From NCBI GenBank assembly GCA_902801625.1, contig CADCJI010000010.1, forward strand, positions 22,419 through 86,418: a stretch of DNA of 64,000 nt, written 5' to 3'. How positions within the stretch are numbered: position 1 is the first letter of the stretch; every line of letters starts with the position of its first letter. Of the stretch, positions 1 to 64,000 are shown piece after piece. This stretch comes from an uncultured Bacteroidia bacterium. Its GTDB lineage: Bacteria; Bacteroidota; Bacteroidia; Bacteroidales; F082. The notes under the pieces were generated by a model that was not told the DNA's origin, searched no databases, and was given only the letters and a program-made list of their open reading frames with translations. The position numbers and the translations under genes are program-made.

Positions 1-2
1 AC

Positions 3-92
3 TATGTCCTTGACGGAACGACCATTAAGGAAACTATCAGCGAAGGGAAATACACCCATGCTAAGTTGGTTGAAGGACCAGGGATGGTTTGA
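3..92 (+). CDS. C-terminal end of an unidentified protein (partial)
   Basis: An open frame enters from the left edge and ends at TGA 90-92, giving 29 residues that finish EGPGMV. No family is recognisable from so short a piece. It reads toward the stem-loop at 122-146, which is followed by a T-rich stretch and may terminate it. Confidence 0.5.
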   Translation, partial: YVLDGTTIKETISEGKYTHAKLVEGPGMV

Positions 93-121
93 GGATTTTT
101 GATTTTTTAAAGTATTTTATT

Positions 122-170
122 GCCTGTGCATTAATTTGGCACAGGCTCTATTTTTCTTTGCAGCGGAAAA
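122..170 (+). promoter_or_regulatory. Module-separating stem-loop/promoter element, copy E1
   Basis: A perfect 8-bp inverted repeat GCCTGTGC-N9-GCACAGGC (122-129 and 139-146) is followed by a T-rich tract and TTTCTTTGCAGCGG, with TTTG at 157-160. The box differs by one base from the Bacteroidetes -7 consensus TAnnTTTG. Related copies lie at 2192, 4016 and 5076. The stem-loop plus T tract could end the upstream gene while the TTTG box starts the gene at 221. Confidence 0.65.
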
Positions 171-220
171 CGGTCGAATTGACAAATATAACAAACTATA
201 AACATCATTAAATCAAAAAT

Positions 221-892
221 ATGGAAAACAACAGATATGCAAGCATCGGTAAAGGCTCAATTGTCGAAGAAGGCGTCTTCGTAAGATTTCCCGAGCTCGT
301 TCCAGCTTCTTTGGACAATTATTGGAACAGCAAGAAGCATAAAAAGCTGTTGATAGTTGGAGAAAGCAACTACTTTGACGATGATGTCGACAGCGTGTTT
401 AAGGACCCAAAAGCGTGGTATTCAGGAGCAGACAAACAACATTTGATACCAGAAGGAAAGAAGAAAGATGTAAGCAACTACAAAGGGTATAAGACTTTTG
501 ATAGGTTGTGTAAATCCATGAATGAAGTGTTGAACGAAACACTTTGTGAGCACGTCTATGAGGAGGCCATGTTCTATAATTATTTTCTGCGTCCGGCCAC
601 GGTGAGGAAAAACAATAAATCATTCAAAAAAGACTGCACCCAATTAGACCGTGATGTGGCTGGCAGCGCATTATGTGGAATTATCGACCTTGACCGTCCT
701 GATGTAGTTATATTTGTCAGTAAATATGCACACTTGGAATTTAGGAAGTACATGGAATCGAATGGATTGTCATATAATATCCCGATTGATTTCGTCAATC
801 ATCCTGCACATCCTGCCTCATGGCATCACAGAAATGGAAACGGGAAACAGAAGTTCGAAAGACTATTGAGGGAATACTGGATGGTAAAATAA
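221..892 (+). CDS. Predicted uracil-DNA-glycosylase-like fold protein
   Basis: This 223-residue protein has no signal peptide. Its order of short motifs recalls the uracil-DNA glycosylase superfamily: LLIVGESNYF near residue 43 (motif I region, compare GEAPG), NYFLRP near 120, RPDVVIFVS near 160, and a His-Pro-rich NHPAHPASWHH near 194 (compare the terminal HPS motif). The match is by eye and the catalytic Asp/Asn of true glycosylases is not clear, so activity is unproven. It is the first gene of the module driven by element E1, and a protein with the same motif order is encoded at 1370-2164. The start at 221 is the first ATG after the E1 promoter. Confidence 0.6.
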   Translation: MENNRYASIGKGSIVEEGVFVRFPELVPASLDNYWNSKKHKKLLIVGESNYFDDDVDSVFKDPKAWYSGADKQHLIPEGKKKDVSNYKGYKTFDRLCKSMNEVLNETLCEHVYEEAMFYNYFLRPATVRKNNKSFKKDCTQLDRDVAGSALCGIIDLDRPDVVIFVSKYAHLEFRKYMESNGLSYNIPIDFVNHPAHPASWHHRNGNGKQKFERLLREYWMVK

Positions 893-932
893 TCACATTT
901 TTATCAACCCCTGTATGTTTCATAGAAATGTT

Positions 933-940
933 TACCTTTG
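933..940 (+). promoter_or_regulatory. -7 promoter box (TACCTTTG)
   Basis: An exact TAnnTTTG match lies 57 bases before ATG 997. It supports starting the zinc-knuckle protein at 997 rather than at an upstream in-frame codon that would overlap the preceding gene. Confidence 0.55.
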
Positions 941-996
941 CTGCAAATATCATCTTGGCATTGTGCCTACAAGTGCAAAACCCGAACTGGCCGCCC

Positions 997-1341
997 ATGA
1001 AAAACTATCAATGCAAGAAATGTGGCATTCTGATTAAAACAGAGCGACAGCCCAATGCGTTCAATTGTCGGGTTGGAAACTACCACGATTGGAACGACCT
1101 CGGCGAAGTCGGCTGCGAGAACTACCGATGCAAGAAATGCGGTCTTCTCGTCGAAAGCAAGAGCACCCCATCTTCTTTTGGATGCACTGCTGGAGGCTAC
1201 CACAATTGGCAAGATTTATGTCCGATAGGCACCGATGTCTATCAATGCAAGAAGTGTGGCATTCTGTTGTATGCCTCAAAGTCACCCAATGAATTTGACT
1301 GCCCTTCGGGAGGGTATCATCAATGGAATAAGATGAACTAA
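997..1341 (+). CDS. Small protein of three tandem zinc-knuckle repeats
   Basis: The 114-residue protein is almost entirely three copies of a 39-residue unit, each with C-x2-C-x14-C-x5-H: C6/C9/C24/H30, C45/C48/C63/H69 and C84/C87/C102/H108. Each unit also carries YxCKKCG and a YHxW end. Each could hold one structural zinc, suggesting nucleic-acid or protein binding; no catalytic residues are apparent. I chose ATG 997 because the open frame extends upstream to 820 inside the previous gene, but the -7 box at 933-940 and the first repeat both point to 997. It lies between two UDG-like genes. Confidence 0.7.
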   Translation: MKNYQCKKCGILIKTERQPNAFNCRVGNYHDWNDLGEVGCENYRCKKCGLLVESKSTPSSFGCTAGGYHNWQDLCPIGTDVYQCKKCGILLYASKSPNEFDCPSGGYHQWNKMN

Positions 1342-1369
1342 ATGGGAATTAAACTCAAAAACATATACA

Positions 1370-2164
1370 ATGATGAACAGCAATATCAATTATGAACTTG
1401 AGTTTCTCTTCGGCAGATGGTATGAACGAATGGAGAAAACGAATGGAGAAAAAACTTGCTTTACAAAAGACGGGATTTTGTATAAAAACGAGTTGTCAGA
1501 TGATGAAGTGTTAAAAAAATGGAATGATTCATCAAAACGAGTTATGTTTTTGCTGAAAGACCAGAATCAAGAAGGCAAAGAAAAATGGGATGAAGACATT
1601 CGCTATTGGCTCAAAGATGCCGAGTGGGACAAACTTAAAGCCAAAGAAACAAAAGAAAAGAACAGAAATCTTGACAACAAGTTTTTCAAAAATCTTGCCT
1701 ATCTCTTTTGGGGGTTATCTAAAGCAACAGCAGATGATGACAATGCTTGGTGGTATAATGAGGTGACAATGCATATCGAAGAAGTCAAGGCGTTTTTCAA
1801 CAGCCAACCTTTTGCATTGGTCGAGTGCAAAAAACAACCTGGAGGTGGTTACCTTGACAATAAAGTGCTAGTAGAACATCTAAACAATTATAAAGACTTA
1901 TTGGAACGAGAAATTGAGATTATGAGACCCAATATGATAGTTTGCACAAATCATCATATATATGGTACAGTCCTTAATATGAACCTATTTCCAAAAAAGG
2001 AAGTCGTCAGCGTAAAGGAACATCAACCAGTCAGTTTTCACATACCAACAGGAACTCTGATTTTCTGTTCTTATCATCCCAGCGACAGAAAAAGTCCAAA
2101 TGAAATATATGAAGGCGTAATGGACCACTACAGAGCTTTCTTGAAAAGCATTTACAATCTTTAA
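1370..2164 (+). CDS. Second predicted uracil-DNA-glycosylase-like fold protein
   Basis: This 264-residue, lysine-rich cytoplasmic protein lies 28 bases after the zinc-knuckle gene with no promoter between, so the two are probably co-transcribed. It shares motif order with the protein at 221: RVMFLLKDQN near residue 57, RPNMIVCTNHH near 188, and FCSYHPSDRK near 230. That layout fits the UDG-like superfamily, but I see no convincing catalytic Asp/Asn. Its codons are visibly more A/T-rich than the core genes downstream, consistent with acquisition. ATG 1373 is an equally possible start. Confidence 0.6.
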   Translation: MMNSNINYELEFLFGRWYERMEKTNGEKTCFTKDGILYKNELSDDEVLKKWNDSSKRVMFLLKDQNQEGKEKWDEDIRYWLKDAEWDKLKAKETKEKNRNLDNKFFKNLAYLFWGLSKATADDDNAWWYNEVTMHIEEVKAFFNSQPFALVECKKQPGGGYLDNKVLVEHLNNYKDLLEREIEIMRPNMIVCTNHHIYGTVLNMNLFPKKEVVSVKEHQPVSFHIPTGTLIFCSYHPSDRKSPNEIYEGVMDHYRAFLKSIYNL

Positions 2165-2191
2165 TTGCAGGAATTGATCAATTTTTCCTAA

Positions 2192-2240
2192 GCCTGTGCT
2201 TCAATTCGGCACAGGCTTTCTTTTTCTTTGCAGCGTTAAA
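2192..2240 (+). promoter_or_regulatory. Module-separating stem-loop/promoter element, copy E2
   Basis: The arms GCCTGTGC (2192-2199) and GCACAGGC (2209-2216) pair perfectly around a 9-base loop whose sequence differs from E1. A T-rich run and TTTCTTTGCAGCG follow, with TTTG at 2227-2230, 22 bases before ATG 2253. It sits 27 bases after the stop of the previous module. Confidence 0.65.
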
Positions 2241-2252
2241 TCGTAACGCATT

Positions 2253-2921
2253 ATGACCATACAAGAAATTTACAACTCACAGCCCGTCAGGAAGGTGGAA
2301 TACATGATTCTCGACTGTCAGCGGCAGAGCGAAAAAGGCATGTGGGGCATGGAAACAGGAAGAGTAGCCATCCAAAACCTTTTGAGCATCAGGAAAACCA
2401 TCTTGAACGAAATGTTCGTGATGGACGACAATTATTTGCAACTGCTCAAGGACTTCAACGAGGCCATGAAGCAACAGATGATAGAGATGCGTAGACGCAC
2501 AATAGCACTTTATGAGTCGGTGGCCAAAGCAGAATTGCCAGGAACCATCGAAGTGGAGGGCAAATGCCATTTCGGCTACGACTATCCTCCTTTGCATCCC
2601 ATCCAAGACGAACGCGCCCAACGGATGTGGGACATACTAAATGGAACAATCGATAACTTTATTCCTTTGTACCATAACGGATTCGGACAATTCCGAATTG
2701 ACACCTATCATTCCTCTGTCCCAACAATTGAATCCGAACATCAAATGCTATATTTGAGTGAAGAAACGGACAATTGGAACGAGGGTTTAGACGGAAAACT
2801 GACAAAAGACATGCATCTTATATTCGCATTCCACGACCTTTTCGAGCACATGGAATTCGCCATTTTCGACCTCCTTTGGGTGCGCGACTTTAATATTGAA
2901 CTGAATGTTGAAATCTCATAA
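2253..2921 (+). CDS. Unidentified protein, first gene of the FtsZ-like operon
   Basis: A 222-residue soluble protein that I cannot assign. Residues ~40-90 look like long amphipathic helices (KDFNEAMKQQMIEMRRRT), followed by a Pro-rich patch (YDYPPLHPIQ, ~110-119) and an acidic/aromatic C-terminal half. There is no signal peptide or transmembrane segment. The start at ATG 2253 lies 22 bases after the E2 promoter box. It is followed after 13 bases by the FtsZ-like GTPase and then a third small gene, which suggests a three-protein functional unit. Confidence 0.65.
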   Translation: MTIQEIYNSQPVRKVEYMILDCQRQSEKGMWGMETGRVAIQNLLSIRKTILNEMFVMDDNYLQLLKDFNEAMKQQMIEMRRRTIALYESVAKAELPGTIEVEGKCHFGYDYPPLHPIQDERAQRMWDILNGTIDNFIPLYHNGFGQFRIDTYHSSVPTIESEHQMLYLSEETDNWNEGLDGKLTKDMHLIFAFHDLFEHMEFAIFDLLWVRDFNIELNVEIS

Positions 2922-2934
2922 CAATACAACGACT

Positions 2935-3597
2935 ATGAACAAAAAAGCAACCTCAACAACAAAGTCAACCGTTAAAGTAATCGGCATTGGCTGTGGCGGC
3001 AACAATATCGTCAACCATATAAGCCAAAGCAATTTGGGAGGTTTCTCCTTTGTGGCCTGCGACATGGATGCCAAGGTGCTTGAGAAATCAGCAGCCGCCA
3101 CAACCTTGCAACTTGGCACAGACGGACTTGGAAGCGGCAACAGCCCTGAGAAAGCACGCATCACAGCTGAAGAAAACACAGATGCAATAAAGAAACTATT
3201 CGATGACAAACCTTCAATGACCTTTGTCGTCACTTGTCTTGGAGGAGGATGCGGCACGGGTGCGGCTCCCGTAATCGCCTGTGAGTCAAAAAAGATGGGC
3301 ATCACGACCGTTGTCCTTGCCACTTTGCCATTCGAGTTGGAAGGCGAACGCAGATTCTCGCAAGCCTCGGAAGGAATTCAAAACTTGGCAAGAAACACGG
3401 ATGCCCTCTTCCTGCTCAACAACCAGTATATCAAAGAACAATACTGCGACTTGCCCATAAACCAAGCCTTCGCAAAGGCCGATGGCCTGTTGGCGGAAAT
3501 AGCCAAAAGCCTAATCCGAGCCATAATGGAGCCACAACAAGCGACAAAGAAAACCTCAAGAATAAAGGAGTTTTTCAAAAGACTGAAATGCAAATAA
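2935..3597 (+). CDS. Truncated FtsZ/tubulin-like GTPase (GTP-binding domain only)
   Basis: This 220-residue protein keeps the FtsZ nucleotide-binding half: T1 loop GIGCGGNN (17-24), T3-like GLGSGNSPEKAR (64-75), the tubulin signature GGGCGTG (103-109), T5-like PFELEGERRFSQASEGI and a helix-7 segment INQAFAKADGLL. It stops where FtsZ continues into the C-terminal domain, so the T7 synergy loop (NxDxxD) needed for GTP hydrolysis at a filament interface is missing. It should bind GTP but probably cannot self-activate like FtsZ. ATG 2935 was preferred over 2905, which would overlap the upstream gene. It is not the cell-division FtsZ, which is about 100-250 residues longer. Confidence 0.82.
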   Translation: MNKKATSTTKSTVKVIGIGCGGNNIVNHISQSNLGGFSFVACDMDAKVLEKSAAATTLQLGTDGLGSGNSPEKARITAEENTDAIKKLFDDKPSMTFVVTCLGGGCGTGAAPVIACESKKMGITTVVLATLPFELEGERRFSQASEGIQNLARNTDALFLLNNQYIKEQYCDLPINQAFAKADGLLAEIAKSLIRAIMEPQQATKKTSRIKEFFKRLKCK

Positions 3598-3602
3598 AAG
3601 CG

Positions 3603-4028
3603 ATGGCATCGAAAACATTCAACACTGCAACTATCGCCCGTCTGCTCAGTCACGAGGATGAGCATGGCATGGGACGCATTTTCATGTACGCCTTCGTCAA
3701 TGAGGTAATACGTCAGAAGAGGCCGTTCTCATTCGATTGTGAATCCGCTCAAGTAAGCCCCAACTTGATGATTGTTGACAACCAAGGAAGAAGCATCGCC
3801 GTTGAGCAAAGGCGCAATCGGCTTAGTTTAACCCTCAACCACCAACGAAGTGAAACTTCCGCACGCATCGAATACAAAGGCGAAGCCTATCGCCAAGTCA
3901 TTCTTGCTTGGCTTATAGCTTGCATCCAGTACACTTCGTTGCAGCCTGAACTTCGCAACAAGCTGACAAGATATGCCAAATCCATTCAAAGAAGAACTTG
4001 GTTTACAAAAGTTTTGCCTGTGCATTAA
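3603..4028 (+). CDS. Unidentified small protein, third gene of the FtsZ-like operon
   Basis: A 141-residue basic protein with no recognised domain. It has a predicted beta-rich middle (LMIVDNQGRSIAVEQRR) and a helical C-terminus. ATG 3603 is 5 bases past the FtsZ-like stop; ATG 3588 would overlap that gene by 10 bases and is the alternative. Its last residues, LPVH, and its stop codon are encoded by the left arm and loop of element E3, so the element has become part of the gene end. It probably works with the two upstream proteins. Confidence 0.6.
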   Translation: MASKTFNTATIARLLSHEDEHGMGRIFMYAFVNEVIRQKRPFSFDCESAQVSPNLMIVDNQGRSIAVEQRRNRLSLTLNHQRSETSARIEYKGEAYRQVILAWLIACIQYTSLQPELRNKLTRYAKSIQRRTWFTKVLPVH

Positions 4029-4064
4029 TTTGGCACAATCTTTTTATTATCTTTGCCGCATAAA
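4016..4064 (+). promoter_or_regulatory. Module-separating stem-loop/promoter element, copy E3
   Basis: The left arm GCCTGTGC (4016-4023) faces a degraded right arm GCACAATC (4033-4040), so only the inner TGTGC/GCACA pairs remain. The -7 box is a perfect TATCTTTG (4048-4055). The next ATG is at 4074. The element overlaps the 3' end of the preceding gene. Confidence 0.65.
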
Positions 4065-4073
4065 ACCAACCTC

Positions 4074-5042
4074 ATGGAAAACCAAATCGTCATATACCAA
4101 ACCGACAACGGTCAAACTGCCATTGATGTCAGGCTGGAAAACGAAACTGTATGGCTTACACAAGCACAGATGGCGATGCTTTTTCAGAAGGATCAGTCTG
4201 TTATTGCACGTCATATCGCCAATGTTTTTAAAGAAGGTGAATTGGATAGAAATAGTAATATGCAAATTTTGCATAATACTCTTTCCAAGTACAAACCAAC
4301 CACCATTTACAATCTCGATGTCATCATCTCCGTAGGTTACCGAGTAAAAAGTCAGCGAGGTGTGCAGTTCCGCCAATGGGCCAACAAAGTGCTGAAAGAC
4401 TATCTGCTGAAAGGCTACGCCGTGAATGAGAAGATTCGCCGAAACCAAATCGGGGAACTAAGGCAATTGGTGCAAATGGTGGGTCGGACGCTGCAAAACC
4501 AGCCCTTGCTGAAAAACGAAGAGAACCAAGCCTTGTTTGACATTGTTGTGGATTACACCTACGCCCTCGACACGCTTGACGATTACGATTATCAACGTTT
4601 GGGCGTGAAAGAAACCACGCAAGAAGAGAAGTTCCAAGCAACATACGACAACGCCATGCAAGCCATAGCGGCATTACGCGAGAAGTTCGGGGGCAGTTCG
4701 CTGTTCGGCAATGAAAAAGACGACTCTTTCAAAAGCAGTATTGGTCAAATCTATCAGACTTTTGGAGGTGAAGACTTATATCCGAGCGTGGAAGAGAAAG
4801 CGGCCATGCTGCTGTATCTCGTCACCAAAAACCATTCGTTCAGCGACGGCAACAAACGCATTGCTGCAACGCTGTTCCTATGGTTCCTCAACAACAACGG
4901 CATCCTCTACCGCGAGGACGGCAGCAAACGTATTGCCGACAACACCTTGGTAGCACTGACCTTGATGATCGCCGAGAGCAAACCTGAGGAGAAGGATGTA
5001 ATGGTGAAGGTGGTGGTGAACTTGATTAATCAGAAGAATTGA
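4074..5042 (+). CDS. RhuM-Fic/Doc fusion protein
   Basis: The 322-residue protein joins an N-terminal RhuM-type region (WLTQAQMAMLFQKDQSVIARHI, residues ~24-45; RGVQFRQWANKVL ~100) to a C-terminal Fic/Doc domain. The Fic active-site motif is intact as HSFSDGNKR near residue 255. Fic enzymes transfer AMP or phosphate groups to target proteins and are often toxins. No separate antitoxin gene is adjacent, and no inhibitory Fic helix motif is obvious. The computed frame begins at TTG 4053, but that codon lies within the -7 box of E3, so the first real start is ATG 4074. Confidence 0.85.
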   Translation: MENQIVIYQTDNGQTAIDVRLENETVWLTQAQMAMLFQKDQSVIARHIANVFKEGELDRNSNMQILHNTLSKYKPTTIYNLDVIISVGYRVKSQRGVQFRQWANKVLKDYLLKGYAVNEKIRRNQIGELRQLVQMVGRTLQNQPLLKNEENQALFDIVVDYTYALDTLDDYDYQRLGVKETTQEEKFQATYDNAMQAIAALREKFGGSSLFGNEKDDSFKSSIGQIYQTFGGEDLYPSVEEKAAMLLYLVTKNHSFSDGNKRIAATLFLWFLNNNGILYREDGSKRIADNTLVALTLMIAESKPEEKDVMVKVVVNLINQKN

Positions 5043-5075
5043 TTTATTGAGCATAATAACTGCATAATTTTTCAA

Positions 5076-5124
5076 GCATGTGCTGTGATTTGGCACAAGC
5101 TTTTGTTTTCTTTGCAGCGGAAAA
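5076..5124 (+). promoter_or_regulatory. Module-separating stem-loop/promoter element, copy E4
   Basis: Arms GCATGTGC (5076-5083) and GCACAAGC (5093-5100) keep the TGTGC/GCACA core with one outer mismatch. A T-rich run and TTTCTTTGCAGCGGAAAAC follow (TTTG 5111-5114), 26 bases before ATG 5141. The tail is nearly identical to that of E1. Confidence 0.65.
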
Positions 5125-5140
5125 CTAAAACGCTAAAGTT

Positions 5141-5695
5141 ATGTATAATGCACCCTATCACGTCCCCTTAAAGGAATATGAAGGAATGATGGCCAACCGA
5201 GAGTATTGGGACGACCTCGGAGCCGAATGGAATTGGAGTTCGATGGAGAAAAAGTTGGTGCGTCTTGCCGGTTTCGTACAACAAGGCGGGAGTTTGAAGA
5301 AAGTCCTTGCCCGCTACACCAAAGACCGAGACGAAGAATACACCAATCGCATCCAATTTTGTGTCTTGGAGTATATCTTGAAACTCATGGTCGGCAATCG
5401 GATAAAGCCATACGAAAAGGTTCCTTTGGTTGACCGCATCAAGCGGCTGAACAAGGACGAACTTGTGGAACTGCTCACGAAGGAATTGAAACGGGATGTG
5501 GTGCCAAGTAGCGAGATGGACAAAAACCACAAATTCCACGAGCATTGGAGACTGCTTTCAGATGACGAATGGTTGAGTGATGAAATTCTCGACAAGATTG
5601 AGTACCGGCATTGGCACAAACACCCCGAAGAGCCTTTCAGCCAATATTTGAGACGGTCGGAGTTTTGGTGGGATTATCGGCATTTTTTATGGTGA
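5141..5695 (+). CDS. Unidentified cytoplasmic protein
   Basis: A 184-residue charged protein rich in Trp and His near its C-terminus (EYRHWHKHPEEPF, then RRSEFWWDYRHFLW at the end). No family is recognised. There is no signal peptide or membrane segment. It is the only gene of the module started by E4; the next gene has its own promoter. The many C-terminal aromatics and histidines may form a binding surface, but this is speculative. Confidence 0.6.
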   Translation: MYNAPYHVPLKEYEGMMANREYWDDLGAEWNWSSMEKKLVRLAGFVQQGGSLKKVLARYTKDRDEEYTNRIQFCVLEYILKLMVGNRIKPYEKVPLVDRIKRLNKDELVELLTKELKRDVVPSSEMDKNHKFHEHWRLLSDDEWLSDEILDKIEYRHWHKHPEEPFSQYLRRSEFWWDYRHFLW

Positions 5696-5710
5696 TGGAC
5701 GAAAAAAATG

Positions 5711-5718
5711 TAACTTTG
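5711..5718 (+). promoter_or_regulatory. -7 promoter box (TAACTTTG) with downstream RBS
   Basis: An exact TAnnTTTG box is followed by AAAAGGAG at 5731-5738, a rare good Shine-Dalgarno in this window, and then ATG 5749. Together they fix the start of the GIY-YIG gene and exclude the open frame extending back to 5611. Confidence 0.65.
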
Positions 5719-5748
5719 CAAATCATTAACAAAAGGAGAAAATTCATT

Positions 5749-6642
5749 ATGAACAAACAAATCATTATCACAATTCAAGAATTACTTAAAGGTAGAGATA
5801 GAAACTCTGATTTTGATTCAGCAGTGGAAAAGAGAATAAAACTGGTTAGGCATAGTGGGGTTATCCGCGAAGATAGCGTGATTGGCAAAGATTACTATGG
5901 CCAATCTGTTTATGAACTTTACCGTTCAAATTATCCAAAGTTTTTGGAATGGCAATGTGAACAAAATGAAAACAAAATGAAAAATGTTGATTACATCGTG
6001 GCGTTTATAGGAGAGGAACAATGCATGTGCCGCTTTGCTGGAGTTTACAGAAACTATGGGCCAAAACATAAAACATTGTGCGGTATGTTCTATGATTTGA
6101 AAGAAGTTGATGGTTTCGAAATTTTGAAAAACCAAGTTGTAATTGATTGGGGGAAAGGCACTTTGCAATGGATGCAGAATTGGTCAACAATGAAAGAAGT
6201 TGTTCGAATAGACCAAGTGTCTGACAATGAAGGAATCCCATATTTTACTAGGTATGAAGATGTTTCGCTAAATTATTCTCAATTAAAGCAAGTGGTTGCA
6301 GATAACGAATGGAAAACAAAACTTGAAGCATGTAATTGCGTTTATGTAATTACCGACAAAAGCAATGGAAAGCAATATGTTGGAGTGACTTATAAAGGTT
6401 CAAAGGCTGGTGCTAAAGGCGGAATTTTAAGTAGATGGACAGAATATGCTAACTCGGGTCACGGTGAAGATGTGTCGTTGAAAAAACTTTGTGAAGGAGA
6501 TTCAAATTATGCAGAGGAGAATTTCCAATGGTCAATATTAGAAACATTACCACTAAGTGTCATACCAGCAATCGCAATCAACATAGAGACGAAGTGGAAG
6601 GAGAAACTAATGACCAAAGTGTTTGGCTATAACAATAATTAA
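5749..6642 (+). CDS. GIY-YIG nuclease-domain protein
   Basis: A 297-residue protein with an unassigned N-terminal region and a GIY-YIG-type nuclease domain in the last third: CVYVITDKSNGKQYVGVTYK supplies the paired (G)xY...YxG strands near residues 196-215, followed by the conserved Arg in LSRWTEYA and a Glu in the C-terminal helix. The N-terminal part may recognise a target. Base composition is clearly A/T-richer than the following WYL gene, and the Shine-Dalgarno start is atypical here; both suggest separate acquisition. GIY-YIG enzymes cut DNA in homing, restriction or repair, and the substrate cannot be told. Confidence 0.75.
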   Translation: MNKQIIITIQELLKGRDRNSDFDSAVEKRIKLVRHSGVIREDSVIGKDYYGQSVYELYRSNYPKFLEWQCEQNENKMKNVDYIVAFIGEEQCMCRFAGVYRNYGPKHKTLCGMFYDLKEVDGFEILKNQVVIDWGKGTLQWMQNWSTMKEVVRIDQVSDNEGIPYFTRYEDVSLNYSQLKQVVADNEWKTKLEACNCVYVITDKSNGKQYVGVTYKGSKAGAKGGILSRWTEYANSGHGEDVSLKKLCEGDSNYAEENFQWSILETLPLSVIPAIAINIETKWKEKLMTKVFGYNNN

Positions 6643-6648
6643 TTCTTC

Positions 6649-7557
6649 ATGTCCAAAAACCAAATCAACAAATACGTCTGGCTCGTAGAGACGCTTTACC
6701 ATGCCAAGAAAATCACGCTGAAGGAAATCAACCGCAGGTGGCTCGACACCGATTTGAGCGAAGGCCTGGAGATTCCGCGCCGCACGTTTCACACCTGGAA
6801 AAACGCGGTGGAAGAGATGTTCGGCCTCGTCATTATGTGCGACAAGAGCGACGGCGACCGCTATTACATCGAAAACCGCGAGGTGCTGGAGGACGATGGC
6901 CTGCAACGCTGGCTGCTCAGCACCATGTCGGTCAACAACACACTGTTGGACAACAAAGCCCTCAGCGACCGCATCCTGTTGGAAAGCATCCCCTCGGGAC
7001 AAGACTTCCTCGCCACGGTCATGGAAGCGATGAAGAAAAACCGATTGCTGGAAATCACCTATAAAGGCTTTTGGAGCGAAAGCGAGCACACATTTCCCGT
7101 AGCGCCCTATTGCGTGAAGCTGTTCCGGCAGCGGTGGTACATGGTGGGCAACAGCGTCTACGAAGACAAGATCCGCATCTATTCCCTAGATCGCGTACTG
7201 GAAGCCCAATTGTCGGAGAAGACCTTCAAATACCCCAAGAAATTCAACCCAGAGAACTATTTCAAAGGCTGTTTCGGCATCATCCGTGACAAGGAATGTC
7301 CCATCGAGACCGTGAAGCTGAAAGTGAGCGCCGACCAAGCCAACTACCTGCGCTCCTTGCCGTTGCATCCTTCACAAAAGGAGCTGGTGCATACAGGCGA
7401 ATACAGCATCTTCTCCGTCGAGGTGCGCCCCACTTTCGACTTCCAGCAAGAACTCCTCTGGAACGGCGATGCGCTTGAAGTGTTGGAGCCGCTATGGCTG
7501 CGCAAGGAAATGGCGGAGATGGTGAAACGGATGTGGAACAATTACAGCAAGAAATGA
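6649..7557 (+). CDS. WYL-domain transcriptional regulator
   Basis: The 302-residue protein has an N-terminal winged-helix-like region (ITLKEINRRW, residues ~22-31) and a WYL ligand-sensing domain (RWYMVGNSVY, IRIYSLDRV, ~160-180), followed by the WCX-type C-terminal part. WYL regulators bind nucleic acid or nucleotide signals and often control defence or DNA-damage genes. It starts 7 bases after the GIY-YIG stop with no visible promoter. Its stop overlaps the start of the exonuclease gene (ATGA), so the two are translationally coupled. Confidence 0.85.
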   Translation: MSKNQINKYVWLVETLYHAKKITLKEINRRWLDTDLSEGLEIPRRTFHTWKNAVEEMFGLVIMCDKSDGDRYYIENREVLEDDGLQRWLLSTMSVNNTLLDNKALSDRILLESIPSGQDFLATVMEAMKKNRLLEITYKGFWSESEHTFPVAPYCVKLFRQRWYMVGNSVYEDKIRIYSLDRVLEAQLSEKTFKYPKKFNPENYFKGCFGIIRDKECPIETVKLKVSADQANYLRSLPLHPSQKELVHTGEYSIFSVEVRPTFDFQQELLWNGDALEVLEPLWLRKEMAEMVKRMWNNYSKK

Positions 7558-8048
7558 ACTCCTTCGCCGCCATAGACTTCGAGACCGCCAACAACGAACG
7601 CACCAGCGTGTGTAGCGTGGGCGTGGTGATTGTAAAAGAAGGCGAGTTTGTGGACTCGTTCTATTCCCTAATTCAACCGGAGCCGAATTATTATTTGTAT
7701 TGGAACACGCTCGTCCACGGCATCACCAAAGAGGACACCGAGGATGCGCCAGTGTTTCCATACGTCTGGCAAAAAATTGAGCCACTTATTGAGGGTCTGC
7801 CTCTCGTAGCGCACAATAGTCCATTCGATGAAGGCTGCCTGAAGGCCGTGATGCGATGCTACCAGATGGATTACCCTGACTATCAGTTCTACTGCACCTG
7901 TCGCGCCGCGCGCAAACACTTCGGGAAGCAGCTTCCCAACCACCAACTGCATACCGTGGCGGCAGCCTGCGGCTTCGATTTGGTCAACCACCATAACGCC
8001 CTGGCCGATGCCGAGGCTTGCGCTTGGATTGCTCGCGAGATTTTGTAA
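7554..8048 (+). CDS. DnaQ-like 3'-5' exonuclease
   Basis: A 164-residue single-domain DEDDh exonuclease. Motif I is AAIDFETAN (Asp8, Glu10), motif II AHNSPFDEG near residue 85, motif III HNALADAEA near 148. It hydrolyses 3' ends of DNA or RNA with two metal ions. ATG 7554 overlaps the TGA of the WYL gene by two bases, which defines the start; an in-frame codon at 7494 lies inside the WYL gene and was not used. Stand-alone family members act in proofreading, repair or RNA trimming, and the exact role is unknown. Confidence 0.85.
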   Translation: MNSFAAIDFETANNERTSVCSVGVVIVKEGEFVDSFYSLIQPEPNYYLYWNTLVHGITKEDTEDAPVFPYVWQKIEPLIEGLPLVAHNSPFDEGCLKAVMRCYQMDYPDYQFYCTCRAARKHFGKQLPNHQLHTVAAACGFDLVNHHNALADAEACAWIAREIL

Positions 8049-8052
8049 TTCA

Positions 8053-8090
8053 ATTCGGAATTTACTGTAATTTTGCAGAAAATTCCGAAT
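8053..8090 (+). promoter_or_regulatory. Palindromic operator around the carbonic anhydrase promoter
   Basis: A perfect 11-bp inverted repeat, ATTCGGAATTT (8053-8063) and AAATTCCGAAT (8080-8090), brackets an exact -7 box TAATTTTG (8068-8075). The right arm covers the expected transcription start. The layout suggests either a dimeric repressor site or a 5' hairpin, and the regulator is unknown. Confidence 0.6.
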
Positions 8091-8096
8091 AAGACT

Positions 8097-8645
8097 ATGA
8101 AACCGAACTCACAACAAGCTTTAGATCTACTCAAAGAGGGTAACGCACGCTTTGTTTCAGGAACCTTGACACTGAAAGACGACTATGCAGCATTACGGGA
8201 GAAACTCTCCACAGGCCAACATCCCTTCGCCGTGGTGCTGTGCTGCTCCGACAGCCGTGTGGCACCTGAAATCATCTTCGACCAGAAACTCGGCGACCTC
8301 TTCGTCATCCGAAATGCTGGCAACATAGTGGATGAGGAAGTGCTCGGCTCCATAGAATATGCCGTCGAGCATTTGGAAACGCCGTTGGTGGTCGTCATGG
8401 GACACGCATCCTGTGGCGCGGTCACTGCAACCTGCCAAGGCGGTGACTTGCCTGGTCACATCTTTGATTTGGCCAAACGCATCAAACCTTCAATCAACAC
8501 AAGCTGTTGCATTGATGACAATGCCCGCCACCATGCCCGAAGGATGGCGCAACTGATTGAAGAAGATGAAATCGTCCATCATGTTGGTGCCAAAATCATT
8601 GCGGCTTTCTACGATCTTCAAAGCGGAAAAGTGGAATGGCTGTAA
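8097..8645 (+). CDS. Beta-class carbonic anhydrase
   Basis: The 182-residue enzyme interconverts CO2 and bicarbonate. Zinc ligands are Cys50, His103 and Cys106 (VLCCSDSR and MGHASCGAV), and the Asp52-Arg54 dyad of SDSR completes the active site. RNAGNIV follows as in other beta-class enzymes. It has no signal peptide, so it is cytoplasmic. The frame is open from TTG 8073, but that codon is inside the promoter box, so ATG 8097 is the start. It is monocistronic and seemingly controlled by the palindrome at 8053-8090. Confidence 0.93.
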   Translation: MKPNSQQALDLLKEGNARFVSGTLTLKDDYAALREKLSTGQHPFAVVLCCSDSRVAPEIIFDQKLGDLFVIRNAGNIVDEEVLGSIEYAVEHLETPLVVVMGHASCGAVTATCQGGDLPGHIFDLAKRIKPSINTSCCIDDNARHHARRMAQLIEEDEIVHHVGAKIIAAFYDLQSGKVEWL

Positions 8646-8657
8646 CGAGGTTTTCCT

Positions 8658-8665
8658 TATTTTTG
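8658..8665 (+). promoter_or_regulatory. -7 promoter box (TATTTTTG)
   Basis: An exact TAnnTTTG match lies 26 bases before ATG 8691 of the amidohydrolase gene. Confidence 0.6.
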
Positions 8666-8690
8666 CCGCCCAATCCAAAGACAACAAACC

Positions 8691-10319
8691 ATGAAAACAC
8701 ATACAAGACACATAGCTTTAGCATTCATCGCTTCAATTCTGATCTTTATGACTGCCTGCAACCAAAAAACACCCGTCGACCTCATCGTCCACAATGCCAA
8801 TATCTACACCGTCGACGACGACTTCTCCAAAGCCCAAGCCTTTGCCGTGAAAGACGGTAAGTTTGTCGCCCTCGGTGAGGAAGAGATCATTATGCGCCAA
8901 TACGCGGCCAAGGAAACCATCGACGCACAAGGCGATGCGGTGTATCCCGGCTTCATGGATGGACACAGCCACTTCACTGGCTACGGCGAGAACCTCGTCC
9001 GCTGGGCCGACCTGAAAGGTTGCCGCTCCTACGATGAAGTCATCGAACGCCTCAAAGTACACGACAGCCTCTACCCTGCCGAATGGCTTTTAGGTCGCGG
9101 CTGGGACCAAAACCTCTGGGAAGTGGCCGAGTTCCCCGATAACGAAAAGCTTGCAGAGACCTTCCCCAACAAGAAAGTCCTGCTGACCCGTGTGGATGGA
9201 CATGCGGTATTGGTATCCAAAGAAGTTCTTAAATTGGCCAACATTGACGCGAACACTAAGATGGACGGCGGCATGGCCATCGTCAAAGAAGGTCGTTGCA
9301 CAGGTGTGCTGTTGGACAACCTCGCCGATGCTGCCAAGGCCTTGGTGCCTAAGATGGAGACTGCACAAAGCATTCAAGCCCTGCTCAAGGCACAAGAGGA
9401 CTGCATGGCCGTCGGCCTGACCAGCGTCACCGATGCCGGACAAGACATCGCTACGATTGAACTTATAGACAGCCTGCAACAAACTGGACAACTCAAGATG
9501 CACGTCAACGCGATGGTCAACCCTGATGATGAGACAATGGACCACTTCATGCGTCAAGGTGTCATCGACAAGGAAAGACTCACCGTCCGCAGCGTGAAGA
9601 TCTACGCCGACGGTGCCTTGGGCTCACGCGGTGCCAAGCTGCTGGTTCCTTACACCGATGACCCGACCAACGACGGCTTGATTCTGGAAAGCGACGAGTT
9701 CTACCGCCATGTTTGCCAAAAAGCCTACGATGCAGGTTATCAGGTGTGTTGCCATGCCATCGGCGACGGCGGCGTACACCATATCCTGGACATTTATTCC
9801 GAATACCTGAAAGGCCAAAACAACCTCCGCTGGCGTATCGAGCACTCCCAAACAGTGGCCGATGCCGACTTCCAACGCTTTGGAGATTTATCAGTCATAC
9901 CCTCCATCCAAACCACACACTGCACCTCCGACATGGATTGGGCCGACGAGCGCCTGGGCGACCGCATCAAGAATGCATACGCCTACCAGCAACTGCTACG
10001 ACAAAACGGATGGGTCATCAACGGCACTGATTTCCCCATCGAGGACATCAGCCCCATCTACACTTTCTATGCCGCTGTGGCCCGCAAACACTTGGACGGC
10101 ACGCCTGCCGAGGGTTTCCAAATGGAGAACGCTCTAACCCGCGAACAAGCCTTGCGTTCCATCACGATATGGGTGGCCAGGGGTTGCTTCCTTGAAGGTT
10201 GCAAAGGCAGCATCGAAGTCGGTAAAGACGCTGATTTCGTGATTCTTGATAGAGACCTTATGACCGTGGCTGAAAGCGAAATCCCCATGGCTAAAGTGAA
10301 GATGTGCCATATCCACTAA
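8691..10319 (+). CDS. YtcJ-type amidohydrolase lipoprotein
   Basis: A 542-residue metal-dependent hydrolase of the Amidohydro_3/YtcJ family, with the small N-terminal beta-domain (VDLIVHNANIYTVDD), the metal HxH in FMDGHSHF near residue 90, HAIGDGGVHHILD near 355 and the late Asp in NGTDFPIED near 446. The N-terminus is a lipoprotein signal with lipobox FMTAC (Cys23), so it is probably anchored in the envelope. Substrates of this family are diverse (amides, imides, carbamates) and cannot be predicted. It is followed 17 bases later by the UvrA-like gene. Confidence 0.85.
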   Translation: MKTHTRHIALAFIASILIFMTACNQKTPVDLIVHNANIYTVDDDFSKAQAFAVKDGKFVALGEEEIIMRQYAAKETIDAQGDAVYPGFMDGHSHFTGYGENLVRWADLKGCRSYDEVIERLKVHDSLYPAEWLLGRGWDQNLWEVAEFPDNEKLAETFPNKKVLLTRVDGHAVLVSKEVLKLANIDANTKMDGGMAIVKEGRCTGVLLDNLADAAKALVPKMETAQSIQALLKAQEDCMAVGLTSVTDAGQDIATIELIDSLQQTGQLKMHVNAMVNPDDETMDHFMRQGVIDKERLTVRSVKIYADGALGSRGAKLLVPYTDDPTNDGLILESDEFYRHVCQKAYDAGYQVCCHAIGDGGVHHILDIYSEYLKGQNNLRWRIEHSQTVADADFQRFGDLSVIPSIQTTHCTSDMDWADERLGDRIKNAYAYQQLLRQNGWVINGTDFPIEDISPIYTFYAAVARKHLDGTPAEGFQMENALTREQALRSITIWVARGCFLEGCKGSIEVGKDADFVILDRDLMTVAESEIPMAKVKMCHIH

Positions 10320-10335
10320 CCCAACCTAAAACCTT

Positions 10336-12600
10336 ATGGAAAACCCTGCCGAATTCGACTATATCCTCATCAAAGACGCGACCGAGAACAACCTGAAGCA
10401 TGTCACCGTCAAGATTCCGAAACGGCAAATCACCGTGGTGACGGGCGTGTCGGGGTCGGGAAAGTCATCGTTGGTGCTGGATACCATCGCAGCCAAGTCG
10501 CGACGGGAACTCAATGACACTTTCCCTTCCTTTACGCAACAATATTTGCCCAAATACGGTCGTCCGCATGTTGGCGACATCGAGAATTTGCCCATCGCCA
10601 TCGTTATTGAGCAAAGGAAGCCCACCTCCAATTCCCGTTCCACAGTAGGCACCTACACGGACATCTACGCCCTGTTGCGTCTGTTGTTCTCGCGTATCGG
10701 GCAACCTTTCGTGGGTTATTCCGACGCCTTCTCGTTCAACCATCCTTCGGGCAGTTGTCCGCGTTGTGCAGGATTGGGCGAAATCCGCGAGTTGGACATC
10801 CACAAGCTTGTCGACTTCGACAAGTCGCTCAACGATGAGGACACCATCCACTACATCGCCTTCGGCAAAGGTGGCTGGCGCTGGATCCGTTATGCCCACA
10901 GCGGCCTTTTCGACCTCGACAAGAAAATCAAAGACTACTCACCTGAGGAACTTGACTTGTTCCTCAACTCTCCACAAATCAAGCTGAAAAACCCGCCGTC
11001 GAACTGGCCGAAGAGTGCCAAATACGAAGGTCTCATCCCGCGCATGTACCGCAGCATCATCAACTCGGAGGAAGGTCTGCTCCATGCCGCCGTGCTCAAC
11101 CCCATGCTCACCATGGGCACCTGTCCCGACTGTGGCGGTACCCGCCTTAACGAGAAGATACGCTCTTGCAAAATCAAGGGTGTGAACATCGCCGAGGTGA
11201 CCGCCATGAGCATCGCCGACTGCCGTCAATGGATGGAGACCTTCGACAATCCCCTTGCCGAAGACATCAAGCACGCCACCATCGAAAGGCTTGCCGCCTT
11301 GGAAGAAATCGGCCTCGGTTACCTAACCCTCGACCGTGCTATCGGCACCCTCTCGGGCGGAGAGGCGCAACGCTGCAAGATCGCCAAATACATCAACTCT
11401 CCCCTTTCTGATGTGATGTATATCCTCGACGAGTCCAGCGTGGGCCTGCACAACCACGACATCCTGCTCATGCAGAAGTCGGTGCAGAAGCTGAAAAACC
11501 ACGGCAACACCGTCATCCTTGTGGAGCATCACAAGGATATGATCAAAATCGCCGACCACATCATCGACATGGGTCCTGGCGCTGGCATGAAAGGCGGTGA
11601 AATCGTCTTCGAAGGCAGTTACGACGAATTGTTGCACAGCCAAACCCTGACAGGCCTTTCGCTCAGTGCAACAAGTTCCATAAAGGAACAAGTGCGCCTT
11701 CCCAAGTCGTTTTTCCATTTGGAGAGCGCCACACTGCACAATATCAAAGACTTGAGCGTTGACTTGCCATTGGGCGTGATGTGCGGCATCGTAGGCGTTG
11801 CCGGCTCTGGCAAAAGTTCCCTGATGGAGTGCTTCCGCAAGGCCTATCCTCAGCACGAGGAAATTGTGTACATCAGTCAGAAAAGCATCGGCATCAGCCT
11901 GCGCTCCACTCCTGCCACCTATCTCGAAGTGGCGGACGATATCCGCAAACTCTTCGCCAAAGTGAACAAGACCAAAGCCGATTTATTCTCCTTCAATGGA
12001 AAGGGCGGCTGTCCCGTCTGCCAAGGTAAAGGCGTCATTGTCAGCGATATGGCCTTCATGGACGCCATCGAGACCACTTGCGAGGCGTGTGGCGGACTGC
12101 GCTATAGCAACGAAGTCTTATCATATAAGGTCAACGGCATGAACATTGCCGAGGTAATGGACTTGACTGCCAACAAAGCCTCAGAGATGTTTGCAGGCAC
12201 CGTCATCGCTGAGAAGCTGGAGCCTTTGCGCAAGGTCGGGTTGGGTTATTTGCATCTGAACCAATCGCTTTCGACCTTATCTGGCGGTGAGTTGCAGCGC
12301 ATCAAGCTAGCCTCGTATCTACGCGAAGCGGGCAAGATTTTCATCATGGACGAGCCTTCCGACGGTCTCCACCTCAACGACATCAAGCGTATTCTCGACC
12401 TATTTGACACCATGGTGGAGGCGGGCAACACCATCTTCCTCATCGAGCACAATTTGGAAATGCTGAAGCAGTGCGACTACTTGATAGAAATCGGTCCCGG
12501 TGGCGGTGCCATGGGTGGCAAGGTGCTCTTCACGGGCACGCCCAAACAGATGTTGGATTGTAAAGAGTCAGTCACTGCACCTTATATGACGACTCTTTAA
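10336..12600 (+). CDS. Short UvrA-like ABC ATPase
   Basis: The 754-residue protein has two ABC cassettes: Walker A GVSGSGKSS (37-45), signature LSGGEAQR (~338) and Walker B ILDESSVGLH; then GVAGSGKSS (~487), LSGGELQR (~648) and MDEPSDGLH (~670). UvrA zinc-finger remnants are present as CPRCAGLG, CPDCGGTR, CPVCQGKG and CEACGG. It is about 190 residues shorter than housekeeping UvrA (~940), in keeping with class II UvrA-like proteins that lack the UvrB-binding domain. Such proteins are tied to drug resistance or specialised repair. It is unlikely to replace UvrA in nucleotide excision repair. Confidence 0.88.
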   Translation: MENPAEFDYILIKDATENNLKHVTVKIPKRQITVVTGVSGSGKSSLVLDTIAAKSRRELNDTFPSFTQQYLPKYGRPHVGDIENLPIAIVIEQRKPTSNSRSTVGTYTDIYALLRLLFSRIGQPFVGYSDAFSFNHPSGSCPRCAGLGEIRELDIHKLVDFDKSLNDEDTIHYIAFGKGGWRWIRYAHSGLFDLDKKIKDYSPEELDLFLNSPQIKLKNPPSNWPKSAKYEGLIPRMYRSIINSEEGLLHAAVLNPMLTMGTCPDCGGTRLNEKIRSCKIKGVNIAEVTAMSIADCRQWMETFDNPLAEDIKHATIERLAALEEIGLGYLTLDRAIGTLSGGEAQRCKIAKYINSPLSDVMYILDESSVGLHNHDILLMQKSVQKLKNHGNTVILVEHHKDMIKIADHIIDMGPGAGMKGGEIVFEGSYDELLHSQTLTGLSLSATSSIKEQVRLPKSFFHLESATLHNIKDLSVDLPLGVMCGIVGVAGSGKSSLMECFRKAYPQHEEIVYISQKSIGISLRSTPATYLEVADDIRKLFAKVNKTKADLFSFNGKGGCPVCQGKGVIVSDMAFMDAIETTCEACGGLRYSNEVLSYKVNGMNIAEVMDLTANKASEMFAGTVIAEKLEPLRKVGLGYLHLNQSLSTLSGGELQRIKLASYLREAGKIFIMDEPSDGLHLNDIKRILDLFDTMVEAGNTIFLIEHNLEMLKQCDYLIEIGPGGGAMGGKVLFTGTPKQMLDCKESVTAPYMTTL

Positions 12601-12714
12601 GCCATAGATCCCATGCCTTTACCCACGTGCCCCCACTGGGATGACATGCCTGTTGAGGCCTGCAAAAACAACTTTTTTTCTCCAAAACAGCAACCATAGT
12701 ATTCCAAAAAAGTG

Positions 12715-12722
12715 TATTTTTG
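12715..12722 (+). promoter_or_regulatory. -7 promoter box (TATTTTTG)
   Basis: An exact match lies 36 bases before ATG 12758, supporting that start over the open frame that extends back to 12641. Confidence 0.6.
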
Positions 12723-12757
12723 CATCTTTCAACATTTTGCAAACTTATTTTACACCC

Positions 12758-13252
12758 ATGAAAAACATTTTCAAGCGCGGATTGCTGCTTTTAGTTTTCA
12801 CTATAGGACTGACATTCCACCTCGAAGCGCAATCCACCCAGATGACCATCCATTTGAACGATGGCACCGAACGCACCTATTTTATGAATGAGAGTGACCG
12901 AGTCTATTTTGAAGACAATGAGACACTTGTCGTCGAAATTGCCGTCTATGGCAAAGATGTCCGTTCAGACCGTTTTAACCTTGTCGATATCCGCAAAATC
13001 ACATGCCAGGAAACGGAAGGTGTTACAGAAACATCGAACGCTTCTGTATTCCTCTCCCCCAACCCTACTCATGATGCTTTTATGCTCCATAACCTCAATG
13101 GCAAGCAATCTGTCAACATCTATGCCTTAGATGGACGATTGGTAAAATCGGCAGAAGTATCTGAAAACCAACTCATCGACATCTCCGATTTTCCTATTGG
13201 GCTATATTTGGTCAAAACCGAGTCGCAAACCCTTAAAATGATCAAGCTATGA
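12758..13252 (+). CDS. Small secreted protein with T9SS type A sorting domain
   Basis: A 164-residue protein beginning with a Sec signal peptide (MKNIFKRGLLLLVF... ending LEAQ). The mature part has a short beta-rich segment (MTIHLNDGTERTYFMNES) and a C-terminal type A T9SS sorting domain starting VFLSPNPTHDAF, with GRLVKS and GLYLVK motifs to the last residue MIKL. It should cross the outer membrane through T9SS. The stop overlaps the ATG of the beta-helix gene (ATGA), so the pair is coupled and the two products may act together on the surface. Confidence 0.75.
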   Translation: MKNIFKRGLLLLVFTIGLTFHLEAQSTQMTIHLNDGTERTYFMNESDRVYFEDNETLVVEIAVYGKDVRSDRFNLVDIRKITCQETEGVTETSNASVFLSPNPTHDAFMLHNLNGKQSVNIYALDGRLVKSAEVSENQLIDISDFPIGLYLVKTESQTLKMIKL

Positions 13253-15660
13253 GAAAGACCTTATTTATTATGGCCTTCCTACTTGGTTGTATAGGCCTCA
13301 ATGCGCAGAACTACCACATGAAAGTCTTCAATACAGCCTTCATGCTTTATGATAAGGATGTGAGCACTATTGAAGGATTTCGTTTTAATGGCGAGCACAT
13401 GTTCATTAACGACAATGACGGAGGTAGAACACTGAATATCAGGGATATTGACAGCATCATTTTTAGGCAAGAGTTACCACACACGGGCGACACGGTTTAC
13501 ATCACCTACAACGGCAATTCCGTCTCGGTCGACAATCCTTTTTCCGATGTCGGTGTGTATATTAATGTAAATGGAACTAATGTCGATGTACAATCCTATA
13601 GAGAAGATGTACCGTATGTCGTTTCAGGGTATTCTGAAAACGGGCGATTAGTCTATTTTAGTGCAGCTCCTTTCCATCTCATTCTTGACAATTTGACACT
13701 ATCCAACTCTTCCTCTGCAGTTATTGGCATGGGCATCATTGTCCCCGTAACACTTTCGCTCAGAGGTACTTCAACACTTGCCGACGGAGCTAACGGTAGT
13801 CAAACGGCAGCAGTGGATATTCCTGGCGACCTCACCATAAATGGTCCCGGAACCCTTCAAATCACAGGCAATGCAAAACACGGCTTAAATGTCGACGGAT
13901 CACTTACCGTCAACTCTGGCACTATTCGCATCCTTGACACCGACAGTGACGGCATCCACGGCAGTAGTGACCTAATTTGGAATGGCGGCACACTCGACAT
14001 CGTTTCGGCTGGTTCCGACGGCCTCGACTTCTCGGGCACCGTCACCATCAACGACGGCATCCTCACCATCCACACAACTGCGGAAAGCCAAAGATGCATA
14101 AAGGTAACCAATGCCTTCTCCATGATGGGTGGTATACTCCATCTCTATGTCTCAGGTAACGACTGTAAGGGCATCAAGGGTGACGCGGATATTCTGCTTA
14201 ATGACGGCTTCATCACTATTGACGTGGCCGGCGCAGGGTCCCATGGCATCTCATCCGACACCGATGTCAGCATTGGTGACAATGCCGACATCACCATTGT
14301 TTCCTCATCCGAGGACGGCAAATGCATTAAGAGCGACGGCACTATCCACATCAACGGGGGCTCTTTGGATCTCACCCATTCAGGAGACATCTCAAAGGGA
14401 ATCACGGCCACGGGCGATATCACTATCACGGACGGCAGCATCGGCATCACCGCCTCGGGAAGCACGGTTCTGGAAAATGTCAATGGACAAAATGTGCCTG
14501 CATACTGCACCGCCATCAAGAGCGATGCCGACATCAACATCTCGAGTGGCATCTTCAACATCTCGCTGCCCACCAACAACCACGGCGGCAAGGCCATCAG
14601 CGCTGACGGCAACCTGACCATCAGCGGCGGCGACTTCACCATCAACACCCAAGGCAACGGTGCCTCCTACACCGTGAGCGGCAACACGAAAGATGCTTAT
14701 ACCTCATCGTGTCTGAAATGCGACGGCAACATGCAAATCTTGGCCGGCAATCTCGCCCTCAGCAGCTCTGGCACAGGCGGCAAAGGCATCAATGTCGGTG
14801 GTACTTTGGTCATTGGACAGGAAGGTGCCAACAATGATGACCTCAATCTCAATGTCACCACTTCTGGAGAGCGCATCACCGTCACTTCGGGCGGCGGCGG
14901 TCCCTGGGGTGGTGGCGACTATGCCAACCCGAAAGGCGTCAAAGCACAAGGCAACCTGACCATCAACAGCGGCAACATCACCGTGCATTGCACCCAGACG
15001 CAAAACGAAGGTGGCGAATGTATCGAAAGCAAGGCCACGCTGACCATCAATGGTGGCAACATCGAGGCTTATTCCGTGAAGGACGATGCTGTGAACGCGG
15101 CCCAAAATCTCACTATCAACGGAGGCATCTACTACGCCCACAGCGATGCCAACGATGGCACCGACTCGAACAGCACCATGGTCATTAACGGCGGCCTCAA
15201 CATCTCCAATGGTGCCCGCCAACCTGAGGAAGGTTTTGACTGCGACAACAATCAGTTCAGAATTACCGGCAGCACTTCCATCGGCACAGGAGGTGGCACT
15301 AGTAATCCCACACAAAATGTCTGCACACAACCTTCTTTGAAAATCAACACGCAAGCTGGTTATGCCATTCAAATCCTCAAGTCGGACGGCACGGTCATCT
15401 GCACCTATCAATGCCCTCAGTTTACTGGAGGTGGAGGCGGTGGTTGGCCCGGTGGTGGCAACAGCATGGTCATGCTTTTCACCGACCCACAGCTCCAAAC
15501 AGGTCAAAGCTACACCGTGAAATACAACGGCACCATCAGTGGCGGCACCAACTGGAATGGTTATTACACGGGTAATGTCACCTACTCGGGAGGACAAAGC
15601 ACCACGGTCAACGTCAACTCAATGGTCACCACGGTGAGTGCAGGAGGTGGAGGATGGTAA
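13249..15660 (+). CDS. Cthe_2159-family carbohydrate-binding beta-helix protein
   Basis: An 803-residue secreted protein with signal peptide (ending GLNAQ), a leading segment similar to the upstream protein (RTLNIRDIDSIIF), and a long run of parallel beta-helix repeats of the type GDLTINGPGTLQITGN / GIHGSSDLIWNGGTLDI. This pattern matches the Cthe_2159 family, whose founder binds cellulose and pectin. The C-terminus is Gly-rich (GGGGGWPGGGN) and lacks an obvious T9SS domain; perhaps the small upstream partner carries the sorting signal. Long minus-strand open frames here are shadows caused by repetitive codons. Confidence 0.8.
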   Translation: MRKTLFIMAFLLGCIGLNAQNYHMKVFNTAFMLYDKDVSTIEGFRFNGEHMFINDNDGGRTLNIRDIDSIIFRQELPHTGDTVYITYNGNSVSVDNPFSDVGVYINVNGTNVDVQSYREDVPYVVSGYSENGRLVYFSAAPFHLILDNLTLSNSSSAVIGMGIIVPVTLSLRGTSTLADGANGSQTAAVDIPGDLTINGPGTLQITGNAKHGLNVDGSLTVNSGTIRILDTDSDGIHGSSDLIWNGGTLDIVSAGSDGLDFSGTVTINDGILTIHTTAESQRCIKVTNAFSMMGGILHLYVSGNDCKGIKGDADILLNDGFITIDVAGAGSHGISSDTDVSIGDNADITIVSSSEDGKCIKSDGTIHINGGSLDLTHSGDISKGITATGDITITDGSIGITASGSTVLENVNGQNVPAYCTAIKSDADINISSGIFNISLPTNNHGGKAISADGNLTISGGDFTINTQGNGASYTVSGNTKDAYTSSCLKCDGNMQILAGNLALSSSGTGGKGINVGGTLVIGQEGANNDDLNLNVTTSGERITVTSGGGGPWGGGDYANPKGVKAQGNLTINSGNITVHCTQTQNEGGECIESKATLTINGGNIEAYSVKDDAVNAAQNLTINGGIYYAHSDANDGTDSNSTMVINGGLNISNGARQPEEGFDCDNNQFRITGSTSIGTGGGTSNPTQNVCTQPSLKINTQAGYAIQILKSDGTVICTYQCPQFTGGGGGGWPGGGNSMVMLFTDPQLQTGQSYTVKYNGTISGGTNWNGYYTGNVTYSGGQSTTVNVNSMVTTVSAGGGGW

Positions 15661-16283
15661 ATCCCACTATCATAGCATACATCAAGCAGGAAATCCTCCC
15701 CCGCTACGAGAATTTCGATGCCGCCCATCAGCGCAACCATGCCGATGAGGTGATCGAAAGAAGTTTGGCCTTAGCCAAACATTATGATGTGGACGAGAAC
15801 ATGGTCTACGCCATTGCTGCGTACCATGACACTGGGCTTTGTGAAGGCCGCGACACCCATCATCTCGTTTCGGGACACATTATCCGCGAGGACAGAAAGT
15901 TAAAAGATTGGTTCAGTGAAAACCAAATCGAAATCATGGCACAAGCCGCAGAAGACCACCGTGCCTCGTCAGGGCACGAGCCACGCAGCATCTACGGCAA
16001 AATCGTGGCCGAAGCCGACCGCCTCATCTCACCCGAAAAGGTCATCCGACGCACCATTCAATTCACCCAAGACCACTTCCCCGACTACGATAAGGAACAA
16101 CAATACCAGCGCTTTCGAGAACATCTGTTGGAAAAATACTCCGACACGGGATATCTTCGCCTTTGGATACCCGAATCGGACAATGCCACACGATTGGAGG
16201 AATTGAGAATCATAATTCGTGACGAAGAAAAGATGCGCAAGGCTTTTGATCAAACCTTTGAGAAAATCAAGACCAATGAATGA
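15654..16283 (+). CDS. HD-domain phosphohydrolase
   Basis: A 209-residue cytoplasmic protein with HD-type metal-binding residues: HQRNHADEVI (His near 27), AYHDTGLCEG (the HD pair, ~61-62), DHRAS and EADRLIS. HD enzymes hydrolyse phosphate esters of nucleotides or signalling molecules; the substrate is unknown. ATG 15654 overlaps the end of the beta-helix gene by 7 bases, with a GGAGGTGGAGG purine run just upstream that could act as ribosome-binding site. Its 3' end overlaps the Fur-family gene, so it is likely co-transcribed with that regulator. Confidence 0.8.
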   Translation: MVNPTIIAYIKQEILPRYENFDAAHQRNHADEVIERSLALAKHYDVDENMVYAIAAYHDTGLCEGRDTHHLVSGHIIREDRKLKDWFSENQIEIMAQAAEDHRASSGHEPRSIYGKIVAEADRLISPEKVIRRTIQFTQDHFPDYDKEQQYQRFREHLLEKYSDTGYLRLWIPESDNATRLEELRIIIRDEEKMRKAFDQTFEKIKTNE

Positions 16284-16698
16284 ATCCGACCTTACCTTTT
16301 TGATGAAAGAACACGGCATCAAGCCTACCTCCAATCGTATCATCGTGGCCAAGGCCTTGTCCGAGGGAAACCGTCCCCTATCAATGACCGAGTTGGAAGA
16401 CCGCATCGGTAGCATCGACAAATCGGGCATCTTCCGTGCTTTGACACTCTTCAAAGAACAGCACCTCGTACATGTGCTTGAAGACGGTGATGGCGTGCGC
16501 TATGAACTCTGCCACAGCCACGACCACGCTGTCGACAACGACATGCATATTCACTTCCACTGCGAACATTGCGGAGAGACCATTTGTCTTGAAGACCTTG
16601 CCATTCCTGAGGTTCAGTTGCCCGAAGGATTTCTGATACAAAGTGCCAATTTTGTGCTCAAAGGCATTTGCCCAAAATGCCAAAAGTACCCTAGTTAA
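16276..16698 (+). CDS. Fur-family metal/peroxide-responsive repressor
   Basis: A 140-residue Fur-superfamily protein with an N-terminal winged helix (PTSNRIIVAKALSEG, then KSGIFRALTLFKEQHLV as recognition helix region), a metal-sensing HDHAVDNDMHIHFHCEHCG region, and a structural CxxC...CxxC pair (CEHCG, CPKCQ). Subfamily (Fur, Zur or PerR) cannot be told by eye. ATG 16276 overlaps the HD gene stop by 8 bases; the open frame from 16219 was not used because it lies inside that gene. Confidence 0.85.
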   Translation: MNESDLTFLMKEHGIKPTSNRIIVAKALSEGNRPLSMTELEDRIGSIDKSGIFRALTLFKEQHLVHVLEDGDGVRYELCHSHDHAVDNDMHIHFHCEHCGETICLEDLAIPEVQLPEGFLIQSANFVLKGICPKCQKYPS

Positions 16699-16742
16699 AT
16701 GCATTTTTCCACTTCAAATACACTCTGAATCTAGATATTTTG

Positions 16743-16750
16743 TATTTTTG
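16743..16750 (+). promoter_or_regulatory. -7 promoter box (TATTTTTG)
   Basis: An exact match lies 25 bases before ATG 16775. It rules out the long upstream extension of that open frame into the Fur-family gene. Confidence 0.6.
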
Positions 16751-16774
16751 CGTCAAATTTCAAAACCTTTCAAT

Positions 16775-17641
16775 ATGAAAAAAGCACTATTATCCTTCAT
16801 GATTCTTTGTTTCTGCGGCCTCGTTACGGCTCAAGAAATGAACAAAAATGAATTCAAGATGGCTTTGGGCGACACCGTCGTTTGGAGGCCTTTCGACAAC
16901 TGTGACAACAACGGCTACGAAATCAATGGACCCAAAATCATTAGTTTCAAGACTGTCAAGTTTGGCGACTGCATTCAGGTCATCGCAAAAAGAATAGGTA
17001 AAAGCAGCATCATTGCCACCTGCAACGACAGCGATGCCCAAGCCGTGGCCAGATTCACCGTTTTTGATCCGAATGATGTCCCTGCTGTGGTTGAAATACC
17101 CGAGAAACCTGCCACGCTGACTTTCACAGGTACCTATAAGTTCAACCCGCCCACCGATAATTTCTTCATCACCATCAATGACTTGGGTACCAAGCGCAAC
17201 GAGACCTATATGAGACATGGTGACAACGAAGCCTACAATGATGGCCTGGGCATCGACCGTTTCTGGAACATCAAGACAGGTAAGAACTGGTACTATCGTC
17301 CCGATGCACAAGGCTGGACCGACGATGTCGACTGGGAGTTTGAGGCTTTCGGTGAAAGCTTCCCCATCATCAACTCCTTCGCTACCGAGGTGGAAAAGAA
17401 CAACCTTTCCAACTATTATGTCGGCATGGAAAAAGTGCTTGACATCAACTGCTGGCACTTCTTCGTCGACTTTGAAGACAACTTGGTCATCCAATACTGG
17501 GTCGACCCCAGCAACGGCTGCACACTGAAACGTCAAATGAACGCTGACCCTGCAAAAGTGGTCACCGTCTACGACCTCAAGTACACGAAACTGCATTTCG
17601 GTCCCAGCTTCAAGAAGGGACTGCATGACACGAGAAGATAA
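16775..17641 (+). CDS. Secreted protein of unknown function
   Basis: A 288-residue protein with a clear Sec signal peptide (MKKALLSFMILCFCGLVTAQ). The N-terminal half looks like an Ig-like or bacterial-surface beta domain (GDTVVWRPFDNC...), the C-terminal half has many aromatics and two Trp-rich stretches (GKNWYYRPDAQGW, INCWHFFVDFEDN). No T9SS sorting domain or lipobox is present, so it is likely periplasmic. I do not recognise a family. It has its own promoter and is followed by gcvT 39 bases later. Confidence 0.6.
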   Translation: MKKALLSFMILCFCGLVTAQEMNKNEFKMALGDTVVWRPFDNCDNNGYEINGPKIISFKTVKFGDCIQVIAKRIGKSSIIATCNDSDAQAVARFTVFDPNDVPAVVEIPEKPATLTFTGTYKFNPPTDNFFITINDLGTKRNETYMRHGDNEAYNDGLGIDRFWNIKTGKNWYYRPDAQGWTDDVDWEFEAFGESFPIINSFATEVEKNNLSNYYVGMEKVLDINCWHFFVDFEDNLVIQYWVDPSNGCTLKRQMNADPAKVVTVYDLKYTKLHFGPSFKKGLHDTRR

Positions 17642-17680
17642 ATTTTGAATCTTTAAATATTAAATCTTAAATACCATACA

Positions 17681-18796
17681 ATGGAAAACATCGAATTAAA
17701 GAAAACCCCTTACAACCAGATCCATCACGACCTAGGCGCCAAGATGGCTGAATTTGCCGGTTACGACATGCCGATTCAATACACTGGTCTTGTTGAAGAA
17801 CACAACAATGTCCGCAACAATGTCGGCGTGTTCGATGTGAGCCACATGGGCGAGTTCCGCGCCAAAGGCCCCATGGCTAAGCAGTTCATGCAGTACTGCA
17901 CTGTCAACGACGTTGCCGCTTTGAGCGACGGCAAGGTGCAATACACCTGCTTGCCAAACGGCAAGGGTGGTATCGTAGACGACATGCTTGTCTATCGCAT
18001 CGCCGACGACCACTACTTCATGGTGCCCAACGCTGCCAACATCGACAAAGACTGGGCTTGGATGAGCCAGATTGCCGAGAAGTTTGGCATGACCCTTGGT
18101 GAAGACTTCAAGAACGAGAGCGAAGAATGGGCTCAGTTGGCCGTGCAAGGCCCCAACGCCTTGAAAGCCATGCAGAAGCTCACTAAAGCCAATGTGGTGG
18201 ATATGGAGTATTATACCTTCCAAATCATTAACTTCGCTGGTGTCGACAACATCATCTTCTCGACCACAGGTTACACTGGTTCAGGCGGCTGCGAGATCTA
18301 CATCCCCGTCGCCCACGCCAAGGAAGTTTGGGACGCTGTCTTTGAGGCTGGCAAGGAGTTCGGCATCATGCCCGCAGGTCTGGGCTGCCGCGACACCCTG
18401 CGTCTGGAAAAGGGCTTCTGCCTCTACGGTCACGAAATCGACGATACCATCAGCCCCATCGAGGCTGGTCTCGGCTGGATCACCAAGTTCGTGGATGGCA
18501 ACGACTTCCTCAACCGCGAAATCTTCGCCGCCCAGAAGGCCAATGGCGTGAGCCAGAAGATTGTCGGCTTCGAAATGATTGACCGCGGTATACCGCGTAA
18601 CGGCTATGAGGTTTGCGATGCCGAAGGCAACTGCATCGGTATGGTACGCTCAGGTAGCCCGTCACCTTCGACTGGCAAGAACATTGGCACCGCTTTGGTA
18701 AAGAAGGCCTTCAGCAAGAAGGACACCGAAATCTTCATCAAGATCCGCAACAAGCTCATAAAGGCTGTGGTGGTGAAGATGCCATTCCTTCCATAA
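17681..18796 (+). CDS. gcvT: Aminomethyltransferase, T protein of the glycine cleavage system
   Basis: The 371-residue protein matches GcvT along its length: the family opening KTPYNQIHHDLGAKMAEFAG, VGVFDVSHMGE near residue 48, GYTGSGGCEIY near 200, and RDTLRLEKGFCLYGHE near 237. It transfers the methylene of the H-protein-bound aminomethyl group to tetrahydrofolate, releasing ammonia. The other gcv genes are not in the window, but folD, which uses its product methylene-THF, lies 5 kb downstream. A strong intrinsic terminator follows at 18817. Confidence 0.95.
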   Translation: MENIELKKTPYNQIHHDLGAKMAEFAGYDMPIQYTGLVEEHNNVRNNVGVFDVSHMGEFRAKGPMAKQFMQYCTVNDVAALSDGKVQYTCLPNGKGGIVDDMLVYRIADDHYFMVPNAANIDKDWAWMSQIAEKFGMTLGEDFKNESEEWAQLAVQGPNALKAMQKLTKANVVDMEYYTFQIINFAGVDNIIFSTTGYTGSGGCEIYIPVAHAKEVWDAVFEAGKEFGIMPAGLGCRDTLRLEKGFCLYGHEIDDTISPIEAGLGWITKFVDGNDFLNREIFAAQKANGVSQKIVGFEMIDRGIPRNGYEVCDAEGNCIGMVRSGSPSPSTGKNIGTALVKKAFSKKDTEIFIKIRNKLIKAVVVKMPFLP

Positions 18797-18816
18797 GAAT
18801 TGGAAGAAAAAAGCTT

Positions 18817-18853
18817 CAAGCCGTTTTCGATTTTCGGAGACGGCTTGTTTTTT
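18817..18853 (+). terminator. Intrinsic terminator after gcvT
   Basis: An 8-bp stem CAAGCCGT / ACGGCTTG (18817-18824 and 18840-18847) is followed directly by a run of seven T. Confidence 0.8.
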
Positions 18854-18866
18854 GGCAAGATTTTTG

Positions 18867-18874
18867 TAGTTTTG
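18867..18874 (+). promoter_or_regulatory. -7 promoter box (TAGTTTTG)
   Basis: An exact TAnnTTTG match lies 51 bases before ATG 18925 and just after the gcvT terminator. Confidence 0.6.
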
Positions 18875-18924
18875 CAGTGTTAAAATGAAAGAAATTGAAG
18901 TTTAATAATTAAATATCTAACACA

Positions 18925-19455
18925 ATGAAAAAGTTAAGTGTAATCTGCATGACGATTTTGGCCATCACTTTATTAGCATCCTGCCGTGGTCCACAAGGGC
19001 CCGCTGGACACGATGGCAACGCAAATGTAGCTTCGTCAACTATCACAATTTATCCCAACAATTGGGAATGGGTAAACGACTGCCAATGGATGGTAGAAAT
19101 TGACTATCCTGCCATCACCGACAATGTGTATAACCATGGCGCAGTGCTTGTTTATATGGATGTTGAAGGAGCTTGGTCGCAAGTGCCGCTGACCTATTAT
19201 TATCAAGATTTGATCACCTACGACAACGGCACCCAAGAAGTCATCAACTGCGCAGCTTCCATTGAGGTGGCCACCTTGAGCGACGGTGGAGTACGCCTCT
19301 TCTGGACGGAAAGCGATTTCTATGATGGCATGCGTCCTGACACCCACGATTTCAAGATTGTGGCCATCGAAGCTAATGTATACAGAGACCGCAGCGATGT
19401 CGACTTCAGCAGCTACGAAGCTGTGAAGAAAGCCTTCCAACTGGCTGATGATTGA
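18925..19455 (+). CDS. Small lipoprotein with a collagen-like GPQGPAG segment
   Basis: A 176-residue lipoprotein with lipobox LLASC (Cys20). Directly after the lipidated Cys comes RGPQGPAGHDGN, a short Gly-X-Y stretch that may act as a flexible spacer, followed by a beta-rich domain with many Trp and Tyr residues (NNWEWVNDCQWMVEIDY). Many Bacteroidetes lipoproteins share this short collagen-like linker followed by a globular domain. Function unknown. It is transcribed alone toward the antiporter gene, with a palindromic repeat at 19484 between them. Confidence 0.7.
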   Translation: MKKLSVICMTILAITLLASCRGPQGPAGHDGNANVASSTITIYPNNWEWVNDCQWMVEIDYPAITDNVYNHGAVLVYMDVEGAWSQVPLTYYYQDLITYDNGTQEVINCAASIEVATLSDGGVRLFWTESDFYDGMRPDTHDFKIVAIEANVYRDRSDVDFSSYEAVKKAFQLADD

Positions 19456-19483
19456 TTGAGAATAATTTGATAGGAAAATTCAG

Positions 19484-19511
19484 GTAGAGACGTGCCATGG
19501 CGCGTCTCTAT
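19484..19511. repeat. REP-A palindrome (copy 1)
   Basis: GTAGAGACG and CGTCTCTAT arms enclose a diverged loop. It sits between two convergent genes and is followed by a T run, so it may serve as a two-way terminator. Confidence 0.7.
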
Positions 19512-19516
19512 TGTTT

Positions 19517-20473
19517 TTATTGCATCACCAACGAGAACCACATAAAACCCACATAACCCAATGTCAACAAAGCGCCTTCCCAACGGGAAATCTTTCGCCC
19601 TTTGCCCGTGAAGACAAACAGCAGCATGAGGATGTTAGCGGCAAAAAGAATCATCAACTGCTTGTTCATCATCGGCTCGAAAGGCAAGGGAGTGATGATG
19701 GAACTGACGCCTAACACCATGAAAATGTTGAGGATATTAGAGCCCAACACATTGCCGATGGCGATGCCGGAATTCTTCTTCAAAGCAGCCACAATGGAAG
19801 TGATGAGCTCGGGCAACGATGTGGCAGTTGCCACTACGGTCAAGCCGATGGTGCCTTCATCCATACCCCAGTTCTTTGCCAAGATTTGCGCGTTGTTTGA
19901 AACAAGTTCACCACCAACATATAACCCAGCAATACCAAAAACCAATGCTAGGATGGTCTTCCCCCAAGGCATGGCTTCTTGCACATCTTCGGTCTCTTCT
20001 TTCGGGTCGTTTTTCAGCATGGTCAGCAACAAGTATGCGAAACCCATCAACAAGAGGACGATACCTTCAATCCAATTGATGGTACGCGCCTGACCTGAGA
20101 AAAAGTAGTTAGCCATCAAAGTAATGGCAAGTGTTGCTACAAAGCCCACAGGAATGTCGCGGCGGATGGAGACACGGCTCACATCGATAGGCCAGATAAT
20201 CGAACTCACACCCAAGATGAGCAAAATGTTCATCGTATTACTCCCGATGATGTTGCCGATGGCCAAGCCAGGACTGCCTTTGATGCATGAAAACACATTG
20301 ACAATCATCTCAGGCAGCGATGTGCCAAAAGCCACGATGGTCAAACCTATAATAAGCGGCGACAGTTTGGCGCGGATGCCCACGCTGGTAGCTCCGTTGA
20401 CAAGCCAGTTAGCACCTAGAATCAAGGCGACAAAGCCGAGGATGAGTAATAATAAAGGTATTAGTGAATCCAT
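19517..20473 (-). CDS. Calcium/sodium antiporter (CaCA family)
   Basis: From the internal start MDSLIPLLLLILG the protein is 318 residues with about ten membrane segments and the duplicated alpha repeats of the K+-independent CaCA (YrbG-like) exchangers: GLTIVAFGTSLPEMIVN with GNIIGSNTMNI, and GLTVVATATSLPELITS with GNVLGSNILNI. It exchanges Ca2+ for Na+ or H+ across the inner membrane. The frame stays open to ATG 20563, adding 30 residues (FDKLRDLN...VVEPVEM) that are encoded by a REP-B repeat and have no place in the family, so I place the start at 20473. It follows yggS in the same direction. Confidence 0.88.
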   Translation of the reverse strand: MDSLIPLLLLILGFVALILGANWLVNGATSVGIRAKLSPLIIGLTIVAFGTSLPEMIVNVFSCIKGSPGLAIGNIIGSNTMNILLILGVSSIIWPIDVSRVSIRRDIPVGFVATLAITLMANYFFSGQARTINWIEGIVLLLMGFAYLLLTMLKNDPKEETEDVQEAMPWGKTILALVFGIAGLYVGGELVSNNAQILAKNWGMDEGTIGLTVVATATSLPELITSIVAALKKNSGIAIGNVLGSNILNIFMVLGVSSIITPLPFEPMMNKQLMILFAANILMLLFVFTGKGRKISRWEGALLTLGYVGFMWFSLVMQ

Positions 20474-20486
20474 TTCTTTTGGTAGC

Positions 20487-20556
20487 GGCATTTCGACAGG
20501 CTCAACGACCTTCGCTTTTTTTGTTTTGTTAAGGTCCCTGAGTTTGTCGAAGGGCC
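20487..20556. repeat. REP-B composite palindrome (copy 1)
   Basis: Two facing units, TTTCGACAGGCTCAACGACC and AAGGTCCCTGAGTTTGTCGA, are separated by a T-rich spacer and form a large imperfect hairpin between yggS and the antiporter. Both units are read in-frame upstream of the antiporter start. Confidence 0.75.
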
Positions 20557-20566
20557 GATTCATTTA

Positions 20567-21238
20567 TTAAACGTTATAATGTCTCGCTCCAAATATCTTG
20601 CTTCCTACACGCACCAAAGTTGCGCCTTCCTCAACGGCGATTGGATAGTCGTCCGACATGCCCATCGAAATCTCCTTGAATTGCGGCTGATTGGCAAAAT
20701 ATTCTGTCTTAAGGATGTCAAATATGTCTTTCAAATGTTTGAATTCCTTGCGGACTTCGGCCTCGTCGTCAGTGAAAGTGGCCATGCCCATCACGCCGCA
20801 GATACGCACATTTTCCATCTGTTTGAACGCTTCTGAATCAAGCAATTGGCGAGCTTCATCCATATCGAGGCCAAATTTGGTTTCCTCCTGAGCGATGTGG
20901 AATTGCAACAGGCAATCCACCACACGGTCATGCTTCTTGGCTTCCTTGTTGACGCCTTCCAATAGGTTAGCCGAGTCTATACTATGGACGAGCGTGACAA
21001 ATGGGATGATGTATTTGATTTTGTTGGTCTGCAAATGGCCGATGAAGTGCCACTGGATATCTTGCGGCAGCACCTCATGCTTGTCGCGCATCTCGAGGGC
21101 GTGGTTTTCGCCAAAAATGCGTTGGCCTGCGTCGTAAGCTTCTTGCAAGTCACTGACAGGCTTGGTTTTGCTGACAGCTACCAAAGTCACTGACTCGGGC
21201 AGCGTCGCCCTGATTTTTTCAAGGTTTTCTTTGATCAT
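20567..21238 (-). CDS. YggS/PLPBP pyridoxal-phosphate homeostasis protein
   Basis: A 223-residue single-domain TIM-barrel protein. The PLP-binding lysine is Lys24 in AVSKTKPVS. IFGENHALE, WHFIGHLQTNKIK and MGMSDDYPIA are family hallmarks, and the C-terminal VRVGSKIFGAR matches the phosphate-binding end. It holds PLP and balances B6 vitamers and amino-acid pools and has no known catalytic turnover. It is divergent from ffh with opposed promoters in the 100-base gap. Confidence 0.93.
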   Translation of the reverse strand: MIKENLEKIRATLPESVTLVAVSKTKPVSDLQEAYDAGQRIFGENHALEMRDKHEVLPQDIQWHFIGHLQTNKIKYIIPFVTLVHSIDSANLLEGVNKEAKKHDRVVDCLLQFHIAQEETKFGLDMDEARQLLDSEAFKQMENVRICGVMGMATFTDDEAEVRKEFKHLKDIFDILKTEYFANQPQFKEISMGMSDDYPIAVEEGATLVRVGSKIFGARHYNV

Positions 21239-21261
21239 GATTCCAAGAATTAAAAATCGTG

Positions 21262-21269
21262 CAAAATTA
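21262..21269 (-). promoter_or_regulatory. -7 promoter box for yggS (TAATTTTG on minus strand)
   Basis: An exact match on the minus strand lies 23 bases before the yggS start and is arranged back to back with the ffh promoter. Confidence 0.6.
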
Positions 21270-21311
21270 CTAAGGTTTCTCGGGTTTTGCTACAAATCGC
21301 TGAAATTTTCT

Positions 21312-21319
21312 TACCTTTG
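21312..21319 (+). promoter_or_regulatory. -7 promoter box for ffh (TACCTTTG)
   Basis: An exact match lies 20 bases before ATG 21340. Confidence 0.65.
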
Positions 21320-21339
21320 CGCCCAAATTTCGAAGAATT

Positions 21340-22674
21340 ATGTTTGAAGGTTTAAGCGAAAAATTAGAACGTTCGTTCAAAGTCCTTAAGGGACAGGCTT
21401 ATATCACTGAGGTGAATATTGCCGACACGATGAAGGAAATCCGTCGCGCCCTCTTGGATGCCGACGTCAGCTATAAGATTGCCAAGGATGTCACCAACAA
21501 CATCAAGGAAAAAGCCCTCGGTCAGGAGATTCTCTCCTCGGTGAAGCCAGGCGAAATGATGGTCAAGATTGTGCATGATGAGTTGGCCGAATTGATGGGC
21601 GGAGAGGCCGTCGACATCAACCTGAAGGGTCAGCCGAGCATCATCTTGATTGCAGGTCTGCAAGGTTCGGGTAAGACCACTTTCTCAGCCAAGTTGGCCT
21701 CTTATCTGAAGCGCAAACGCAGCAAGCAAGTGCTTTTGGTGGCTGGAGACGTGTATCGTCCTGCTGCCATCGAACAGTTGAAAGTACTGGGGCAACAGGT
21801 TGAGGTTGAGGTGTACAGCGAAGATGGCAACAAAAACCCGGTGCAGATTGCGCAAAATGCCATCAACCACGCCCGTAATCAAGGCAAGAACGTGGTCATT
21901 ATCGATACCGCCGGTCGTCTGGCCGTCGATGAAGAGATGATGAACGAGATTGCCAACATCAAGGAAACGGTTCATCCGCACGAGACCTTGTTTGTGGTGG
22001 ACTCCATGACAGGTCAGGATGCCGTGAACACGGCCAAGGCCTTCAATGATCGCTTGGACTTCGACGGTGTGGTGCTCACCAAGTTGGACGGTGACACCCG
22101 TGGCGGTGCTGCCCTTACCATCCGCACGGTGGTGGAGAAGCCCATCAAGTTCGTCGGTATCGGCGAAAAGATGGATGCTCTCGATGTATTCCACCCCAAG
22201 CGTATGGCCGACCGTATCCTCGGCATGGGCGACATTGTCTCACTCGTGGAACGCGCCCAAGAACAGTTCGATGAAGAGGAAGCCCGCAAGTTGCAGAAAA
22301 AACTCGCCAAGAACGAGTTCAACTATAACGACTTCCTGAAGCAAATCCAGCAAATAAAGAAGATGGGTAACCTGAAGGACTTGGCCAGCATGATTCCTGG
22401 CATGGACAAAGCCTTGAAAGGCGAGGAAATCGACGACGACGCCTTCAAGAGCATTGAGGCCATCATCTATTCGATGACACCCGCCGAGCGCGAGAACCCG
22501 AAACTGCTTAACGGCACGCGTCGGAAGCGTATTGCCGACGGAAGCGGCACTTCTATCGTGGAAGTGAACCGCCTCGTGAAGCAATTCGAGGAGACCTCGA
22601 AGATGATGCGTATGATGACCACTGGCGGAGGCAAGAAACTGATGCGCATGGCGGGGAACATGAAACGCCGCTAA
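21340..22674 (+). CDS. ffh: Signal recognition particle protein Ffh (SRP54)
   Basis: The 444-residue GTPase has the N domain, the G domain with GLQGSGKTTFSAKLA (~106), DTAGRLAVD, TKLDGDTRGG and the Met-rich RNA/signal-binding M domain ending MMRMMTTGGGKKLMRMAG. Together with 4.5S RNA it recognises signal sequences on ribosomes and docks with FtsY. Length and motif spacing are standard. It is followed 36 bases later by folD, so the two may be co-transcribed. Confidence 0.97.
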   Translation: MFEGLSEKLERSFKVLKGQAYITEVNIADTMKEIRRALLDADVSYKIAKDVTNNIKEKALGQEILSSVKPGEMMVKIVHDELAELMGGEAVDINLKGQPSIILIAGLQGSGKTTFSAKLASYLKRKRSKQVLLVAGDVYRPAAIEQLKVLGQQVEVEVYSEDGNKNPVQIAQNAINHARNQGKNVVIIDTAGRLAVDEEMMNEIANIKETVHPHETLFVVDSMTGQDAVNTAKAFNDRLDFDGVVLTKLDGDTRGGAALTIRTVVEKPIKFVGIGEKMDALDVFHPKRMADRILGMGDIVSLVERAQEQFDEEEARKLQKKLAKNEFNYNDFLKQIQQIKKMGNLKDLASMIPGMDKALKGEEIDDDAFKSIEAIIYSMTPAERENPKLLNGTRRKRIADGSGTSIVEVNRLVKQFEETSKMMRMMTTGGGKKLMRMAGNMKRR

Positions 22675-22710
22675 TCATAATTCAAGATTCAAGATTCAAA
22701 ATTTATAATT

Positions 22711-23592
22711 ATGGATAAGATTATTGATGGTAAAATCATCTCTGAACAGATAAAGAAAGAGATCGCGGCTGAAGTCGCAGACATAATCGACCACGGCAAA
22801 CCCGCTCCGCATCTCGCTGCAGTCATTGTGGGCGATGACGGCGCCAGCAAGACCTATGTGGCCTCTAAAGAAAAAGCCTGCCACTCGGTGGGCATGACCT
22901 CGTCAGTGTATCGTCTGCCCGTCACAACGACGGAAAAAGAGATGCTCGACATGGTCGATTTCCTCAACAACGACCCCGAAATCAACGGCTACATCATTCA
23001 ACTGCCGCTGCCTAAGCACATCGACGAGAACAAAGTCATCGCCGCCATCAAGCCTGAAAAGGACGTGGACGGCTTCACGAGCATCAATGCTGGTCGCATG
23101 ATGTTGGGTCTGCCCTGCTACATTCCAGCTACACCAAACGGCATTATGGAGCTCATCAAGCGTTCTGGCATTGAGACGGTTGGTAAGAATGTGGTAGTCT
23201 TGGGTCGTTCCAACATCGTAGGTACGCCTATGGCCATCCTCATGTCACGTAAGGGCATCGACTCCACCGTCACCTTGTGCCACAGCCGCACTAAGAACCT
23301 ACCCGACATCTGCCGCAATGCCGACATCCTCGTTGCCGCCATTGGCAAGCAAGGTTTCGTGACCGCCGACATGGTGAAACCCGGTGCCGTGGTCATCGAT
23401 GTGGGTATCCACCGTATTGAAGACCCAACCAGTCCCAAGGGCTACAAGATTATGGGCGATGTGGATTATGACGAAGTATATAAAGTGGCCTCTAAAATCA
23501 CCCCTGTCCCTGGTGGTGTAGGCCCAATGACCATCGTTTCGTTGCTGCAAAACACGCTGAAAGCAGCCAAAGGCGAGGTCTATCCAAAATAA
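22711..23592 (+). CDS. folD: Bifunctional methylene-THF dehydrogenase/cyclohydrolase
   Basis: A 293-residue FolD with catalytic Lys in YVASKEKAC (~53), IIQLPLPKH and the Rossmann-type VVVLGRSNIVGTPMA (~165). GGVGPMTIVSLLQNT is the family's C-terminal signature. It converts methylene-THF to formyl-THF through two steps with NAD(P). The gene is preceded by a short tandem repeat of AAGATTC and followed by a strong terminator. The GcvT upstream feeds the same one-carbon pool. Confidence 0.96.
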   Translation: MDKIIDGKIISEQIKKEIAAEVADIIDHGKPAPHLAAVIVGDDGASKTYVASKEKACHSVGMTSSVYRLPVTTTEKEMLDMVDFLNNDPEINGYIIQLPLPKHIDENKVIAAIKPEKDVDGFTSINAGRMMLGLPCYIPATPNGIMELIKRSGIETVGKNVVVLGRSNIVGTPMAILMSRKGIDSTVTLCHSRTKNLPDICRNADILVAAIGKQGFVTADMVKPGAVVIDVGIHRIEDPTSPKGYKIMGDVDYDEVYKVASKITPVPGGVGPMTIVSLLQNTLKAAKGEVYPK

Positions 23593-23611
23593 GTTTTCAT
23601 GGTTTTTTGGT

Positions 23612-23648
23612 AACGGGATAACCTTTTTCAGGGTCATCCCGTTTTTTT
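23612..23648 (+). terminator. Intrinsic terminator after folD
   Basis: An 8-bp stem AACGGGAT / ATCCCGTT (23612-23619 and 23636-23643) runs into a T tract. Confidence 0.8.
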
Positions 23649-23674
23649 ATTGCAAATAATCCAAGATTTTTACA

Positions 23675-23682
23675 TAGTTTTG
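23675..23682 (+). promoter_or_regulatory. -7 promoter box (TAGTTTTG)
   Basis: An exact match lies 21 bases before ATG 23704 and decides that start over in-frame codons upstream. Confidence 0.6.
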
Positions 23683-23703
23683 CACCTTATAGTAAAAGAG
23701 AAC

Positions 23704-24627
23704 ATGAAAAAAAGATGGTTTATCACAATCGTGTTGTTGTCGTTTTTCACTTTGGCAAATGCACAAGAAGAAGGCACGGCTGACTTCTCCCCTATTTTCT
23801 TCCCTCAACTTAAGGCCGAACTGCCCAAAGAGGTGAACGAGACTTCAGGTCTTTTCATGCACAATGGTCGCCTCTGGACCCACAACGACAGCGGAGGCAA
23901 GCCGATATTGTTCGCACTTGATACCGCGACATTTGAAGTAGTGCAGAGAATCACTCTCGCCAATGTGAAAAACAAGGATTGGGAGGATATCTGCACCGAT
24001 GGCGAAACCGTGTTCATTGGCGACTTCGGCAACAACAAAGGTAGCCGTAAGAACTTGAGAATCTTTACTATCCCCTTGTCAGACATTCCTAAAGAAGGCG
24101 ATGCCAACCTTATTGCGGACTCCATCACATTCCGCTTTGGCGACCAAACAGACTTCAACCACATCAAACAAGGACATGACTACGATTGCGAGGCCATGTT
24201 TACTACTGAGGACTATCTCTATCTTTTCAGCAAAGGCTGGGCTACGGGCACAACGCGTCTATACCGACTTCCAAAAACATCTGGAAGCCATGTGGCAGAG
24301 GTGGTCAATGGCTTTGACTCACAAGGACTAATCACAGGTGCCGATTACGATATTGAGAATCGCATATTAGTCATAGTAGGCTATGTGAAAAACATTTGGA
24401 AGCCTTTCATGTACATCATTTTCGACTTCGACGAGTCAGGAGTAAAGCTCTCGAACCGTCGTTTTGAGATGCCACAATGGACGGGTGCCCAAACCGAAGG
24501 CATTTGTTTCTTCGACTACGGACAATGCTATGTCACGGCTGAGACCTCCCCCACCATCACCGCAAAGGTTTTCGTGGTGGATTTCCGCAAATGGATTGAA
24601 AAGAATCTCAAAAACAAGAAGGAATGA
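23704..24627 (+). CDS. Secreted protein, probably beta-propeller-like
   Basis: A 307-residue protein with a Sec signal peptide ending LANAQ. The body has repeated four-strand-like blocks such as LWTHNDSGGKPILFALD and DWEDICTDGETVFIGDFGNN, reminiscent of SdiA-regulated or esterase-like propellers, but no catalytic set is obvious. No T9SS domain or lipobox is present, so a periplasmic location is likely. Its stop overlaps the ATG of the OmpA-family gene, giving a translationally coupled pair. Confidence 0.65.
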   Translation: MKKRWFITIVLLSFFTLANAQEEGTADFSPIFFPQLKAELPKEVNETSGLFMHNGRLWTHNDSGGKPILFALDTATFEVVQRITLANVKNKDWEDICTDGETVFIGDFGNNKGSRKNLRIFTIPLSDIPKEGDANLIADSITFRFGDQTDFNHIKQGHDYDCEAMFTTEDYLYLFSKGWATGTTRLYRLPKTSGSHVAEVVNGFDSQGLITGADYDIENRILVIVGYVKNIWKPFMYIIFDFDESGVKLSNRRFEMPQWTGAQTEGICFFDYGQCYVTAETSPTITAKVFVVDFRKWIEKNLKNKKE

Positions 24628-26276
24628 AACGCTTTGCCATCATTCTGATAATCATCGTACTGACCTCCACAGCCTTTGCCCAACATCCGAAAAAAGCGGT
24701 GAAAGCATACGAAGCGGCAGAACAAGCCTTTCAGAAGCGTGATTATTTGAAAGCCCATCAGCAGCTATTGAAAGCCGTATTGGAAGACCCAAACTATGCC
24801 GAGGCTTGGCTCTTGGAGGGCGAGGTCGGGATAGAGCTGAAAGACTATGACCTTGCCATGTTGGGCTACGAAAACGCTTTGTCATCCGACTCACTGCTGT
24901 TCCCTCCAGCGGCCATCACTTTGGCTCGCCTCTACGACACCCAAGGCAACTACAAACGAGAAATCGCCTTGCTGAAATGGTATCTTTCAAAGGGCTTCGG
25001 CCAAGCATTCAACGAAGCCACGGCAAATGAGATGCTGGCAAAAGCAACTTTCCGCGACTGGGCAGTATGTCATCCCGTCGCCTTTGAGCCTGAAAATCTG
25101 GGGACGGCGGTTAATTCGAGCCACGACGAATATGTGAACATGTTGTCGTTTGATGGCTCGCAGCTCCTGTACACGCGCAAGATGTCGATTGACGACAACT
25201 ATCAAAAGGAGTTTCTCTTCGTTTCGCATCTCAATGACGGCCAATGGTCTGATCCCCAACCGCTTGCCTTTTCAGACTTTCCTCAAGATGTAGACCCAGG
25301 GGCAGCTTTCATTTCCGCTGATGGCAAGAAAATCTACCTGACGGGCTGTGGCTGGAGTCGCGACAGCAGTTGCGACATCTATGTCTCAGAATGGAAGGAC
25401 AATCGATGGAGCATGCCTCGACGATTGTCGGAAGGCATCAACACAAGAAATTGGGAATCACAACCTTGCGTGAGCAGCGATGGCAAGGAACTCTATTTCG
25501 TGTCGCGCCGATCGGGTCAAGCTGATATTTATTGCAGCAAGCGTAATACAGACGGAACTTGGGGCGAACCGCAAAATATAGGTAGTCCTATCAACACGAA
25601 AGGCACTGAAATGGCGCCTTTTCTGCATCCTGATGGACGCACACTTTACTTCTCGTCCGACACGCATGTCGGTATGGGCGGCTTCGACCTATTCATGAGT
25701 CGCAGAGACGATGACGGACATTGGCAGGAGCCTGTCAATCTGGGATTCCCCATTAACACCAGCGGTGACGAAATCAACTTTTTCGTGGCTGCCGATGGTA
25801 AGACTGCCTTCATTTCCTCACAGCGCGATGGCGGCAAAGGCGGCTACGACATATACACCTTTGAACTACCTGAAGAAATCCGCTCAGACTCAGCCAACTA
25901 CCTCACCTCTTTGGATGTGATAGAGCTTACCCCTGGCGATGCAGTAGTGCTGCAAAACATACAGTTTGAATTCAACAGCGCTGCCTTGACGGCTGACTCA
26001 GAGTCGGGCATCCAGATATTGACCACCTTCCTCAAGCGCAATCCCGAATTGAAGGTGGAGCTTGCCGGACATACCGACAATGTGGGTAACGACAACTACA
26101 ACTTGAAACTTTCCTCCGACCGTGCCGAAGCGGTCACGAAGGCCTTGATTGCCAATGGTATCGAAGAAACACGATTGACAGCAAAAGGCTATGGTGCCAC
26201 AAAACCCATGGTTTCCAATGACACTGAAGAGCACCGTGCCTTGAACCGAAGGACAGAAATGATTATAATTAACTGA
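24624..26276 (+). CDS. OmpA-family protein with TPR and PD40 propeller (PorE-like architecture)
   Basis: The 550-residue envelope protein begins with a signal peptide (ending STAFAQ), then TPR-like helices (~20-130, YEAAEQAFQKRDYLKAHQQL), PD40/WD40-like propeller blades (GKKIYLTGCGWSRDSSCDIY; GRTLYFSSDTHVGMGGFDLF) and an OmpA C-terminal peptidoglycan-binding domain (ELAGHTDNVGNDNYN, LSSDRAEAV). TPR-propeller-OmpA is the architecture of the T9SS protein PorE, but PorE is a longer lipoprotein with an extra carboxypeptidase-regulatory domain that I do not see here. Many paralogues of this type exist, so the PorE link is only possible. Confidence 0.78.
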   Translation: MKRFAIILIIIVLTSTAFAQHPKKAVKAYEAAEQAFQKRDYLKAHQQLLKAVLEDPNYAEAWLLEGEVGIELKDYDLAMLGYENALSSDSLLFPPAAITLARLYDTQGNYKREIALLKWYLSKGFGQAFNEATANEMLAKATFRDWAVCHPVAFEPENLGTAVNSSHDEYVNMLSFDGSQLLYTRKMSIDDNYQKEFLFVSHLNDGQWSDPQPLAFSDFPQDVDPGAAFISADGKKIYLTGCGWSRDSSCDIYVSEWKDNRWSMPRRLSEGINTRNWESQPCVSSDGKELYFVSRRSGQADIYCSKRNTDGTWGEPQNIGSPINTKGTEMAPFLHPDGRTLYFSSDTHVGMGGFDLFMSRRDDDGHWQEPVNLGFPINTSGDEINFFVAADGKTAFISSQRDGGKGGYDIYTFELPEEIRSDSANYLTSLDVIELTPGDAVVLQNIQFEFNSAALTADSESGIQILTTFLKRNPELKVELAGHTDNVGNDNYNLKLSSDRAEAVTKALIANGIEETRLTAKGYGATKPMVSNDTEEHRALNRRTEMIIIN

Positions 26277-26278
26277 TA

Positions 26279-27010
26279 ATGAAAAAATTATTATTACTAC
26301 TTGGTACAGCCTTTTTGATGGCTGCTTGTGTGAAACAACCAGAACAGCCCGAACAAATCCGTTTCTCAATCTTGGGCGACAGCTATTCCACATACGAGGG
26401 CTATGTGCATCCCGACTCGAACGATGTTTATCCTTACGAAGAAATTGGTCTAACTGGCGTCGAACAGATGTGGTGGGCTCGTATGGCCAATTCGACTGGT
26501 TGGACTCTTGAACGAAACAATTCATTCTCAGGGGCTTTGGTATGCAATTACAACTATGTGAACTATTACGGGCAATACTCCTTCATTCGCCGCATGGACA
26601 ATCTAGGGCATCCCGATGTGATTTTCATCTTCGGTGCCACCAACGATGCCTACGCCCATGATGACGAGGGACCCATTGTGCCTTTGGGTGATTACATCTA
26701 TTCCGACTGGACAGAGGAGCAACTCTGCGAATTCCGTCCAGCCTTGGCCTATCTGTTTGAGAACCTCCAAACGCTCTATCCCAAAGCCAAATTATATTTT
26801 CTGCTCGACATGAACCTTGGCACTGATGGTATTAACGAAGCGCGACGCGCTGAATTCCTGACATCAATTCATCATATTACCAATCATTATGGGGTGGAGT
26901 GCATCGATCTGACCGGTATCCACAAGAGTCGATGGCATCCCGACGCCCAAGGCCATAAAGACATTGCTCGCCAAGTCATTGAGGTCATCGAGACCGATTT
27001 CAATGTCTAA
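26279..27010 (+). CDS. SGNH/GDSL-type hydrolase lipoprotein
   Basis: A 243-residue lipoprotein (lipobox LMAAC, Cys17). SGNH blocks are visible: ILGDSYSTYEG with the nucleophile Ser (block I), FIFGATNDAY with the Asn (block III) and a terminal WHPDAQGH with the Asp-x-x-His relay (block V). It should be an envelope-anchored esterase or acyl-hydrolase, perhaps acting on polysaccharide acetyl groups. It starts two bases after the OmpA-family gene and overlaps the convergent rhomboid gene by 11 bases. Confidence 0.82.
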   Translation: MKKLLLLLGTAFLMAACVKQPEQPEQIRFSILGDSYSTYEGYVHPDSNDVYPYEEIGLTGVEQMWWARMANSTGWTLERNNSFSGALVCNYNYVNYYGQYSFIRRMDNLGHPDVIFIFGATNDAYAHDDEGPIVPLGDYIYSDWTEEQLCEFRPALAYLFENLQTLYPKAKLYFLLDMNLGTDGINEARRAEFLTSIHHITNHYGVECIDLTGIHKSRWHPDAQGHKDIARQVIEVIETDFNV

Positions 27011-27737
27011 ACCGATAACGCACCGTCAGTTCGTCGTTGCTCGGTGTAGGCACATCCCAGTAAGGTTTTTCAGGTGTTGAGCCTGTCGCAACATCAGAAT
27101 TATCGTCATTTATTTCTTCTTCGTTATCCTCCTCATCTTCCCAATGGTATACCTCTTTCTGAGGGCCTTCCTTGCGCAGGAAAACGGCCAACAGCACCCC
27201 TATGATGGCTCCGCTCAGATGGCCTTCCCATGAGATGTTTTGAGGAATGGCCAAAGACGGAATCATGCCCCAGATAAAGCTACCATAAAGGAACACCATG
27301 ATAAGCGAAATGACGATTAGCATGCGATTGCCGCGGATGAAACCACTTGAGATAAGGAAAAAATTCAAGCCATAAACGAGCGCGCTTGCTCCAATATGCG
27401 TTGACTCTGGATTGCCGATACACCAAGTAATCAAGCCGCTGGCCAAATAGGTAATGAGCAATACTCGGTTGGCGAGCGTGGGGTAACAGTAATACAAGGC
27501 CGTGCCCAAAACCAAAATGGGGACAGAATTAGACAGCAGATGTTCCCAACTGCCATGCAGGAAGGGCAAAGTGAAAATGCCAATAAGTCCATGTGCAGTA
27601 TGCGGCGTGACGCCATATCGGCCAAAGTCAATGTTCAGCGATACCTCAATAATCTTCACCACCCACATCACCGCCACAATGAGCAAGGGCACGATGAGGC
27701 TACCCAAAAACTTCCGTCTTTCCGCTTTATTATCCAT
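27000..27737 (-). CDS. Rhomboid-family intramembrane serine protease
   Basis: With start at ATG 27737 the protein has 245 residues and about six membrane segments. Catalytic Ser118 lies in HIGASALVYG and His173 in SWEGHLSGAIIG; HGSWEHLLSN (~61-70) is the conserved loop/TM2 motif. It cleaves transmembrane substrates within the membrane. The C-terminal ~60 residues are a soluble acidic tail (EDEEDNEEEINDDNSD). An in-frame ATG at 27755 is a possible alternative start. Confidence 0.87.
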   Translation of the reverse strand: MDNKAERRKFLGSLIVPLLIVAVMWVVKIIEVSLNIDFGRYGVTPHTAHGLIGIFTLPFLHGSWEHLLSNSVPILVLGTALYYCYPTLANRVLLITYLASGLITWCIGNPESTHIGASALVYGLNFFLISSGFIRGNRMLIVISLIMVFLYGSFIWGMIPSLAIPQNISWEGHLSGAIIGVLLAVFLRKEGPQKEVYHWEDEEDNEEEINDDNSDVATGSTPEKPYWDVPTPSNDELTVRYRFRH

Positions 27738-27798
27738 GATTTTGAGGCCGTTCAAGAATCATTCCGTGGGCAAAGGTCGGAAATTTTGGCAGATTTTG

Positions 27799-27806
27799 TA
27801 TTTTTG
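27799..27806 (+). promoter_or_regulatory. -7 promoter box (TATTTTTG)
   Basis: An exact match lies only 4 bases before ATG 27811, so the transcript would be leaderless or nearly so. Confidence 0.6.
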
Positions 27807-27810
27807 CCGC

Positions 27811-28746
27811 ATGAAAAACAAAGGCTTCATCGTTCATTTGGCTGGTGTCGTAGCCATGGTCTTCTGGGGCATGTCGTTTGTATGGTCGACACAGGTCTAC
27901 CAAAACCTCAACCCTACCGCGACCATCTTCCTACGCCTTGTTATCGCCACCGTTTTTCTTACAACAATTTTGTTTGTCTTCCGTCTCAACGAGAAAATAC
28001 AGCGGAAACACCTCAGCCTGTTCGCCATAGCAGCCCTATTTGAGCCTTTCCTCTACTTCATCTTTGAAGGCTATGGGCTGAAGAACTCCTCTCCCGTCAT
28101 CGGAGCCGGCATCATCGCCCTGATACCCTTGGTGACACCTATAGCGGCACGCATTTTCCTCAAGGAGCGGCTCACCCCTATGAACATCGTGGGCTTCATC
28201 ATCTCCTTTGTCGGCGTCATTGTTATGCTCCTTAACAAGAACCTAGAGCTAACAGCCTCGCCCAAAGGCATCCTCTTCCTCTGCGGGTCGGTAATTGTGG
28301 CCGTAGGCTATTCCATTGCTTTGATTCGACTCACCAAACTCTACAAGCCCCTGACCATCACTTGGATGCAGAACATCGTTGGAATGATCTACTTCATTCC
28401 CATGGTCTTCATCATGGAACGCTACGAGCCTTCAAACTTCGCCAATGTGGGTGCTTACATCGTCCCGTTGGTCTGTCTGGGCATCTTATGTAGCGCTGGC
28501 GCTTATGCCCTGTGGGCTTTCGCTTTCAGCAAGCTGGGTGCCTCAAAGGCTAATGTTTACTCCAACCTTATCCCTGTCTTCACGGCCATCTTCAGTTATC
28601 TTCTCGCCATCGAAGAGATGACTGCGTTTAAGATCATAGGCATCTTGGTGGTGGTGGTCGGATTGGTGTTGTCGCAAATGAAATCAAAAAACGGCCCTTC
28701 GACAGGCTCAGGGTCCTTAACTGAACAACTGAACACCCCCAACTGA
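27811..28746 (+). CDS. EamA-family transporter with REP-encoded C-terminus
   Basis: A 311-residue, ten-helix DMT-superfamily transporter with two EamA repeats (FWGMSFVWSTQVYQNLNPT; GAYALWAFAFSKLGASKA). Such proteins export metabolites or nucleotide sugars; the substrate is unknown. The open frame begins at 27502 inside the rhomboid gene, but promoter and family alignment both support ATG 27811. The last ~15 residues (NGPSTGSGSLTEQLNTPN) are encoded by a REP-B repeat and the tandem AACTGA tract, so the stop codon was supplied by repetitive DNA. It begins an operon with the SpoU gene and the second EamA gene. Confidence 0.85.
   Translation: MKNKGFIVHLAGVVAMVFWGMSFVWSTQVYQNLNPTATIFLRLVIATVFLTTILFVFRLNEKIQRKHLSLFAIAALFEPFLYFIFEGYGLKNSSPVIGAGIIALIPLVTPIAARIFLKERLTPMNIVGFIISFVGVIVMLLNKNLELTASPKGILFLCGSVIVAVGYSIALIRLTKLYKPLTITWMQNIVGMIYFIPMVFIMERYEPSNFANVGAYIVPLVCLGILCSAGAYALWAFAFSKLGASKANVYSNLIPVFTAIFSYLLAIEEMTAFKIIGILVVVVGLVLSQMKSKNGPSTGSGSLTEQLNTPN
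28693..28718. repeat. REP-B unit (copy 2), read in-frame
   Basis: GGCCCTTCGACAGGCTCAGG... lies within the last codons of the EamA gene and codes for GPSTGSGS. Confidence 0.75.
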
Positions 28747-28748
28747 CA

Positions 28749-29519
28749 ATGATTACCAGCAAAACCAACCCCAAGATAAAGAACCTCGTCAAGCTACAAA
28801 AGGCAGCCGAGCGTCGCGAACAAAATCGCATCCTTATAGAGGGTCAGCGCGAGATTGAACGGGCCCAAGCCTGTGGCTTTGAGATTGAGCAGCTTTATGT
28901 CTGCGAGTCACTGCTACGAGAACCCGTTAAGGTTAACGCCACCTATACCGAGACTGTTACTGAAGAGGTGTTCGACAAGATTGCCTACCGTGAAGGTAGT
29001 GATGGTCTGTTGGCTGTTGCCATACCCAAATACAAGAGCCTCAGCGAGTTCAAGCCGAGAAAAGATGCTTTGATTATCGTTTTGGAAACGGTAGAGAAAC
29101 CTGGCAACCTCGGCGCCGTAATGCGCACCGCCGATGCTGCCGGCGTGGATGCCGTCATCGTAGCCGACCCTGCCACCGATTTGTATAACCCCAACGCCAT
29201 CCGTGCCAGCATTGGGTGCATTTTCAGCGTGCCAGTCTATGCCTGTTCCACCGAGGAATGCATCCAGTGGCTGAAGCAGAACGGTATAACCATCTACTGT
29301 ACCTACCTCAAGGCCTCCATTGACTATCTTGATGCCGACTTCCGTAAAGCTTCCGCACTCGTGATGGGCACCGAGGCCACTGGCATCTCAGATGCCTGGG
29401 TAGAGGCCGCCGACCAGAATATCATCATTCCCATGAACGGCATCGCCGATTCGCTTAATGTGTCGGTCACCACCGCCATTGTCACCTTTGAGGCCATCCG
29501 CCAAAGGAGAAAACCATGA
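28749..29519 (+). CDS. SpoU/TrmH-family RNA 2'-O-methyltransferase
   Basis: A 256-residue SPOUT methyltransferase with an N-terminal substrate-binding domain (SKTNPKIKNLVKLQKAAER) and the knotted catalytic domain: LETVEKPGNLGAVMRTADAAG (motif 1), VMGTEATGISD (motif 2) and IPMNGIADSLNVSVTTAI (motif 3). It methylates a ribose 2'-OH in rRNA or tRNA; the site is uncertain (23S rRNA like RlmB, or tRNA). It starts 2 bases after the EamA stop and overlaps the next EamA gene by 4 bases. Confidence 0.9.
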   Translation: MITSKTNPKIKNLVKLQKAAERREQNRILIEGQREIERAQACGFEIEQLYVCESLLREPVKVNATYTETVTEEVFDKIAYREGSDGLLAVAIPKYKSLSEFKPRKDALIIVLETVEKPGNLGAVMRTADAAGVDAVIVADPATDLYNPNAIRASIGCIFSVPVYACSTEECIQWLKQNGITIYCTYLKASIDYLDADFRKASALVMGTEATGISDAWVEAADQNIIIPMNGIADSLNVSVTTAIVTFEAIRQRRKP

Positions 29520-30409
29520 AAAAGGACTATCTACTGCTACATCTTTCCGTCTTCATCGCGGGTTTCACGGGTGTATTGGGGCGGCTCATTACCTTGGATT
29601 CGGCCATTTTGGTATGGTGGCGCATGGCTGCGGCGGCGGTGTTGATGTTCCTGTTTTTACGGTTTACAGAGACGCACGGCCGCGCGTCTCTGCAACGGTA
29701 CAAATTCAGGGACATTTTGCAGATGGGTGGTGTAGGTATGTTATTGTGCCTGCATTGGGTATTCTTTTACGCCTCCATCAAGGCCTCAAATGTCAGCATC
29801 GGTGTGGTGTGTTTCTCCTTGGTCGGGTTTTTCACTGCCTTGTTCGAGCCCATCATTAACAAGCATAAATTCTCAGGTCGTGAATTTCTGTTTAGCCTGC
29901 TCACCATCCTGGGCATTTACCTTATCTTCCAATTCGATTCGCGCTATCGGTTGGGTATTGCCTTGGGCGTGGTCTCCTCGGCGCTTTATGCCTTGTTTGC
30001 CATCGCCAACCAGCGCGTTGGCAAGCACTATGAAGCCAAAAACATGTTGCTTTGGGAGATGATTGGTGGACTCATCGGCTTGACCTGCCTAATACTTTTG
30101 TATAATATGTTCATCCCCGTTGGGCGACTCTATCCCGTCGGGATGGACTATCCTTATCTCGCCTTCATGGTGGTTGTTTGCACCATCGGGCTCTGCCTGC
30201 TGCAAATCATTGTTTTACAAAAGATTCCTGCCTTTACCGTCAATTTGACCTACAACTTGGAGCCAGTGTATAGCATCATCCTCTCCATGTTCATCTTCAG
30301 CGAATACAAGGAGTTGAATTTCTCGTTCTGCATCGGTATTGCACTGATTATCATCTCGGTGGTGTTGCAGACTTGGAGTGAGATAAAGAAGCGGAAAGTC
30401 AAAGCTTAA
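29516..30409 (+). CDS. EamA-family transporter with REP insertion in a loop
   Basis: A 297-residue DMT/EamA transporter with ten predicted helices. The residues TETHGRASLQ (51-60), in the loop between helices 2 and 3, are encoded by a REP-A palindrome at 29667-29692; the frame is intact, so the insertion is tolerated. The C-terminus is soluble and basic (SEIKKRKVKA). It is coupled to the SpoU gene by an ATGA overlap and overlaps the convergent EEP gene by 11 bases. Substrate unknown. Confidence 0.85.
   Translation: MKKDYLLLHLSVFIAGFTGVLGRLITLDSAILVWWRMAAAAVLMFLFLRFTETHGRASLQRYKFRDILQMGGVGMLLCLHWVFFYASIKASNVSIGVVCFSLVGFFTALFEPIINKHKFSGREFLFSLLTILGIYLIFQFDSRYRLGIALGVVSSALYALFAIANQRVGKHYEAKNMLLWEMIGGLIGLTCLILLYNMFIPVGRLYPVGMDYPYLAFMVVVCTIGLCLLQIIVLQKIPAFTVNLTYNLEPVYSIILSMFIFSEYKELNFSFCIGIALIIISVVLQTWSEIKKRKVKA
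29667..29692. repeat. REP-A palindrome (copy 2), inside a coding sequence
   Basis: CAGAGACGC (29667-29675) pairs with GCGTCTCTG (29684-29692). Compared with other copies, the outermost base changed on both arms, keeping the pairing. Confidence 0.7.
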
Positions 30410-31346
30410 CCTTCACGAAGACCGGATAATGATCCGAAGGATTGTGCCGGATATAGGTGTCAAACGAAATCTGTTGCGGTGCATCGTTGGCCTTCAGGTT
30501 GTCATCGGGGTCCTCGTCAGGTGTCCAATAACTGTTGGTGAAAACGCCGTAGGCCTCCACCGTTGTACTTGGCGACACAAACACATGGTCGATACGACTA
30601 TTGGTGTAATAATTCGTTTTGAAGGCATTGAATGTGCCGTTTTCCGCAAAACGGATACGAGCTGCATCATAAGAGTCCTTCAACAAACCTGATTTCGTGA
30701 AAATCGTGTAAATCTCATCGTTCTGGTCCACATTGAAGTCGCCAGTAATGAACACGGGCGCACCTTGGGCAATCTCACGGACCTTAGCCACAACCAACTT
30801 GGCCGCCTCGCGGCGCGCCACCACACCCACATGATCCATGTGGAGGTTGAAGAAATAGAACACTTTTGCAGCTTTTCTGCGATTGAACAAGCCGTGGCGC
30901 TGTTCCGCTTCCTTTACAGCAAATTTGCCCCAAGTACAAATACGGATACAGACTGCGTCCCAACCCAAGCCAGGCTTGTCAGGTGTCTCACTCAGCCAAA
31001 AATCTCCATGGTCGAGAAGCTGAAGTTTGTCCGTTTTGTAAAAGATAGCTTCGTGTTCGCCACCGTGTTGGCCATCATCGCGACCGATGCCGATATAATC
31101 ATAGCCATCCAAAGCCTTCTTCATATCTTGAAGTTGGACATATAGCACTTCCTGGGTCCCGAAAATTTCTGGAGCCATGAAGTTCACCTGGTCGCAGATG
31201 ACTTGACAGCGTTTCTGCCATATTTCACCTTGCACGCTATCGTTCCAGTTCTTGTAACGGATATTGTAAGAGCCCACTAGCATATCTTGGGCAAAGAGTT
31301 GCATGGAAGCCACTATGATAAGGGCAAAAAGAAGGAGTTTTTTCAT
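30399..31346 (-). CDS. Secreted endonuclease/exonuclease/phosphatase-family protein
   Basis: A 315-residue protein with a signal peptide (ending MQLFAQ) and the EEP fold: SYNIRY (Asn), GTQEVLYVQ (metal Glu), GIGRDDGQHGGEHEAIFY, NLHMDHVG, ITGDFNVDQ (Asp/Asn) and the final PSDHYPVFVKV with the catalytic Asp-His pair. Secreted Bacteroidetes members act as phosphodiesterases or nucleases, probably in the periplasm or outside. It is monocistronic with its own promoter. Confidence 0.87.
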   Translation of the reverse strand: MKKLLLFALIIVASMQLFAQDMLVGSYNIRYKNWNDSVQGEIWQKRCQVICDQVNFMAPEIFGTQEVLYVQLQDMKKALDGYDYIGIGRDDGQHGGEHEAIFYKTDKLQLLDHGDFWLSETPDKPGLGWDAVCIRICTWGKFAVKEAEQRHGLFNRRKAAKVFYFFNLHMDHVGVVARREAAKLVVAKVREIAQGAPVFITGDFNVDQNDEIYTIFTKSGLLKDSYDAARIRFAENGTFNAFKTNYYTNSRIDHVFVSPSTTVEAYGVFTNSYWTPDEDPDDNLKANDAPQQISFDTYIRHNPSDHYPVFVKVKL

Positions 31347-31368
31347 AGAAATACAGATTTAACTGGGA

Positions 31369-31376
31369 CAAAAATA
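31369..31376 (-). promoter_or_regulatory. -7 promoter box (TATTTTTG on minus strand)
   Basis: An exact match lies 22 bases before the EEP gene start. Confidence 0.6.
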
Positions 31377-31432
31377 GAAAAACAATCTATTCAAATTTTC
31401 ATTTTTTTTAAAAACCCAAACAATTCAATTTT

Positions 31433-31455
31433 GTAGAGACGCATTGAATGCGTCT
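31433..31455. repeat. REP-A palindrome (copy 3)
   Basis: GTAGAGACGCATTGAATGCGTCT lies 29 bases from copy 4 in mirror orientation, forming a nested, larger palindrome on the 3' side of the RAYT gene. Confidence 0.8.
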
Positions 31456-31484
31456 AGGAATAACATGGGAAACCATAAACCATT

Positions 31485-31508
31485 GAGACGCAAGCATTGC
31501 GTCTCTAC
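31485..31508. repeat. REP-A palindrome (copy 4)
   Basis: GAGACGCAAGCATTGCGTCTCTAC, with a slightly altered loop, lies 21 bases from the RAYT stop codon. Confidence 0.8.
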
Positions 31509-31529
31509 AACGGGTATAGGAATTCGAGG

Positions 31530-32105
31530 TTATTTCCCGTCATAGAATTCGTCCTCTTTCCATTTGGCGACATTGTTCTCGATATAACAGGCAATTGCAT
31601 TCAATTCGTCAATGTCGCGAACAATATGGTCATGGTAACGGGTTTGCCACCCAAACCAAATGTCATTTTTCAGAGCGAAAGAGGTGGTTGCCGTTTTGAT
31701 ACCTCTAATCACAGAAGCCAAATTCTTCCTTTGAGGAGAAAACGCATTCTCAGATGCATCAATGCTATCCATACATTTCTGTTCGCTCACATAATCCACA
31801 GGCGTGTTATAAACATTATCACCGATGACGACCAACAAATGTACATGATTAGGCATAATCGTGAATGTAGGAATCTCAAGGTTCATATCAGGCCTCACCT
31901 GTGGAGTTGATAGAATCTGCTGGTTCAGATATTCTCCAACCTTCGACAAGGTCACAATGCCATCTTTTATCTCACCAAAGAAATGCTCACGATTCTTCGT
32001 GCAAATTGTGACAAAATAGGTACCACCATTGTATTGGTGCCACCAAGCACGTGCAGATGGAATGCGATAACGACCTCTGTATTTTGTTTCGTCCATGAAA
32101 TACAT
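31530..32105 (-). CDS. REP-associated tyrosine transposase (RAYT)
   Basis: A 191-residue Y1/HUH-family protein. TFTIMPNHVHLLVVIGDN carries the HUH metal-binding pair (His-Val-His), and the C-terminal helix region CYIENNVAKW follows the RAYT pattern with a candidate catalytic Tyr. RYRIPSARAWWHQYNGGTYF is the typical N-terminus. RAYTs nick and move single-stranded REP palindromes. Here REP-A copies flank the gene at 31433/31485 and 32203, making it the likely source of all REP-A units in the window. It looks intact. Confidence 0.88.
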   Translation of the reverse strand: MYFMDETKYRGRYRIPSARAWWHQYNGGTYFVTICTKNREHFFGEIKDGIVTLSKVGEYLNQQILSTPQVRPDMNLEIPTFTIMPNHVHLLVVIGDNVYNTPVDYVSEQKCMDSIDASENAFSPQRKNLASVIRGIKTATTSFALKNDIWFGWQTRYHDHIVRDIDELNAIACYIENNVAKWKEDEFYDGK

Positions 32106-32121
32106 AATTGGTTTTACCCGA

Positions 32122-32129
32122 CAAATATA
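32122..32129 (-). promoter_or_regulatory. -7 promoter box (TATATTTG on minus strand)
   Basis: An exact match lies 16 bases before the RAYT start. Confidence 0.55.
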
Positions 32130-32202
32130 AGCATTATTTCAATTCATGATGTCATAATGAAACGGTTAATCTGTAGTCTCAAATATTATTAATCATTGCC
32201 AC

Positions 32203-32229
32203 GTAGAGACGCATTCAATGCGTCTCTAC
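32203..32229. repeat. REP-A palindrome (copy 5, perfect)
   Basis: A 27-bp perfect palindrome with 13-bp arms, GTAGAGACGCATT and AATGCGTCTCTAC, around one central base. It supplies the stop codon of the acetyltransferase gene (CTA at 32226-32228 on the plus strand). Confidence 0.85.
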
Positions 32230-32801
32230 AAAAGAGGACAAATCAATTTACAATACCACGCACCAAACACAAACATTTCCTCACCGAAAGCGAAGCCCTC
32301 GCTTTCATAATATTGTTGCAAACGCGGTTTGTCTTTGTCAACAAGCAAAGTAACCTTTTGAAAACCATTGTTGAAGGCGAAATCCACACGATCACGCATC
32401 AACAGTTTGCCAATACCTATGCCCCTATAATCGGAAAGGATAGCCATACTATCCAAATAAAATTCACTAGGACCGGTTTCCATTGCGTTATGACTCAAGT
32501 CCATGCCAGAAGTTTGCTGCACGAGACCAAAGGTCTTAGCGCGCATTTTAGCATAACATGCACCATCGTACGCCACCAACGCCCCAACGGGATTGCCATC
32601 AATCTCGGCAATGCGCGTGTTGAGATAGCTATATAAGGTGTCATCCATGCGGCAAATCCTAATCAAATGCTCAAAAATCGCACGCTGATCATCAGGAAGG
32701 ACAGCATCAATGTCAAGCATATCGATGCCTGCCAACACCACACGGGCGATGAAAGGCGCATCACCCACTGTGGCATCACGAAGAACAATTCTTTTTTCCA
32801 T
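32226..32801 (-). CDS. GNAT-family N-acetyltransferase
   Basis: A 191-residue protein with the GNAT fold: an N-terminal IVLRDATVGDAPFI, acceptor strands in GNPVGALVAYDG and the acetyl-CoA loop in LSDYRGIGIGKLLMRD (Q/RxxGxG/A pattern). It transfers an acetyl group from acetyl-CoA; acceptor unknown. The open frame extends to 32819 through codons supplied by a REP-A copy, but MEKRIVLRD at 32801 is the natural start. REP-A copies sit on both sides and the stop codon lies inside one, so the gene may have been moved or trimmed by REP insertion. Confidence 0.83.
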   Translation of the reverse strand: MEKRIVLRDATVGDAPFIARVVLAGIDMLDIDAVLPDDQRAIFEHLIRICRMDDTLYSYLNTRIAEIDGNPVGALVAYDGACYAKMRAKTFGLVQQTSGMDLSHNAMETGPSEFYLDSMAILSDYRGIGIGKLLMRDRVDFAFNNGFQKVTLLVDKDKPRLQQYYESEGFAFGEEMFVFGAWYCKLICPLL

Positions 32802-32809
32802 AAAAACAA

Positions 32810-32834
32810 GGAGACGCATTCAATGCGTCTCTAC
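32810..32834. repeat. REP-A palindrome (copy 6)
   Basis: GGAGACGCATTCAATGCGTCTCTAC lies between the acetyltransferase start and the MFS gene end. Confidence 0.8.
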
Positions 32835-32839
32835 AAGGG

Positions 32840-34033
32840 TTAACGCAATTTATTCCTTTGATAATGAGGTGTTACAACGATGACAAAAAAGATGAGCGAC
32901 ACCAGCACCGAAGCCGAGGCCACCAGATAGGCTGCCGAAAATGAGAAATGCTCCGCCAACATACCGCCCGAGAAGATGCCGATACCGAGACCCAAGTCCC
33001 AGGTGGTCAAATAAGTTGATGTAGCCGTGCCGCGCTGGGCATTGGTACCGAGATTGATAAACAAGGCATTAAACGACGGGAAAGCTGCACCGAAACCCAA
33101 ACCGCAACACAAGGCAATCAACAAGAAAGCCACTGCCGTATAGCTAGTGCCCAAGGCATTACAATGATGACACATGCCCAATCCGAACATGGCTAACACA
33201 ACGATACCCAAGCCCAAGGCGATAGTCTGCGTCACCTTGCCCTTATCGACCATCTTGCCTGCAAAAAGGCGTGAGGCAATCAGTCCGACGGCATATACCG
33301 TGAAGAACAAACCGCTACTAATGGTCAAGCCCATCTCTTTAGCATAAAGAGCGATGTAATTGGAGATCTGTCCGTAGGCGAAAGCCAACAAGGTGAAAGA
33401 AATGCCCGCCAGCAAGCCTTTCAGCAAGATGAAACGGTCAAGGGAAATTGGAGGACGCTTGACGGGCGGCCTAACTTTGGTTTGAATCCTTGAGGCGAAC
33501 AAAGCCGCCAGCAGGCTGCAACCCATGCATCCCATAAAGATAGCGTTGAAGCTGAAATGCTCGTAAACAAACAATCCCGTCATCGGGCCGACCGCCATAG
33601 CAATGTTATTGGCCACGCCATAATAGCCGATACCCTCTCCCCTATGCTCCGACGGCACCACATCGATGACCAAGGTGTTGCCACCCACCGAGGTAAGGCC
33701 AAACGCCAAGCCGTGAACAATGCGGATTATTATTAATATGGTGATGGTAGCGGCAAAAAGATAGCCGACAAACACCACCGTGAAGATGGACAATGCCAAC
33801 AGATACAAAGGCTTACGCTTAAAGGTGTCCATCATATAGCCTGAAAAAGGACGCACCACAAGTGTGGCAAGCGTGTAGCACGAAATCACCGTGCCGATGA
33901 CCGCATTGCCAGCCTGGTATTTCTCCATGATGAAGAAAGGCAATACGGGCAGCAGCAGATAGAACGAAAAGAAAAACAAGAAATTAGCCGCACAAAGGCA
34001 GAGGTAATTCTTATTGAACAGTTTTTCTTCCAT
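32840..34033 (-). CDS. Major facilitator superfamily transporter
   Basis: A 397-residue, twelve-helix MFS protein. The loop 2-3 signature appears as RPFSGYMMDTFKRKPLY (~62-78), and RIVHGLAFGLTSVGGNT (~108) resembles drug/sugar-efflux members. The substrate is unknown. The promoter lies between the two arms of a 13-bp inverted repeat (34036-34092), which suggests regulated expression such as a drug-responsive repressor. Confidence 0.87.
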   Translation of the reverse strand: MEEKLFNKNYLCLCAANFLFFFSFYLLLPVLPFFIMEKYQAGNAVIGTVISCYTLATLVVRPFSGYMMDTFKRKPLYLLALSIFTVVFVGYLFAATITILIIIRIVHGLAFGLTSVGGNTLVIDVVPSEHRGEGIGYYGVANNIAMAVGPMTGLFVYEHFSFNAIFMGCMGCSLLAALFASRIQTKVRPPVKRPPISLDRFILLKGLLAGISFTLLAFAYGQISNYIALYAKEMGLTISSGLFFTVYAVGLIASRLFAGKMVDKGKVTQTIALGLGIVVLAMFGLGMCHHCNALGTSYTAVAFLLIALCCGLGFGAAFPSFNALFINLGTNAQRGTATSTYLTTWDLGLGIGIFSGGMLAEHFSFSAAYLVASASVLVSLIFFVIVVTPHYQRNKLR

Positions 34034-34035
34034 GA

Positions 34036-34092
34036 TTTCGGCTCGTTTTGGGGCCGCAAAAGTACGGAATTAAACCCATAAACGAGCCGAAA
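34036..34092 (-). promoter_or_regulatory. Inverted-repeat operator flanking the MFS promoter
   Basis: A perfect 13-bp inverted repeat, TTTCGGCTCGTTT (34036-34048) and AAACGAGCCGAAA (34080-34092), surrounds a minus-strand -7 box TACTTTTG (34057-34064). One arm lies in the 5' leader next to the ATG, the other upstream of the -7 box. Confidence 0.6.
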
Positions 34093-34116
34093 CTATATGG
34101 AAAATCTATCGATTCC

Positions 34117-35319
34117 TTAGAAAGCGAAGTACATGTCCCAACGAAGGCGGCTCCTTTCAAATTGACTGTTCACGATAACACCAGTCTTATAATACCAGGA
34201 ATAAGAAATATCCATACCAAATATACCGAACTTCATACCCAAACCCTCGGTCAGGCAATCCACGCGACCTTTCAAGTCTGGCACATGGTAATAACCCGTC
34301 CTGACGAAGAAATGATCGGCTAGATTGTATTCAATACCGATTCCCGTATTCACTTCACAAAGTTCCTCGTAAAACGAGCCGATGCGCTCATAATCTCCTG
34401 TGACATAATTCATAGTATAGCCAGGAGCGTCGAAGAAGGATTGGAACATACCTCGGAACACCGAGACATTATTGTCCATTCCACACAAAATCTGATAGGA
34501 ACCATCGTCATTGTACATGTAATTCCCATAATCATCCCTTGCAACGATAGGAGGCGTAGGCACCATCAATTTGTTGAATTCCAGATTCACGGCAAGGGTG
34601 TTCTTGGGATGGAAGTTGAACTTGAAGCACGAGCCAAGTCGCAGCGTTGTTGGGATGAAATCCTTACGACCCTCGGCATAACTATATGACATCTTCGTGC
34701 CAATGTTGGTAATGGCGGCACCCAATGACATGTCAACCAAATTGCCCAACGGGCGTTTGTAATAGGCAGAAACATCACCCGCAACCGAACTGGATTTGGC
34801 GTTATATCCTGGCATACTTGTATTCAGAGCGTAATGGATAAAACGCCCTGCAACACCTGCAGACAAATAATCGCCAAAACGATAGGAACAGGCAACATCC
34901 ACGGCAAATTCCTGCGGCCTATAGTATCCAAGAGATTGGTGATATGCGTCATATAACTCTATATCGCCACAACGATGATATCGTGCCGTGGCAGCAATAA
35001 CCGAGTTGCCAATTCTCTGAGCGAAAGCGTCATACAACAAGTATTGATTCGGGAAAGTGGTATACGCATTGAATCCAGAAGCTATCATGGTATGGTCGTT
35101 CGACATGAAGGCATATTTGGCTGGATTGTAAAACATGCTGAAAGCATCAGGGCTGGTGGCAACACCACTAAAGCCCAGCGAGGCTCCACGAGCATCAGGG
35201 ATATTCGATAGGAAAGGCACAGCAGTCGTAATGTAGTTGGCTTGCAAGGTTTGTGCATAGGATGACAATGAGGTTCCCAAGAGAAGCAACGCAGCGAAAA
35301 GAATTCTTCTTGTTTTCAT
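34117..35319 (-). CDS. PorV paralogue (T9SS outer-membrane shuttle-like protein)
   Basis: A 400-residue outer-membrane barrel with signal peptide (ending SSYAQ). It is closely related to the PorV encoded at 38870: shared blocks include YKRPL.N, DFIPTTLRLGS, NKLMVPTPPIVARDD and FYEELCEVNTGIGIEYN. PorV collects T9SS cargo at the translocon and brings it to the PorU sortase. A second PorV suggests a separate cargo set, but shuttle function is inferred. It lies downstream of a structured RNA candidate (35384-35578), which could be its 5' leader. Confidence 0.8.
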   Translation of the reverse strand: MKTRRILFAALLLLGTSLSSYAQTLQANYITTAVPFLSNIPDARGASLGFSGVATSPDAFSMFYNPAKYAFMSNDHTMIASGFNAYTTFPNQYLLYDAFAQRIGNSVIAATARYHRCGDIELYDAYHQSLGYYRPQEFAVDVACSYRFGDYLSAGVAGRFIHYALNTSMPGYNAKSSSVAGDVSAYYKRPLGNLVDMSLGAAITNIGTKMSYSYAEGRKDFIPTTLRLGSCFKFNFHPKNTLAVNLEFNKLMVPTPPIVARDDYGNYMYNDDGSYQILCGMDNNVSVFRGMFQSFFDAPGYTMNYVTGDYERIGSFYEELCEVNTGIGIEYNLADHFFVRTGYYHVPDLKGRVDCLTEGLGMKFGIFGMDISYSWYYKTGVIVNSQFERSRLRWDMYFAF

Positions 35320-35383
35320 AATAAATTGATTTTAAGATGATTATTACTATTCATACAAGGATGCAAACTATTAGACACAAAAG

Positions 35384-35578
35384 AAGCGTGGAACTGTAGG
35401 CCACTCAGAAATTGGAGGTTGTAGGATACCTAAAGCAACTTTGTGGTATAGCAGTCCACGCATAACAAGCGTGGAAGCCGCTATGATTACTCGTTGCTTT
35501 TTGAAAACTCCTACATTCCCAAATTTCAAGATAAGCATAACGCTTCAATAAAATAATTTGTCGACCTGGCGAACCAAA
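35384..35578 (-). ncRNA. Structured RNA candidate (6S-like ncRNA or leader of the PorV paralogue)
   Basis: A 111-base core (35412-35522) folds into one long rod of nested stems: TTGG/CCAA, TGTAGGA/TCCTACA (35420-35426, 35509-35515), AAGCAAC/GTTGCTT (35433-35439, 35493-35499), ATAGC/GCTAT (35448-35452, 35480-35484) and apical TCCACGC/GCGTGGA (35455-35461, 35469-35475), with internal loops between. An exact minus-strand promoter precedes it. A rod with a central bubble fits 6S RNA, and a 6S-Flavo family exists in this phylum, but I cannot confirm identity. The outer ends are approximate. Confidence 0.55.
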
Positions 35579-35585
35579 TCATTTG

Positions 35586-35593
35586 CAAAGATA
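35586..35593 (-). promoter_or_regulatory. -7 promoter box for the structured RNA (TATCTTTG on minus strand)
   Basis: An exact match, expected to start transcription near 35578 and read into the RNA core and the PorV paralogue. Confidence 0.55.
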
Positions 35594-35599
35594 AACATT

Positions 35600-35824
35600 A
35601 TCATTAAATGCAAACCATATAATTGGTTATTTCATCAAAAAGACACCAAAAAACAGTAATTTCGGAAATTTTGTCATAATTTTTAAGCCTGTTTTGTGCA
35701 AAATCGGAAATTTTGTCATTAAAATTAGTGTTTTTGACCCGTTTTAGGCCTTGGCAAAGAATTTGACTAGATGGAGTCGTCCGAACGAAAGGAAAGGGAC
35801 GAAGAAAAGAAAGATGGTTATTCT
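35600..35824. other. Intergenic region with paired direct repeats
   Basis: No gene is supported in this stretch. It is A/T-rich and holds two copies of TCGGAAATTTTGTCAT at about 35662 and 35705, a possible pair of regulator sites between the structured RNA and hsp20. The 89-codon minus-strand open frame here is built from a REP-C unit and was rejected. Confidence 0.4.
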
Positions 35825-35860
35825 GGATTGCTTCGTTCCTCGCAATGACGCGAAGCGACA
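35825..35860. repeat. REP-C palindrome (copy 1)
   Basis: GATTGCTTCGTTCCTCGCAA then TGACGCGAAGCGAC: the TTCG-containing arms pair around the loop. It lies 65 bases before the hsp20 start. Confidence 0.7.
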
Positions 35861-35900
35861 AACAATTAAACAATTAAACGATTAAACAATTAAACAAACA
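35861..35900 (+). repeat. Tandem AAACAATT tract in the hsp20 leader
   Basis: About four copies of an 8-base unit AAACAATT (one copy with CGATT) occupy the leader of hsp20, followed by a weak AGGAG at 35911-35915. Confidence 0.6.
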
Positions 35901-35925
35901 ACAATAATAATAGGAGATCAAAACC

Positions 35926-36351
35926 ATGTTAGTAACTAGAAGAAACCAAGACTTTATGCCTACACTGTTCAACGAACTGATGAACTGGAACGACACAACT
36001 TATTCAACGCCCCGCATGAACATCATGGAGACGAAAGACAACTACAAACTCGAACTCTGCATCCCTGGTCTCACCAAGGAAGATGTCAAGTTGAGCATCG
36101 ACGCCGAAGGCAACCTCGTCGTCGAGATGGTCAAAGAGAACAAGAGCGAGAAGAAAGAGAACAAGGAAGATATGCGCTACCTGCGTCACGAGTTCTCGGT
36201 CGAACACTTCCGCCAGACGGTGATGCTGCCTGAGGACATCCACAAGGAGCAAATCAGCGCCAAGGTCGAAAACGGCATCCTCGACATCATCATCCCGAAG
36301 GTGACCGTCGAAGAGAAGAAGCAGGCCATGCAGACCATCGAAGTCTGCTAA
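35926..36351 (+). CDS. Small heat-shock protein, Hsp20 family
   Basis: A 141-residue alpha-crystallin-type chaperone. The core domain runs from TPRMNIMETKDNYKLELCIPG (~26-46) through LRHEFSVEHFRQTVMLPEDI to the family-typical VENGILDIIIPK (~115), followed by a short tail ending QTIEVC. It binds unfolding proteins in the cytoplasm without ATP. It is a single gene with a strong terminator and an unusual repetitive leader. Confidence 0.92.
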   Translation: MLVTRRNQDFMPTLFNELMNWNDTTYSTPRMNIMETKDNYKLELCIPGLTKEDVKLSIDAEGNLVVEMVKENKSEKKENKEDMRYLRHEFSVEHFRQTVMLPEDIHKEQISAKVENGILDIIIPKVTVEEKKQAMQTIEVC

Positions 36352-36373
36352 AGTCTTCGAAAAACAACCCTAC

Positions 36374-36406
36374 AACGGGACGGAGTCATCCGCCCCGTTT
36401 TTTTTG
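36374..36406 (+). terminator. Intrinsic terminator after hsp20
   Basis: AACGGGACGG and CCGCCCCGTT form a stem with a bulge, followed by a run of eight T. Confidence 0.75.
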
Positions 36407-36441
36407 TTGCCACAAACGCAATTCCCGACACTTTTATTCCT

Positions 36442-36449
36442 TACCTTTG
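36442..36449 (+). promoter_or_regulatory. -7 promoter box (TACCTTTG)
   Basis: An exact match lies 18 bases before ATG 36468. The longer open frame from 36447 begins inside this box. Confidence 0.6.
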
Positions 36450-36467
36450 CCGCAAATTTATTTGCGT

Positions 36468-37508
36468 ATGAGAAAAGCGTTACTCCTCACCTTTTTATCC
36501 ATCTTCACCTTCTTGCAAGCCTTTTCGCAAGACGGCAAGCCATTTGTCACCCTTGACAATCTGCATCTGAACACCCGCGCCGACTTTACCCTCGACTACC
36601 ATCCCGGGTACGACACGGTTGCCCCCAGCACCGATCACGGCTTTGCGGGCAAGTACCTTGTCGTGGCCTTGGACGGCACTCTCGGCAGCAAGTTCAGCTA
36701 CCACCTGCGCCAGCGCATCAACGCCCCCAACATCGGCTTCGCCAATACCTTCTTCCAAGGCACCGACTGGGCCTACCTCAACTGGAACTTCACCGACAAC
36801 CTCTTCCTGTCGGCTGGTAAGCAGGTCGTGGCCATTGGCGGCTGGGAATATGACTCCAACCCTATCGACATCTACTACGGCACCGAATTCTGGAACACCG
36901 TATGCTGCTACGAGGTGGGTGCATCCTTGAATTACAAAGACAACTCTGGCAAGAATCATTTCCTTGTCCAGATGTGCAACTCGCCTTTCATCAACCAGGC
37001 TATGCAGAGCATCTATGCCTACAACCTAATGTGGTACGGCAACTTCGGCATCTTCAAGACGGCCTATTCCGTCAATATGATCGAATACCAACCCGGCAAA
37101 TTCATCAACTACATCGCCTTGGGCAACAAGTTGCAATTCAAGGGTGTGGAGATGTACCTCGATGTCATCAACCGTGCCTCTTTTGAGCAGGAGAAGTTCT
37201 TCGGCCAAGACATCACAGCCATCTACGGCATCGGCGTCGACATTGGGAAGAAATGGATCGTATTTGCCAAAGCAGGCTATGACTTCAACCAAGCCCAGCT
37301 GCCCAACACCGAAGCCTACGACCAATATGTCACCCCAGGCAAAAAAGTCGATTTTGAGAGCATCGGCTTTGAATACTATCCCATGGGCGACCGCAACATC
37401 CGCCTCCACCTCTGCGGCTCACACACCAGCGTAGACGGCATCAGCAAGTTCCAAGCCAACCTTGGTCTCACTTGGAAAGTCAACCTTCTCAACCTCAAGA
37501 AAAAATAA
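36468..37508 (+). CDS. Outer-membrane porin (phosphate-selective O/P-like)
   Basis: A 346-residue barrel with signal peptide (ending LQAFSQ), alternating beta-strands with frequent aromatic residues, and an internal GTDWAYLNWNFTDNLFLSAGK pattern common in OprO/OprP-like porins. It ends in a strand WKVNLLNLKKK. The substrate cannot be inferred. It is followed by the Gate-domain membrane gene 6 bases later, so an outer-membrane pore and an inner-membrane protein may be co-expressed. Confidence 0.75.
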   Translation: MRKALLLTFLSIFTFLQAFSQDGKPFVTLDNLHLNTRADFTLDYHPGYDTVAPSTDHGFAGKYLVVALDGTLGSKFSYHLRQRINAPNIGFANTFFQGTDWAYLNWNFTDNLFLSAGKQVVAIGGWEYDSNPIDIYYGTEFWNTVCCYEVGASLNYKDNSGKNHFLVQMCNSPFINQAMQSIYAYNLMWYGNFGIFKTAYSVNMIEYQPGKFINYIALGNKLQFKGVEMYLDVINRASFEQEKFFGQDITAIYGIGVDIGKKWIVFAKAGYDFNQAQLPNTEAYDQYVTPGKKVDFESIGFEYYPMGDRNIRLHLCGSHTSVDGISKFQANLGLTWKVNLLNLKKK

Positions 37509-37514
37509 TCCGCT

Positions 37515-38756
37515 ATGGCAAAGACAAAATACAACACCATCAAGCGAACCACCACTTTTTATCATGATAAAGTGGAAAAATTGTTCAAAAAGATTGAAGA
37601 GAAACTGAAAAAACCTCTGCGGTTCACCACCAAACGAAGCGTGGAAGCCTTCATTTTCCTCATCATCTTCTTCGCATTCTTCGGGCTCCTGGCCTATAAG
37701 ATGACGCTGCCCAAGATGCTGAACACCTTCATGCAAACGGCCTACCACCTGCTGCTTGAGACCGTATTCTACATCATGGCCATCTGTGTGCTGATGGGAG
37801 CCATCAGTAAGCTACTCACCGAGTTTGGTGTGGTGCGTCTGTTGGAGAACTTGCTGCGTCCTTTGATGAAGCCGCTCTACAACCTGCCCGGTGTAGCCGC
37901 TTTGGGTGCCGTAATGACTTTCCTTAGCGACAACCCCGCTATCATCACCTTGGCACACGACAAGAACTTCAACCGTTATTTCAAGAAGTACCAGCTCGTC
38001 TCGCTGACCAACTTCGGTACAGCTTTCGGCATGGGTTTGGTTGTGGTCGCCTTTATGACCGGTCTTGGATTCGGTAAAGGTGCTTTAGTCGGTGTGGCTG
38101 GTGCAGTCATCGGCAGTATCATCTCAACAAGAGTGATGCAACGCTCCACCTTGAAGAGTTATCCCGAGTTGGACTCCCCTGTTGACGCAGAGTTTGGCGG
38201 CGACGAACAGCAGATTTCGTTCAAGACTGAAGGCGGCGTGTTCATGCGTTTCCTCAACTCGTTGCTCGACGGCGGCAAGGACGGTGTCAGCATCGGCTTC
38301 GCCATCATCCCAGGTGTGCTGTGCATCTCCACCATCGTGATGATGCTTACTTTTGGTGCTTCAGGCGAAAACGGCGAATATCTTGGCGTTGCCTATGAAG
38401 GCGTGCCTGTCATCAGTTGGGCAGCCAACAAGGTGAACTTCATCTTTGACTGGCTCTTCGGCTTCAAGGATGGTGCCTTGATTTCCTTCCCCATGACCGC
38501 CCTCGGTGCCGTGGGTGCCGCCATCGGTTTGGTGCCTCGTTTCATCACTGAAGGCATCATCGACAACAACGCCATCGCCGTGTTCACGGCCATTGGCATG
38601 TGCTGGAGCGGTTTCCTCAGCACCCATGCTGCCATGCTCGACAGCCTTGGTTATCGCAAACTCATCGGCAAGGCTATTGGTGCACATACCATTGGTGGTC
38701 TTTGCGCTGGTATTGCAGCGCACTGGCTGTATGTACTGCTGGCGTTGATATTCTGA
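37515..38756 (+). CDS. Nucleoside-recognition (Gate) domain membrane protein
   Basis: A 413-residue inner-membrane protein with a soluble basic N-terminus and about nine membrane segments. LYNLPGVAALGAVMTFLSDNPA (~118-139) is typical of Gate-domain proteins, the family of spore maturation proteins A/B and nucleoside-permease-like membrane proteins; it resembles the CD0519/CD1768 type. Transport role and substrate are unknown. Co-transcription with the porin hints at uptake or efflux of a shared compound. Confidence 0.75.
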   Translation: MAKTKYNTIKRTTTFYHDKVEKLFKKIEEKLKKPLRFTTKRSVEAFIFLIIFFAFFGLLAYKMTLPKMLNTFMQTAYHLLLETVFYIMAICVLMGAISKLLTEFGVVRLLENLLRPLMKPLYNLPGVAALGAVMTFLSDNPAIITLAHDKNFNRYFKKYQLVSLTNFGTAFGMGLVVVAFMTGLGFGKGALVGVAGAVIGSIISTRVMQRSTLKSYPELDSPVDAEFGGDEQQISFKTEGGVFMRFLNSLLDGGKDGVSIGFAIIPGVLCISTIVMMLTFGASGENGEYLGVAYEGVPVISWAANKVNFIFDWLFGFKDGALISFPMTALGAVGAAIGLVPRFITEGIIDNNAIAVFTAIGMCWSGFLSTHAAMLDSLGYRKLIGKAIGAHTIGGLCAGIAAHWLYVLLALIF

Positions 38757-38789
38757 TAATTCAATTGCTATTTAAAACACAATCATTGT

Positions 38790-38814
38790 GGAGACGCAAT
38801 CATTGCGTCTCTAC
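38790..38814. repeat. REP-A palindrome (copy 7)
   Basis: GGAGACGCAATCATTGCGTCTCTAC lies in the convergent gap between the Gate-domain gene and porV, just before a terminator hairpin. Confidence 0.8.
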
Positions 38815-38824
38815 AAGGCACAAA

Positions 38825-38850
38825 AAAAGCGGCCCGAAAGCCGCTTTTTG
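38825..38850. terminator. Bidirectional intrinsic terminator
   Basis: AAAAGCGGC and GCCGCTTTTT form a strong stem with T runs on both strands, serving both convergent genes. Confidence 0.8.
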
Positions 38851-38869
38851 TTTTGCATAAATACATTCA

Positions 38870-40093
38870 TCAACCTTTCTTGCCACCCATGCTGTAGGTG
38901 AGGTTGAAACGCAGGGTGTTCTCCAAGGGGTTGCTACCAGCCACTGTGTTGACGGGAATCAGGTAGGAAACATCTAAGCCGAACACATTGTACTTCAAAG
39001 CGGCGCCGAGGGTGACATACTTACGGTTACCCTTCATTGCGGTTTCGTTGAAGTAACCACCACGCACAGCAAAGATGTTGTTGTACCAATACTCCACACC
39101 AGCACCAATGTTGATTTCGCAAAGTTCCTCATAGAATGAACCAACATGCACCAAATCGTGATTATTGGCATTATAGCTATAACCAGGAGCATCGTAGAAG
39201 GACTGGATCATGCCTTGCACGACGGACACATTATTGTCCATGCCATACGCAATTTGATAGGTTCCATCGTCATTGTACAAAGGATTGCCGTTATCGTCTC
39301 TGGCAATAATAGGAGGCGTGGGCACCATCAGCTTGGTGAAATCTACGGTGAATGCCAAAGAATTGTATTCGTCAAGTTCCAGTCTCAAGCCCGTACCCAA
39401 ACGCAAGGTGGTCGGAATGAAGTCACGACGGTTGCTGGAAGCATTATAGGTGATCTTACTACCAATGTTAGTGATGGCAGCGCCCCATGAAAAGTCGGCA
39501 TCCATGTTGCTGAACCACTCGACAGGACGTTTGTAATACACGGCCACATCGGCAGCCACGGAAATACCCGGACGAGCATAATCCGACTGGTTCTGAATTA
39601 AATTGGAATAGATGAAACGGCCTGCCACAGCACCCGACAAATAATCACCAAGCATACGGGAATAAGTGGCATCGATAGCCCATTCATTAGGCGTGTACTC
39701 ACCCAACGATTGGTTGTACTGGTCTCTGAATTCAATCTTACCAGGGCTGAAATAACGCAATGTACCCGCAACGGAAGAGCGATCATTAATCTTATAGCCC
39801 AATGCCAAATAAGCCAAGCCCATATCAGAAACCAAGTTACGCAGCCAAGGGCTATAGCCCAAGCCAGCGGCAAACTTGTCCTCAAGATAGACATACTTGG
39901 CGGGATTGTAATGCATGGAATAAATATCTGCCGAAGTGGCTACACCACAATCGCCCATTGCACCACCTCTTGAATCGGGGTTAATGGAGACGAAGGGTAC
40001 ACCTGTGGTAATCACATTCGGAGAATAGGTTTGTCCATAAGACACGGCCGCGACCAACATAAGAGCGGCGACAAGGAGTTTCTTCACTTTCAT
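38870..40093 (-). CDS. porV: PorV, T9SS outer-membrane shuttle protein
   Basis: A 407-residue outer-membrane barrel with signal peptide (ending VSYGQ), close to the usual PorV/LptO length (~390). Its N-terminus TYSPNVITTGVPFVSINPDS and NPAKYVYLED are typical. PorV binds the C-terminal signal of T9SS cargo and delivers it to PorU. Location next to PorU matches P. gingivalis (PG26/PG27) and Flavobacterium. The open frame starts at a TTG, but ATG 40093 follows an exact promoter and begins the signal peptide. A paralogue lies at 34117. Confidence 0.9.
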   Translation of the reverse strand: MKVKKLLVAALMLVAAVSYGQTYSPNVITTGVPFVSINPDSRGGAMGDCGVATSADIYSMHYNPAKYVYLEDKFAAGLGYSPWLRNLVSDMGLAYLALGYKINDRSSVAGTLRYFSPGKIEFRDQYNQSLGEYTPNEWAIDATYSRMLGDYLSGAVAGRFIYSNLIQNQSDYARPGISVAADVAVYYKRPVEWFSNMDADFSWGAAITNIGSKITYNASSNRRDFIPTTLRLGTGLRLELDEYNSLAFTVDFTKLMVPTPPIIARDDNGNPLYNDDGTYQIAYGMDNNVSVVQGMIQSFYDAPGYSYNANNHDLVHVGSFYEELCEINIGAGVEYWYNNIFAVRGGYFNETAMKGNRKYVTLGAALKYNVFGLDVSYLIPVNTVAGSNPLENTLRFNLTYSMGGKKG

Positions 40094-40114
40094 ATTCGAT
40101 TTAGTATTAAATTG

Positions 40115-40122
40115 CAAAAATA
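40115..40122 (-). promoter_or_regulatory. -7 promoter box for porV (TATTTTTG on minus strand)
   Basis: An exact match lies 21 bases before the porV start, so porV can be expressed independently of the porU genes. Confidence 0.6.
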
Positions 40123-40182
40123 ACGTTGATTCAAATGGCTTATTGTATTGAGGTGAAAATATTTTTGTCTAATTTTGAAAGC

Positions 40183-40209
40183 GACCCTTCGACAAGCTCA
40201 GGGTTCGCA
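40183..40209. repeat. REP-B unit (copy 3)
   Basis: GACCCTTCGACAAGCTCAGG... lies 3 bases after the stop of the second PorU-like gene, between it and porV. Confidence 0.7.
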
Positions 40210-40212
40210 GAA

Positions 40213-43200
40213 CTAACGTTGGATGATCATGCGTTGGCTGACGGTGCGGAAATAACCCGTTTCGTCCGTCAGGGTGAGACGATAAAGATAAATACCTGAG
40301 CGCAAATGATTTCCATAATAGTCGCGGCCGTCCCAAACGATGGGCTCGATGACACCGTTGGAGGACGACACCTTTTTATATAGTTGTTGCACAGAGCGAC
40401 CCATGATGTCGAAAATCTCGATATTCACATCAAAATCGCCATCCTCGCCGATATGGGTCATCGTAATGCGGGTTTCCTCATCGAAAGGATTAGGATAGTT
40501 GCGCACCTGCGAGAGGAAGAGGTTGTCGTCGACGACAAACCAAATGGTCGCCTCGGAAGCGTTATCCTGCGTGTCCCACACCTTTAGGGTGAATTCGTAT
40601 GTTCCCGGCTCAAGGTCGTTGAGCGGCAAGGCAATGCGTCCGCGTCTGAAGTCGTTCATGGCCGGCTCGTAACGGTCGTTCAACACCAAATGGTCGCAAG
40701 CTGCAAGATTGCTGTTCATGACGATGTCGCGACCCAAGCTGTAGCCGTAGTGGTAGATACCTTGGGCATCATAAAGGTCCGCATAGAGTACACCCTGATG
40801 TTCCACCAGCTGACCATTCTCGAAATCGGGAGTGTTCCAATAGAAGGTGATTTTCGGGCCTTCGTCATCGGGCACCATGGCAGGATCGGTGCCACCCAAG
40901 AGAAGGTCATCAAACTTGCCCATGGCATCAATGCCACGGATGGAATCGTATGCATAGAAGCTGAAGCGTGGTGTGCCCTCACCAGGCTTGATTTCCTTAG
41001 GCACTTGGAAAGAGATGCTGAACTTGCCAGCTTTCACACTTACCTGCCCTTGATAGAGCACATCCTTATGATAATACACTTTCCTTGTGCTGTCATCAGA
41101 AAACTTCACCACCACTTTTGTTTTCTGGTCGTAGAACCTCACCCACAATGTGCCGTTGAATCCTGCATCGAGCTGTCCGTTGACATTCCGGACCTCGCCC
41201 TCCATTGTCACCATACTCATGGCATGAAGCCCTAGTTCGCTGGAAGCGCCAGCTGCGATTCCATTGATTCTCGTTACAGTGATGTTCTTCTGAGGCAGGG
41301 GGAAGCGTAGCACAGGGTCGCCTAAAAACAGGAAGCGAATGTTCAGGTTGAGGTAAGGATTGGGATTGTTTTGGCTATAATTATAATTGAGCGTATTGCT
41401 CTTCGCCAGTCTGACAATATCGCCGTAACGCAACGGCAAGCCGTCCTCATCACGTTGCAAGAGCACCGGAGCTAGGGATCGGGTCATGAGATCGTTTTTG
41501 TCTCCATAGGTAGGACGTGATGTCGTGAAAAGCGCCACACAGCCGCCATGGGGGTTCAAGAACAACTGCTCGCCAGCCGAAACTAACAAAGGATTGTCGT
41601 ATTTGGTGAACTCACAAGTAGCAGTATAGACGAAAGGCATCTTGTCGTAATTGGTCAGCGCATTAATATCAGCATTGGTAAACACATTCTCACCCGTCAA
41701 TCCTTTGACGCCACCATGGCCATTGTAAAACAGCGCCAACATACCCTGGTCGAAAGCGCGTTTCAAATCGGCATTGGCTCCAGGGTTCATCATACCGCTC
41801 GAAGTGCTTTGAAGTGGATAGGCTCCACAATACAACTTTTTCTTTGTCAAGGCAGGACAAAGGGTGTCTATTCTGGTGTAAAGTTTTTCACTATAGTTCA
41901 CATAACTCGATTTCTCGTCGTCAGTCATCAGAAGCACATCAGCTTTCCATTCGCCATAAGAAGCCGACAAGTCGTCGTAATGCTTGATCTTGCGGAGCAT
42001 AGTCTCCGCTTCTTCAACGGTTGAAACCGAGATGCGACCTACACCGATGTCAACACGGCCATCGCAGTTCTCACCTTCGTTGTTGTCCATTAAAGCAAAA
42101 AAGTCGTCGGAGGCAAAACTCAACTCATACTGGGGTTCTTCAAACGTTTCGTAGGTAGGCACATAATTCTGCCCAATGCCTTTGAGGTTGCGGAAGTCGA
42201 AAGAGGCTCTGCCAAATAAAGTCAAATACTTCAGTTGTCCCGAACTACGACGATACACCATACGGACAAAGTCGCGGATGCCCGTCGGGTCGGGGGTGCC
42301 CGTCGAGAACTCGTTATAGATCTCGTTCACATCCACCACTATGCTGGTAATGTCGTCTTTAGCAGCGTGATAGTTGGCCAATTCCTGAGCTTGCTCAAGG
42401 AAAATGGGCGAAGTGAGAATCAGGTTGTCAGCCACAGCAATGGCATGAAGGTTCTGATTGGGCAAAGCCGACCAGCTTACAATAGGATAAGCCGCTGTGG
42501 GCTTGAACAACACATAGCGTTTCTCCTTCCTCTCATCAGTGGCAAAGACCAAATTGTTAGCACTCAACACGGCATCCTGCAACATTGGTCTCAAAGGAGA
42601 AGAGACATCCCAAAGCCAATAATCAGCACTGACATTCTGCACCCAAATGGCGGTTTTGTCGTCACCAAACTGGCTTGGCATCAGGCGGAAAAGGAAATTG
42701 TCGTCAGACCGTTTCAGTTGACGCCATCCATAAATTTCCACATAATCAAGAAACAGCGAAGCCGAAGGAGAGTTGAGAAGACTCATTTTGAACGTAGCGG
42801 TGTCGGAATCAAGAACCATCTGTTTGTTGATGGTCGACAACCGGCCATACAAATGATCTTGATCACTAACATACTTGACGGCAACATTATCAGCCACATG
42901 GTTGTCGTTGACCCAGGCATCGTAATGCAAATAAGTCTTTTTGATACGTCCCAGTATTTGTGAATTAATTCTTAAATACTTGGTTTTAACCAAATTAGGG
43001 AAAACAAAAGGAATAGCAAAGACTGAATCCTCTGAAGTAATCTGTTCGCCAAACCAGTTTTGTCCGATGGAATAGGGCGAAAACAGTTCCTCCTCATGCC
43101 AAACGAAATCAGGGAAATCGGAGATGACCGCTGTCGTGTTCTCGACGGGAAGCGTAGCCTTCTCTCCCACTCTCAGACCGTCAACACCACTATTGACACA

Positions 43201-43656
43201 TAAATAATAATAGGTGGTGTCAGAATAATAGTTGCGTTCACGCCTATAGGTATCTTTACCAGAATCGACCAACACCCAACGCGTAGGCTCCTGCCCATAA
43301 AACAGGACCACATCGCCCTCATCGAAACTGCCATCGTCGGCACCGGTCACACAGATGGCCATTTCGGTCAAATCGTCGGGGCGGCTATCAGAGTTTCGCT
43401 CAGGCAGAGCGCCTGACGGATTACCAAACAATCGTATCTGGTTTGGATTCAGGCTATTCATGTCAATGCCCATGCCTTGCAGGGTGGCATAATCCAACTG
43501 ATGGGCACCCTCTTGCGTCACTGAGAGGCGGTACCAAGTGTGCTCACTCAGCACCGAATGGTAAGTATTATCCTGCGCCCAGCCCATCGAACTGCCAACC
43601 AGCAGCAATAGAAGCGCAATTAAGGTATTTCTTCTGTATTTCATACTCATTCTCAT
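40213..43656 (-). CDS. Second PorU-like C25 cysteine protease with C-terminal sorting-type domain
   Basis: A 1147-residue secreted C25 (gingipain/PorU) protein. It has a signal peptide (ending MGWAQ), a propeptide-like beta region, then the caspase-like domain with catalytic His in FYNGHGGVKG (~650) and Cys in YTATCEFTKYD (~687). The C-terminus is an Ig-like segment and a type A CTD (NYPNPFDEETRITM; RSGIYLYRLTLTDETG). Sequence is clearly paralogous to the PorU encoded just upstream, and the two overlap by 4 bases (ATGA). It may be a second sortase or a cargo protease derived from PorU. The neighbour-conserved porV follows. Confidence 0.82.
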   Translation of the reverse strand: MRMSMKYRRNTLIALLLLLVGSSMGWAQDNTYHSVLSEHTWYRLSVTQEGAHQLDYATLQGMGIDMNSLNPNQIRLFGNPSGALPERNSDSRPDDLTEMAICVTGADDGSFDEGDVVLFYGQEPTRWVLVDSGKDTYRRERNYYSDTTYYYLCVNSGVDGLRVGEKATLPVENTTAVISDFPDFVWHEEELFSPYSIGQNWFGEQITSEDSVFAIPFVFPNLVKTKYLRINSQILGRIKKTYLHYDAWVNDNHVADNVAVKYVSDQDHLYGRLSTINKQMVLDSDTATFKMSLLNSPSASLFLDYVEIYGWRQLKRSDDNFLFRLMPSQFGDDKTAIWVQNVSADYWLWDVSSPLRPMLQDAVLSANNLVFATDERKEKRYVLFKPTAAYPIVSWSALPNQNLHAIAVADNLILTSPIFLEQAQELANYHAAKDDITSIVVDVNEIYNEFSTGTPDPTGIRDFVRMVYRRSSGQLKYLTLFGRASFDFRNLKGIGQNYVPTYETFEEPQYELSFASDDFFALMDNNEGENCDGRVDIGVGRISVSTVEEAETMLRKIKHYDDLSASYGEWKADVLLMTDDEKSSYVNYSEKLYTRIDTLCPALTKKKLYCGAYPLQSTSSGMMNPGANADLKRAFDQGMLALFYNGHGGVKGLTGENVFTNADINALTNYDKMPFVYTATCEFTKYDNPLLVSAGEQLFLNPHGGCVALFTTSRPTYGDKNDLMTRSLAPVLLQRDEDGLPLRYGDIVRLAKSNTLNYNYSQNNPNPYLNLNIRFLFLGDPVLRFPLPQKNITVTRINGIAAGASSELGLHAMSMVTMEGEVRNVNGQLDAGFNGTLWVRFYDQKTKVVVKFSDDSTRKVYYHKDVLYQGQVSVKAGKFSISFQVPKEIKPGEGTPRFSFYAYDSIRGIDAMGKFDDLLLGGTDPAMVPDDEGPKITFYWNTPDFENGQLVEHQGVLYADLYDAQGIYHYGYSLGRDIVMNSNLAACDHLVLNDRYEPAMNDFRRGRIALPLNDLEPGTYEFTLKVWDTQDNASEATIWFVVDDNLFLSQVRNYPNPFDEETRITMTHIGEDGDFDVNIEIFDIMGRSVQQLYKKVSSSNGVIEPIVWDGRDYYGNHLRSGIYLYRLTLTDETGYFRTVSQRMIIQR

Positions 43657-46600
43657 TTGCTTAACACTAGTTTTGAAACCAAGGTGGCCGTTTCACCGTT
43701 GTCGTTGGTGGCCACGATGCGATAGATATAGACTCCATTGCGAAGGCTTGCTCCACCTGCGCCACACCCGTTCCAACGGATAGGATCGGTGCGCGTGGAA
43801 GCGCCCGACACCGTCTCGGAAATTGTGTTCACCCAACGACCCATGATGTCATAGATATAGATGTCGACCTTCACATTGTTGCCCACCTGATTGTGGTCGA
43901 ACACGAAATGTGTCTCGTCCGTCACCGGATTGGGCGCGTTGAAGGCATTCTCAATGACCATGCCGCTGTTGTTAATCACAGTGAAATCAATGGAAGCCGT
44001 GCTGGAATTGTTATAGATGTCCCAAACCTTGAGGGTCAGGGTATAGTCGCCGTCGGCGAGGTCTTGCATCTTGTAGGTGATGGAGCCCTTGCCTGGCTGG
44101 TCAAGGTCAGCAACGAAATAGTCGTTGAGGCTATAGGCATTTTTAGTCGGCCCTGTCAATGTGGCCATAATGTCGTGACCAATGCCCGCCCCAGTAGTAT
44201 TGATGCCACTTTCATCATCGACCAAAGCCAACAGCATCGGGTTCTGACCCGTCAAGCCACCGCTCACAAAGAGCGTATCATCGATGAAGAGTTTGATCTC
44301 CGGCCCTTCATTGTCCTCAGTGGCCTCGTCATAGAAACCACCGATGATGAATGAATCACAATTACCATTGGCATCAATATCGTAATCGGTCGCATAATAA
44401 TTGATCAAGCCTTGACCAAAACGATAGGAAATGTCGCGAGGGACAATGAAATTGATTTTGAACTTCCCACTTACAACTTCAGCTTTACCATTGAAAATCA
44501 TGCTGTTGCGCAACTTGAAATTGACACCATTGGCAACAAGTTCGGTTTCTTTATCATACACAATCACACTCACCACACCATTGAAATTGGAAGCCACATT
44601 GCCGTCCAAGTCCTTAACAACACCTTCAATCTCAACAGGTTGCAAGGCACTAATGGTATCATGATAAACCGGATAGGTTCTCCAAGTGCTATCGTTGATT
44701 TGAATAGAGTCCAAGTCATAGCCAGGATATTTCCCATTGATGCTCAACGTCTCCACTTTCCATTTCGGATAGGTCAAGTGAAGGGCTGGGTCGCCAAAAA
44801 AGACATAACGTTTTTCAAAATTGCCACCACCGGTTTTCGCCATGCGGTAGATATCACCCAAACGATAATGCTCACCTCCCACAACGCGGAAAAGGTTATT
44901 ATAAATACCTTTAGCGAAATTCATATTATCAGGGCCATGAGTCACCCTTGAGGTAGTAAACATGGCAATCATGCCACCATATTGGTTGAGAAACGAATAT
45001 TCACCTAAGGAAGTACGTTGATGGTCATCAAAGCGGCTGAACTCGCAGGTGCCTGTGATCATCAACGGATACATAGGTGCGTTGCGCCATGAGTCGACAT
45101 CCTTGCGTTGCAGGATTTTCTCATCAGCCAACTGCACCTCACCACCGTGACCGACATAGTTGAGAACCAAAGTGCCTTTTTCCACGCGGCTGTTGATGGC
45201 GGCATTCACCTCTGGAGCAATCTCACCGCCTGGCGCACTGATTTGCGGATAGGCATCAAGATAGATCTTATCGACCACAACACCATCACCGCCAACCCAT
45301 TTCAGCATCCTTGCCAAGCTATCCGCATTCCGCACAAAGCCAGAGTCATCATCGCAGAAGAAGGTAAACTTGTTACGCCAAGGTGTCATAGTGGTGGCAT
45401 CTTTCACAATGTAACGTTCAATCTTGTCGACCATCTGTGAGGCTTGCTCCAAGTTCTGCACAGGAAAACGCCCGATACCGATGTCGGCCAAGGAACGGCC
45501 AATGTCGCCTTCGTTTTCATCCATGAAGCCAAAATAATCATCGGTGACATAAGTGGTACTCATATCAAGCGATTTCACCGTCTCGTAAGAAGGCACGAAA
45601 TCGACGATGCCATCGCGGTTCTTAAAGTCGTAGGAGCAGTCGCCCAACAACAATAGGTACTTGATTTTGCGGCCCGGTGTACTGTCAAGATAGAGCATGC
45701 GGCAGAAATCGCGGATGGCAGAAACATCTTTAGCACCGCACGAGAACTCATTGTAAACCAATTCAGGCGTGGTGATATAGACGTTCAAGTCGGGATCGAT
45801 GCGATTGTGAATCGCTTTAAGCCTTACGGCCTGCTCCATGAAATCGGCATAGGTCAGGATGACGAAATCCACATCACGCACACCGTGAAGATTCTGGTTG
45901 TCAACCTTTCCGATTGCCTTTGCCGAGCAATACGAGCTACCATTGTGAGCGACAAACTCATTATTGCGATTGCCGACCGTCTTGAAGCTATAGGTAGTGC
46001 CATTAAGTTGTCCTTTCACTTTGGTTGGACTACGAGGGTCGCTCACATCCCAAACCTGAGTCTGTTGAGAGGCTCCTGCGAGCCGGTATTCGTAGGTTTG
46101 AGTCGAGGCTGAAGCTCCGGGATTGCGGAACAGCATCTGCCCACCCGTGAAAGTCAGTTTTCGCCAAGCGTTGGCAAGGACATAGTCGACATAACCTTCC
46201 GAAGTGGAATTAGAGCCCAAGGCATTATGTTTCAGCATGACACTCAGGTTATCCTTCGTAGGATTTGCCGAGACCCATCCCCCAACATCGTAGCCAAAAG
46301 GATGTTCGGTAGAAGAAGTCGTGGTTGAGATGGGGTATGTCGCCTTATTCACATTATCAACAAACACCTCGAAATTGGCAGGCTGGAAGTTGCGTCCCAT
46401 TAAAGCCGTTTTCACCCAACAAGGAATAGTAGTGACCACATTGGGAAAATCGAAATTGATAGTCTTGGTTGAGGTGTATTCCATCTTGTCGCCGTAATAG
46501 GTACGACCTACGCGGAACACATTGAATTGGTCATTTTCATAAACCTGATAGTCAAGGAATTGATTGATGATTTCACTAGCATTCCCCGAGGGTTGGCTGG

Positions 46601-47486
46601 CTTCGGCGATGCGCTTGCCTTGACCCAAACCTAAGACGATAAAGGCGTATGCATAGTCATCATATGGGTTTTGCTCATGGGTGTATGCAATACGGTCAGA
46701 CTCGAGTTTCCAGCAAACGGGGCCACGACCATAGAAAAGGATATAGTCACTATTGTCGAAACGACCATCGGATTCGCCTGCCACATAAATAGGCACCTCA
46801 ACCAAGTCGTCAGGTCGGGAAACGGCATTCATCTCGGGCAGCACGCCACCACCATTGTGATAGATGCGGATTTGTCGCGGGTCGATGTTGGAAACATCAA
46901 TGCCCAAGTCGCTAAGGTCGGAAGCAGTCAGTTTATATATGCCTGTTTCAGCAAGACCGATTTTGTACCAACTACCTGAAGCCATCGCCGAGCGATGCGT
47001 ATAGGTCGGATTCGATTTATGAGCACTGAAATCAGGCGTAAGAGTCACTGAAAGCGTTGCCGATAATAGTTTCTCGTATTGGTCACCTTTTTGACGGAAG
47101 GGAACGATGCGTACTGAAAGAAGCGCTTCATCGCGAGAGCGTAAAGGCGTGGCAGTCACTTCAAAATCAGCGTTATAGGTAAAACCACGGGCAACCTTAA
47201 GTTCTTCTCCCGATAATGTTGCCGTCTTGACATTCAACAGTTTTACATCCGCTTTCACCGCATCGTCATAAATGGGATATGACTGGCAAAAGATCGGCAT
47301 GATGTCTTCATAGACTCCCGATTCCAAATCAATATATAATAAGGTATCGGATGCAGCACGTTGTTTAGCCACTCCATTCCATTGCAAACGGATGGGATGA
47401 TTCATCTTCACTTGGCCCCAAACTGGAGTGAAAGTGGCGAAAACCATCAGAAAAAACAGCAATTTCAAGTGTATCTTATAACGCAT
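43653..47486 (-). CDS. porU: PorU, T9SS C-terminal signal peptidase/sortase
   Basis: A 1277-residue C25 protease with signal peptide (ending FTPVWGQ). Catalytic His lies in LNYVGHGGEVQL (~800) and Cys in MITGTCEFSRFDDH (~838). The C-terminal type A-like domain begins NAPNPVTDETHFVFDH. PorU removes the T9SS signal from cargo and attaches A-LPS at the cell surface. It is somewhat longer than P. gingivalis PorU (~1158). Genes run porU-second porU-like-porV on the minus strand, with GldJ divergent, the same neighbourhood as in Flavobacterium. Confidence 0.88.
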   Translation of the reverse strand: MRYKIHLKLLFFLMVFATFTPVWGQVKMNHPIRLQWNGVAKQRAASDTLLYIDLESGVYEDIMPIFCQSYPIYDDAVKADVKLLNVKTATLSGEELKVARGFTYNADFEVTATPLRSRDEALLSVRIVPFRQKGDQYEKLLSATLSVTLTPDFSAHKSNPTYTHRSAMASGSWYKIGLAETGIYKLTASDLSDLGIDVSNIDPRQIRIYHNGGGVLPEMNAVSRPDDLVEVPIYVAGESDGRFDNSDYILFYGRGPVCWKLESDRIAYTHEQNPYDDYAYAFIVLGLGQGKRIAEASQPSGNASEIINQFLDYQVYENDQFNVFRVGRTYYGDKMEYTSTKTINFDFPNVVTTIPCWVKTALMGRNFQPANFEVFVDNVNKATYPISTTTSSTEHPFGYDVGGWVSANPTKDNLSVMLKHNALGSNSTSEGYVDYVLANAWRKLTFTGGQMLFRNPGASASTQTYEYRLAGASQQTQVWDVSDPRSPTKVKGQLNGTTYSFKTVGNRNNEFVAHNGSSYCSAKAIGKVDNQNLHGVRDVDFVILTYADFMEQAVRLKAIHNRIDPDLNVYITTPELVYNEFSCGAKDVSAIRDFCRMLYLDSTPGRKIKYLLLLGDCSYDFKNRDGIVDFVPSYETVKSLDMSTTYVTDDYFGFMDENEGDIGRSLADIGIGRFPVQNLEQASQMVDKIERYIVKDATTMTPWRNKFTFFCDDDSGFVRNADSLARMLKWVGGDGVVVDKIYLDAYPQISAPGGEIAPEVNAAINSRVEKGTLVLNYVGHGGEVQLADEKILQRKDVDSWRNAPMYPLMITGTCEFSRFDDHQRTSLGEYSFLNQYGGMIAMFTTSRVTHGPDNMNFAKGIYNNLFRVVGGEHYRLGDIYRMAKTGGGNFEKRYVFFGDPALHLTYPKWKVETLSINGKYPGYDLDSIQINDSTWRTYPVYHDTISALQPVEIEGVVKDLDGNVASNFNGVVSVIVYDKETELVANGVNFKLRNSMIFNGKAEVVSGKFKINFIVPRDISYRFGQGLINYYATDYDIDANGNCDSFIIGGFYDEATEDNEGPEIKLFIDDTLFVSGGLTGQNPMLLALVDDESGINTTGAGIGHDIMATLTGPTKNAYSLNDYFVADLDQPGKGSITYKMQDLADGDYTLTLKVWDIYNNSSTASIDFTVINNSGMVIENAFNAPNPVTDETHFVFDHNQVGNNVKVDIYIYDIMGRWVNTISETVSGASTRTDPIRWNGCGAGGASLRNGVYIYRIVATNDNGETATLVSKLVLSK

Positions 47487-47740
47487 AATATTCCTTATTG
47501 CCTAATAAACAAGTTTTTACGTAGAAAACATTTCATTCTATTCCAACCTATTTAAGGGAACGAAAATACAACTTTTTTATTGCAGATGATCAATTTTTCG
47601 CTTGAAAAAAGTTTTTTTTCAAAAAATGCCAGCTGATTCAAAAAAAGTCCATAAATTTGCGTGATTTTTTTGAAAATTTTCTGAGCGGTGTACAATAAAT
47701 GCCTCTCAATAGAGTTTATAGATAACAAATTTGATCAAAA

Positions 47741-49231
47741 ATGTATAGAAAACAAGGATTCAAGACACTAGCCATCATCGTTTTGGCAGGATTACTCACC
47801 GTTTCGTGCTCCAAGCAATCTTCACGCACGACAGGTTGGGCTTACAACGATGCCAACAACGGAGGCTTTGAAGTTACTGAAGTGAACGACCAGGAAATCG
47901 GTCCCGGCCTGATTGCCATCGAAGGTGGAACCTTCGTGATGGGTGCCACAACCGACAACCTGACTTATTCGTGGGACAACTCACCCCGTAAGGTCACCGT
48001 GCCTTCCTTCCTGATGGACCGCACCGAGGTCAGCAATGTGGACTATCGCGAGTACATCTATTGGCTGAACCGCGTTTACGGCCAAAACTATCCTCAGGTG
48101 GTTCGCAATGCCGCGCCCGATACTTTGGTCTGGCGTGACCGTTTGTCGTACAACGAGCCTATGGTTGAGATTTATTTCCGCCATCCTTCGTACAACGACT
48201 ATCCTGTGGTGGGTGTGACTTGGGTACAGGCCAATGACTATTGCGCATGGCGTACCGACCGTGTCAACGAGTTGATGCTCGTAGATGCTGGTATCCTCGA
48301 TTGGGACCCGACCCAACAGGACGAAGAAAACTTCAACACCGATGCTTATTTGGCTGGCCAATACACCGGCAAGGTGAAGAACGGAAAGAAAGACCTCTCC
48401 AAGGGTGGCGACGGTGTGCGTAACGTCAGAATGGATGACGGTATTCTGCTGCCTTCCTATCGTCTGCCTACGGAAGCCGAATGGGAATATGCCGCTGTCG
48501 GCTTGGTGGGTAACACCAGCAACGAACTCGTCAGCGAACGTAAGGTTTATCCTTGGAATGGCGACGGCTTGCGCACCGACAACAAGAGATATATGGGTAG
48601 CTTCATGGCCAACTTCAAGAGAGGCCCTGGTGACTACATGGGTGTTGCAGGCAACCTGAACGACGGTGCTGCCCTGCCCGCTCCTGTGGGTTCCTACTGG
48701 CCCAACGACTATGGCCTGTATAACATGGCTGGCAATGTGGCTGAATGGTGCCAAGATGTCTATCGTCCGCTGTCTCACGAAGACGTGGCCGACTATAGCC
48801 CCTTCCGTGGTAACGTGTTCACCCGTAAGGCTGTTGACGACGAAGGCTTCCTGCTGCAGAAAGACTCTTTGGGCCGTATCCGTAGAGAGCCCATCCCTCA
48901 GGAAGAAGCAGCCAAGCGTCAAAACTACCGTACCAGCTTCAACTCCAACTATGACGATGGTGACTATATGTCGGCCATCCGCAACCGCTGGAGCGATCCT
49001 CAAGACGACCAGAGCGTTTTCACCAAGGAAATGTATGAAGCTGCAACAAACGACACTCCTGGTACGACCCTCATCAGCGACGAATCGAGAGTATACAAAG
49101 GCGGCTCTTGGGCTGACGGTCCTTACTACCTGAGCCCCGGCACACGCCGTTACCTCAACCAGAACCAGTCCGCTTCGACCATCGGCTTCCGTTGCGCGAT
49201 GAACAAGGTGGGCAGTTCCTTCGCAAAGTAA
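47741..49231 (+). CDS. gldJ: GldJ-like FGE-sulfatase-fold lipoprotein
   Basis: A 496-residue lipoprotein (lipobox LLTVSC, Cys23) with a formylglycine-generating-enzyme-like fold: IAIEGGTFVMGATTDN (~58), NVDYREYIYWLNR, LPTEAEWEYAAVG, YNMAGNVAEWCQD (~330) and a terminal GFRCAMN. GldJ and GldK/PorK share this fold; position next to porU/porV and murF, as in Flavobacterium, favours GldJ. It is thought to support the T9SS/gliding core in the periplasm. PorK is usually encoded in a porK-L-M-N cluster, which is absent here. Confidence 0.82.
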   Translation: MYRKQGFKTLAIIVLAGLLTVSCSKQSSRTTGWAYNDANNGGFEVTEVNDQEIGPGLIAIEGGTFVMGATTDNLTYSWDNSPRKVTVPSFLMDRTEVSNVDYREYIYWLNRVYGQNYPQVVRNAAPDTLVWRDRLSYNEPMVEIYFRHPSYNDYPVVGVTWVQANDYCAWRTDRVNELMLVDAGILDWDPTQQDEENFNTDAYLAGQYTGKVKNGKKDLSKGGDGVRNVRMDDGILLPSYRLPTEAEWEYAAVGLVGNTSNELVSERKVYPWNGDGLRTDNKRYMGSFMANFKRGPGDYMGVAGNLNDGAALPAPVGSYWPNDYGLYNMAGNVAEWCQDVYRPLSHEDVADYSPFRGNVFTRKAVDDEGFLLQKDSLGRIRREPIPQEEAAKRQNYRTSFNSNYDDGDYMSAIRNRWSDPQDDQSVFTKEMYEAATNDTPGTTLISDESRVYKGGSWADGPYYLSPGTRRYLNQNQSASTIGFRCAMNKVGSSFAK

Positions 49232-49259
49232 GTAATAGATTCTTTTTCATGATAGCATT

Positions 49260-49290
49260 GAAGCCGTTTGATCCGTCAGGCGGCTTCTTT
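49260..49290 (+). terminator. Intrinsic terminator after gldJ
   Basis: GAAGCCG (49260-49266) pairs with CGGCTTC (49281-49287), followed by T residues. Confidence 0.7.
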
Positions 49291-49302
49291 CATTAAAAGC
49301 CC

Positions 49303-49328
49303 AGGGTCCCTGAGCTTGTCGAAGGGCC
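49303..49328. repeat. REP-B unit (copy 4)
   Basis: AGGGTCCCTGAGCTTGTCGA... lies 14 bases before the murF start. Confidence 0.75.
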
Positions 49329-49342
49329 CGAACCCATAACCA

Positions 49343-50620
49343 ATGTTAGAAACGATATATCAAAATTACCTCAAGGCTCATAAAGTCACCACCGACAGCC
49401 GCAAGATCGAACAAGATGCCGTCTTTTTCGCCCTCAAAGGCGAGAACTTCGACGCCAACGACTTCGCCCTGCAAGTGGCCGAGCAAGGTGTGGCCAGCCT
49501 CGTCGTCGCAGACCGCAAAAGCCTGCCCCAACATGAGCGCATCCTAATTGTGGACGACACCTTGAAGACTTTGCAGGACCTTGCCGCCTATCACCGCGCG
49601 CAGAGCAAAGCTATTGTGCTTTCCATCACTGGCACCAACGGCAAGACGACCACCAAGGAACTTGTATCAGCAGTGCTGGCCAAGAAATACAACATCATCC
49701 ACACGATGGGCAACCTCAACAATCACATCGGCGTGCCGCTCACTTTGTTGAGCATCAAACCCGAGACCGAGATTGCCGTCGTAGAGATGGGTGCCAACCA
49801 CCCTGGTGAAATTGACTTCCTTTGCAAAATCGCCGACCCTGACTATGGTCTTATTACCAACATCGGGAAAGCGCACTTAGAAGGCTTCGGTAGCTTCGAA
49901 GGCGTCATCAAGACCAAGACCGAACTGTATCGACATATCAAGACTCATGGCAAGGCCGTCTTCGTCAACCAAGGCAACCCACTGCTTTGGGAACAATCCG
50001 AGGGACAGGAACGCATCAGCTATGGCAGGCATTGCGCTGCCTTCTGCCCTGTCACCCCTGCTGCCTGCAACCCATATTTGAGTGTCGGTTGGAGGGATCA
50101 CCTCATCCAGACCCATCTCGTGGGCAGCTACAACTTCGAGAATGTGGCCGCTGCCATTGGCGTGGGGCAGTATTTCGAGGTGGACGAGAACGCCATCATC
50201 GAAGCCTTGGAAGCCTACACACCCACCAACAGCCGCTCTCAGGTCATTGAGACTGAGAAAAACCGCATCATCATGGATGCCTACAACGCTAACCCCACCT
50301 CCATGCGCGCCGCCTTGATTAACTTTGCCAGCATCTGCGGAGAACAACACCTATTAATATTAGGCGACATGCGAGAGTTGGGTACGGCTTCTGAGGAAGA
50401 GCACCGCAACATCCTTGGCTTGATGAAAGAGTTGAAATTCAAGGAGGCTTTGTTGGTCGGGTCGAACTTCTGCACCTACAATGAGAACCTTGATTGGAAG
50501 ACCTTCGATAATGTCCAGAACCTGTGTCAATATCTTGAAAGCAGTCCGGTTAGCGGAAAGATGATACTCGTTAAAGGCTCGCACAGTGTGCAACTGGAGA
50601 AAGTGTTACCATTATTGTGA
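49343..50620 (+). CDS. murF: UDP-MurNAc-tripeptide D-alanyl-D-alanine ligase
   Basis: The 425-residue Mur ligase has the ATP-binding motif SITGTNGKTTTKEL (~94-107), MGNLNNHIGVPLTL, EMGANHPGEIDFL and IMDAYNANPTSMRAAL (~312). It adds D-Ala-D-Ala to the peptidoglycan precursor in the cytoplasm. It is separated from gldJ by a terminator and a REP-B unit, and from anmK by another REP-B unit, so its promoter is unclear. Confidence 0.95.
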   Translation: MLETIYQNYLKAHKVTTDSRKIEQDAVFFALKGENFDANDFALQVAEQGVASLVVADRKSLPQHERILIVDDTLKTLQDLAAYHRAQSKAIVLSITGTNGKTTTKELVSAVLAKKYNIIHTMGNLNNHIGVPLTLLSIKPETEIAVVEMGANHPGEIDFLCKIADPDYGLITNIGKAHLEGFGSFEGVIKTKTELYRHIKTHGKAVFVNQGNPLLWEQSEGQERISYGRHCAAFCPVTPAACNPYLSVGWRDHLIQTHLVGSYNFENVAAAIGVGQYFEVDENAIIEALEAYTPTNSRSQVIETEKNRIIMDAYNANPTSMRAALINFASICGEQHLLILGDMRELGTASEEEHRNILGLMKELKFKEALLVGSNFCTYNENLDWKTFDNVQNLCQYLESSPVSGKMILVKGSHSVQLEKVLPLL

Positions 50621-50621
50621 C

Positions 50622-50681
50622 GGCCCTTCGACAGGCTCAGGGACCTGCAAAGGCTAAGGTCGTTGAGCCCGTCGAAACGCC
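50622..50681. repeat. REP-B composite palindrome (copy 5)
   Basis: GGCCCTTCGACAGGCTCAGG... and AAGGTCGTTGAGCCCGTCGA... face each other with a short spacer, making a hairpin between murF and anmK. Confidence 0.78.
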
Positions 50682-50699
50682 GACTATACATCACTAACC

Positions 50700-51755
50700 A
50701 TGAAAGAAACCACAGCCATAGGACTCATGTCGGGCAGCTCGTTAGACGGGCTGGATATCGCCCTTGTGCGCTTCCAAGAAAAGGAGGACAAATATCACTT
50801 CCAAATCTTGCAGGCCGAGACCCTACCCTATCCCGAATACTGGACCGAGCAACTCTCTGAAGCCTTCCACAAGCAGCCTGAAGACTTGGTTCAGCTGGAT
50901 AAGGACTACGGTAAATATTTAGGCGAACAAGTGTTGGCTTTTGCCAAGAAACACAATGCTACACCTAACTTTGTTGCTTCGCACGGCCACACCATCTTCC
51001 ACCGCCCTGAAGAGCATTACACGCTTCAAATCGGCGATGGACAAGAGTTGGCCAAGGCTTGTGGCTTCACCGTCATCAATGACTTCCGCAGTGAGGATGT
51101 CAGCAAGGGCGGACAAGGCGCACCGCTTGTGCCCATTGGCGACAAGTTGCTTTTCGGCAACTATGAGATCTGCCTCAACATCGGTGGCATCGCCAACGTC
51201 TCCTATGACGAAGACGGCAAGCGTATCGCCTTCGACCTCTGCATTGCCAACCAAGCCCTCAATTATCTCGCCCAAATGGAAGGCCTACCCTACGACCGCG
51301 ATGGCGAGATGGCTCGCAGTGGTGAGATCGACATCACGTTGTTGAAACAATTGAATAGACATCCTTTCTATGGGCTGTACCCACCCAAGTCATTGGGTAG
51401 AGAGTTCTTCGAAGCCAACCAGAAACAACTTTTGCAAGGTCTTTCCGTTCCAGATATGCTGGCCACCTTCGTGGAGCACATCGCATTGCAAATCGCTTTG
51501 GGAGTGAGCCATCTGCCCAAAGGAAAGATTCTCGTCACCGGTGGCGGTGCAAGGAACAAGTTCCTTATAGAACGCCTGCAAGCCCGTAGCTCACATGAGG
51601 TCGTCATCCCCGACAAGATAATCATCGACTACAAGGAAGCTTTAGTCTTTGCTTTCCTTGGACTGCTTCGCGTGGAAGGCAAGACCAATGTGCTAGCCTC
51701 AGTAACTGGGGCTGAAAGTGACAGTTGCAGTGGGCAGATTTGGAGACCCTGCTAA
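50700..51755 (+). CDS. anmK: Anhydro-N-acetylmuramic acid kinase
   Basis: A 351-residue kinase with IGLMSGSSLDGLDIALVRF at the N-terminus (phosphate-binding), SHGHTIFHRPEEHYTLQIGDG, and LNIGGIANVSYD. It phosphorylates and opens anhydroMurNAc during recycling of peptidoglycan. It is next to murF, so synthesis and recycling of wall material are linked here. Length is normal for the family. Confidence 0.95.
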   Translation: MKETTAIGLMSGSSLDGLDIALVRFQEKEDKYHFQILQAETLPYPEYWTEQLSEAFHKQPEDLVQLDKDYGKYLGEQVLAFAKKHNATPNFVASHGHTIFHRPEEHYTLQIGDGQELAKACGFTVINDFRSEDVSKGGQGAPLVPIGDKLLFGNYEICLNIGGIANVSYDEDGKRIAFDLCIANQALNYLAQMEGLPYDRDGEMARSGEIDITLLKQLNRHPFYGLYPPKSLGREFFEANQKQLLQGLSVPDMLATFVEHIALQIALGVSHLPKGKILVTGGGARNKFLIERLQARSSHEVVIPDKIIIDYKEALVFAFLGLLRVEGKTNVLASVTGAESDSCSGQIWRPC

Positions 51756-51826
51756 AGAATTCTGCTTCTTATTCATTTACAGCAATATATCCGACAACAA
51801 ACGACAACAAACGACTGCTGTCGACT

Positions 51827-51838
51827 ACAAACGTTTGT
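51827..51838 (+). promoter_or_regulatory. Palindrome upstream of the ORF6N gene
   Basis: ACAAACGTTTGT is a perfect 12-bp palindrome preceded by direct repeats of ACGACAACAA. A second small palindrome TTGTCTTGACAA and a near-consensus box CATCTTTG follow before ATG 51896. It may be an autoregulatory operator. Confidence 0.4.
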
Positions 51839-51895
51839 TCAACGGCTTTGTCTTGACAAGGTTTGCATCTTTGCGGTATTAAAACCAATAAGAAT

Positions 51896-52855
51896 ATGGC
51901 GAAGAAAGAAACCAACACAAAACTTGAAGTCGCAATTTGCGACCTCAAAGGCATTGACAGTATCAAAATAGAATCGCTGATCCGTGTGATAAGAGGTCAA
52001 CAGGTAATGCTTGATTCCGATTTGGCGATGCTGTATGGCGTTGAAACAAGGACGCTTAACCAAGCTGTTAAACGTAATATCAAACGGTTCCCAGAGGATT
52101 TCATGTTTCAACTAACCAAGGAGGAAGCCAATCATTCAAGGTCACAAATTGTGATCTTGAACAATGATGAACTTTCTTCAAGGTCGCAATTTGCGACCTT
52201 GAACACCCAAAGAGGTCAAAATATAAAATATCTGCCTTATGCCTTCACCCGCAATGGCATCGCCATGCTCAGCAGTGTATTAAGGTCTGACACCGCCGTT
52301 GAAGTCAACATCCGTATCATGCGCGCATTTACCATGATTCCCCAACTCGTCAATCACAACACGCAGATTATTGAGCGTATCTTCAACATAGAGCAGCATC
52401 AACAAGAGACAGACAAAACGATTAAGGTCATTCTTGATAGGATCGAGGACGTTAGCCCAAAACTCCTCCCCGAGCAAGTCTTCCCCACGGGCTGCGTCTG
52501 GGATGCGTGGTTTTACATTTCAGATCTCGTTAGAAGCGCCCGACAAAGAATCGTCCTTATCGACAATTATGTTGACGACCGAGTACTCTCCATGTTTACA
52601 AAGCGGAAAGATGGCGTTTCAGCGACCATCTACACTCGGCATAATGAGCAATTCCTCACAGACCTGAAGAAGCACAACGCCCAATATCCAGAGATTGAAT
52701 TCATCCAATTGCCTCATCGCAACCACGACCGTTTCTTGATTATCGATGACAAAGTCTACCTGTTAGGCGCTAGTGTGAAGGATATGGGGGCTGGGCTTTG
52801 CGCGGTGACTGAGATGAGCATTACGCCAGAGACTATTCTTGGGCTCTTTAAGTGA
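51896..52855 (+). CDS. ORF6N-domain protein with PLD-like C-terminus
   Basis: A 319-residue protein. Residues ~25-75 form an ORF6N domain (IRGQQVMLDSDLAMLYGVET; NIKRFPEDFMFQLTKEE), a DNA-binding-associated domain typical of phages and mobile islands. The middle has ITRNG-like PYAFTRNGIAMLSSVL, then a coiled segment. The C-terminal ~120 residues are phospholipase-D-like, with one HKD-like motif NHDRFLIIDD and the loop VYLLGASVKDMG. The role is unknown and could be regulatory or defence. Three palindromic GTCGCAA/TTGCGAC-type motifs lie within the coding sequence. ATG 51896 was chosen over an upstream codon at 51863. Confidence 0.8.
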   Translation: MAKKETNTKLEVAICDLKGIDSIKIESLIRVIRGQQVMLDSDLAMLYGVETRTLNQAVKRNIKRFPEDFMFQLTKEEANHSRSQIVILNNDELSSRSQFATLNTQRGQNIKYLPYAFTRNGIAMLSSVLRSDTAVEVNIRIMRAFTMIPQLVNHNTQIIERIFNIEQHQQETDKTIKVILDRIEDVSPKLLPEQVFPTGCVWDAWFYISDLVRSARQRIVLIDNYVDDRVLSMFTKRKDGVSATIYTRHNEQFLTDLKKHNAQYPEIEFIQLPHRNHDRFLIIDDKVYLLGASVKDMGAGLCAVTEMSITPETILGLFK

Positions 52856-52931
52856 AAACGGAAGACAAGAAATGCCAAGCTGGATGATTAAGCTTTTTCC
52901 AATGTATTTTCTTTCATACAAATTATTTCCG

Positions 52932-52939
52932 TACTTTTG
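52932..52939 (+). promoter_or_regulatory. -7 promoter box (TACTTTTG)
   Basis: An exact match lies 26 bases before GTG 52966 and supports that unusual start codon. Confidence 0.6.
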
Positions 52940-52965
52940 TCGTTTAATAAGCATATCGGAATCCC

Positions 52966-54261
52966 GTGTTCAAGAAAATCCTAAATACCTTTGGAACCAA
53001 GATACTGGCGGCAGCCCTTAACTTCGCCATTGCCATTATCATTTCCCAAACCTTGGGCGATACGGGCAAAGGTACACAGGCGCTACTCCTGACCACCATC
53101 TCCTTCATCCTCATCTTCTCCGACATCATCTGCGGTGCAAGCATCATCTACCTCGCTCCGCGCCATTCGTTCAAGAAGATTCTGGTAGCCTCCACGGTAT
53201 GGGCAGCCCTCATTGCTGTGATCATGGGCTTCGCCATCTGGCTGTTCTATCCGAAGCTGGCGCCCGATTTGGTGGCACACGTAGCCATTCTGTCGTTCAT
53301 CTCCTCGCTCAGTAACATCAACTTCCGCTTCTTGGTCGGCAAGGAGGAGATCAAAAAGGCCAACTATAACACCTTATTACAGCCCGTGCTTTTGGCCTTG
53401 ACCTTGGTCATCTATTATATCTTGCTGAAGCGAACCGACATCTACGGTTATGTCATCGGGCTATATGCCGCCTATGGTGGCACTTTCCTGTTGGGCGTGT
53501 GGATGTTGCGGAAGGAATATGTCAACCTGCGCCACGACACGGATAAGGACTACAAACCCGTACTAAAAGACCTCTTCAAATACGGTTTCCTCAACCAAAC
53601 AGGTCACTTCGTGCAGTTCTTCAACCTGCGCTTGAGTTATTATCTACTGGACAAATACATCAGCGTGGGACGCGTGGGAGTGTTCTCCAACGCCCTCTCG
53701 CTCGCCGAGGCCATCTGGATCATCAGCAACAGCATCGCCCTCGTGCAATATGCCCGCATCGCCAATGCCGACGACCGAGCCTACGCGCAAAAGCTCACCC
53801 TCGATTTAGGCAAGATCTGTCTTCTTATCTCTGCCTTGGCCGTTGTGGTGTTGTGCCTGCTACCGCCTGCAATCTACACCTTCGTCTTCGGTCCCGAGTT
53901 TGGCGAAATGGCGGGACTCATCCGCATCCTGGCTCCAGGCATTTTGCTCTACTGCATTTTCCTCATCCTCGGGCACTATTACTCGGGCACCGGGCGTTAT
54001 CAAATGAACACCTTTGCGGCGCTCTGCGGACTGGTCGTCACTTTCGTCTGCGGCTTCACGCTGATACCTCGCTATGACGTCACAGGCGCAGCCATCACCT
54101 CAGCGGTATCATATACAGTCAATGCGGTGTTCCTGTTTGTGTTCTTCGTCAAGGAGTCGCACTTCAAAGGCCGCGACTTCATCCTAACCAAGAGCGAGAT
54201 ACAGAACTATATCGCCGAACTGAAACAACAATTTTTGAAACAACCTACCGAAAATGAATAA
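52966..54261 (+). CDS. Polysaccharide flippase (Wzx/MATE-like)
   Basis: A 431-residue, twelve- to fourteen-helix membrane protein of the MVF/MOP type (LNTFGTKILAAALNFAIAII at the start, ISQTLGDTGKGTQ). It moves lipid-linked oligosaccharides across the inner membrane. Translation appears to start at GTG 52966; no ATG is available before the first helix. Its stop overlaps the methyltransferase gene by 8 bases, placing it in a surface-glycan operon with that gene and the glycosyltransferase. Confidence 0.85.
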   Translation: MFKKILNTFGTKILAAALNFAIAIIISQTLGDTGKGTQALLLTTISFILIFSDIICGASIIYLAPRHSFKKILVASTVWAALIAVIMGFAIWLFYPKLAPDLVAHVAILSFISSLSNINFRFLVGKEEIKKANYNTLLQPVLLALTLVIYYILLKRTDIYGYVIGLYAAYGGTFLLGVWMLRKEYVNLRHDTDKDYKPVLKDLFKYGFLNQTGHFVQFFNLRLSYYLLDKYISVGRVGVFSNALSLAEAIWIISNSIALVQYARIANADDRAYAQKLTLDLGKICLLISALAVVVLCLLPPAIYTFVFGPEFGEMAGLIRILAPGILLYCIFLILGHYYSGTGRYQMNTFAALCGLVVTFVCGFTLIPRYDVTGAAITSAVSYTVNAVFLFVFFVKESHFKGRDFILTKSEIQNYIAELKQQFLKQPTENE

Positions 54262-55063
54262 ACTCCATAAATTCACGAAAGCCCTTGGGCGCATCATCAG
54301 GCATCCCTACCTGCTTAACCTTGTCCTTCAAGATGAGGACAGCAACAAGGAAGACGTCATCCGGAAATATGGACTCGCTGACGGCCTGCCCGTCATCGAA
54401 ATCAACGATTTATTCCCTGACTTCCACGAAATCGCGAAGCCATACGCCTATCTCTCGGGTGCCACCATGCCTATCGACATTGCCTTGCTGCGCGCCTTGG
54501 CGAAACGCTATGCGGTGAAAGACTATTTCGAAATCGGCACTTGGCGTGGCGAGAGCGTGGCCAATCTAGCCGATGTAGCCTCGCATTGCGTCACCTTCAA
54601 CCTACCAAAAGAAGACATCCTCAGGCTGACCAATAACCAGTTATACGCCGACTTGCACAGCTTCTTCAGTAAGGATTTGAGCAACGTGGAACAACTCTAC
54701 GGCGATTCCCAGGCCTTTGACTTCGGCCCTCACTTTGGCAAGTACGACATGGTCTTCGTCGATGGCGACCATCATTACGAGAGCGTGAAGAAAGACACCG
54801 AGACCGCTTTCAAACTGCTGAAAGGCGAGCGTAGCATCATCGTGTGGCACGACTACGGTCTCGACCCCGAGACTATCCGCTGGGACGTGATGGGTGCCAT
54901 CTTGGATGGTTCACCTGCCGAGAAGCGCAAACATATCTATCATATCTCCAACACCTTGTGTGCTGTTTATCTGCCTGAAGACTTCACCACGCACAAGCTT
55001 GTGCCGTATGAGACGCCAAAGAAATACTTCGAAATTGATATCAAGACCCATAAAACCAAGTGA
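54254..55063 (+). CDS. Class I SAM-dependent methyltransferase
   Basis: A 269-residue protein with a Rossmann methyltransferase core: DYFEIGTWRGESVANLA (motif I, ~94-110), DMVFVDGDHHYESVKKD (~173-189) and IIVWHDYG. The layout is like Methyltransf_24 enzymes found in surface-polysaccharide loci. The N-terminal ~80 residues are helical and unassigned. It overlaps the flippase gene and precedes the glycosyltransferase gene, though REP-C units separate them. Substrate probably a sugar or lipid carrier. Confidence 0.8.
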   Translation: MNKLHKFTKALGRIIRHPYLLNLVLQDEDSNKEDVIRKYGLADGLPVIEINDLFPDFHEIAKPYAYLSGATMPIDIALLRALAKRYAVKDYFEIGTWRGESVANLADVASHCVTFNLPKEDILRLTNNQLYADLHSFFSKDLSNVEQLYGDSQAFDFGPHFGKYDMVFVDGDHHYESVKKDTETAFKLLKGERSIIVWHDYGLDPETIRWDVMGAILDGSPAEKRKHIYHISNTLCAVYLPEDFTTHKLVPYETPKKYFEIDIKTHKTK

Positions 55064-55070
55064 TACACTA

Positions 55071-55105
55071 GACTGCTTCGTTCCTCGCAATGACGCGAAG
55101 CGACA
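55071..55105. repeat. REP-C palindrome (copy 2)
   Basis: GACTGCTTCGTTCCTCGCAA then TGACGCGAAGCGAC lies 8 bases after the methyltransferase stop. Confidence 0.75.
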
Positions 55106-55217
55106 ACTGAACAACTGATAACTGAACAACTGACAACTAACAACCTGGACTGCTTCGTTCCTCGCAGTGACGCAAAGCGGCAACTGAACAACTGACAACT
55201 AAACAACTGAATAACTG
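55106..55217 (+). repeat. REP-C copy 3 within AACTGA tandem tracts
   Basis: Tandem AACTGAACAACTGATAACTG-like repeats surround a third REP-C unit at 55147-55182 and run up to the glycosyltransferase start codon. No promoter box is visible here. Confidence 0.7.
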
Positions 55218-56537
55218 ATGAATATCCTGCACCTATTGAGTTGGTTCCCTACCCCCGATGATCCCACCTTGGGCAACTTCTGCGTCCGCATGATTGACGC
55301 ACTGCCTGAGGATTGCCATTCCGTCATCCTCTCCGTCTGCGACGGCAAGAATATGACGAAATCGTTCGAGGTCAAGGAGATTCCCGGGGCGCACCACACC
55401 CATGTGCAGATCTACATCCGTCCACCAAAGATCAACGCCATTCGCAAACTGAAGATGCTACGGATGTACCAATACGGACTGAAATACATCAAAAAACGTT
55501 TCTTCAAGCCTGACTTGATTCATTTACACGTCACCTACCCTCTTGGCCAGGTGGCCTTGCTGTGGAAGAAGCTCTCTGGCTACAAATATGTCCTCACCGA
55601 ACACTGGACCATTTACCAGCCGCAGAACAAGGACGTTTTGGTCGGGAAGTTGAAGCGGAAAATCGTCAAGATTGCCAATAATGCCGAACTTATCATGCCC
55701 GTCAGCCTTGACTTGCAGCAGTGCATGGAAGGTCATGGGGTGAATAACCGCTTCAAGGTGATTTACAACTTGGTGAATACAGATATGTTTAAACTGCGCG
55801 AGCCGCCTTGCATAGATTGGCTACGCCGAATGCAAAGCATTTCCAGCCTTCCCACAAGCCTACGCAGGAATGACATGCAAGGCTCGACGGAGAATGATAT
55901 GCACGGCGGCAATGAACAACCGTGCATAGATTCCAGCCTACGCACAGGCCTCTGCAGGAATGACATGCAAGGCTCGAAAAAAAATGACGTGCATACCTGG
56001 AAGAAACATATTCTTCACATTTCTACCTTGCGTGACGAGGCCAAGAACTTCAGCGGCATCTTGCGTGTTATTGAAAGATTAAGACAGCAGCGCGACGACT
56101 TCGAATTGCATGTCATCCATGACTATGAGGCGCCAGAATTCAAGGCGTTTGTTAAAGAACACCATTTGGAGGACTGCGTCATCTTCCATGGAAAGAAAAC
56201 CTCTGCCGAGGTAGCCGAAGCTTACCAAAACGCGGACTTCTTCGTGCTGTTCTCCAACTTCGAGAACCTTCCTTGCGTCATTGTGGAGGCCTTCGCCAGC
56301 GGGGTGCCAGTGTTGAGCACTTCCGTGGGAGGCATCGCCGAAATCCTCTCTCCTGAAAGAGGCATCCTTATCCCGCAGGGAGACGAGAACGCTTTGTTGC
56401 AAGGCATGAACCAACTGCTCGACCACAGTTCAGAATATGACCGCGAAGCCATTCGCGACTATGCCATAAAAACATTTGCTGCCCAAAACATTGGACAGCA
56501 AATATTTGAAGCCTACAAAGAAGTCGTTATTCCTTGA
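55218..56537 (+). CDS. Glycosyltransferase, GT4-like, with REP-derived insert
   Basis: The 439-residue GT-B enzyme has an N-terminal domain (HLLSWFPTPDDPTLGNF; LTEHWTIYQ), and a C-terminal domain with HISTLRDEAKNFSG and the donor motif FFVLFSNFENLPCVIVEAFA (E-x7-E type). It adds a sugar in surface-glycan synthesis. Between FKLRE and KKHILHIS, exactly at the inter-domain linker, residues ~196-260 are two similar units ending CIDS..LR..L.RNDMQGS that are encoded by REP-D DNA and are absent from the expected fold. The frame stays open, so a longer linker is translated. Its end overlaps the convergent C10 protease gene. Confidence 0.85.
   Translation: MNILHLLSWFPTPDDPTLGNFCVRMIDALPEDCHSVILSVCDGKNMTKSFEVKEIPGAHHTHVQIYIRPPKINAIRKLKMLRMYQYGLKYIKKRFFKPDLIHLHVTYPLGQVALLWKKLSGYKYVLTEHWTIYQPQNKDVLVGKLKRKIVKIANNAELIMPVSLDLQQCMEGHGVNNRFKVIYNLVNTDMFKLREPPCIDWLRRMQSISSLPTSLRRNDMQGSTENDMHGGNEQPCIDSSLRTGLCRNDMQGSKKNDVHTWKKHILHISTLRDEAKNFSGILRVIERLRQQRDDFELHVIHDYEAPEFKAFVKEHHLEDCVIFHGKKTSAEVAEAYQNADFFVLFSNFENLPCVIVEAFASGVPVLSTSVGGIAEILSPERGILIPQGDENALLQGMNQLLDHSSEYDREAIRDYAIKTFAAQNIGQQIFEAYKEVVIP
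55803..55997. repeat. REP-D double unit inside the glycosyltransferase gene
   Basis: Two related units contain GGAATGACATGCAAGGCTCG and inverted partners GCCTTGCAT / ATGCAAGGC. Total insert is about 195 bp, a multiple of three. Confidence 0.75.
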
Positions 56538-58824
56538 CGAATCTCACCGTCGAGACGACATCATTTTCATCCACGACACGGACGAAATACACGCCTTTGG
56601 GCCAAGTTGCCACATCGACAGTATTGTCCTCGCCTTGATACACCATTTGTCCCAAAGCATCAAACGCCTTGATCTCCTTGACTTTGCCTTCGATAGTGAA
56701 GCGGTCAGAGGCTGGATTAGGATAAAGCATCGAATGAGAGGCGTTTTCCGAAACCGATGTCACCTCAACCGACACCGGGACTATATCGGATGTGCAATAC
56801 TCCCCACTTTCCCTACGATAGAGGACGGAAACTCCCAAGTCAATTAAGATTGGATATGTGGTATAACATCTAAGAAAAATCTCCTTGTACCCAGGATCAT
56901 CTATTGTTGTGACAAGCATACCATAATTATCAGTAATCTCATATTGTGCGAACTCATTCTCATTGCCATCCCAGTCCCAAGTCAGCTTGACACCGTATTC
57001 TTCTTCGTTGTGCCATTCATAAGCACCTTCCAGGTTGAATACAGGTCGGCAGTCCATCTCGCAACTGATCTCATAGTCAGTAATCGCTCCTACTTCAGGG
57101 TATCCGTCTGAAGCGACTATCAGATTGTCGTCCCAGTCGTAGATTTCGTACGAGACCTCCGAGAGGCTCCCATGTGAGTAGCAAGTATTGTCGTAGGTCC
57201 AGAAAAAGGTTGCCGTCTGGTTTTTCGGAACAGGGACAACGACAGAAGCCTCTCCGCCATCCCAAAGTCCAACACGCTGTGAGACCTTTCCATCTTCGTC
57301 AAGTACGGCGATGGACGACATATCCCAGCCGTTGCCGCCAGTGTCAGCCAACTCGAAGCGCAAATCACAGGTGCGGCCGATGGTCACCGTGTCGCGTGTC
57401 ACCTTGCTCATACTTGCATGGTTGACAGCATATACGGTATAATAATAGGTGCCGTTTTTCTCCAGATGGTCAGCATAAACATGATATTGATTTTGACTCC
57501 ATGGATAATCAACCAAGGAGTCAATCACCATACCGTCGCGCATAATGTAAATAGCAATATCTTCATCGTCAATGGGATTGCCACCACAGGTTTCAAGGAC
57601 AGGAACGATTCGCAAAATAGCCGTACTCGTATTATGAGCGTATGCCTCCAAAGGTTCCACTGCCTTCGGCGCATCATAATACTCATCATCGGGATGCAGA
57701 TTAAAAATGGCATTGTGAGACCACGGGAAGGAATAGAACGTCAGATAAAAACCATTGATGGTGTAATAGCCGTTATCAAAGCCTCCCCAGCCCCAATTGA
57801 GGTGGAACATATCGTTGTCGTCATAGCCATCAAGCACGTAGGCATGACCGCCTGCTTCACCCTGCGAGGCATAATAGATAGGCATACCCGCATCAAGGTT
57901 GGCTCGTAAGTCGTTCTTCCACTGTGTACTAGAACCATTCGGCTTATCACGATGCTCCCAGTCGGAACTATACCTGAAATGTTCCTCCATGGCAGGTCCC
58001 ACATCCTGCGAATAAGCGCCACTGGCATTGGGTCCATAACCCATCTCGACGCTTACACCAGCATGGTATTCCAACAAAGCAACGGCATCTACCTCGGCCT
58101 GTGGACTAGCAAAATCAAGAAAGTCGGGCATCAGTTCATAGCGGTATGTGGCATCCTCAAAATTGGCTTCTTGCCAACCATAATTGCCATAATAGCCGCT
58201 AGCATCATAGCCATGGCTACCTTGTCCATGGCGAGGCCATTCCCAATAGCGCATGATCTGGCTCATGGCATTGGCCACGCAACCCGACTTGCAATGACCA
58301 CTGTAAACTGAGCTGGGGTCTTCGGGAGCCATATTGTTGTAAAGGTCTGTTTGGTTCCAAATGGAAGCCAGCAAAGGGCCAACGCTACGGTCGGTTTTCG
58401 TTACCGAAAGCTTACCTATCTTCTCCAAACTCGTCCAATCCGCGACAGCCTCAGCAGTGCGTTCGTCGTTACGTGCAAACATTTGGCTGAAGCCCGCCTT
58501 GTAATTGTCGAAGAAAGTCATCATGCCGTCGGGCAACTGAGCAGTGAAGTTGTTCTCAGTGGAATAGCCCAAGATAGGTTTAGCGCGGTCGTCGGCAGAG
58601 ACAATGACAAAACCCTTAGGCTGAACAGCGAAGACATAGAACGCCGCTTGACCATTATTGGCAAAAGCCGTGTAGGTCAATTCAGCCGAAGCTGACTTCA
58701 TCTCAGTATTAACCTTCATAAACTTGACACCCAAGGACTTAGCCTTTTGGACATCAACAGGTTTGGCTTGCAGTCCACTCAGAAACAGAGCAGCAAACAA
58801 AAGAATAAAAAGAGACTTTTTCAT
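56527..58824 (-). CDS. C10-family (streptopain-like) cysteine protease, T9SS cargo
   Basis: A 765-residue secreted protease. Signal peptide ends LSGLQA; an N-terminal Spi/propeptide-like inhibitory region (~25-130) precedes the catalytic domain with Cys182 in HCKSGCVANAMSQIMRYW and His327 in GEAGGHAYVLDGYDD, plus HLNWGWGG. Two beta domains follow, then a type A T9SS sorting domain (MLYPNPASDRFTIEG; PKGVYFVRVVDE). It resembles PrtT/interpain A, which cleave host proteins. It should be exported by the T9SS encoded in this window. Confidence 0.9.
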   Translation of the reverse strand: MKKSLFILLFAALFLSGLQAKPVDVQKAKSLGVKFMKVNTEMKSASAELTYTAFANNGQAAFYVFAVQPKGFVIVSADDRAKPILGYSTENNFTAQLPDGMMTFFDNYKAGFSQMFARNDERTAEAVADWTSLEKIGKLSVTKTDRSVGPLLASIWNQTDLYNNMAPEDPSSVYSGHCKSGCVANAMSQIMRYWEWPRHGQGSHGYDASGYYGNYGWQEANFEDATYRYELMPDFLDFASPQAEVDAVALLEYHAGVSVEMGYGPNASGAYSQDVGPAMEEHFRYSSDWEHRDKPNGSSTQWKNDLRANLDAGMPIYYASQGEAGGHAYVLDGYDDNDMFHLNWGWGGFDNGYYTINGFYLTFYSFPWSHNAIFNLHPDDEYYDAPKAVEPLEAYAHNTSTAILRIVPVLETCGGNPIDDEDIAIYIMRDGMVIDSLVDYPWSQNQYHVYADHLEKNGTYYYTVYAVNHASMSKVTRDTVTIGRTCDLRFELADTGGNGWDMSSIAVLDEDGKVSQRVGLWDGGEASVVVPVPKNQTATFFWTYDNTCYSHGSLSEVSYEIYDWDDNLIVASDGYPEVGAITDYEISCEMDCRPVFNLEGAYEWHNEEEYGVKLTWDWDGNENEFAQYEITDNYGMLVTTIDDPGYKEIFLRCYTTYPILIDLGVSVLYRRESGEYCTSDIVPVSVEVTSVSENASHSMLYPNPASDRFTIEGKVKEIKAFDALGQMVYQGEDNTVDVATWPKGVYFVRVVDENDVVSTVRFVKE

Positions 58825-58845
58825 AATATGAGCCTTATACTGTTA

Positions 58846-59205
58846 TCAATCCGCGTTCTTCACCAGGACAAAGGCATCCTTGTCGGTTTCTTTCGGAACA
58901 TACCCTTGGTCGTAAACGAAATGGTAGACAGCACCTGCCTTGGTCGTGTAGGTACTCGTAAAGTACTTGAAATCGAAACCTTTCTCCGTCAGCTGTTGGC
59001 GACTGGCAAAGCCTTTCCCGGTAGGGTTCAGTTCCAGCAAGATATTATGGTTACGAGCCAAGATGCCATTTATCTTTCTTACCACATTGATTTGTTTGTG
59101 GGTCTTTTCGTAGTTGTAGCTGTTGCGGCACGAGTCACAGCAAAACTTTTTGTCGACTCGCCCGATAATCGGTTCACCGCAGTAGAGGCATTTTCTTTCT
59201 TCCAT
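58846..59205 (-). CDS. Small zinc-ribbon protein
   Basis: A 119-residue protein with an N-terminal zinc ribbon CLYCGEPIIGRVDKKFCCDS (Cys-x2-Cys ... Cys-Cys-x2-Cys) and a helical, basic remainder. Similar short proteins are widespread in Bacteroidetes without known function. Its leader carries tandem AACTGA repeats and a REP-B unit. It lies 21 bases before the C10 protease gene on the same strand, so they may be co-transcribed. Confidence 0.7.
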   Translation of the reverse strand: MEERKCLYCGEPIIGRVDKKFCCDSCRNSYNYEKTHKQINVVRKINGILARNHNILLELNPTGKGFASRQQLTEKGFDFKYFTSTYTTKAGAVYHFVYDQGYVPKETDKDAFVLVKNAD

Positions 59206-59240
59206 AGTTATCAGTTGTTAGTTGTTCAGTTGTTCAGTTA
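59206..59240 (-). repeat. Tandem AACTGA leader tract
   Basis: On the minus strand the leader reads AACTGAACAACTGAACAACT ending directly at the start codon of the zinc-ribbon gene, like the tract before the glycosyltransferase. Confidence 0.65.
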
Positions 59241-59244
59241 AAGC

Positions 59245-59318
59245 AGGTCGTTGAGCCTGTCGAAACGCCGTCATTCCAGGTCGGCCCTTCGACCCTTCGC
59301 TCAGGGCTCAGGGACCTT
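59245..59318. repeat. REP-B composite palindrome (copy 6)
   Basis: AGGTCGTTGAGCCTGTCGAA... and GGCCCTTCGACCCTTCGCTC... face outward, the reverse order of copy 5. The second unit has a small internal duplication. It lies downstream of the DUF4159 gene. Confidence 0.75.
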
Positions 59319-59320
59319 AG

Positions 59321-59968
59321 CTATTTAGTAAATACATACCTTAATATATTCGCACCCATTTTCAGGGCTTTTTCGCGCGTCTCTTGCGAGTCGTGATGCA
59401 CACGTTGGTCTTCCCAACCATCGCCGAGGTCGCATTCGTAGGTAAAGATGCACACAATCCGGCCTTCGTAAATCAAGGCGAAAAGTTGGGGCGGTTTGTT
59501 GTCATGCTCGTGAATTTTGGGCAGACCATTCGGAAAGGCATACGGTTTCTTGAAAATCTCATGTGTGTAAGGCAGTTCCACAAAATCCAATTCGGGAAAC
59601 ACCTTCTTCATTTGAGGTTCAATGTATTGCCGGATGCCGTAGTTATCGTCAATGTGCAGGAAGCCGCCCGCCAACATGTAGTTACGCAGGTTTTGCGCCT
59701 CGGCGGCATCGAAGACCACGTTGCCATGACCCGTCATGTAGACGTAAGGATAGTTGAACAAGTCAGGAGACGAAGGCTCTACCGTCGGCACATTTGGGTT
59801 GATGTCGGTGCCAATCTCCTGATTGCAGAAACGCACCAAGTTGGGCAGCGAGGTCGGGTTGCCATACCAGTCGCCTCCCCCACGGTATTTCAGCAATGCG
59901 ATGTTGAGTTGCTGAGCCGAGGCAACGAACGAGAACGTCAGCAATATGGCAATCAATAGTTTCTTCAT
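59321..59968 (-). CDS. DUF4159 secreted protein
   Basis: A 215-residue protein with signal peptide (ending FVASAQ). LNIALLKYRGGGDWYGNPT, YVYMTGHGNVVF and GGFLHIDDNYGI are typical of DUF4159, a glutamine-amidotransferase-like fold of unknown role, usually found with MoxR/vWA genes. Here it is next to rsmE instead. ATG 59968 overlaps the rsmE stop; the upstream ATG 60001 lies inside rsmE and was not used. Confidence 0.8.
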   Translation of the reverse strand: MKKLLIAILLTFSFVASAQQLNIALLKYRGGGDWYGNPTSLPNLVRFCNQEIGTDINPNVPTVEPSSPDLFNYPYVYMTGHGNVVFDAAEAQNLRNYMLAGGFLHIDDNYGIRQYIEPQMKKVFPELDFVELPYTHEIFKKPYAFPNGLPKIHEHDNKPPQLFALIYEGRIVCIFTYECDLGDGWEDQRVHHDSQETREKALKMGANILRYVFTK

Positions 59969-60672
59969 CTCATTTGGTTGATGAGTTGGATGGTATGGCA
60001 AGCCACGATAGCCGCCGTCTCAGTACGCAGACGTGCCTCGCCCAAGCTGCACGGAACGAAGCCGTTCTCCTTGGCCAAGGCCACTTCCTCGGGACTGAAA
60101 TCACCTTCGGGGCCGATGAGTACCAGCGCGTTTTCACCTTTATTATATAAGTCACAGAGACAGTCTTTCACATCATCGTCAATCCAAGCGATAAACTTCT
60201 GCCCTTCGAAGGGTTGCTTCACCAATTTGTCGAATGACACCAAGTCCTCCACTTTCGGCAGGCGCGACTTGATGCTCTGCTTCATGGCAGCTACCATCAC
60301 CTTCTGGAAACGCTCCACATTGGCGGCGCGGCGCTCAGAATGATACGAGGTGAACAACCTCACTCGGTCGATGCCGATTTCAGTGGCTTTTTCGAGAAAC
60401 CACTCCGTGCGTTCGTTGAGTTTGGTCGGGGCGATGGCGATTTCGAGCTTGAAGCCCCAGTGGTCATACCCTTTGCGTTGGTTTGTCAAGTTGACGGTGG
60501 CCCGCTTGGGCAATGCCTCCACCAACTCGGCGTCGAAGAGAAAGCCTTCGCCGTTGGTGACACAGAAACGCTCACCCTCGGTCATGCGCAGCACCTTGAC
60601 GCAATGCTTCGACTCGTCCTCGGGCAAGGTTGTCAGGCCTTCAGTGGCATTGGGTATGTAAAAGACATTCAT
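59965..60672 (-). CDS. rsmE: 16S rRNA m3U1498 methyltransferase
   Basis: A 235-residue SPOUT methyltransferase with the PUA-like N-terminal domain (ESKHCVKVLRMTEGE), EKATEIGIDRV, and the knotted C-terminal ALVLIGPEGDFSPEEV and LGEARLRTETAAIVA. It methylates U1498 in the 30S subunit. The open frame extends to 60717 through 15 residues (KETHSMRLYRWDK) that come from a REP-A repeat, so I place the start at 60672. Confidence 0.92.
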   Translation of the reverse strand: MNVFYIPNATEGLTTLPEDESKHCVKVLRMTEGERFCVTNGEGFLFDAELVEALPKRATVNLTNQRKGYDHWGFKLEIAIAPTKLNERTEWFLEKATEIGIDRVRLFTSYHSERRAANVERFQKVMVAAMKQSIKSRLPKVEDLVSFDKLVKQPFEGQKFIAWIDDDVKDCLCDLYNKGENALVLIGPEGDFSPEEVALAKENGFVPCSLGEARLRTETAAIVACHTIQLINQMR

Positions 60673-60684
60673 TTTGTCCCATCT

Positions 60685-60709
60685 GTAGAGACGCATTGAA
60701 TGCGTCTCC
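60685..60709. repeat. REP-A palindrome (copy 8)
   Basis: GTAGAGACGCATTGAATGCG... lies between argS and rsmE in mirror orientation to copy 9. Confidence 0.8.
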
Positions 60710-60731
60710 TTTTTCATTAATTCCTATTTTT

Positions 60732-60755
60732 GAGACGCATTCAATGCGTCTCTAC
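60732..60755. repeat. REP-A palindrome (copy 9)
   Basis: GAGACGCATTCAATGCGTCTCTAC lies 22 bases after copy 8, making the same nested pair as beside the RAYT gene. Confidence 0.8.
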
Positions 60756-60759
60756 AACA

Positions 60760-62571
60760 TTACATTCTATTCGGCATTCCGATACCCAGCAATTCCGAGG
60801 CATTGCGCAGCAAAGCAGCTACCATGTCGCACACCTGTAGACGGAACATGCGGCGGTCGACATCGGGTTCCTTCAAGATGCTGCACTCTTGGTAGAACTG
60901 GTTGAATTCCTTGGCAAGGTCGAAGATGAAGTTGGCAATCATCGCGGGGCTGCGGTTCTCAGCGGCTTGGTTCAGCACCATCGGCCAGCCGTACATCATC
61001 ACGATGATTTCCTTTTCCTTGGGTTGCAATTCGCTAACCTTAATTTCATTTTCGAGCTTGATGCCTTGCTCCTCAGCCTTGCGCAGCACCGAGCAGATAC
61101 GGGCGTGCGTGTATTGCACAAAGGGGCCTGTGTTGCCATTGAAGTCAATGGACTCTGCGGGGTTGAAGAGCATGGTCTTCTTCGGGTCAACCTTGAGGAT
61201 GAAATACTTCAAGGCACCCAGTCCGATGGTGTGATACAGCTTGTCAGCCTCTTCGGGTGAGAGATCCTTAGCCTTGCCAAGTTCATCGGAGACGGCCTTG
61301 GCCGTGGCCACCATCTCGTCCATAAGGTCGTCGGCATCGACCACCGTACCCTCGCGCGACTTCATCTTACCATTGGGCAGCTCCACCATACCGTAGGAAA
61401 GGTGTTCGATATCATTTCCCCACTCGCGACCGAGGCGCACCAACACGCGCTTCAGCACGTCGAAGTGGTAGATTTGTTCATTACCCACGACATAAATCAA
61501 CTTCTCCGGGTCGTATTCCTTGACGCGCAACTGGGCAGTGCCGAGGTCTTGGGTCATATAGACCGAGGTGCCATCGCGTCGGAGCAGGAGTTTCTCATCC
61601 AAACCCTCATCGCGGAGGTCGCACCACACGGAGTTGTCATCACGGCGATAGAGCACGCCTTTTTCGAGGCCTTCCTGCACCAATGCTTTACCAAGCAGAT
61701 AGGTCTGTGATTCGTAGTAAATTTTCTCGAAGGACACGCCCATGCGCTTGTAGGTCACATCGAAGCCGTCGTACACCCATTGGTTCATGGTCTCCCAAAG
61801 GTGACGCACCTCGGGGTCGTTGGCTTCCCATTTCACCAGCATCTCGCGGGCTTCCTGCATCAGCGTGGATTCGGCTTCAGCCTTGACCTTGGCTTCTTCC
61901 TTGGCTTTTTCGTCCAAGGTGTCGTAATTGGCAGGAAGTAAGGATTTCACCTCTTCCTTAAACTTCTTGTCGAACAGCACGTAGAAGTCGCCGATGAGGT
62001 GGTCGCCCTTCTTGCCCGTCGACTCGGGCGTGCAGCCATTGCCCCACTTCAGCCATGCCAACATGCTTTTGCAGATATGGATGCCACGGTCGTTGACCAA
62101 GTTGACACGCACCACCTTTTTGCCATTGGCCTTCATGATCTCCGACACGCTCCAGCCGAGGAGGTTGTTGCGGATATGACCCAAATGCAAGGGTTTGTTC
62201 GTGTTGGGTGAGGAATACTCAATGACCACATTCTTGCCTGAAACGGGTTTGCGACCGAACTCACGGTTCTCGTGGTTTGCTTTGAAGAAATCCATCCAAA
62301 ACTTATCGGAAATCAGCAGGTTGAGGAATCCCTTCACCACATTGAACTTAGCAATCATATCCGACTCCTTGATCATCTCGGCACCCATCTCGTTGGCCAG
62401 TTGCTCAGGGTTGCGGCCTGCCAACTTCCCGAAAGGGAACACCACGATGGTCATGTCGCCCTCAAACTCGGGGCGTGTCTTTTGGAAATTCACCTGCTGC
62501 ACAGGAGGTTCCAATCCGTATAAAGCTTTGAATGACTTTATGAATAAATCTCTTAGTACTTGTTCTAGCAT
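60760..62571 (-). CDS. argS: Arginyl-tRNA synthetase
   Basis: The 603-residue class Ia synthetase has the HIGH-type motif in SSPNTNKPLHLGHIRNNLLG (~119-138) and the KMSK-like GKMKSREGT (~398). FVQYTHARICSVLRK precedes the anticodon-binding DALR domain, ending LLGIGMPNRM. It charges tRNA-Arg. It has its own promoter, divergent from the kinase gene. REP-A copies 8 and 9 lie at its 3' end. Confidence 0.96.
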   Translation of the reverse strand: MLEQVLRDLFIKSFKALYGLEPPVQQVNFQKTRPEFEGDMTIVVFPFGKLAGRNPEQLANEMGAEMIKESDMIAKFNVVKGFLNLLISDKFWMDFFKANHENREFGRKPVSGKNVVIEYSSPNTNKPLHLGHIRNNLLGWSVSEIMKANGKKVVRVNLVNDRGIHICKSMLAWLKWGNGCTPESTGKKGDHLIGDFYVLFDKKFKEEVKSLLPANYDTLDEKAKEEAKVKAEAESTLMQEAREMLVKWEANDPEVRHLWETMNQWVYDGFDVTYKRMGVSFEKIYYESQTYLLGKALVQEGLEKGVLYRRDDNSVWCDLRDEGLDEKLLLRRDGTSVYMTQDLGTAQLRVKEYDPEKLIYVVGNEQIYHFDVLKRVLVRLGREWGNDIEHLSYGMVELPNGKMKSREGTVVDADDLMDEMVATAKAVSDELGKAKDLSPEEADKLYHTIGLGALKYFILKVDPKKTMLFNPAESIDFNGNTGPFVQYTHARICSVLRKAEEQGIKLENEIKVSELQPKEKEIIVMMYGWPMVLNQAAENRSPAMIANFIFDLAKEFNQFYQECSILKEPDVDRRMFRLQVCDMVAALLRNASELLGIGMPNRM

Positions 62572-62593
62572 AATCTAATATTTTACATTGGTG

Positions 62594-62601
62594 CAAAAGT
62601 A
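62594..62601 (-). promoter_or_regulatory. -7 promoter box for argS (TACTTTTG on minus strand)
   Basis: An exact match lies 22 bases before the argS start. Confidence 0.6.
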
Positions 62602-62685
62602 GTAAATAAGCCCCAAATGTGTAACAAAAATCAAGGAAAAAAATACGACTTAAAACGCTTTCACTCTCCATAAGCAAATATTTTG

Positions 62686-62693
62686 TATTTTTG
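62686..62693 (+). promoter_or_regulatory. -7 promoter box (TATTTTTG)
   Basis: An exact match lies 19 bases before ATG 62713 and overrules the in-frame start at 62683. Confidence 0.6.
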
Positions 62694-62712
62694 TCACCTC
62701 AATAGAAACACC

Positions 62713-63363
62713 ATGGAAAATCCGAAATTCGTTATCGCCATCAACCGTGAGTTCGGCTCGGGTGGCAGAGAGATTGCCTACAAGCTCGGCGAGCTGCTCA
62801 ATGTCAATGTTTACGACAAGGCCATTCTTGACACCTTAACCACCAAATTCAACCTGACCGTTGAGGAAATGCAGCGCATCAAAGCTGCCAAACCTAACTG
62901 GTGGAAAGACTTCTGCCGGTTCTATCAACAGTTCGGCGCTGCTGGACAAGGTGGATATACACCGCAAGAAGACCGTGAAGTGACCTCACAGCAGATCTAC
63001 CTTGCCGAGACGCAAATACTCCGCGACTTGGCCTCACAAGAGTCGTGCGTCATCATCGGGCGTTCCGGATTCCATATTTTCAGAAACCATCCTTATGCCA
63101 TGAGAATCTTCTTCATCGCCGACAGGAAAGCCCGTGTGAAACGCGTCATGGAAAAGTTTGCCTTGGACGAGGACGCCGCCAGCATGCGCATCGATAAAAT
63201 TGACGAGGCTCGCGACACCTACACGCAGACTGTCACGGGCGTTTCGCGTTACGATGCCCGCAACTACGACTTCGTATTCAACGTCACCCAGTTCCCCACC
63301 GACCTCGTGGCGCAGTTTCTCGCCGACAACATCAGGAAGAAGTATCCGTTCATAGTGAAATGA
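62713..63363 (+). CDS. Cytidylate-kinase-like protein
   Basis: A 216-residue P-loop protein of the cytidylate_kin_2 family: AINREFGSGGREIAYKLGEL (Walker A-like, ~9-28), VIIGRSGFHIFRN (~118) and a lid region with RIFFIADRKARVKRVM. It probably phosphorylates a nucleotide or a small metabolite; it is distinct from true Cmk and the substrate is not proven. It is followed by a 12-bp inverted repeat and then the pyrB leader, so a pyrimidine connection is possible but not shown. Confidence 0.82.
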   Translation: MENPKFVIAINREFGSGGREIAYKLGELLNVNVYDKAILDTLTTKFNLTVEEMQRIKAAKPNWWKDFCRFYQQFGAAGQGGYTPQEDREVTSQQIYLAETQILRDLASQESCVIIGRSGFHIFRNHPYAMRIFFIADRKARVKRVMEKFALDEDAASMRIDKIDEARDTYTQTVTGVSRYDARNYDFVFNVTQFPTDLVAQFLADNIRKKYPFIVK

Positions 63364-63430
63364 TCTAAAACCAACCAAAAAACAAGCAAGTATCGATTAT
63401 TCCATTGCCTTTGACCTTGTGAAAGCCCCG

Positions 63431-63476
63431 TTATGAAGAAAATGTAATTCACTTTTTATTTCTTTTTTCTTCATAA
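63431..63476 (+). terminator. Probable hairpin terminator after the kinase gene
   Basis: A 12-bp inverted repeat TTATGAAGAAAA (63431-63442) and TTTTCTTCATAA (63465-63476) with a T-rich spacer. The stem is A/T-rich, so strength is uncertain. Confidence 0.45.
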
Positions 63477-63502
63477 ACTCACCAACAAACCGAAAACTTT
63501 CC

Positions 63503-63510
63503 TATCTTTG
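63503..63510 (+). promoter_or_regulatory. -7 promoter box for the pyrB leader (TATCTTTG)
   Basis: An exact match; the expected transcription start is at or next to the leader ATG 63518. Confidence 0.65.
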
Positions 63511-63517
63511 CAGTCCG

Positions 63518-63661
63518 ATGAAGTACTTAAACAAGCCATCGGAAAAGATTATCTGCACGGAATCAATTGGTTCCACAAAAATGAATTTCCTACTTTTTCA
63601 TATTGACGGTCACATTGTCGACCGTCTTTTTTTTGCCAAGTTCAACAAACTAAATCGATAA
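63518..63661 (+). CDS. pyrB leader peptide candidate
   Basis: A 47-codon open frame lies between the promoter and pyrB. It starts MKYLNKPSEK, runs through a U-rich stretch (codons for NFLLF), covers the terminator hairpin and ends 4 bases before the pyrB ATG. This is the same arrangement as the 44-codon leader of E. coli pyrBI, where leader translation coupled to UTP-sensitive transcription prevents termination. Translation here is unproven; the start would be nearly leaderless. Confidence 0.5.
   Translation: MKYLNKPSEKIICTESIGSTKMNFLLFHIDGHIVDRLFFAKFNKLNR
63605..63634 (+). terminator. Attenuator hairpin in the pyrB leader
   Basis: GACGGTC (63605-63611) pairs with GACCGTC (63620-63626), followed by eight T. 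It lies between the promoter and pyrB, and is preceded by a U-rich tract (about 63585-63600) and a smaller hairpin GGAATCAATTGGTTCC (63559-63574). Confidence 0.7.
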
Positions 63662-63665
63662 GCCT

Positions 63666-64000
63666 ATGTCAATTTCACTGAAAAACCGCAGCTTGATTTC
63701 CATCAGCGACTACACGCCTGAGGAAATCTGCCATGTCCTCGACATCGCCGAAGACTTCGAGAAAAACCCGCACCAGAACCTGCTGAACGGGCGCATCATC
63801 GCCTCACTGTTCTTCGAGCCTTCCACTCGTACCCGCCTAAGCTTTGAAACAGCCATCCAACTCTTGGGAGGCAACGTCATCGGCTTCAGCAGCACCGCCG
63901 GAACGAGCATCCAGAAGGGCGAATCCCTCGCCGACACCATCACCATGGTGGCCAGCTATGCCGACCTCATCGTCATGCGCAACCCCATCGAAGGCTCGGC
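63666..64000 (+). CDS. pyrB: Aspartate carbamoyltransferase catalytic subunit (partial)
   Basis: The first 111 residues are inside the window; the gene runs off the right edge. SLISISDYTPEEICHVLDIA is the usual N-terminus and FFEPSTRTRLSFETA (about residues 50-64) holds the carbamoyl-phosphate-binding STRTR motif; GTSIQKGESLADTI follows with the loop Lys. It makes carbamoyl-aspartate in pyrimidine synthesis. Expression appears to be controlled by the leader attenuator. Confidence 0.95.
   Translation, partial: MSISLKNRSLISISDYTPEEICHVLDIAEDFEKNPHQNLLNGRIIASLFFEPSTRTRLSFETAIQLLGGNVIGFSSTAGTSIQKGESLADTITMVASYADLIVMRNPIEGS

What the first reader, a model, noticed from the sequence alone, without database searches (positions are those of the whole stretch)
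2253..4028. Three-gene operon with an FtsZ-like GTPase lacking its C-terminal half
The middle gene keeps all FtsZ nucleotide-contact loops (GGGCGTG is intact) but ends right after helix 7, so the T7 catalytic loop and C-terminal domain are gone. Two unrecognised proteins flank it within a few bases. A GTP-binding FtsZ fragment could cap or poison FtsZ/tubulin filaments, act as a GTP sensor, or form a new polymer with its neighbours. Its place in a defence-like island suggests a conflict role such as halting division.
Basis: partly seen in the sequence, partly recalled or inferred. Interest (0 to 1): 0.75.

Follow-up and report, generated by a model that had tools for sequence, protein, structure and literature searches.

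The report
Half-length FtsZ in a defence-like island
A gut Bacteroidales bacterium carries, besides its normal cell-division protein FtsZ, a second one that exists only as the GTP-binding half; the half-protein belongs to a selected family found in swappable gene cassettes of defence-like islands, and may act on cell division, which is not yet tested.

Summary
In detail: three tightly packed genes (2253-2921, 2935-3597, 3588-4028), the middle one an FtsZ GTP-binding domain ending after helix H7. It is no broken gene: 30 such halves were collected, and the 17 put in a tree form one clade apart from 23 full-length FtsZs (100/100); dN/dS is 0.16-0.26 for the three window families. The genome has a separate full-length FtsZ. 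The half keeps the loop glycines and guanine-contact positions, lacks the T7 catalytic loop, and carries family changes (G20C, N43D, G103C, T108C, Q47 to K/S/other). "GGGCGTG intact" is wrong in detail: full-length FtsZ reads GGGTGTG. The trio is not a fixed unit: gene 3 follows the half-FtsZ in 15 of 15 same-genus loci, gene 1 precedes it in 9 of 15. The cassette lies between copies of a hairpin-promoter repeat whose best matches in this genome precede accessory genes. New: in one relative the missing FtsZ half is the next, overlapping gene, and a plasmid carries that half with a gene-1 relative and a ZapA-like gene. Best guess: a non-polymerising FtsZ-derived effector that binds division machinery. 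The family is well supported; the mechanism is inferred. No structure prediction could be run.

The parts
2253..2921 (+). ORF1, 222 aa, family without a named domain (conserved DNWNEGLD...FHDLFEHMEFAIFDLLWVRDF)
   Evidence: dN/dS 0.160; optional: directly upstream in 9 of 15 same-genus loci
2935..3597 (+). ORF2, half-length FtsZ (220 aa; frame open from ATG 2905): FtsZ GTP-binding domain through helix H7 plus a short basic tail
   Evidence: dN/dS 0.264
3538..3594 (+). basic C-terminal tail of ORF2 (QATKKTSRIKEFFKRLKCK); membrane or partner-binding helix is inference only
   Evidence: tail motif in the last 22 residues of 25 of 30 halves; hydrophobic moment beats shuffles at p<0.05 in only 3 of 28 tails, not in the window's (p 0.15)
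3588..4028 (+). ORF3, 146 aa (alternative start 3603), shrunken PDDEXK_4-like domain; the D and ExK positions are not conserved in its family
   Evidence: PDC-S26 2e-11, PDDEXK_4 0.0085 below cut-off, family alignments; 15 of 15 same-genus loci
2185..2241 (+). hairpin + CTTTGC repeat upstream of the cassette (terminator/promoter or operator-like)
4009..4065 (+). second copy of the repeat, closing the cassette; holds the ORF3 stop codon; its hairpin is weak
115..171 (+). copy of the repeat before the 221-2164 gene group
5069..5125 (+). copy of the repeat before the gene at 5141

Best explanation
ORF2 is a dedicated, stand-alone FtsZ nucleotide-binding domain, probably a non-polymerising relative of the host's own FtsZ, carried as a swappable cassette in a defence-like island. 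SHOWN by sequence: the glycine skeleton of the loops and the N165, F182 and position-186 contacts are kept; the NxDxxD T7 motif and the C-terminal domain are absent in all 30 members collected; Q47 on the nucleotide face is replaced in all 30; the three window families are under purifying selection; the cassette sits behind a repeat shared with other accessory cassettes. INFERRED: it binds GTP but cannot hydrolyse it or assemble alone. It is made when the island promoter fires and acts stoichiometrically by binding division machinery, most likely the exposed T7/synergy face of the host FtsZ, so that Z-ring assembly stops. The target's T7 loop could then supply the missing catalytic residue and make the block self-limiting. 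ORF3 is its constant partner or adaptor in this genus and ORF1 an optional one.
For: Family, clade and selection. Residues. Separate full-length FtsZ in the same genome. FtsZ-linked parts in sister cassettes: a free-standing FtsZ C-terminal half overlapping the half-FtsZ gene by 14 nt in L101/L105 and also present on plasmid pE2-28 (the reverse search finds true FtsZs within positions 20-139 of 140), and a ZapA-like gene (PF05164, 6.2e-06) 4 nt upstream of an ORF1 relative on that plasmid. Precedent: rare FtsZ/tubulin-superfamily effectors in MoxR-vWA conflict systems (PMC7159879, section 17 read); FtsZ inhibitors SulA, MciZ and T7 Gp0.4 are described as acting at the synergy-loop surface (PMC13423816, section 8 read), the face that a free N-terminal half would meet.
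Against: Q47 is replaced in 30 of 30 (K in the window), and E. coli FtsZ Q47K is described as monomeric (passages of PMC13423816), so ordinary docking of the nucleotide face may be lost. The loop changes G20C, G103C and T108C could alter nucleotide binding. There is no experiment, no structure model and no complex model. The direct neighbours differ between genera, and in the DNA held most half-FtsZ loci outside the genus show no ORF1 relative within 5 kb (10 of 15) and no C-terminal-half gene (13 of 15); some of these loci are short or cut by a contig end.
Confidence: 0.4

Rival explanations
1. A GTP-dependent switch or sensor that no longer touches FtsZ filaments: the nucleotide state (or the cysteines at the phosphate loops) sets its contact with its cassette partner (ORF3 here, other proteins elsewhere), and the partner is the effector.
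For: Both FtsZ polymer faces are altered or absent (T7 side missing, Q47 replaced); the GTP contacts are kept; the immediate partners are swapped between genera.
Against: ORF3 looks catalytically degenerate, so no obvious effector activity; FtsZ-linked genes recur in sister cassettes.
Confidence: 0.3
2. N-terminal subunit of a split FtsZ: it reassembles in trans with a free-standing C-terminal half into a two-piece FtsZ that forms its own filament or cap.
For: In L101/L105 the next gene, overlapping by 14 nt, encodes an FtsZ C-terminal half beginning near the H7/T7 junction; the same family is on pE2-28, where the T7 segment reads LDKSDL (alignment to T7 by eye).
Against: In 20 genomes that carry the half-FtsZ, profile A5 found no free-standing C-terminal half: 17 match in frames of 428-741 aa (the size of whole FtsZ), G274 gives a chance match in a 252-aa antisense frame, G383 and G185 give none, and the window's genome has one further weak, stop-interrupted match at E 0.41. 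Only one of the non-genus lineages has the pair.
Confidence: 0.15
3. Bait or decoy: a dedicated FtsZ mimic that captures phage FtsZ inhibitors, with a partner reading out the capture.
For: FtsZ is part of a phage-sensing complex in CapRel-Ebc (PMC13423816, abstract and section 8 read).
Against: The inhibitors treated there act at the synergy loop and C-terminal region, which are missing here; the half-FtsZ is far from the host FtsZ (42% identity).
Confidence: 0.1
4. Decaying gene or assembly artefact.
For: Missing half; the genome is a 62-contig assembly, 84% complete.
Against: 30 members end in the same region after H7, dN/dS 0.264, one clade.
Confidence: 0.02

Closest known systems
FtsZ cell-division GTPase (PF00091 + C-terminal domain; NCBIfam TIGR00065)
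   Same: N-terminal GTP-binding domain through helix H7; loop glycines and guanine contacts kept
   Different: no T7 catalytic motif, no C-terminal domain, no linker; family changes G20C, N43D, G103C, T108C, Q47 replaced; coexists with a full-length FtsZ in the window's genome
Cell-division-related effectors of MoxR-vWA ternary conflict systems (PMC7159879)
   Same: FtsZ/tubulin-superfamily protein in conflict-type islands; in L110 (same contig as L047, by length) the half-FtsZ directly follows a MoxR (PF20030 bpMoxR 1.1e-53), vWA (PF05762 5e-06) and YgjP-like peptidase gene group
   Different: in the window the half-FtsZ cassette holds no MoxR or vWA gene; the paper calls FtsZ/tubulin cases rare, and the passages and section read mention no half-length family
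FtsZ inhibitors SulA, MciZ and T7 Gp0.4
   Same: predicted outcome (block of FtsZ assembly at the synergy-loop face); works-like only
   Different: those are not FtsZ domains (recalled, and section 8 of PMC13423816 for Gp0.4, 51 aa); here the agent would be an FtsZ domain itself
PDDEXK_4 / PADLOC PDC-S26 nucleases (for ORF3)
   Same: PDC-S26 match 2e-11, two stretches; longer PDDEXK_4/PDC-S26 genes are neighbours in some genomes
   Different: 146 aa instead of about 400; the D and ExK positions are not conserved

Membership tests
FtsZ (functional cell-division protein) | FtsZ/tubulin nucleotide-binding domain | tested here: met
   PF00091 101.4 bits, cut-off 33; PDB FtsZ chains to 2.9e-39
FtsZ (functional cell-division protein) | T7 loop motif NxDxxD with catalytic aspartates (E. 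coli D209, D212) | tested here: not met
   NxDxxD in the last 60 residues of 0 of 30 halves, present in 23 of 23 full-length FtsZs; by alignment D212 in 0 of 30, D209 and N207 in 1 of 30 (L106)
FtsZ (functional cell-division protein) | C-terminal domain; model score above the curated cut-off | tested here: not met
   TIGR00065 172.2 bits, cut-off 295.2, model positions 12-211 of 353
FtsZ (functional cell-division protein) | GTP binding, GTPase activity and polymerisation | not testable with these tools
   needs purified protein
MoxR-vWA ternary conflict system | MoxR ATPase and vWA gene in the same operon | tested here: inconclusive
   not in the window cassette; adjacent in L110; the window's genome has a MoxR (PF20030 1.6e-52), vWA (PF05762 4.9e-05, below cut-off) and YgjP-like group on contig C11 behind the same repeat
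PDDEXK_4 nuclease (ORF3) | Pfam gathering score | tested here: not met
   16.5 bits, cut-off 22.3; PDC-S26 2e-11
PDDEXK_4 nuclease (ORF3) | catalytic D and ExK residues | tested here: inconclusive
   by alignment the positions vary across 15 members, but the profile alignment behind the assignment is weak (probability 5%, E 0.0077)
Anti-phage defence system | phage protection | not testable with these tools
   context only: UzuA and PDC-S23 matches in neighbours

The most novel reading that the evidence does not exclude
A two-piece tubulin-superfamily system has evolved in Bacteroidales defence-like islands: FtsZ was divided at the H7/T7 junction into a GTP-binding half and a T7/C-terminal half that are carried, alone or together, in swappable cassettes with ZapA-like and other partners, and used as immune effectors that stop cell division or sense attack on it.
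Probability: 0.22. Interest if true: 0.85.

Novelty: new variant of a known kind. Interest (0 to 1): 0.62.

Why it matters
FtsZ needs both halves for GTP hydrolysis and assembly. A selected protein family that keeps only the GTP-binding half, and relatives in which the other half is a separate gene, give natural material for the question of what each FtsZ half does alone. If it acts on the Z-ring, it would be a division-blocking immune effector made from FtsZ itself.

Tried and rejected
Pseudogene or frameshift: rejected.

ORF3 as a diverged FtsZ C-terminal half: rejected. The FtsZ C-terminal-domain profile finds no match (E 5) in the window or the same-genus cassettes, and ORF3 matches PDC-S26 instead. 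ORF3 against full PDDEXK_4 neighbours by profile gives only probability 5%, E 0.0077, so that link rests on the PADLOC match.

C-terminal amphipathic membrane helix: the tail motif is frequent (25 of 30), but the hydrophobic moment beats shuffles at p<0.05 in only 3 of 28 distinct tails, one of which lacks the motif; kept as inference. Resemblance of the tail to the FtsZ C-terminal peptide or to the MinD/FtsA membrane helix was noted from recall and not tested.

ORF1 by Pfam, NCBIfam, PHROGs, PADLOC and PDB profile: nothing convincing (best PADLOC AbiQ 0.028, best PDB 0.22). ORF1 in plasmids: 1 record of 72,556; in phages: none. ORF3 in plasmids: none. ORF2 also has a weak PADLOC type II restriction match (1.7e-4), taken as noise.

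Half-FtsZ in the plasmid and phage records: 108 and 19 records match, all under 60% identity; the rows listed that bear a name are ftsZ genes and I did not look at the unlisted 88 plasmid rows, so short members there are not excluded.

Free-standing C-terminal half: none in viral contigs. In 393 genomes of the order at E 1e-9, 10 genomes match: nine in frames of 432-512 aa, one in a 252-aa frame that is an FtsZ cut by the contig end.

One search aligned a wrong-strand translation as the host FtsZ; that row is discarded, and the true one is.

Co-occurrence in 295 genomes: half-FtsZ in 5, ORF1 in 6, both in 3, hypergeometric P 4.6e-5. The five are those visible in the listing, which was cut; two of the three sharing genomes are from one genus. 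Weak support only.

ORF1 is not tied to FtsZ alone: on viral contig L131 an ORF1 relative is followed by a 330-aa gene whose relative also follows ORF1 in L115, with no FtsZ gene seen in the 12.7 kb held.

Literature: no half-length or split FtsZ family was seen in the search listings (one library of open papers; not proof that it is unpublished). The one 'split FtsZ' paper (PMC12747378, passages) splits the protein only for modelling.

Full report
Observation. Three ORFs lie head to tail on the + strand: ORF1 2253-2921, ORF2 (frame from 2905; better start 2935) to 3597, ORF3 3588-4028. ORF2 matches PF00091 at 101.4 bits, and the NCBIfam ftsZ model over positions 12-211 of 353 at 172.2 bits against a cut-off of 295.2. 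The genome (3.58 Mb, 62 contigs, 84% complete) has two PF00091 matches: this one and a full-length FtsZ on contig C16, whose frame carries the motif QPAYLRR near its end.

It is a family. A profile of five halves finds a half-length frame in 15 of 173 genomes of the window's family, all one genus, and in 4 of 31 genomes of a second family. A pattern scan of genome contigs (one genome for each of 84,980 species, by the tool's description) gave 62 pattern matches, of which 28 encode relatives. All 28 are half-length frames (211-246 aa); their titles name Bacteroidales groups or, in some, only Bacteroidia or Bacteroidetes, and many name ruminant samples. One more lies on a viral contig (1 of 86 pattern matches), where its frame starts at the contig edge (206 aa held). 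With the window this makes the 30 halves used below. The pattern scan itself asked for cysteine-containing stretches, so the cysteine counts are partly ascertained; the 20 members of alignment A2, found by protein or profile search, all carry C103 and C108 too. In a phylum-wide sample 4 of 395 genomes passed the profile threshold, but only the window's own frame is half-length; the other three are frames of 437-448 aa.

One clade, under selection. In a tree of 17 halves, 23 full-length FtsZs and E. coli (13 of 30 halves, near-duplicates, left out) each group is one side of a branch with 100/100 support; E. coli, L115 and L108 are long branches and the root position is not shown. dN/dS (sum ratio; pairs with dS 0.05-2 and over 80 codons): ORF2 0.264 (104 of 105 pairs), ORF1 0.160 (35 of 36), ORF3 0.231 (105 of 105).

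Residues (E. coli numbering, 30 halves against 23 full-length FtsZs). Kept in 30 of 30: G19, G21, G22, N24, G69, G105-G107, G109, T110, G111, P134, E138, N165; in 29: D45, G71, F182; in 28 the D at position 186 (N in E. coli, D in 23 of 23 full-length). Changed: G20 to C (29 of 30), N43 to D (28), Q47 to K 13, S 10, N 2, A 2, M, T and D 1 each, G103 to C (30), T108 to C (29). The NxDxxD motif is in 23 of 23 full-length FtsZs and in the last 60 residues of 0 of 30 halves; by alignment D212 is in none, N207 and D209 in one (L106). Which residues touch nucleotide is recalled from FtsZ structures, not computed here. In PMC13423816 (abstract, section 8 and passages read) E. coli FtsZ Q47K and L178E are used as monomeric mutants; the window protein has K at 47.

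Neighbours. In the 15 same-genus loci ORF3 follows ORF2 directly in 15 of 15; ORF1 precedes it directly in 9 of 15, is absent there in 5, and in one (L085) only 264 nt lie upstream, with no ORF1 end recognisable. In the five copies without ORF1 the half-FtsZ begins MTIQ, like ORF1 itself, as if ORF1 had been gained or lost cleanly behind one start site. In the DNA held around the 15 half-FtsZ loci outside the genus no ORF3 was found at E 1e-4; an ORF1 relative lies within 5 kb in 5 (L101 and L105 nearly identical, L107, L113, L115). Direct partners otherwise differ: a 340-370 aa family in L107, L112 and (in two pieces) L106, an IetA-like AAA protein in L110. So the half-FtsZ is the constant and its partners are swapped.

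ORF3. PDC-S26 at 2e-11 in two stretches, Pfam PDDEXK_4 below cut-off. Family alignments show the expected D and ExK positions varying. In L077 its end runs into a WYL-gene remnant and in L079 into a RhuM/Fic-gene remnant, scars of cassette loss.

The missing half turns up next door in relatives. In L101 and L105 the gene overlapping the end of the half-FtsZ by 14 nt encodes a 140-aa protein; a profile of FtsZ C-terminal domains finds it at 1e-06, and finds a relative on Prevotella plasmid pE2-28 at 1.6e-07, in a search over all stop-to-stop frames of at least 40 aa in the loci held at that time; apart from true FtsZ frames nothing else reached E 1. In reverse, a profile of the three such proteins finds FtsZs at up to 1.8e-11 within positions 20-139 of 140. 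On pE2-28 the gene stands near an ORF1 relative, which follows a ZapA-like gene. Shorter, weaker relatives lie on Segatella plasmids in islands that also hold WYL genes. In 20 genomes that carry the half-FtsZ no free-standing C-terminal half was found: 17 match in frames of 428-741 aa, one match is chance, two genomes have none, and the window's genome adds one weak interrupted match at E 0.41.

Promoter repeat. A 57-nt repeat with a hairpin (TGTGC-N9-GCACA) and CTTTGC occurs four times in the window, including both ends of the trio (expected by chance for its core 0.29 against 4 found). It folds as a clear hairpin in three of four copies, weakly in the copy at 4009. In the whole genome the 6 matches with at most 1 mismatch all lie upstream of accessory genes: four in the window, from which the pattern was drawn, one before a relative of the 5141 gene followed by a relative of the UzuA gene, one before a MoxR-vWA-peptidase group (PF20030 1.6e-52); one of the 6 matches with 2 mismatches precedes a relative of the 340-370 aa family, and the five others were not looked at; the reversed control gave 1. 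A second pattern gave 8 matches and 0 in the control: the five perfect ones are among those named, one with 2 mismatches precedes another accessory-type gene, two with 3 were not looked at. In 11 of 14 same-genus relatives a copy lies directly before the first cassette gene, with the start codon 22 positions after the end of CTTTGC in 10 of them. Whether it is terminator plus promoter, an operator for the island WYL regulator, or both, is open.

Context and precedent. Neighbours match PADLOC UzuA (7.4e-70) and PDC-S23 (5.5e-142). PMC7159879 (passages and section 17 read) reports rare FtsZ/tubulin-superfamily effectors in MoxR-vWA conflict systems. PMC13423816 shows FtsZ inside an immune sensing complex and places Gp0.4 (with SulA and MciZ as similar cases) on the synergy-loop surface. 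PMC12583498 (passages read) shows that an FtsZ can bind membranes directly through an amphipathic helix, relevant to the basic tail (25 of 30; mostly not significant by hydrophobic moment).

Judgement. The half-FtsZ family is well established by these calls. That it binds GTP is likely. That it blocks division by binding FtsZ is the best single guess but is weakened by the Q47 change and by the lack of any structure or experiment; a switch with swapped partners is close behind.

Noticed in passing
window 115-171, 2185-2241, 4009-4065, 5069-5125; G000 C23 and C11: A hairpin-promoter repeat whose best matches in the genome stand before accessory cassettes: a candidate shared operator/terminator of a defence-like regulon.
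   Followed up: partly
L105 10626-11048, L101 4368-4790, L043 11495-11923: Free-standing FtsZ C-terminal halves, one lineage with it overlapping a half-FtsZ gene, one on a Prevotella plasmid.
   Followed up: partly
L043 8721-8996: ZapA-like gene (PF05164) 4 nt before an ORF1 relative on plasmid pE2-28.
   Followed up: partly
L077 8634-9137, L079 9238-9798: ORF3 ends fused to remnants of the WYL gene and the RhuM/Fic gene: scars of cassette deletion.
   Followed up: no
window 820-1341: Small protein with three copies of a cysteine-rich module (117-nt direct repeat), zinc-ribbon-like.
   Followed up: no
window 1370-2164: Gene with a weak uracil-DNA-glycosylase-superfamily match (2.3e-4, below cut-off); relatives lie near the half-FtsZ in other genera too (L101, L105, L113, L114).
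   Followed up: no
L101 4808-5553: The ORF1 relative is split into two frames compared with the nearly identical L105 copy; either a real break or a sequence error. Left as it is.
   Followed up: no
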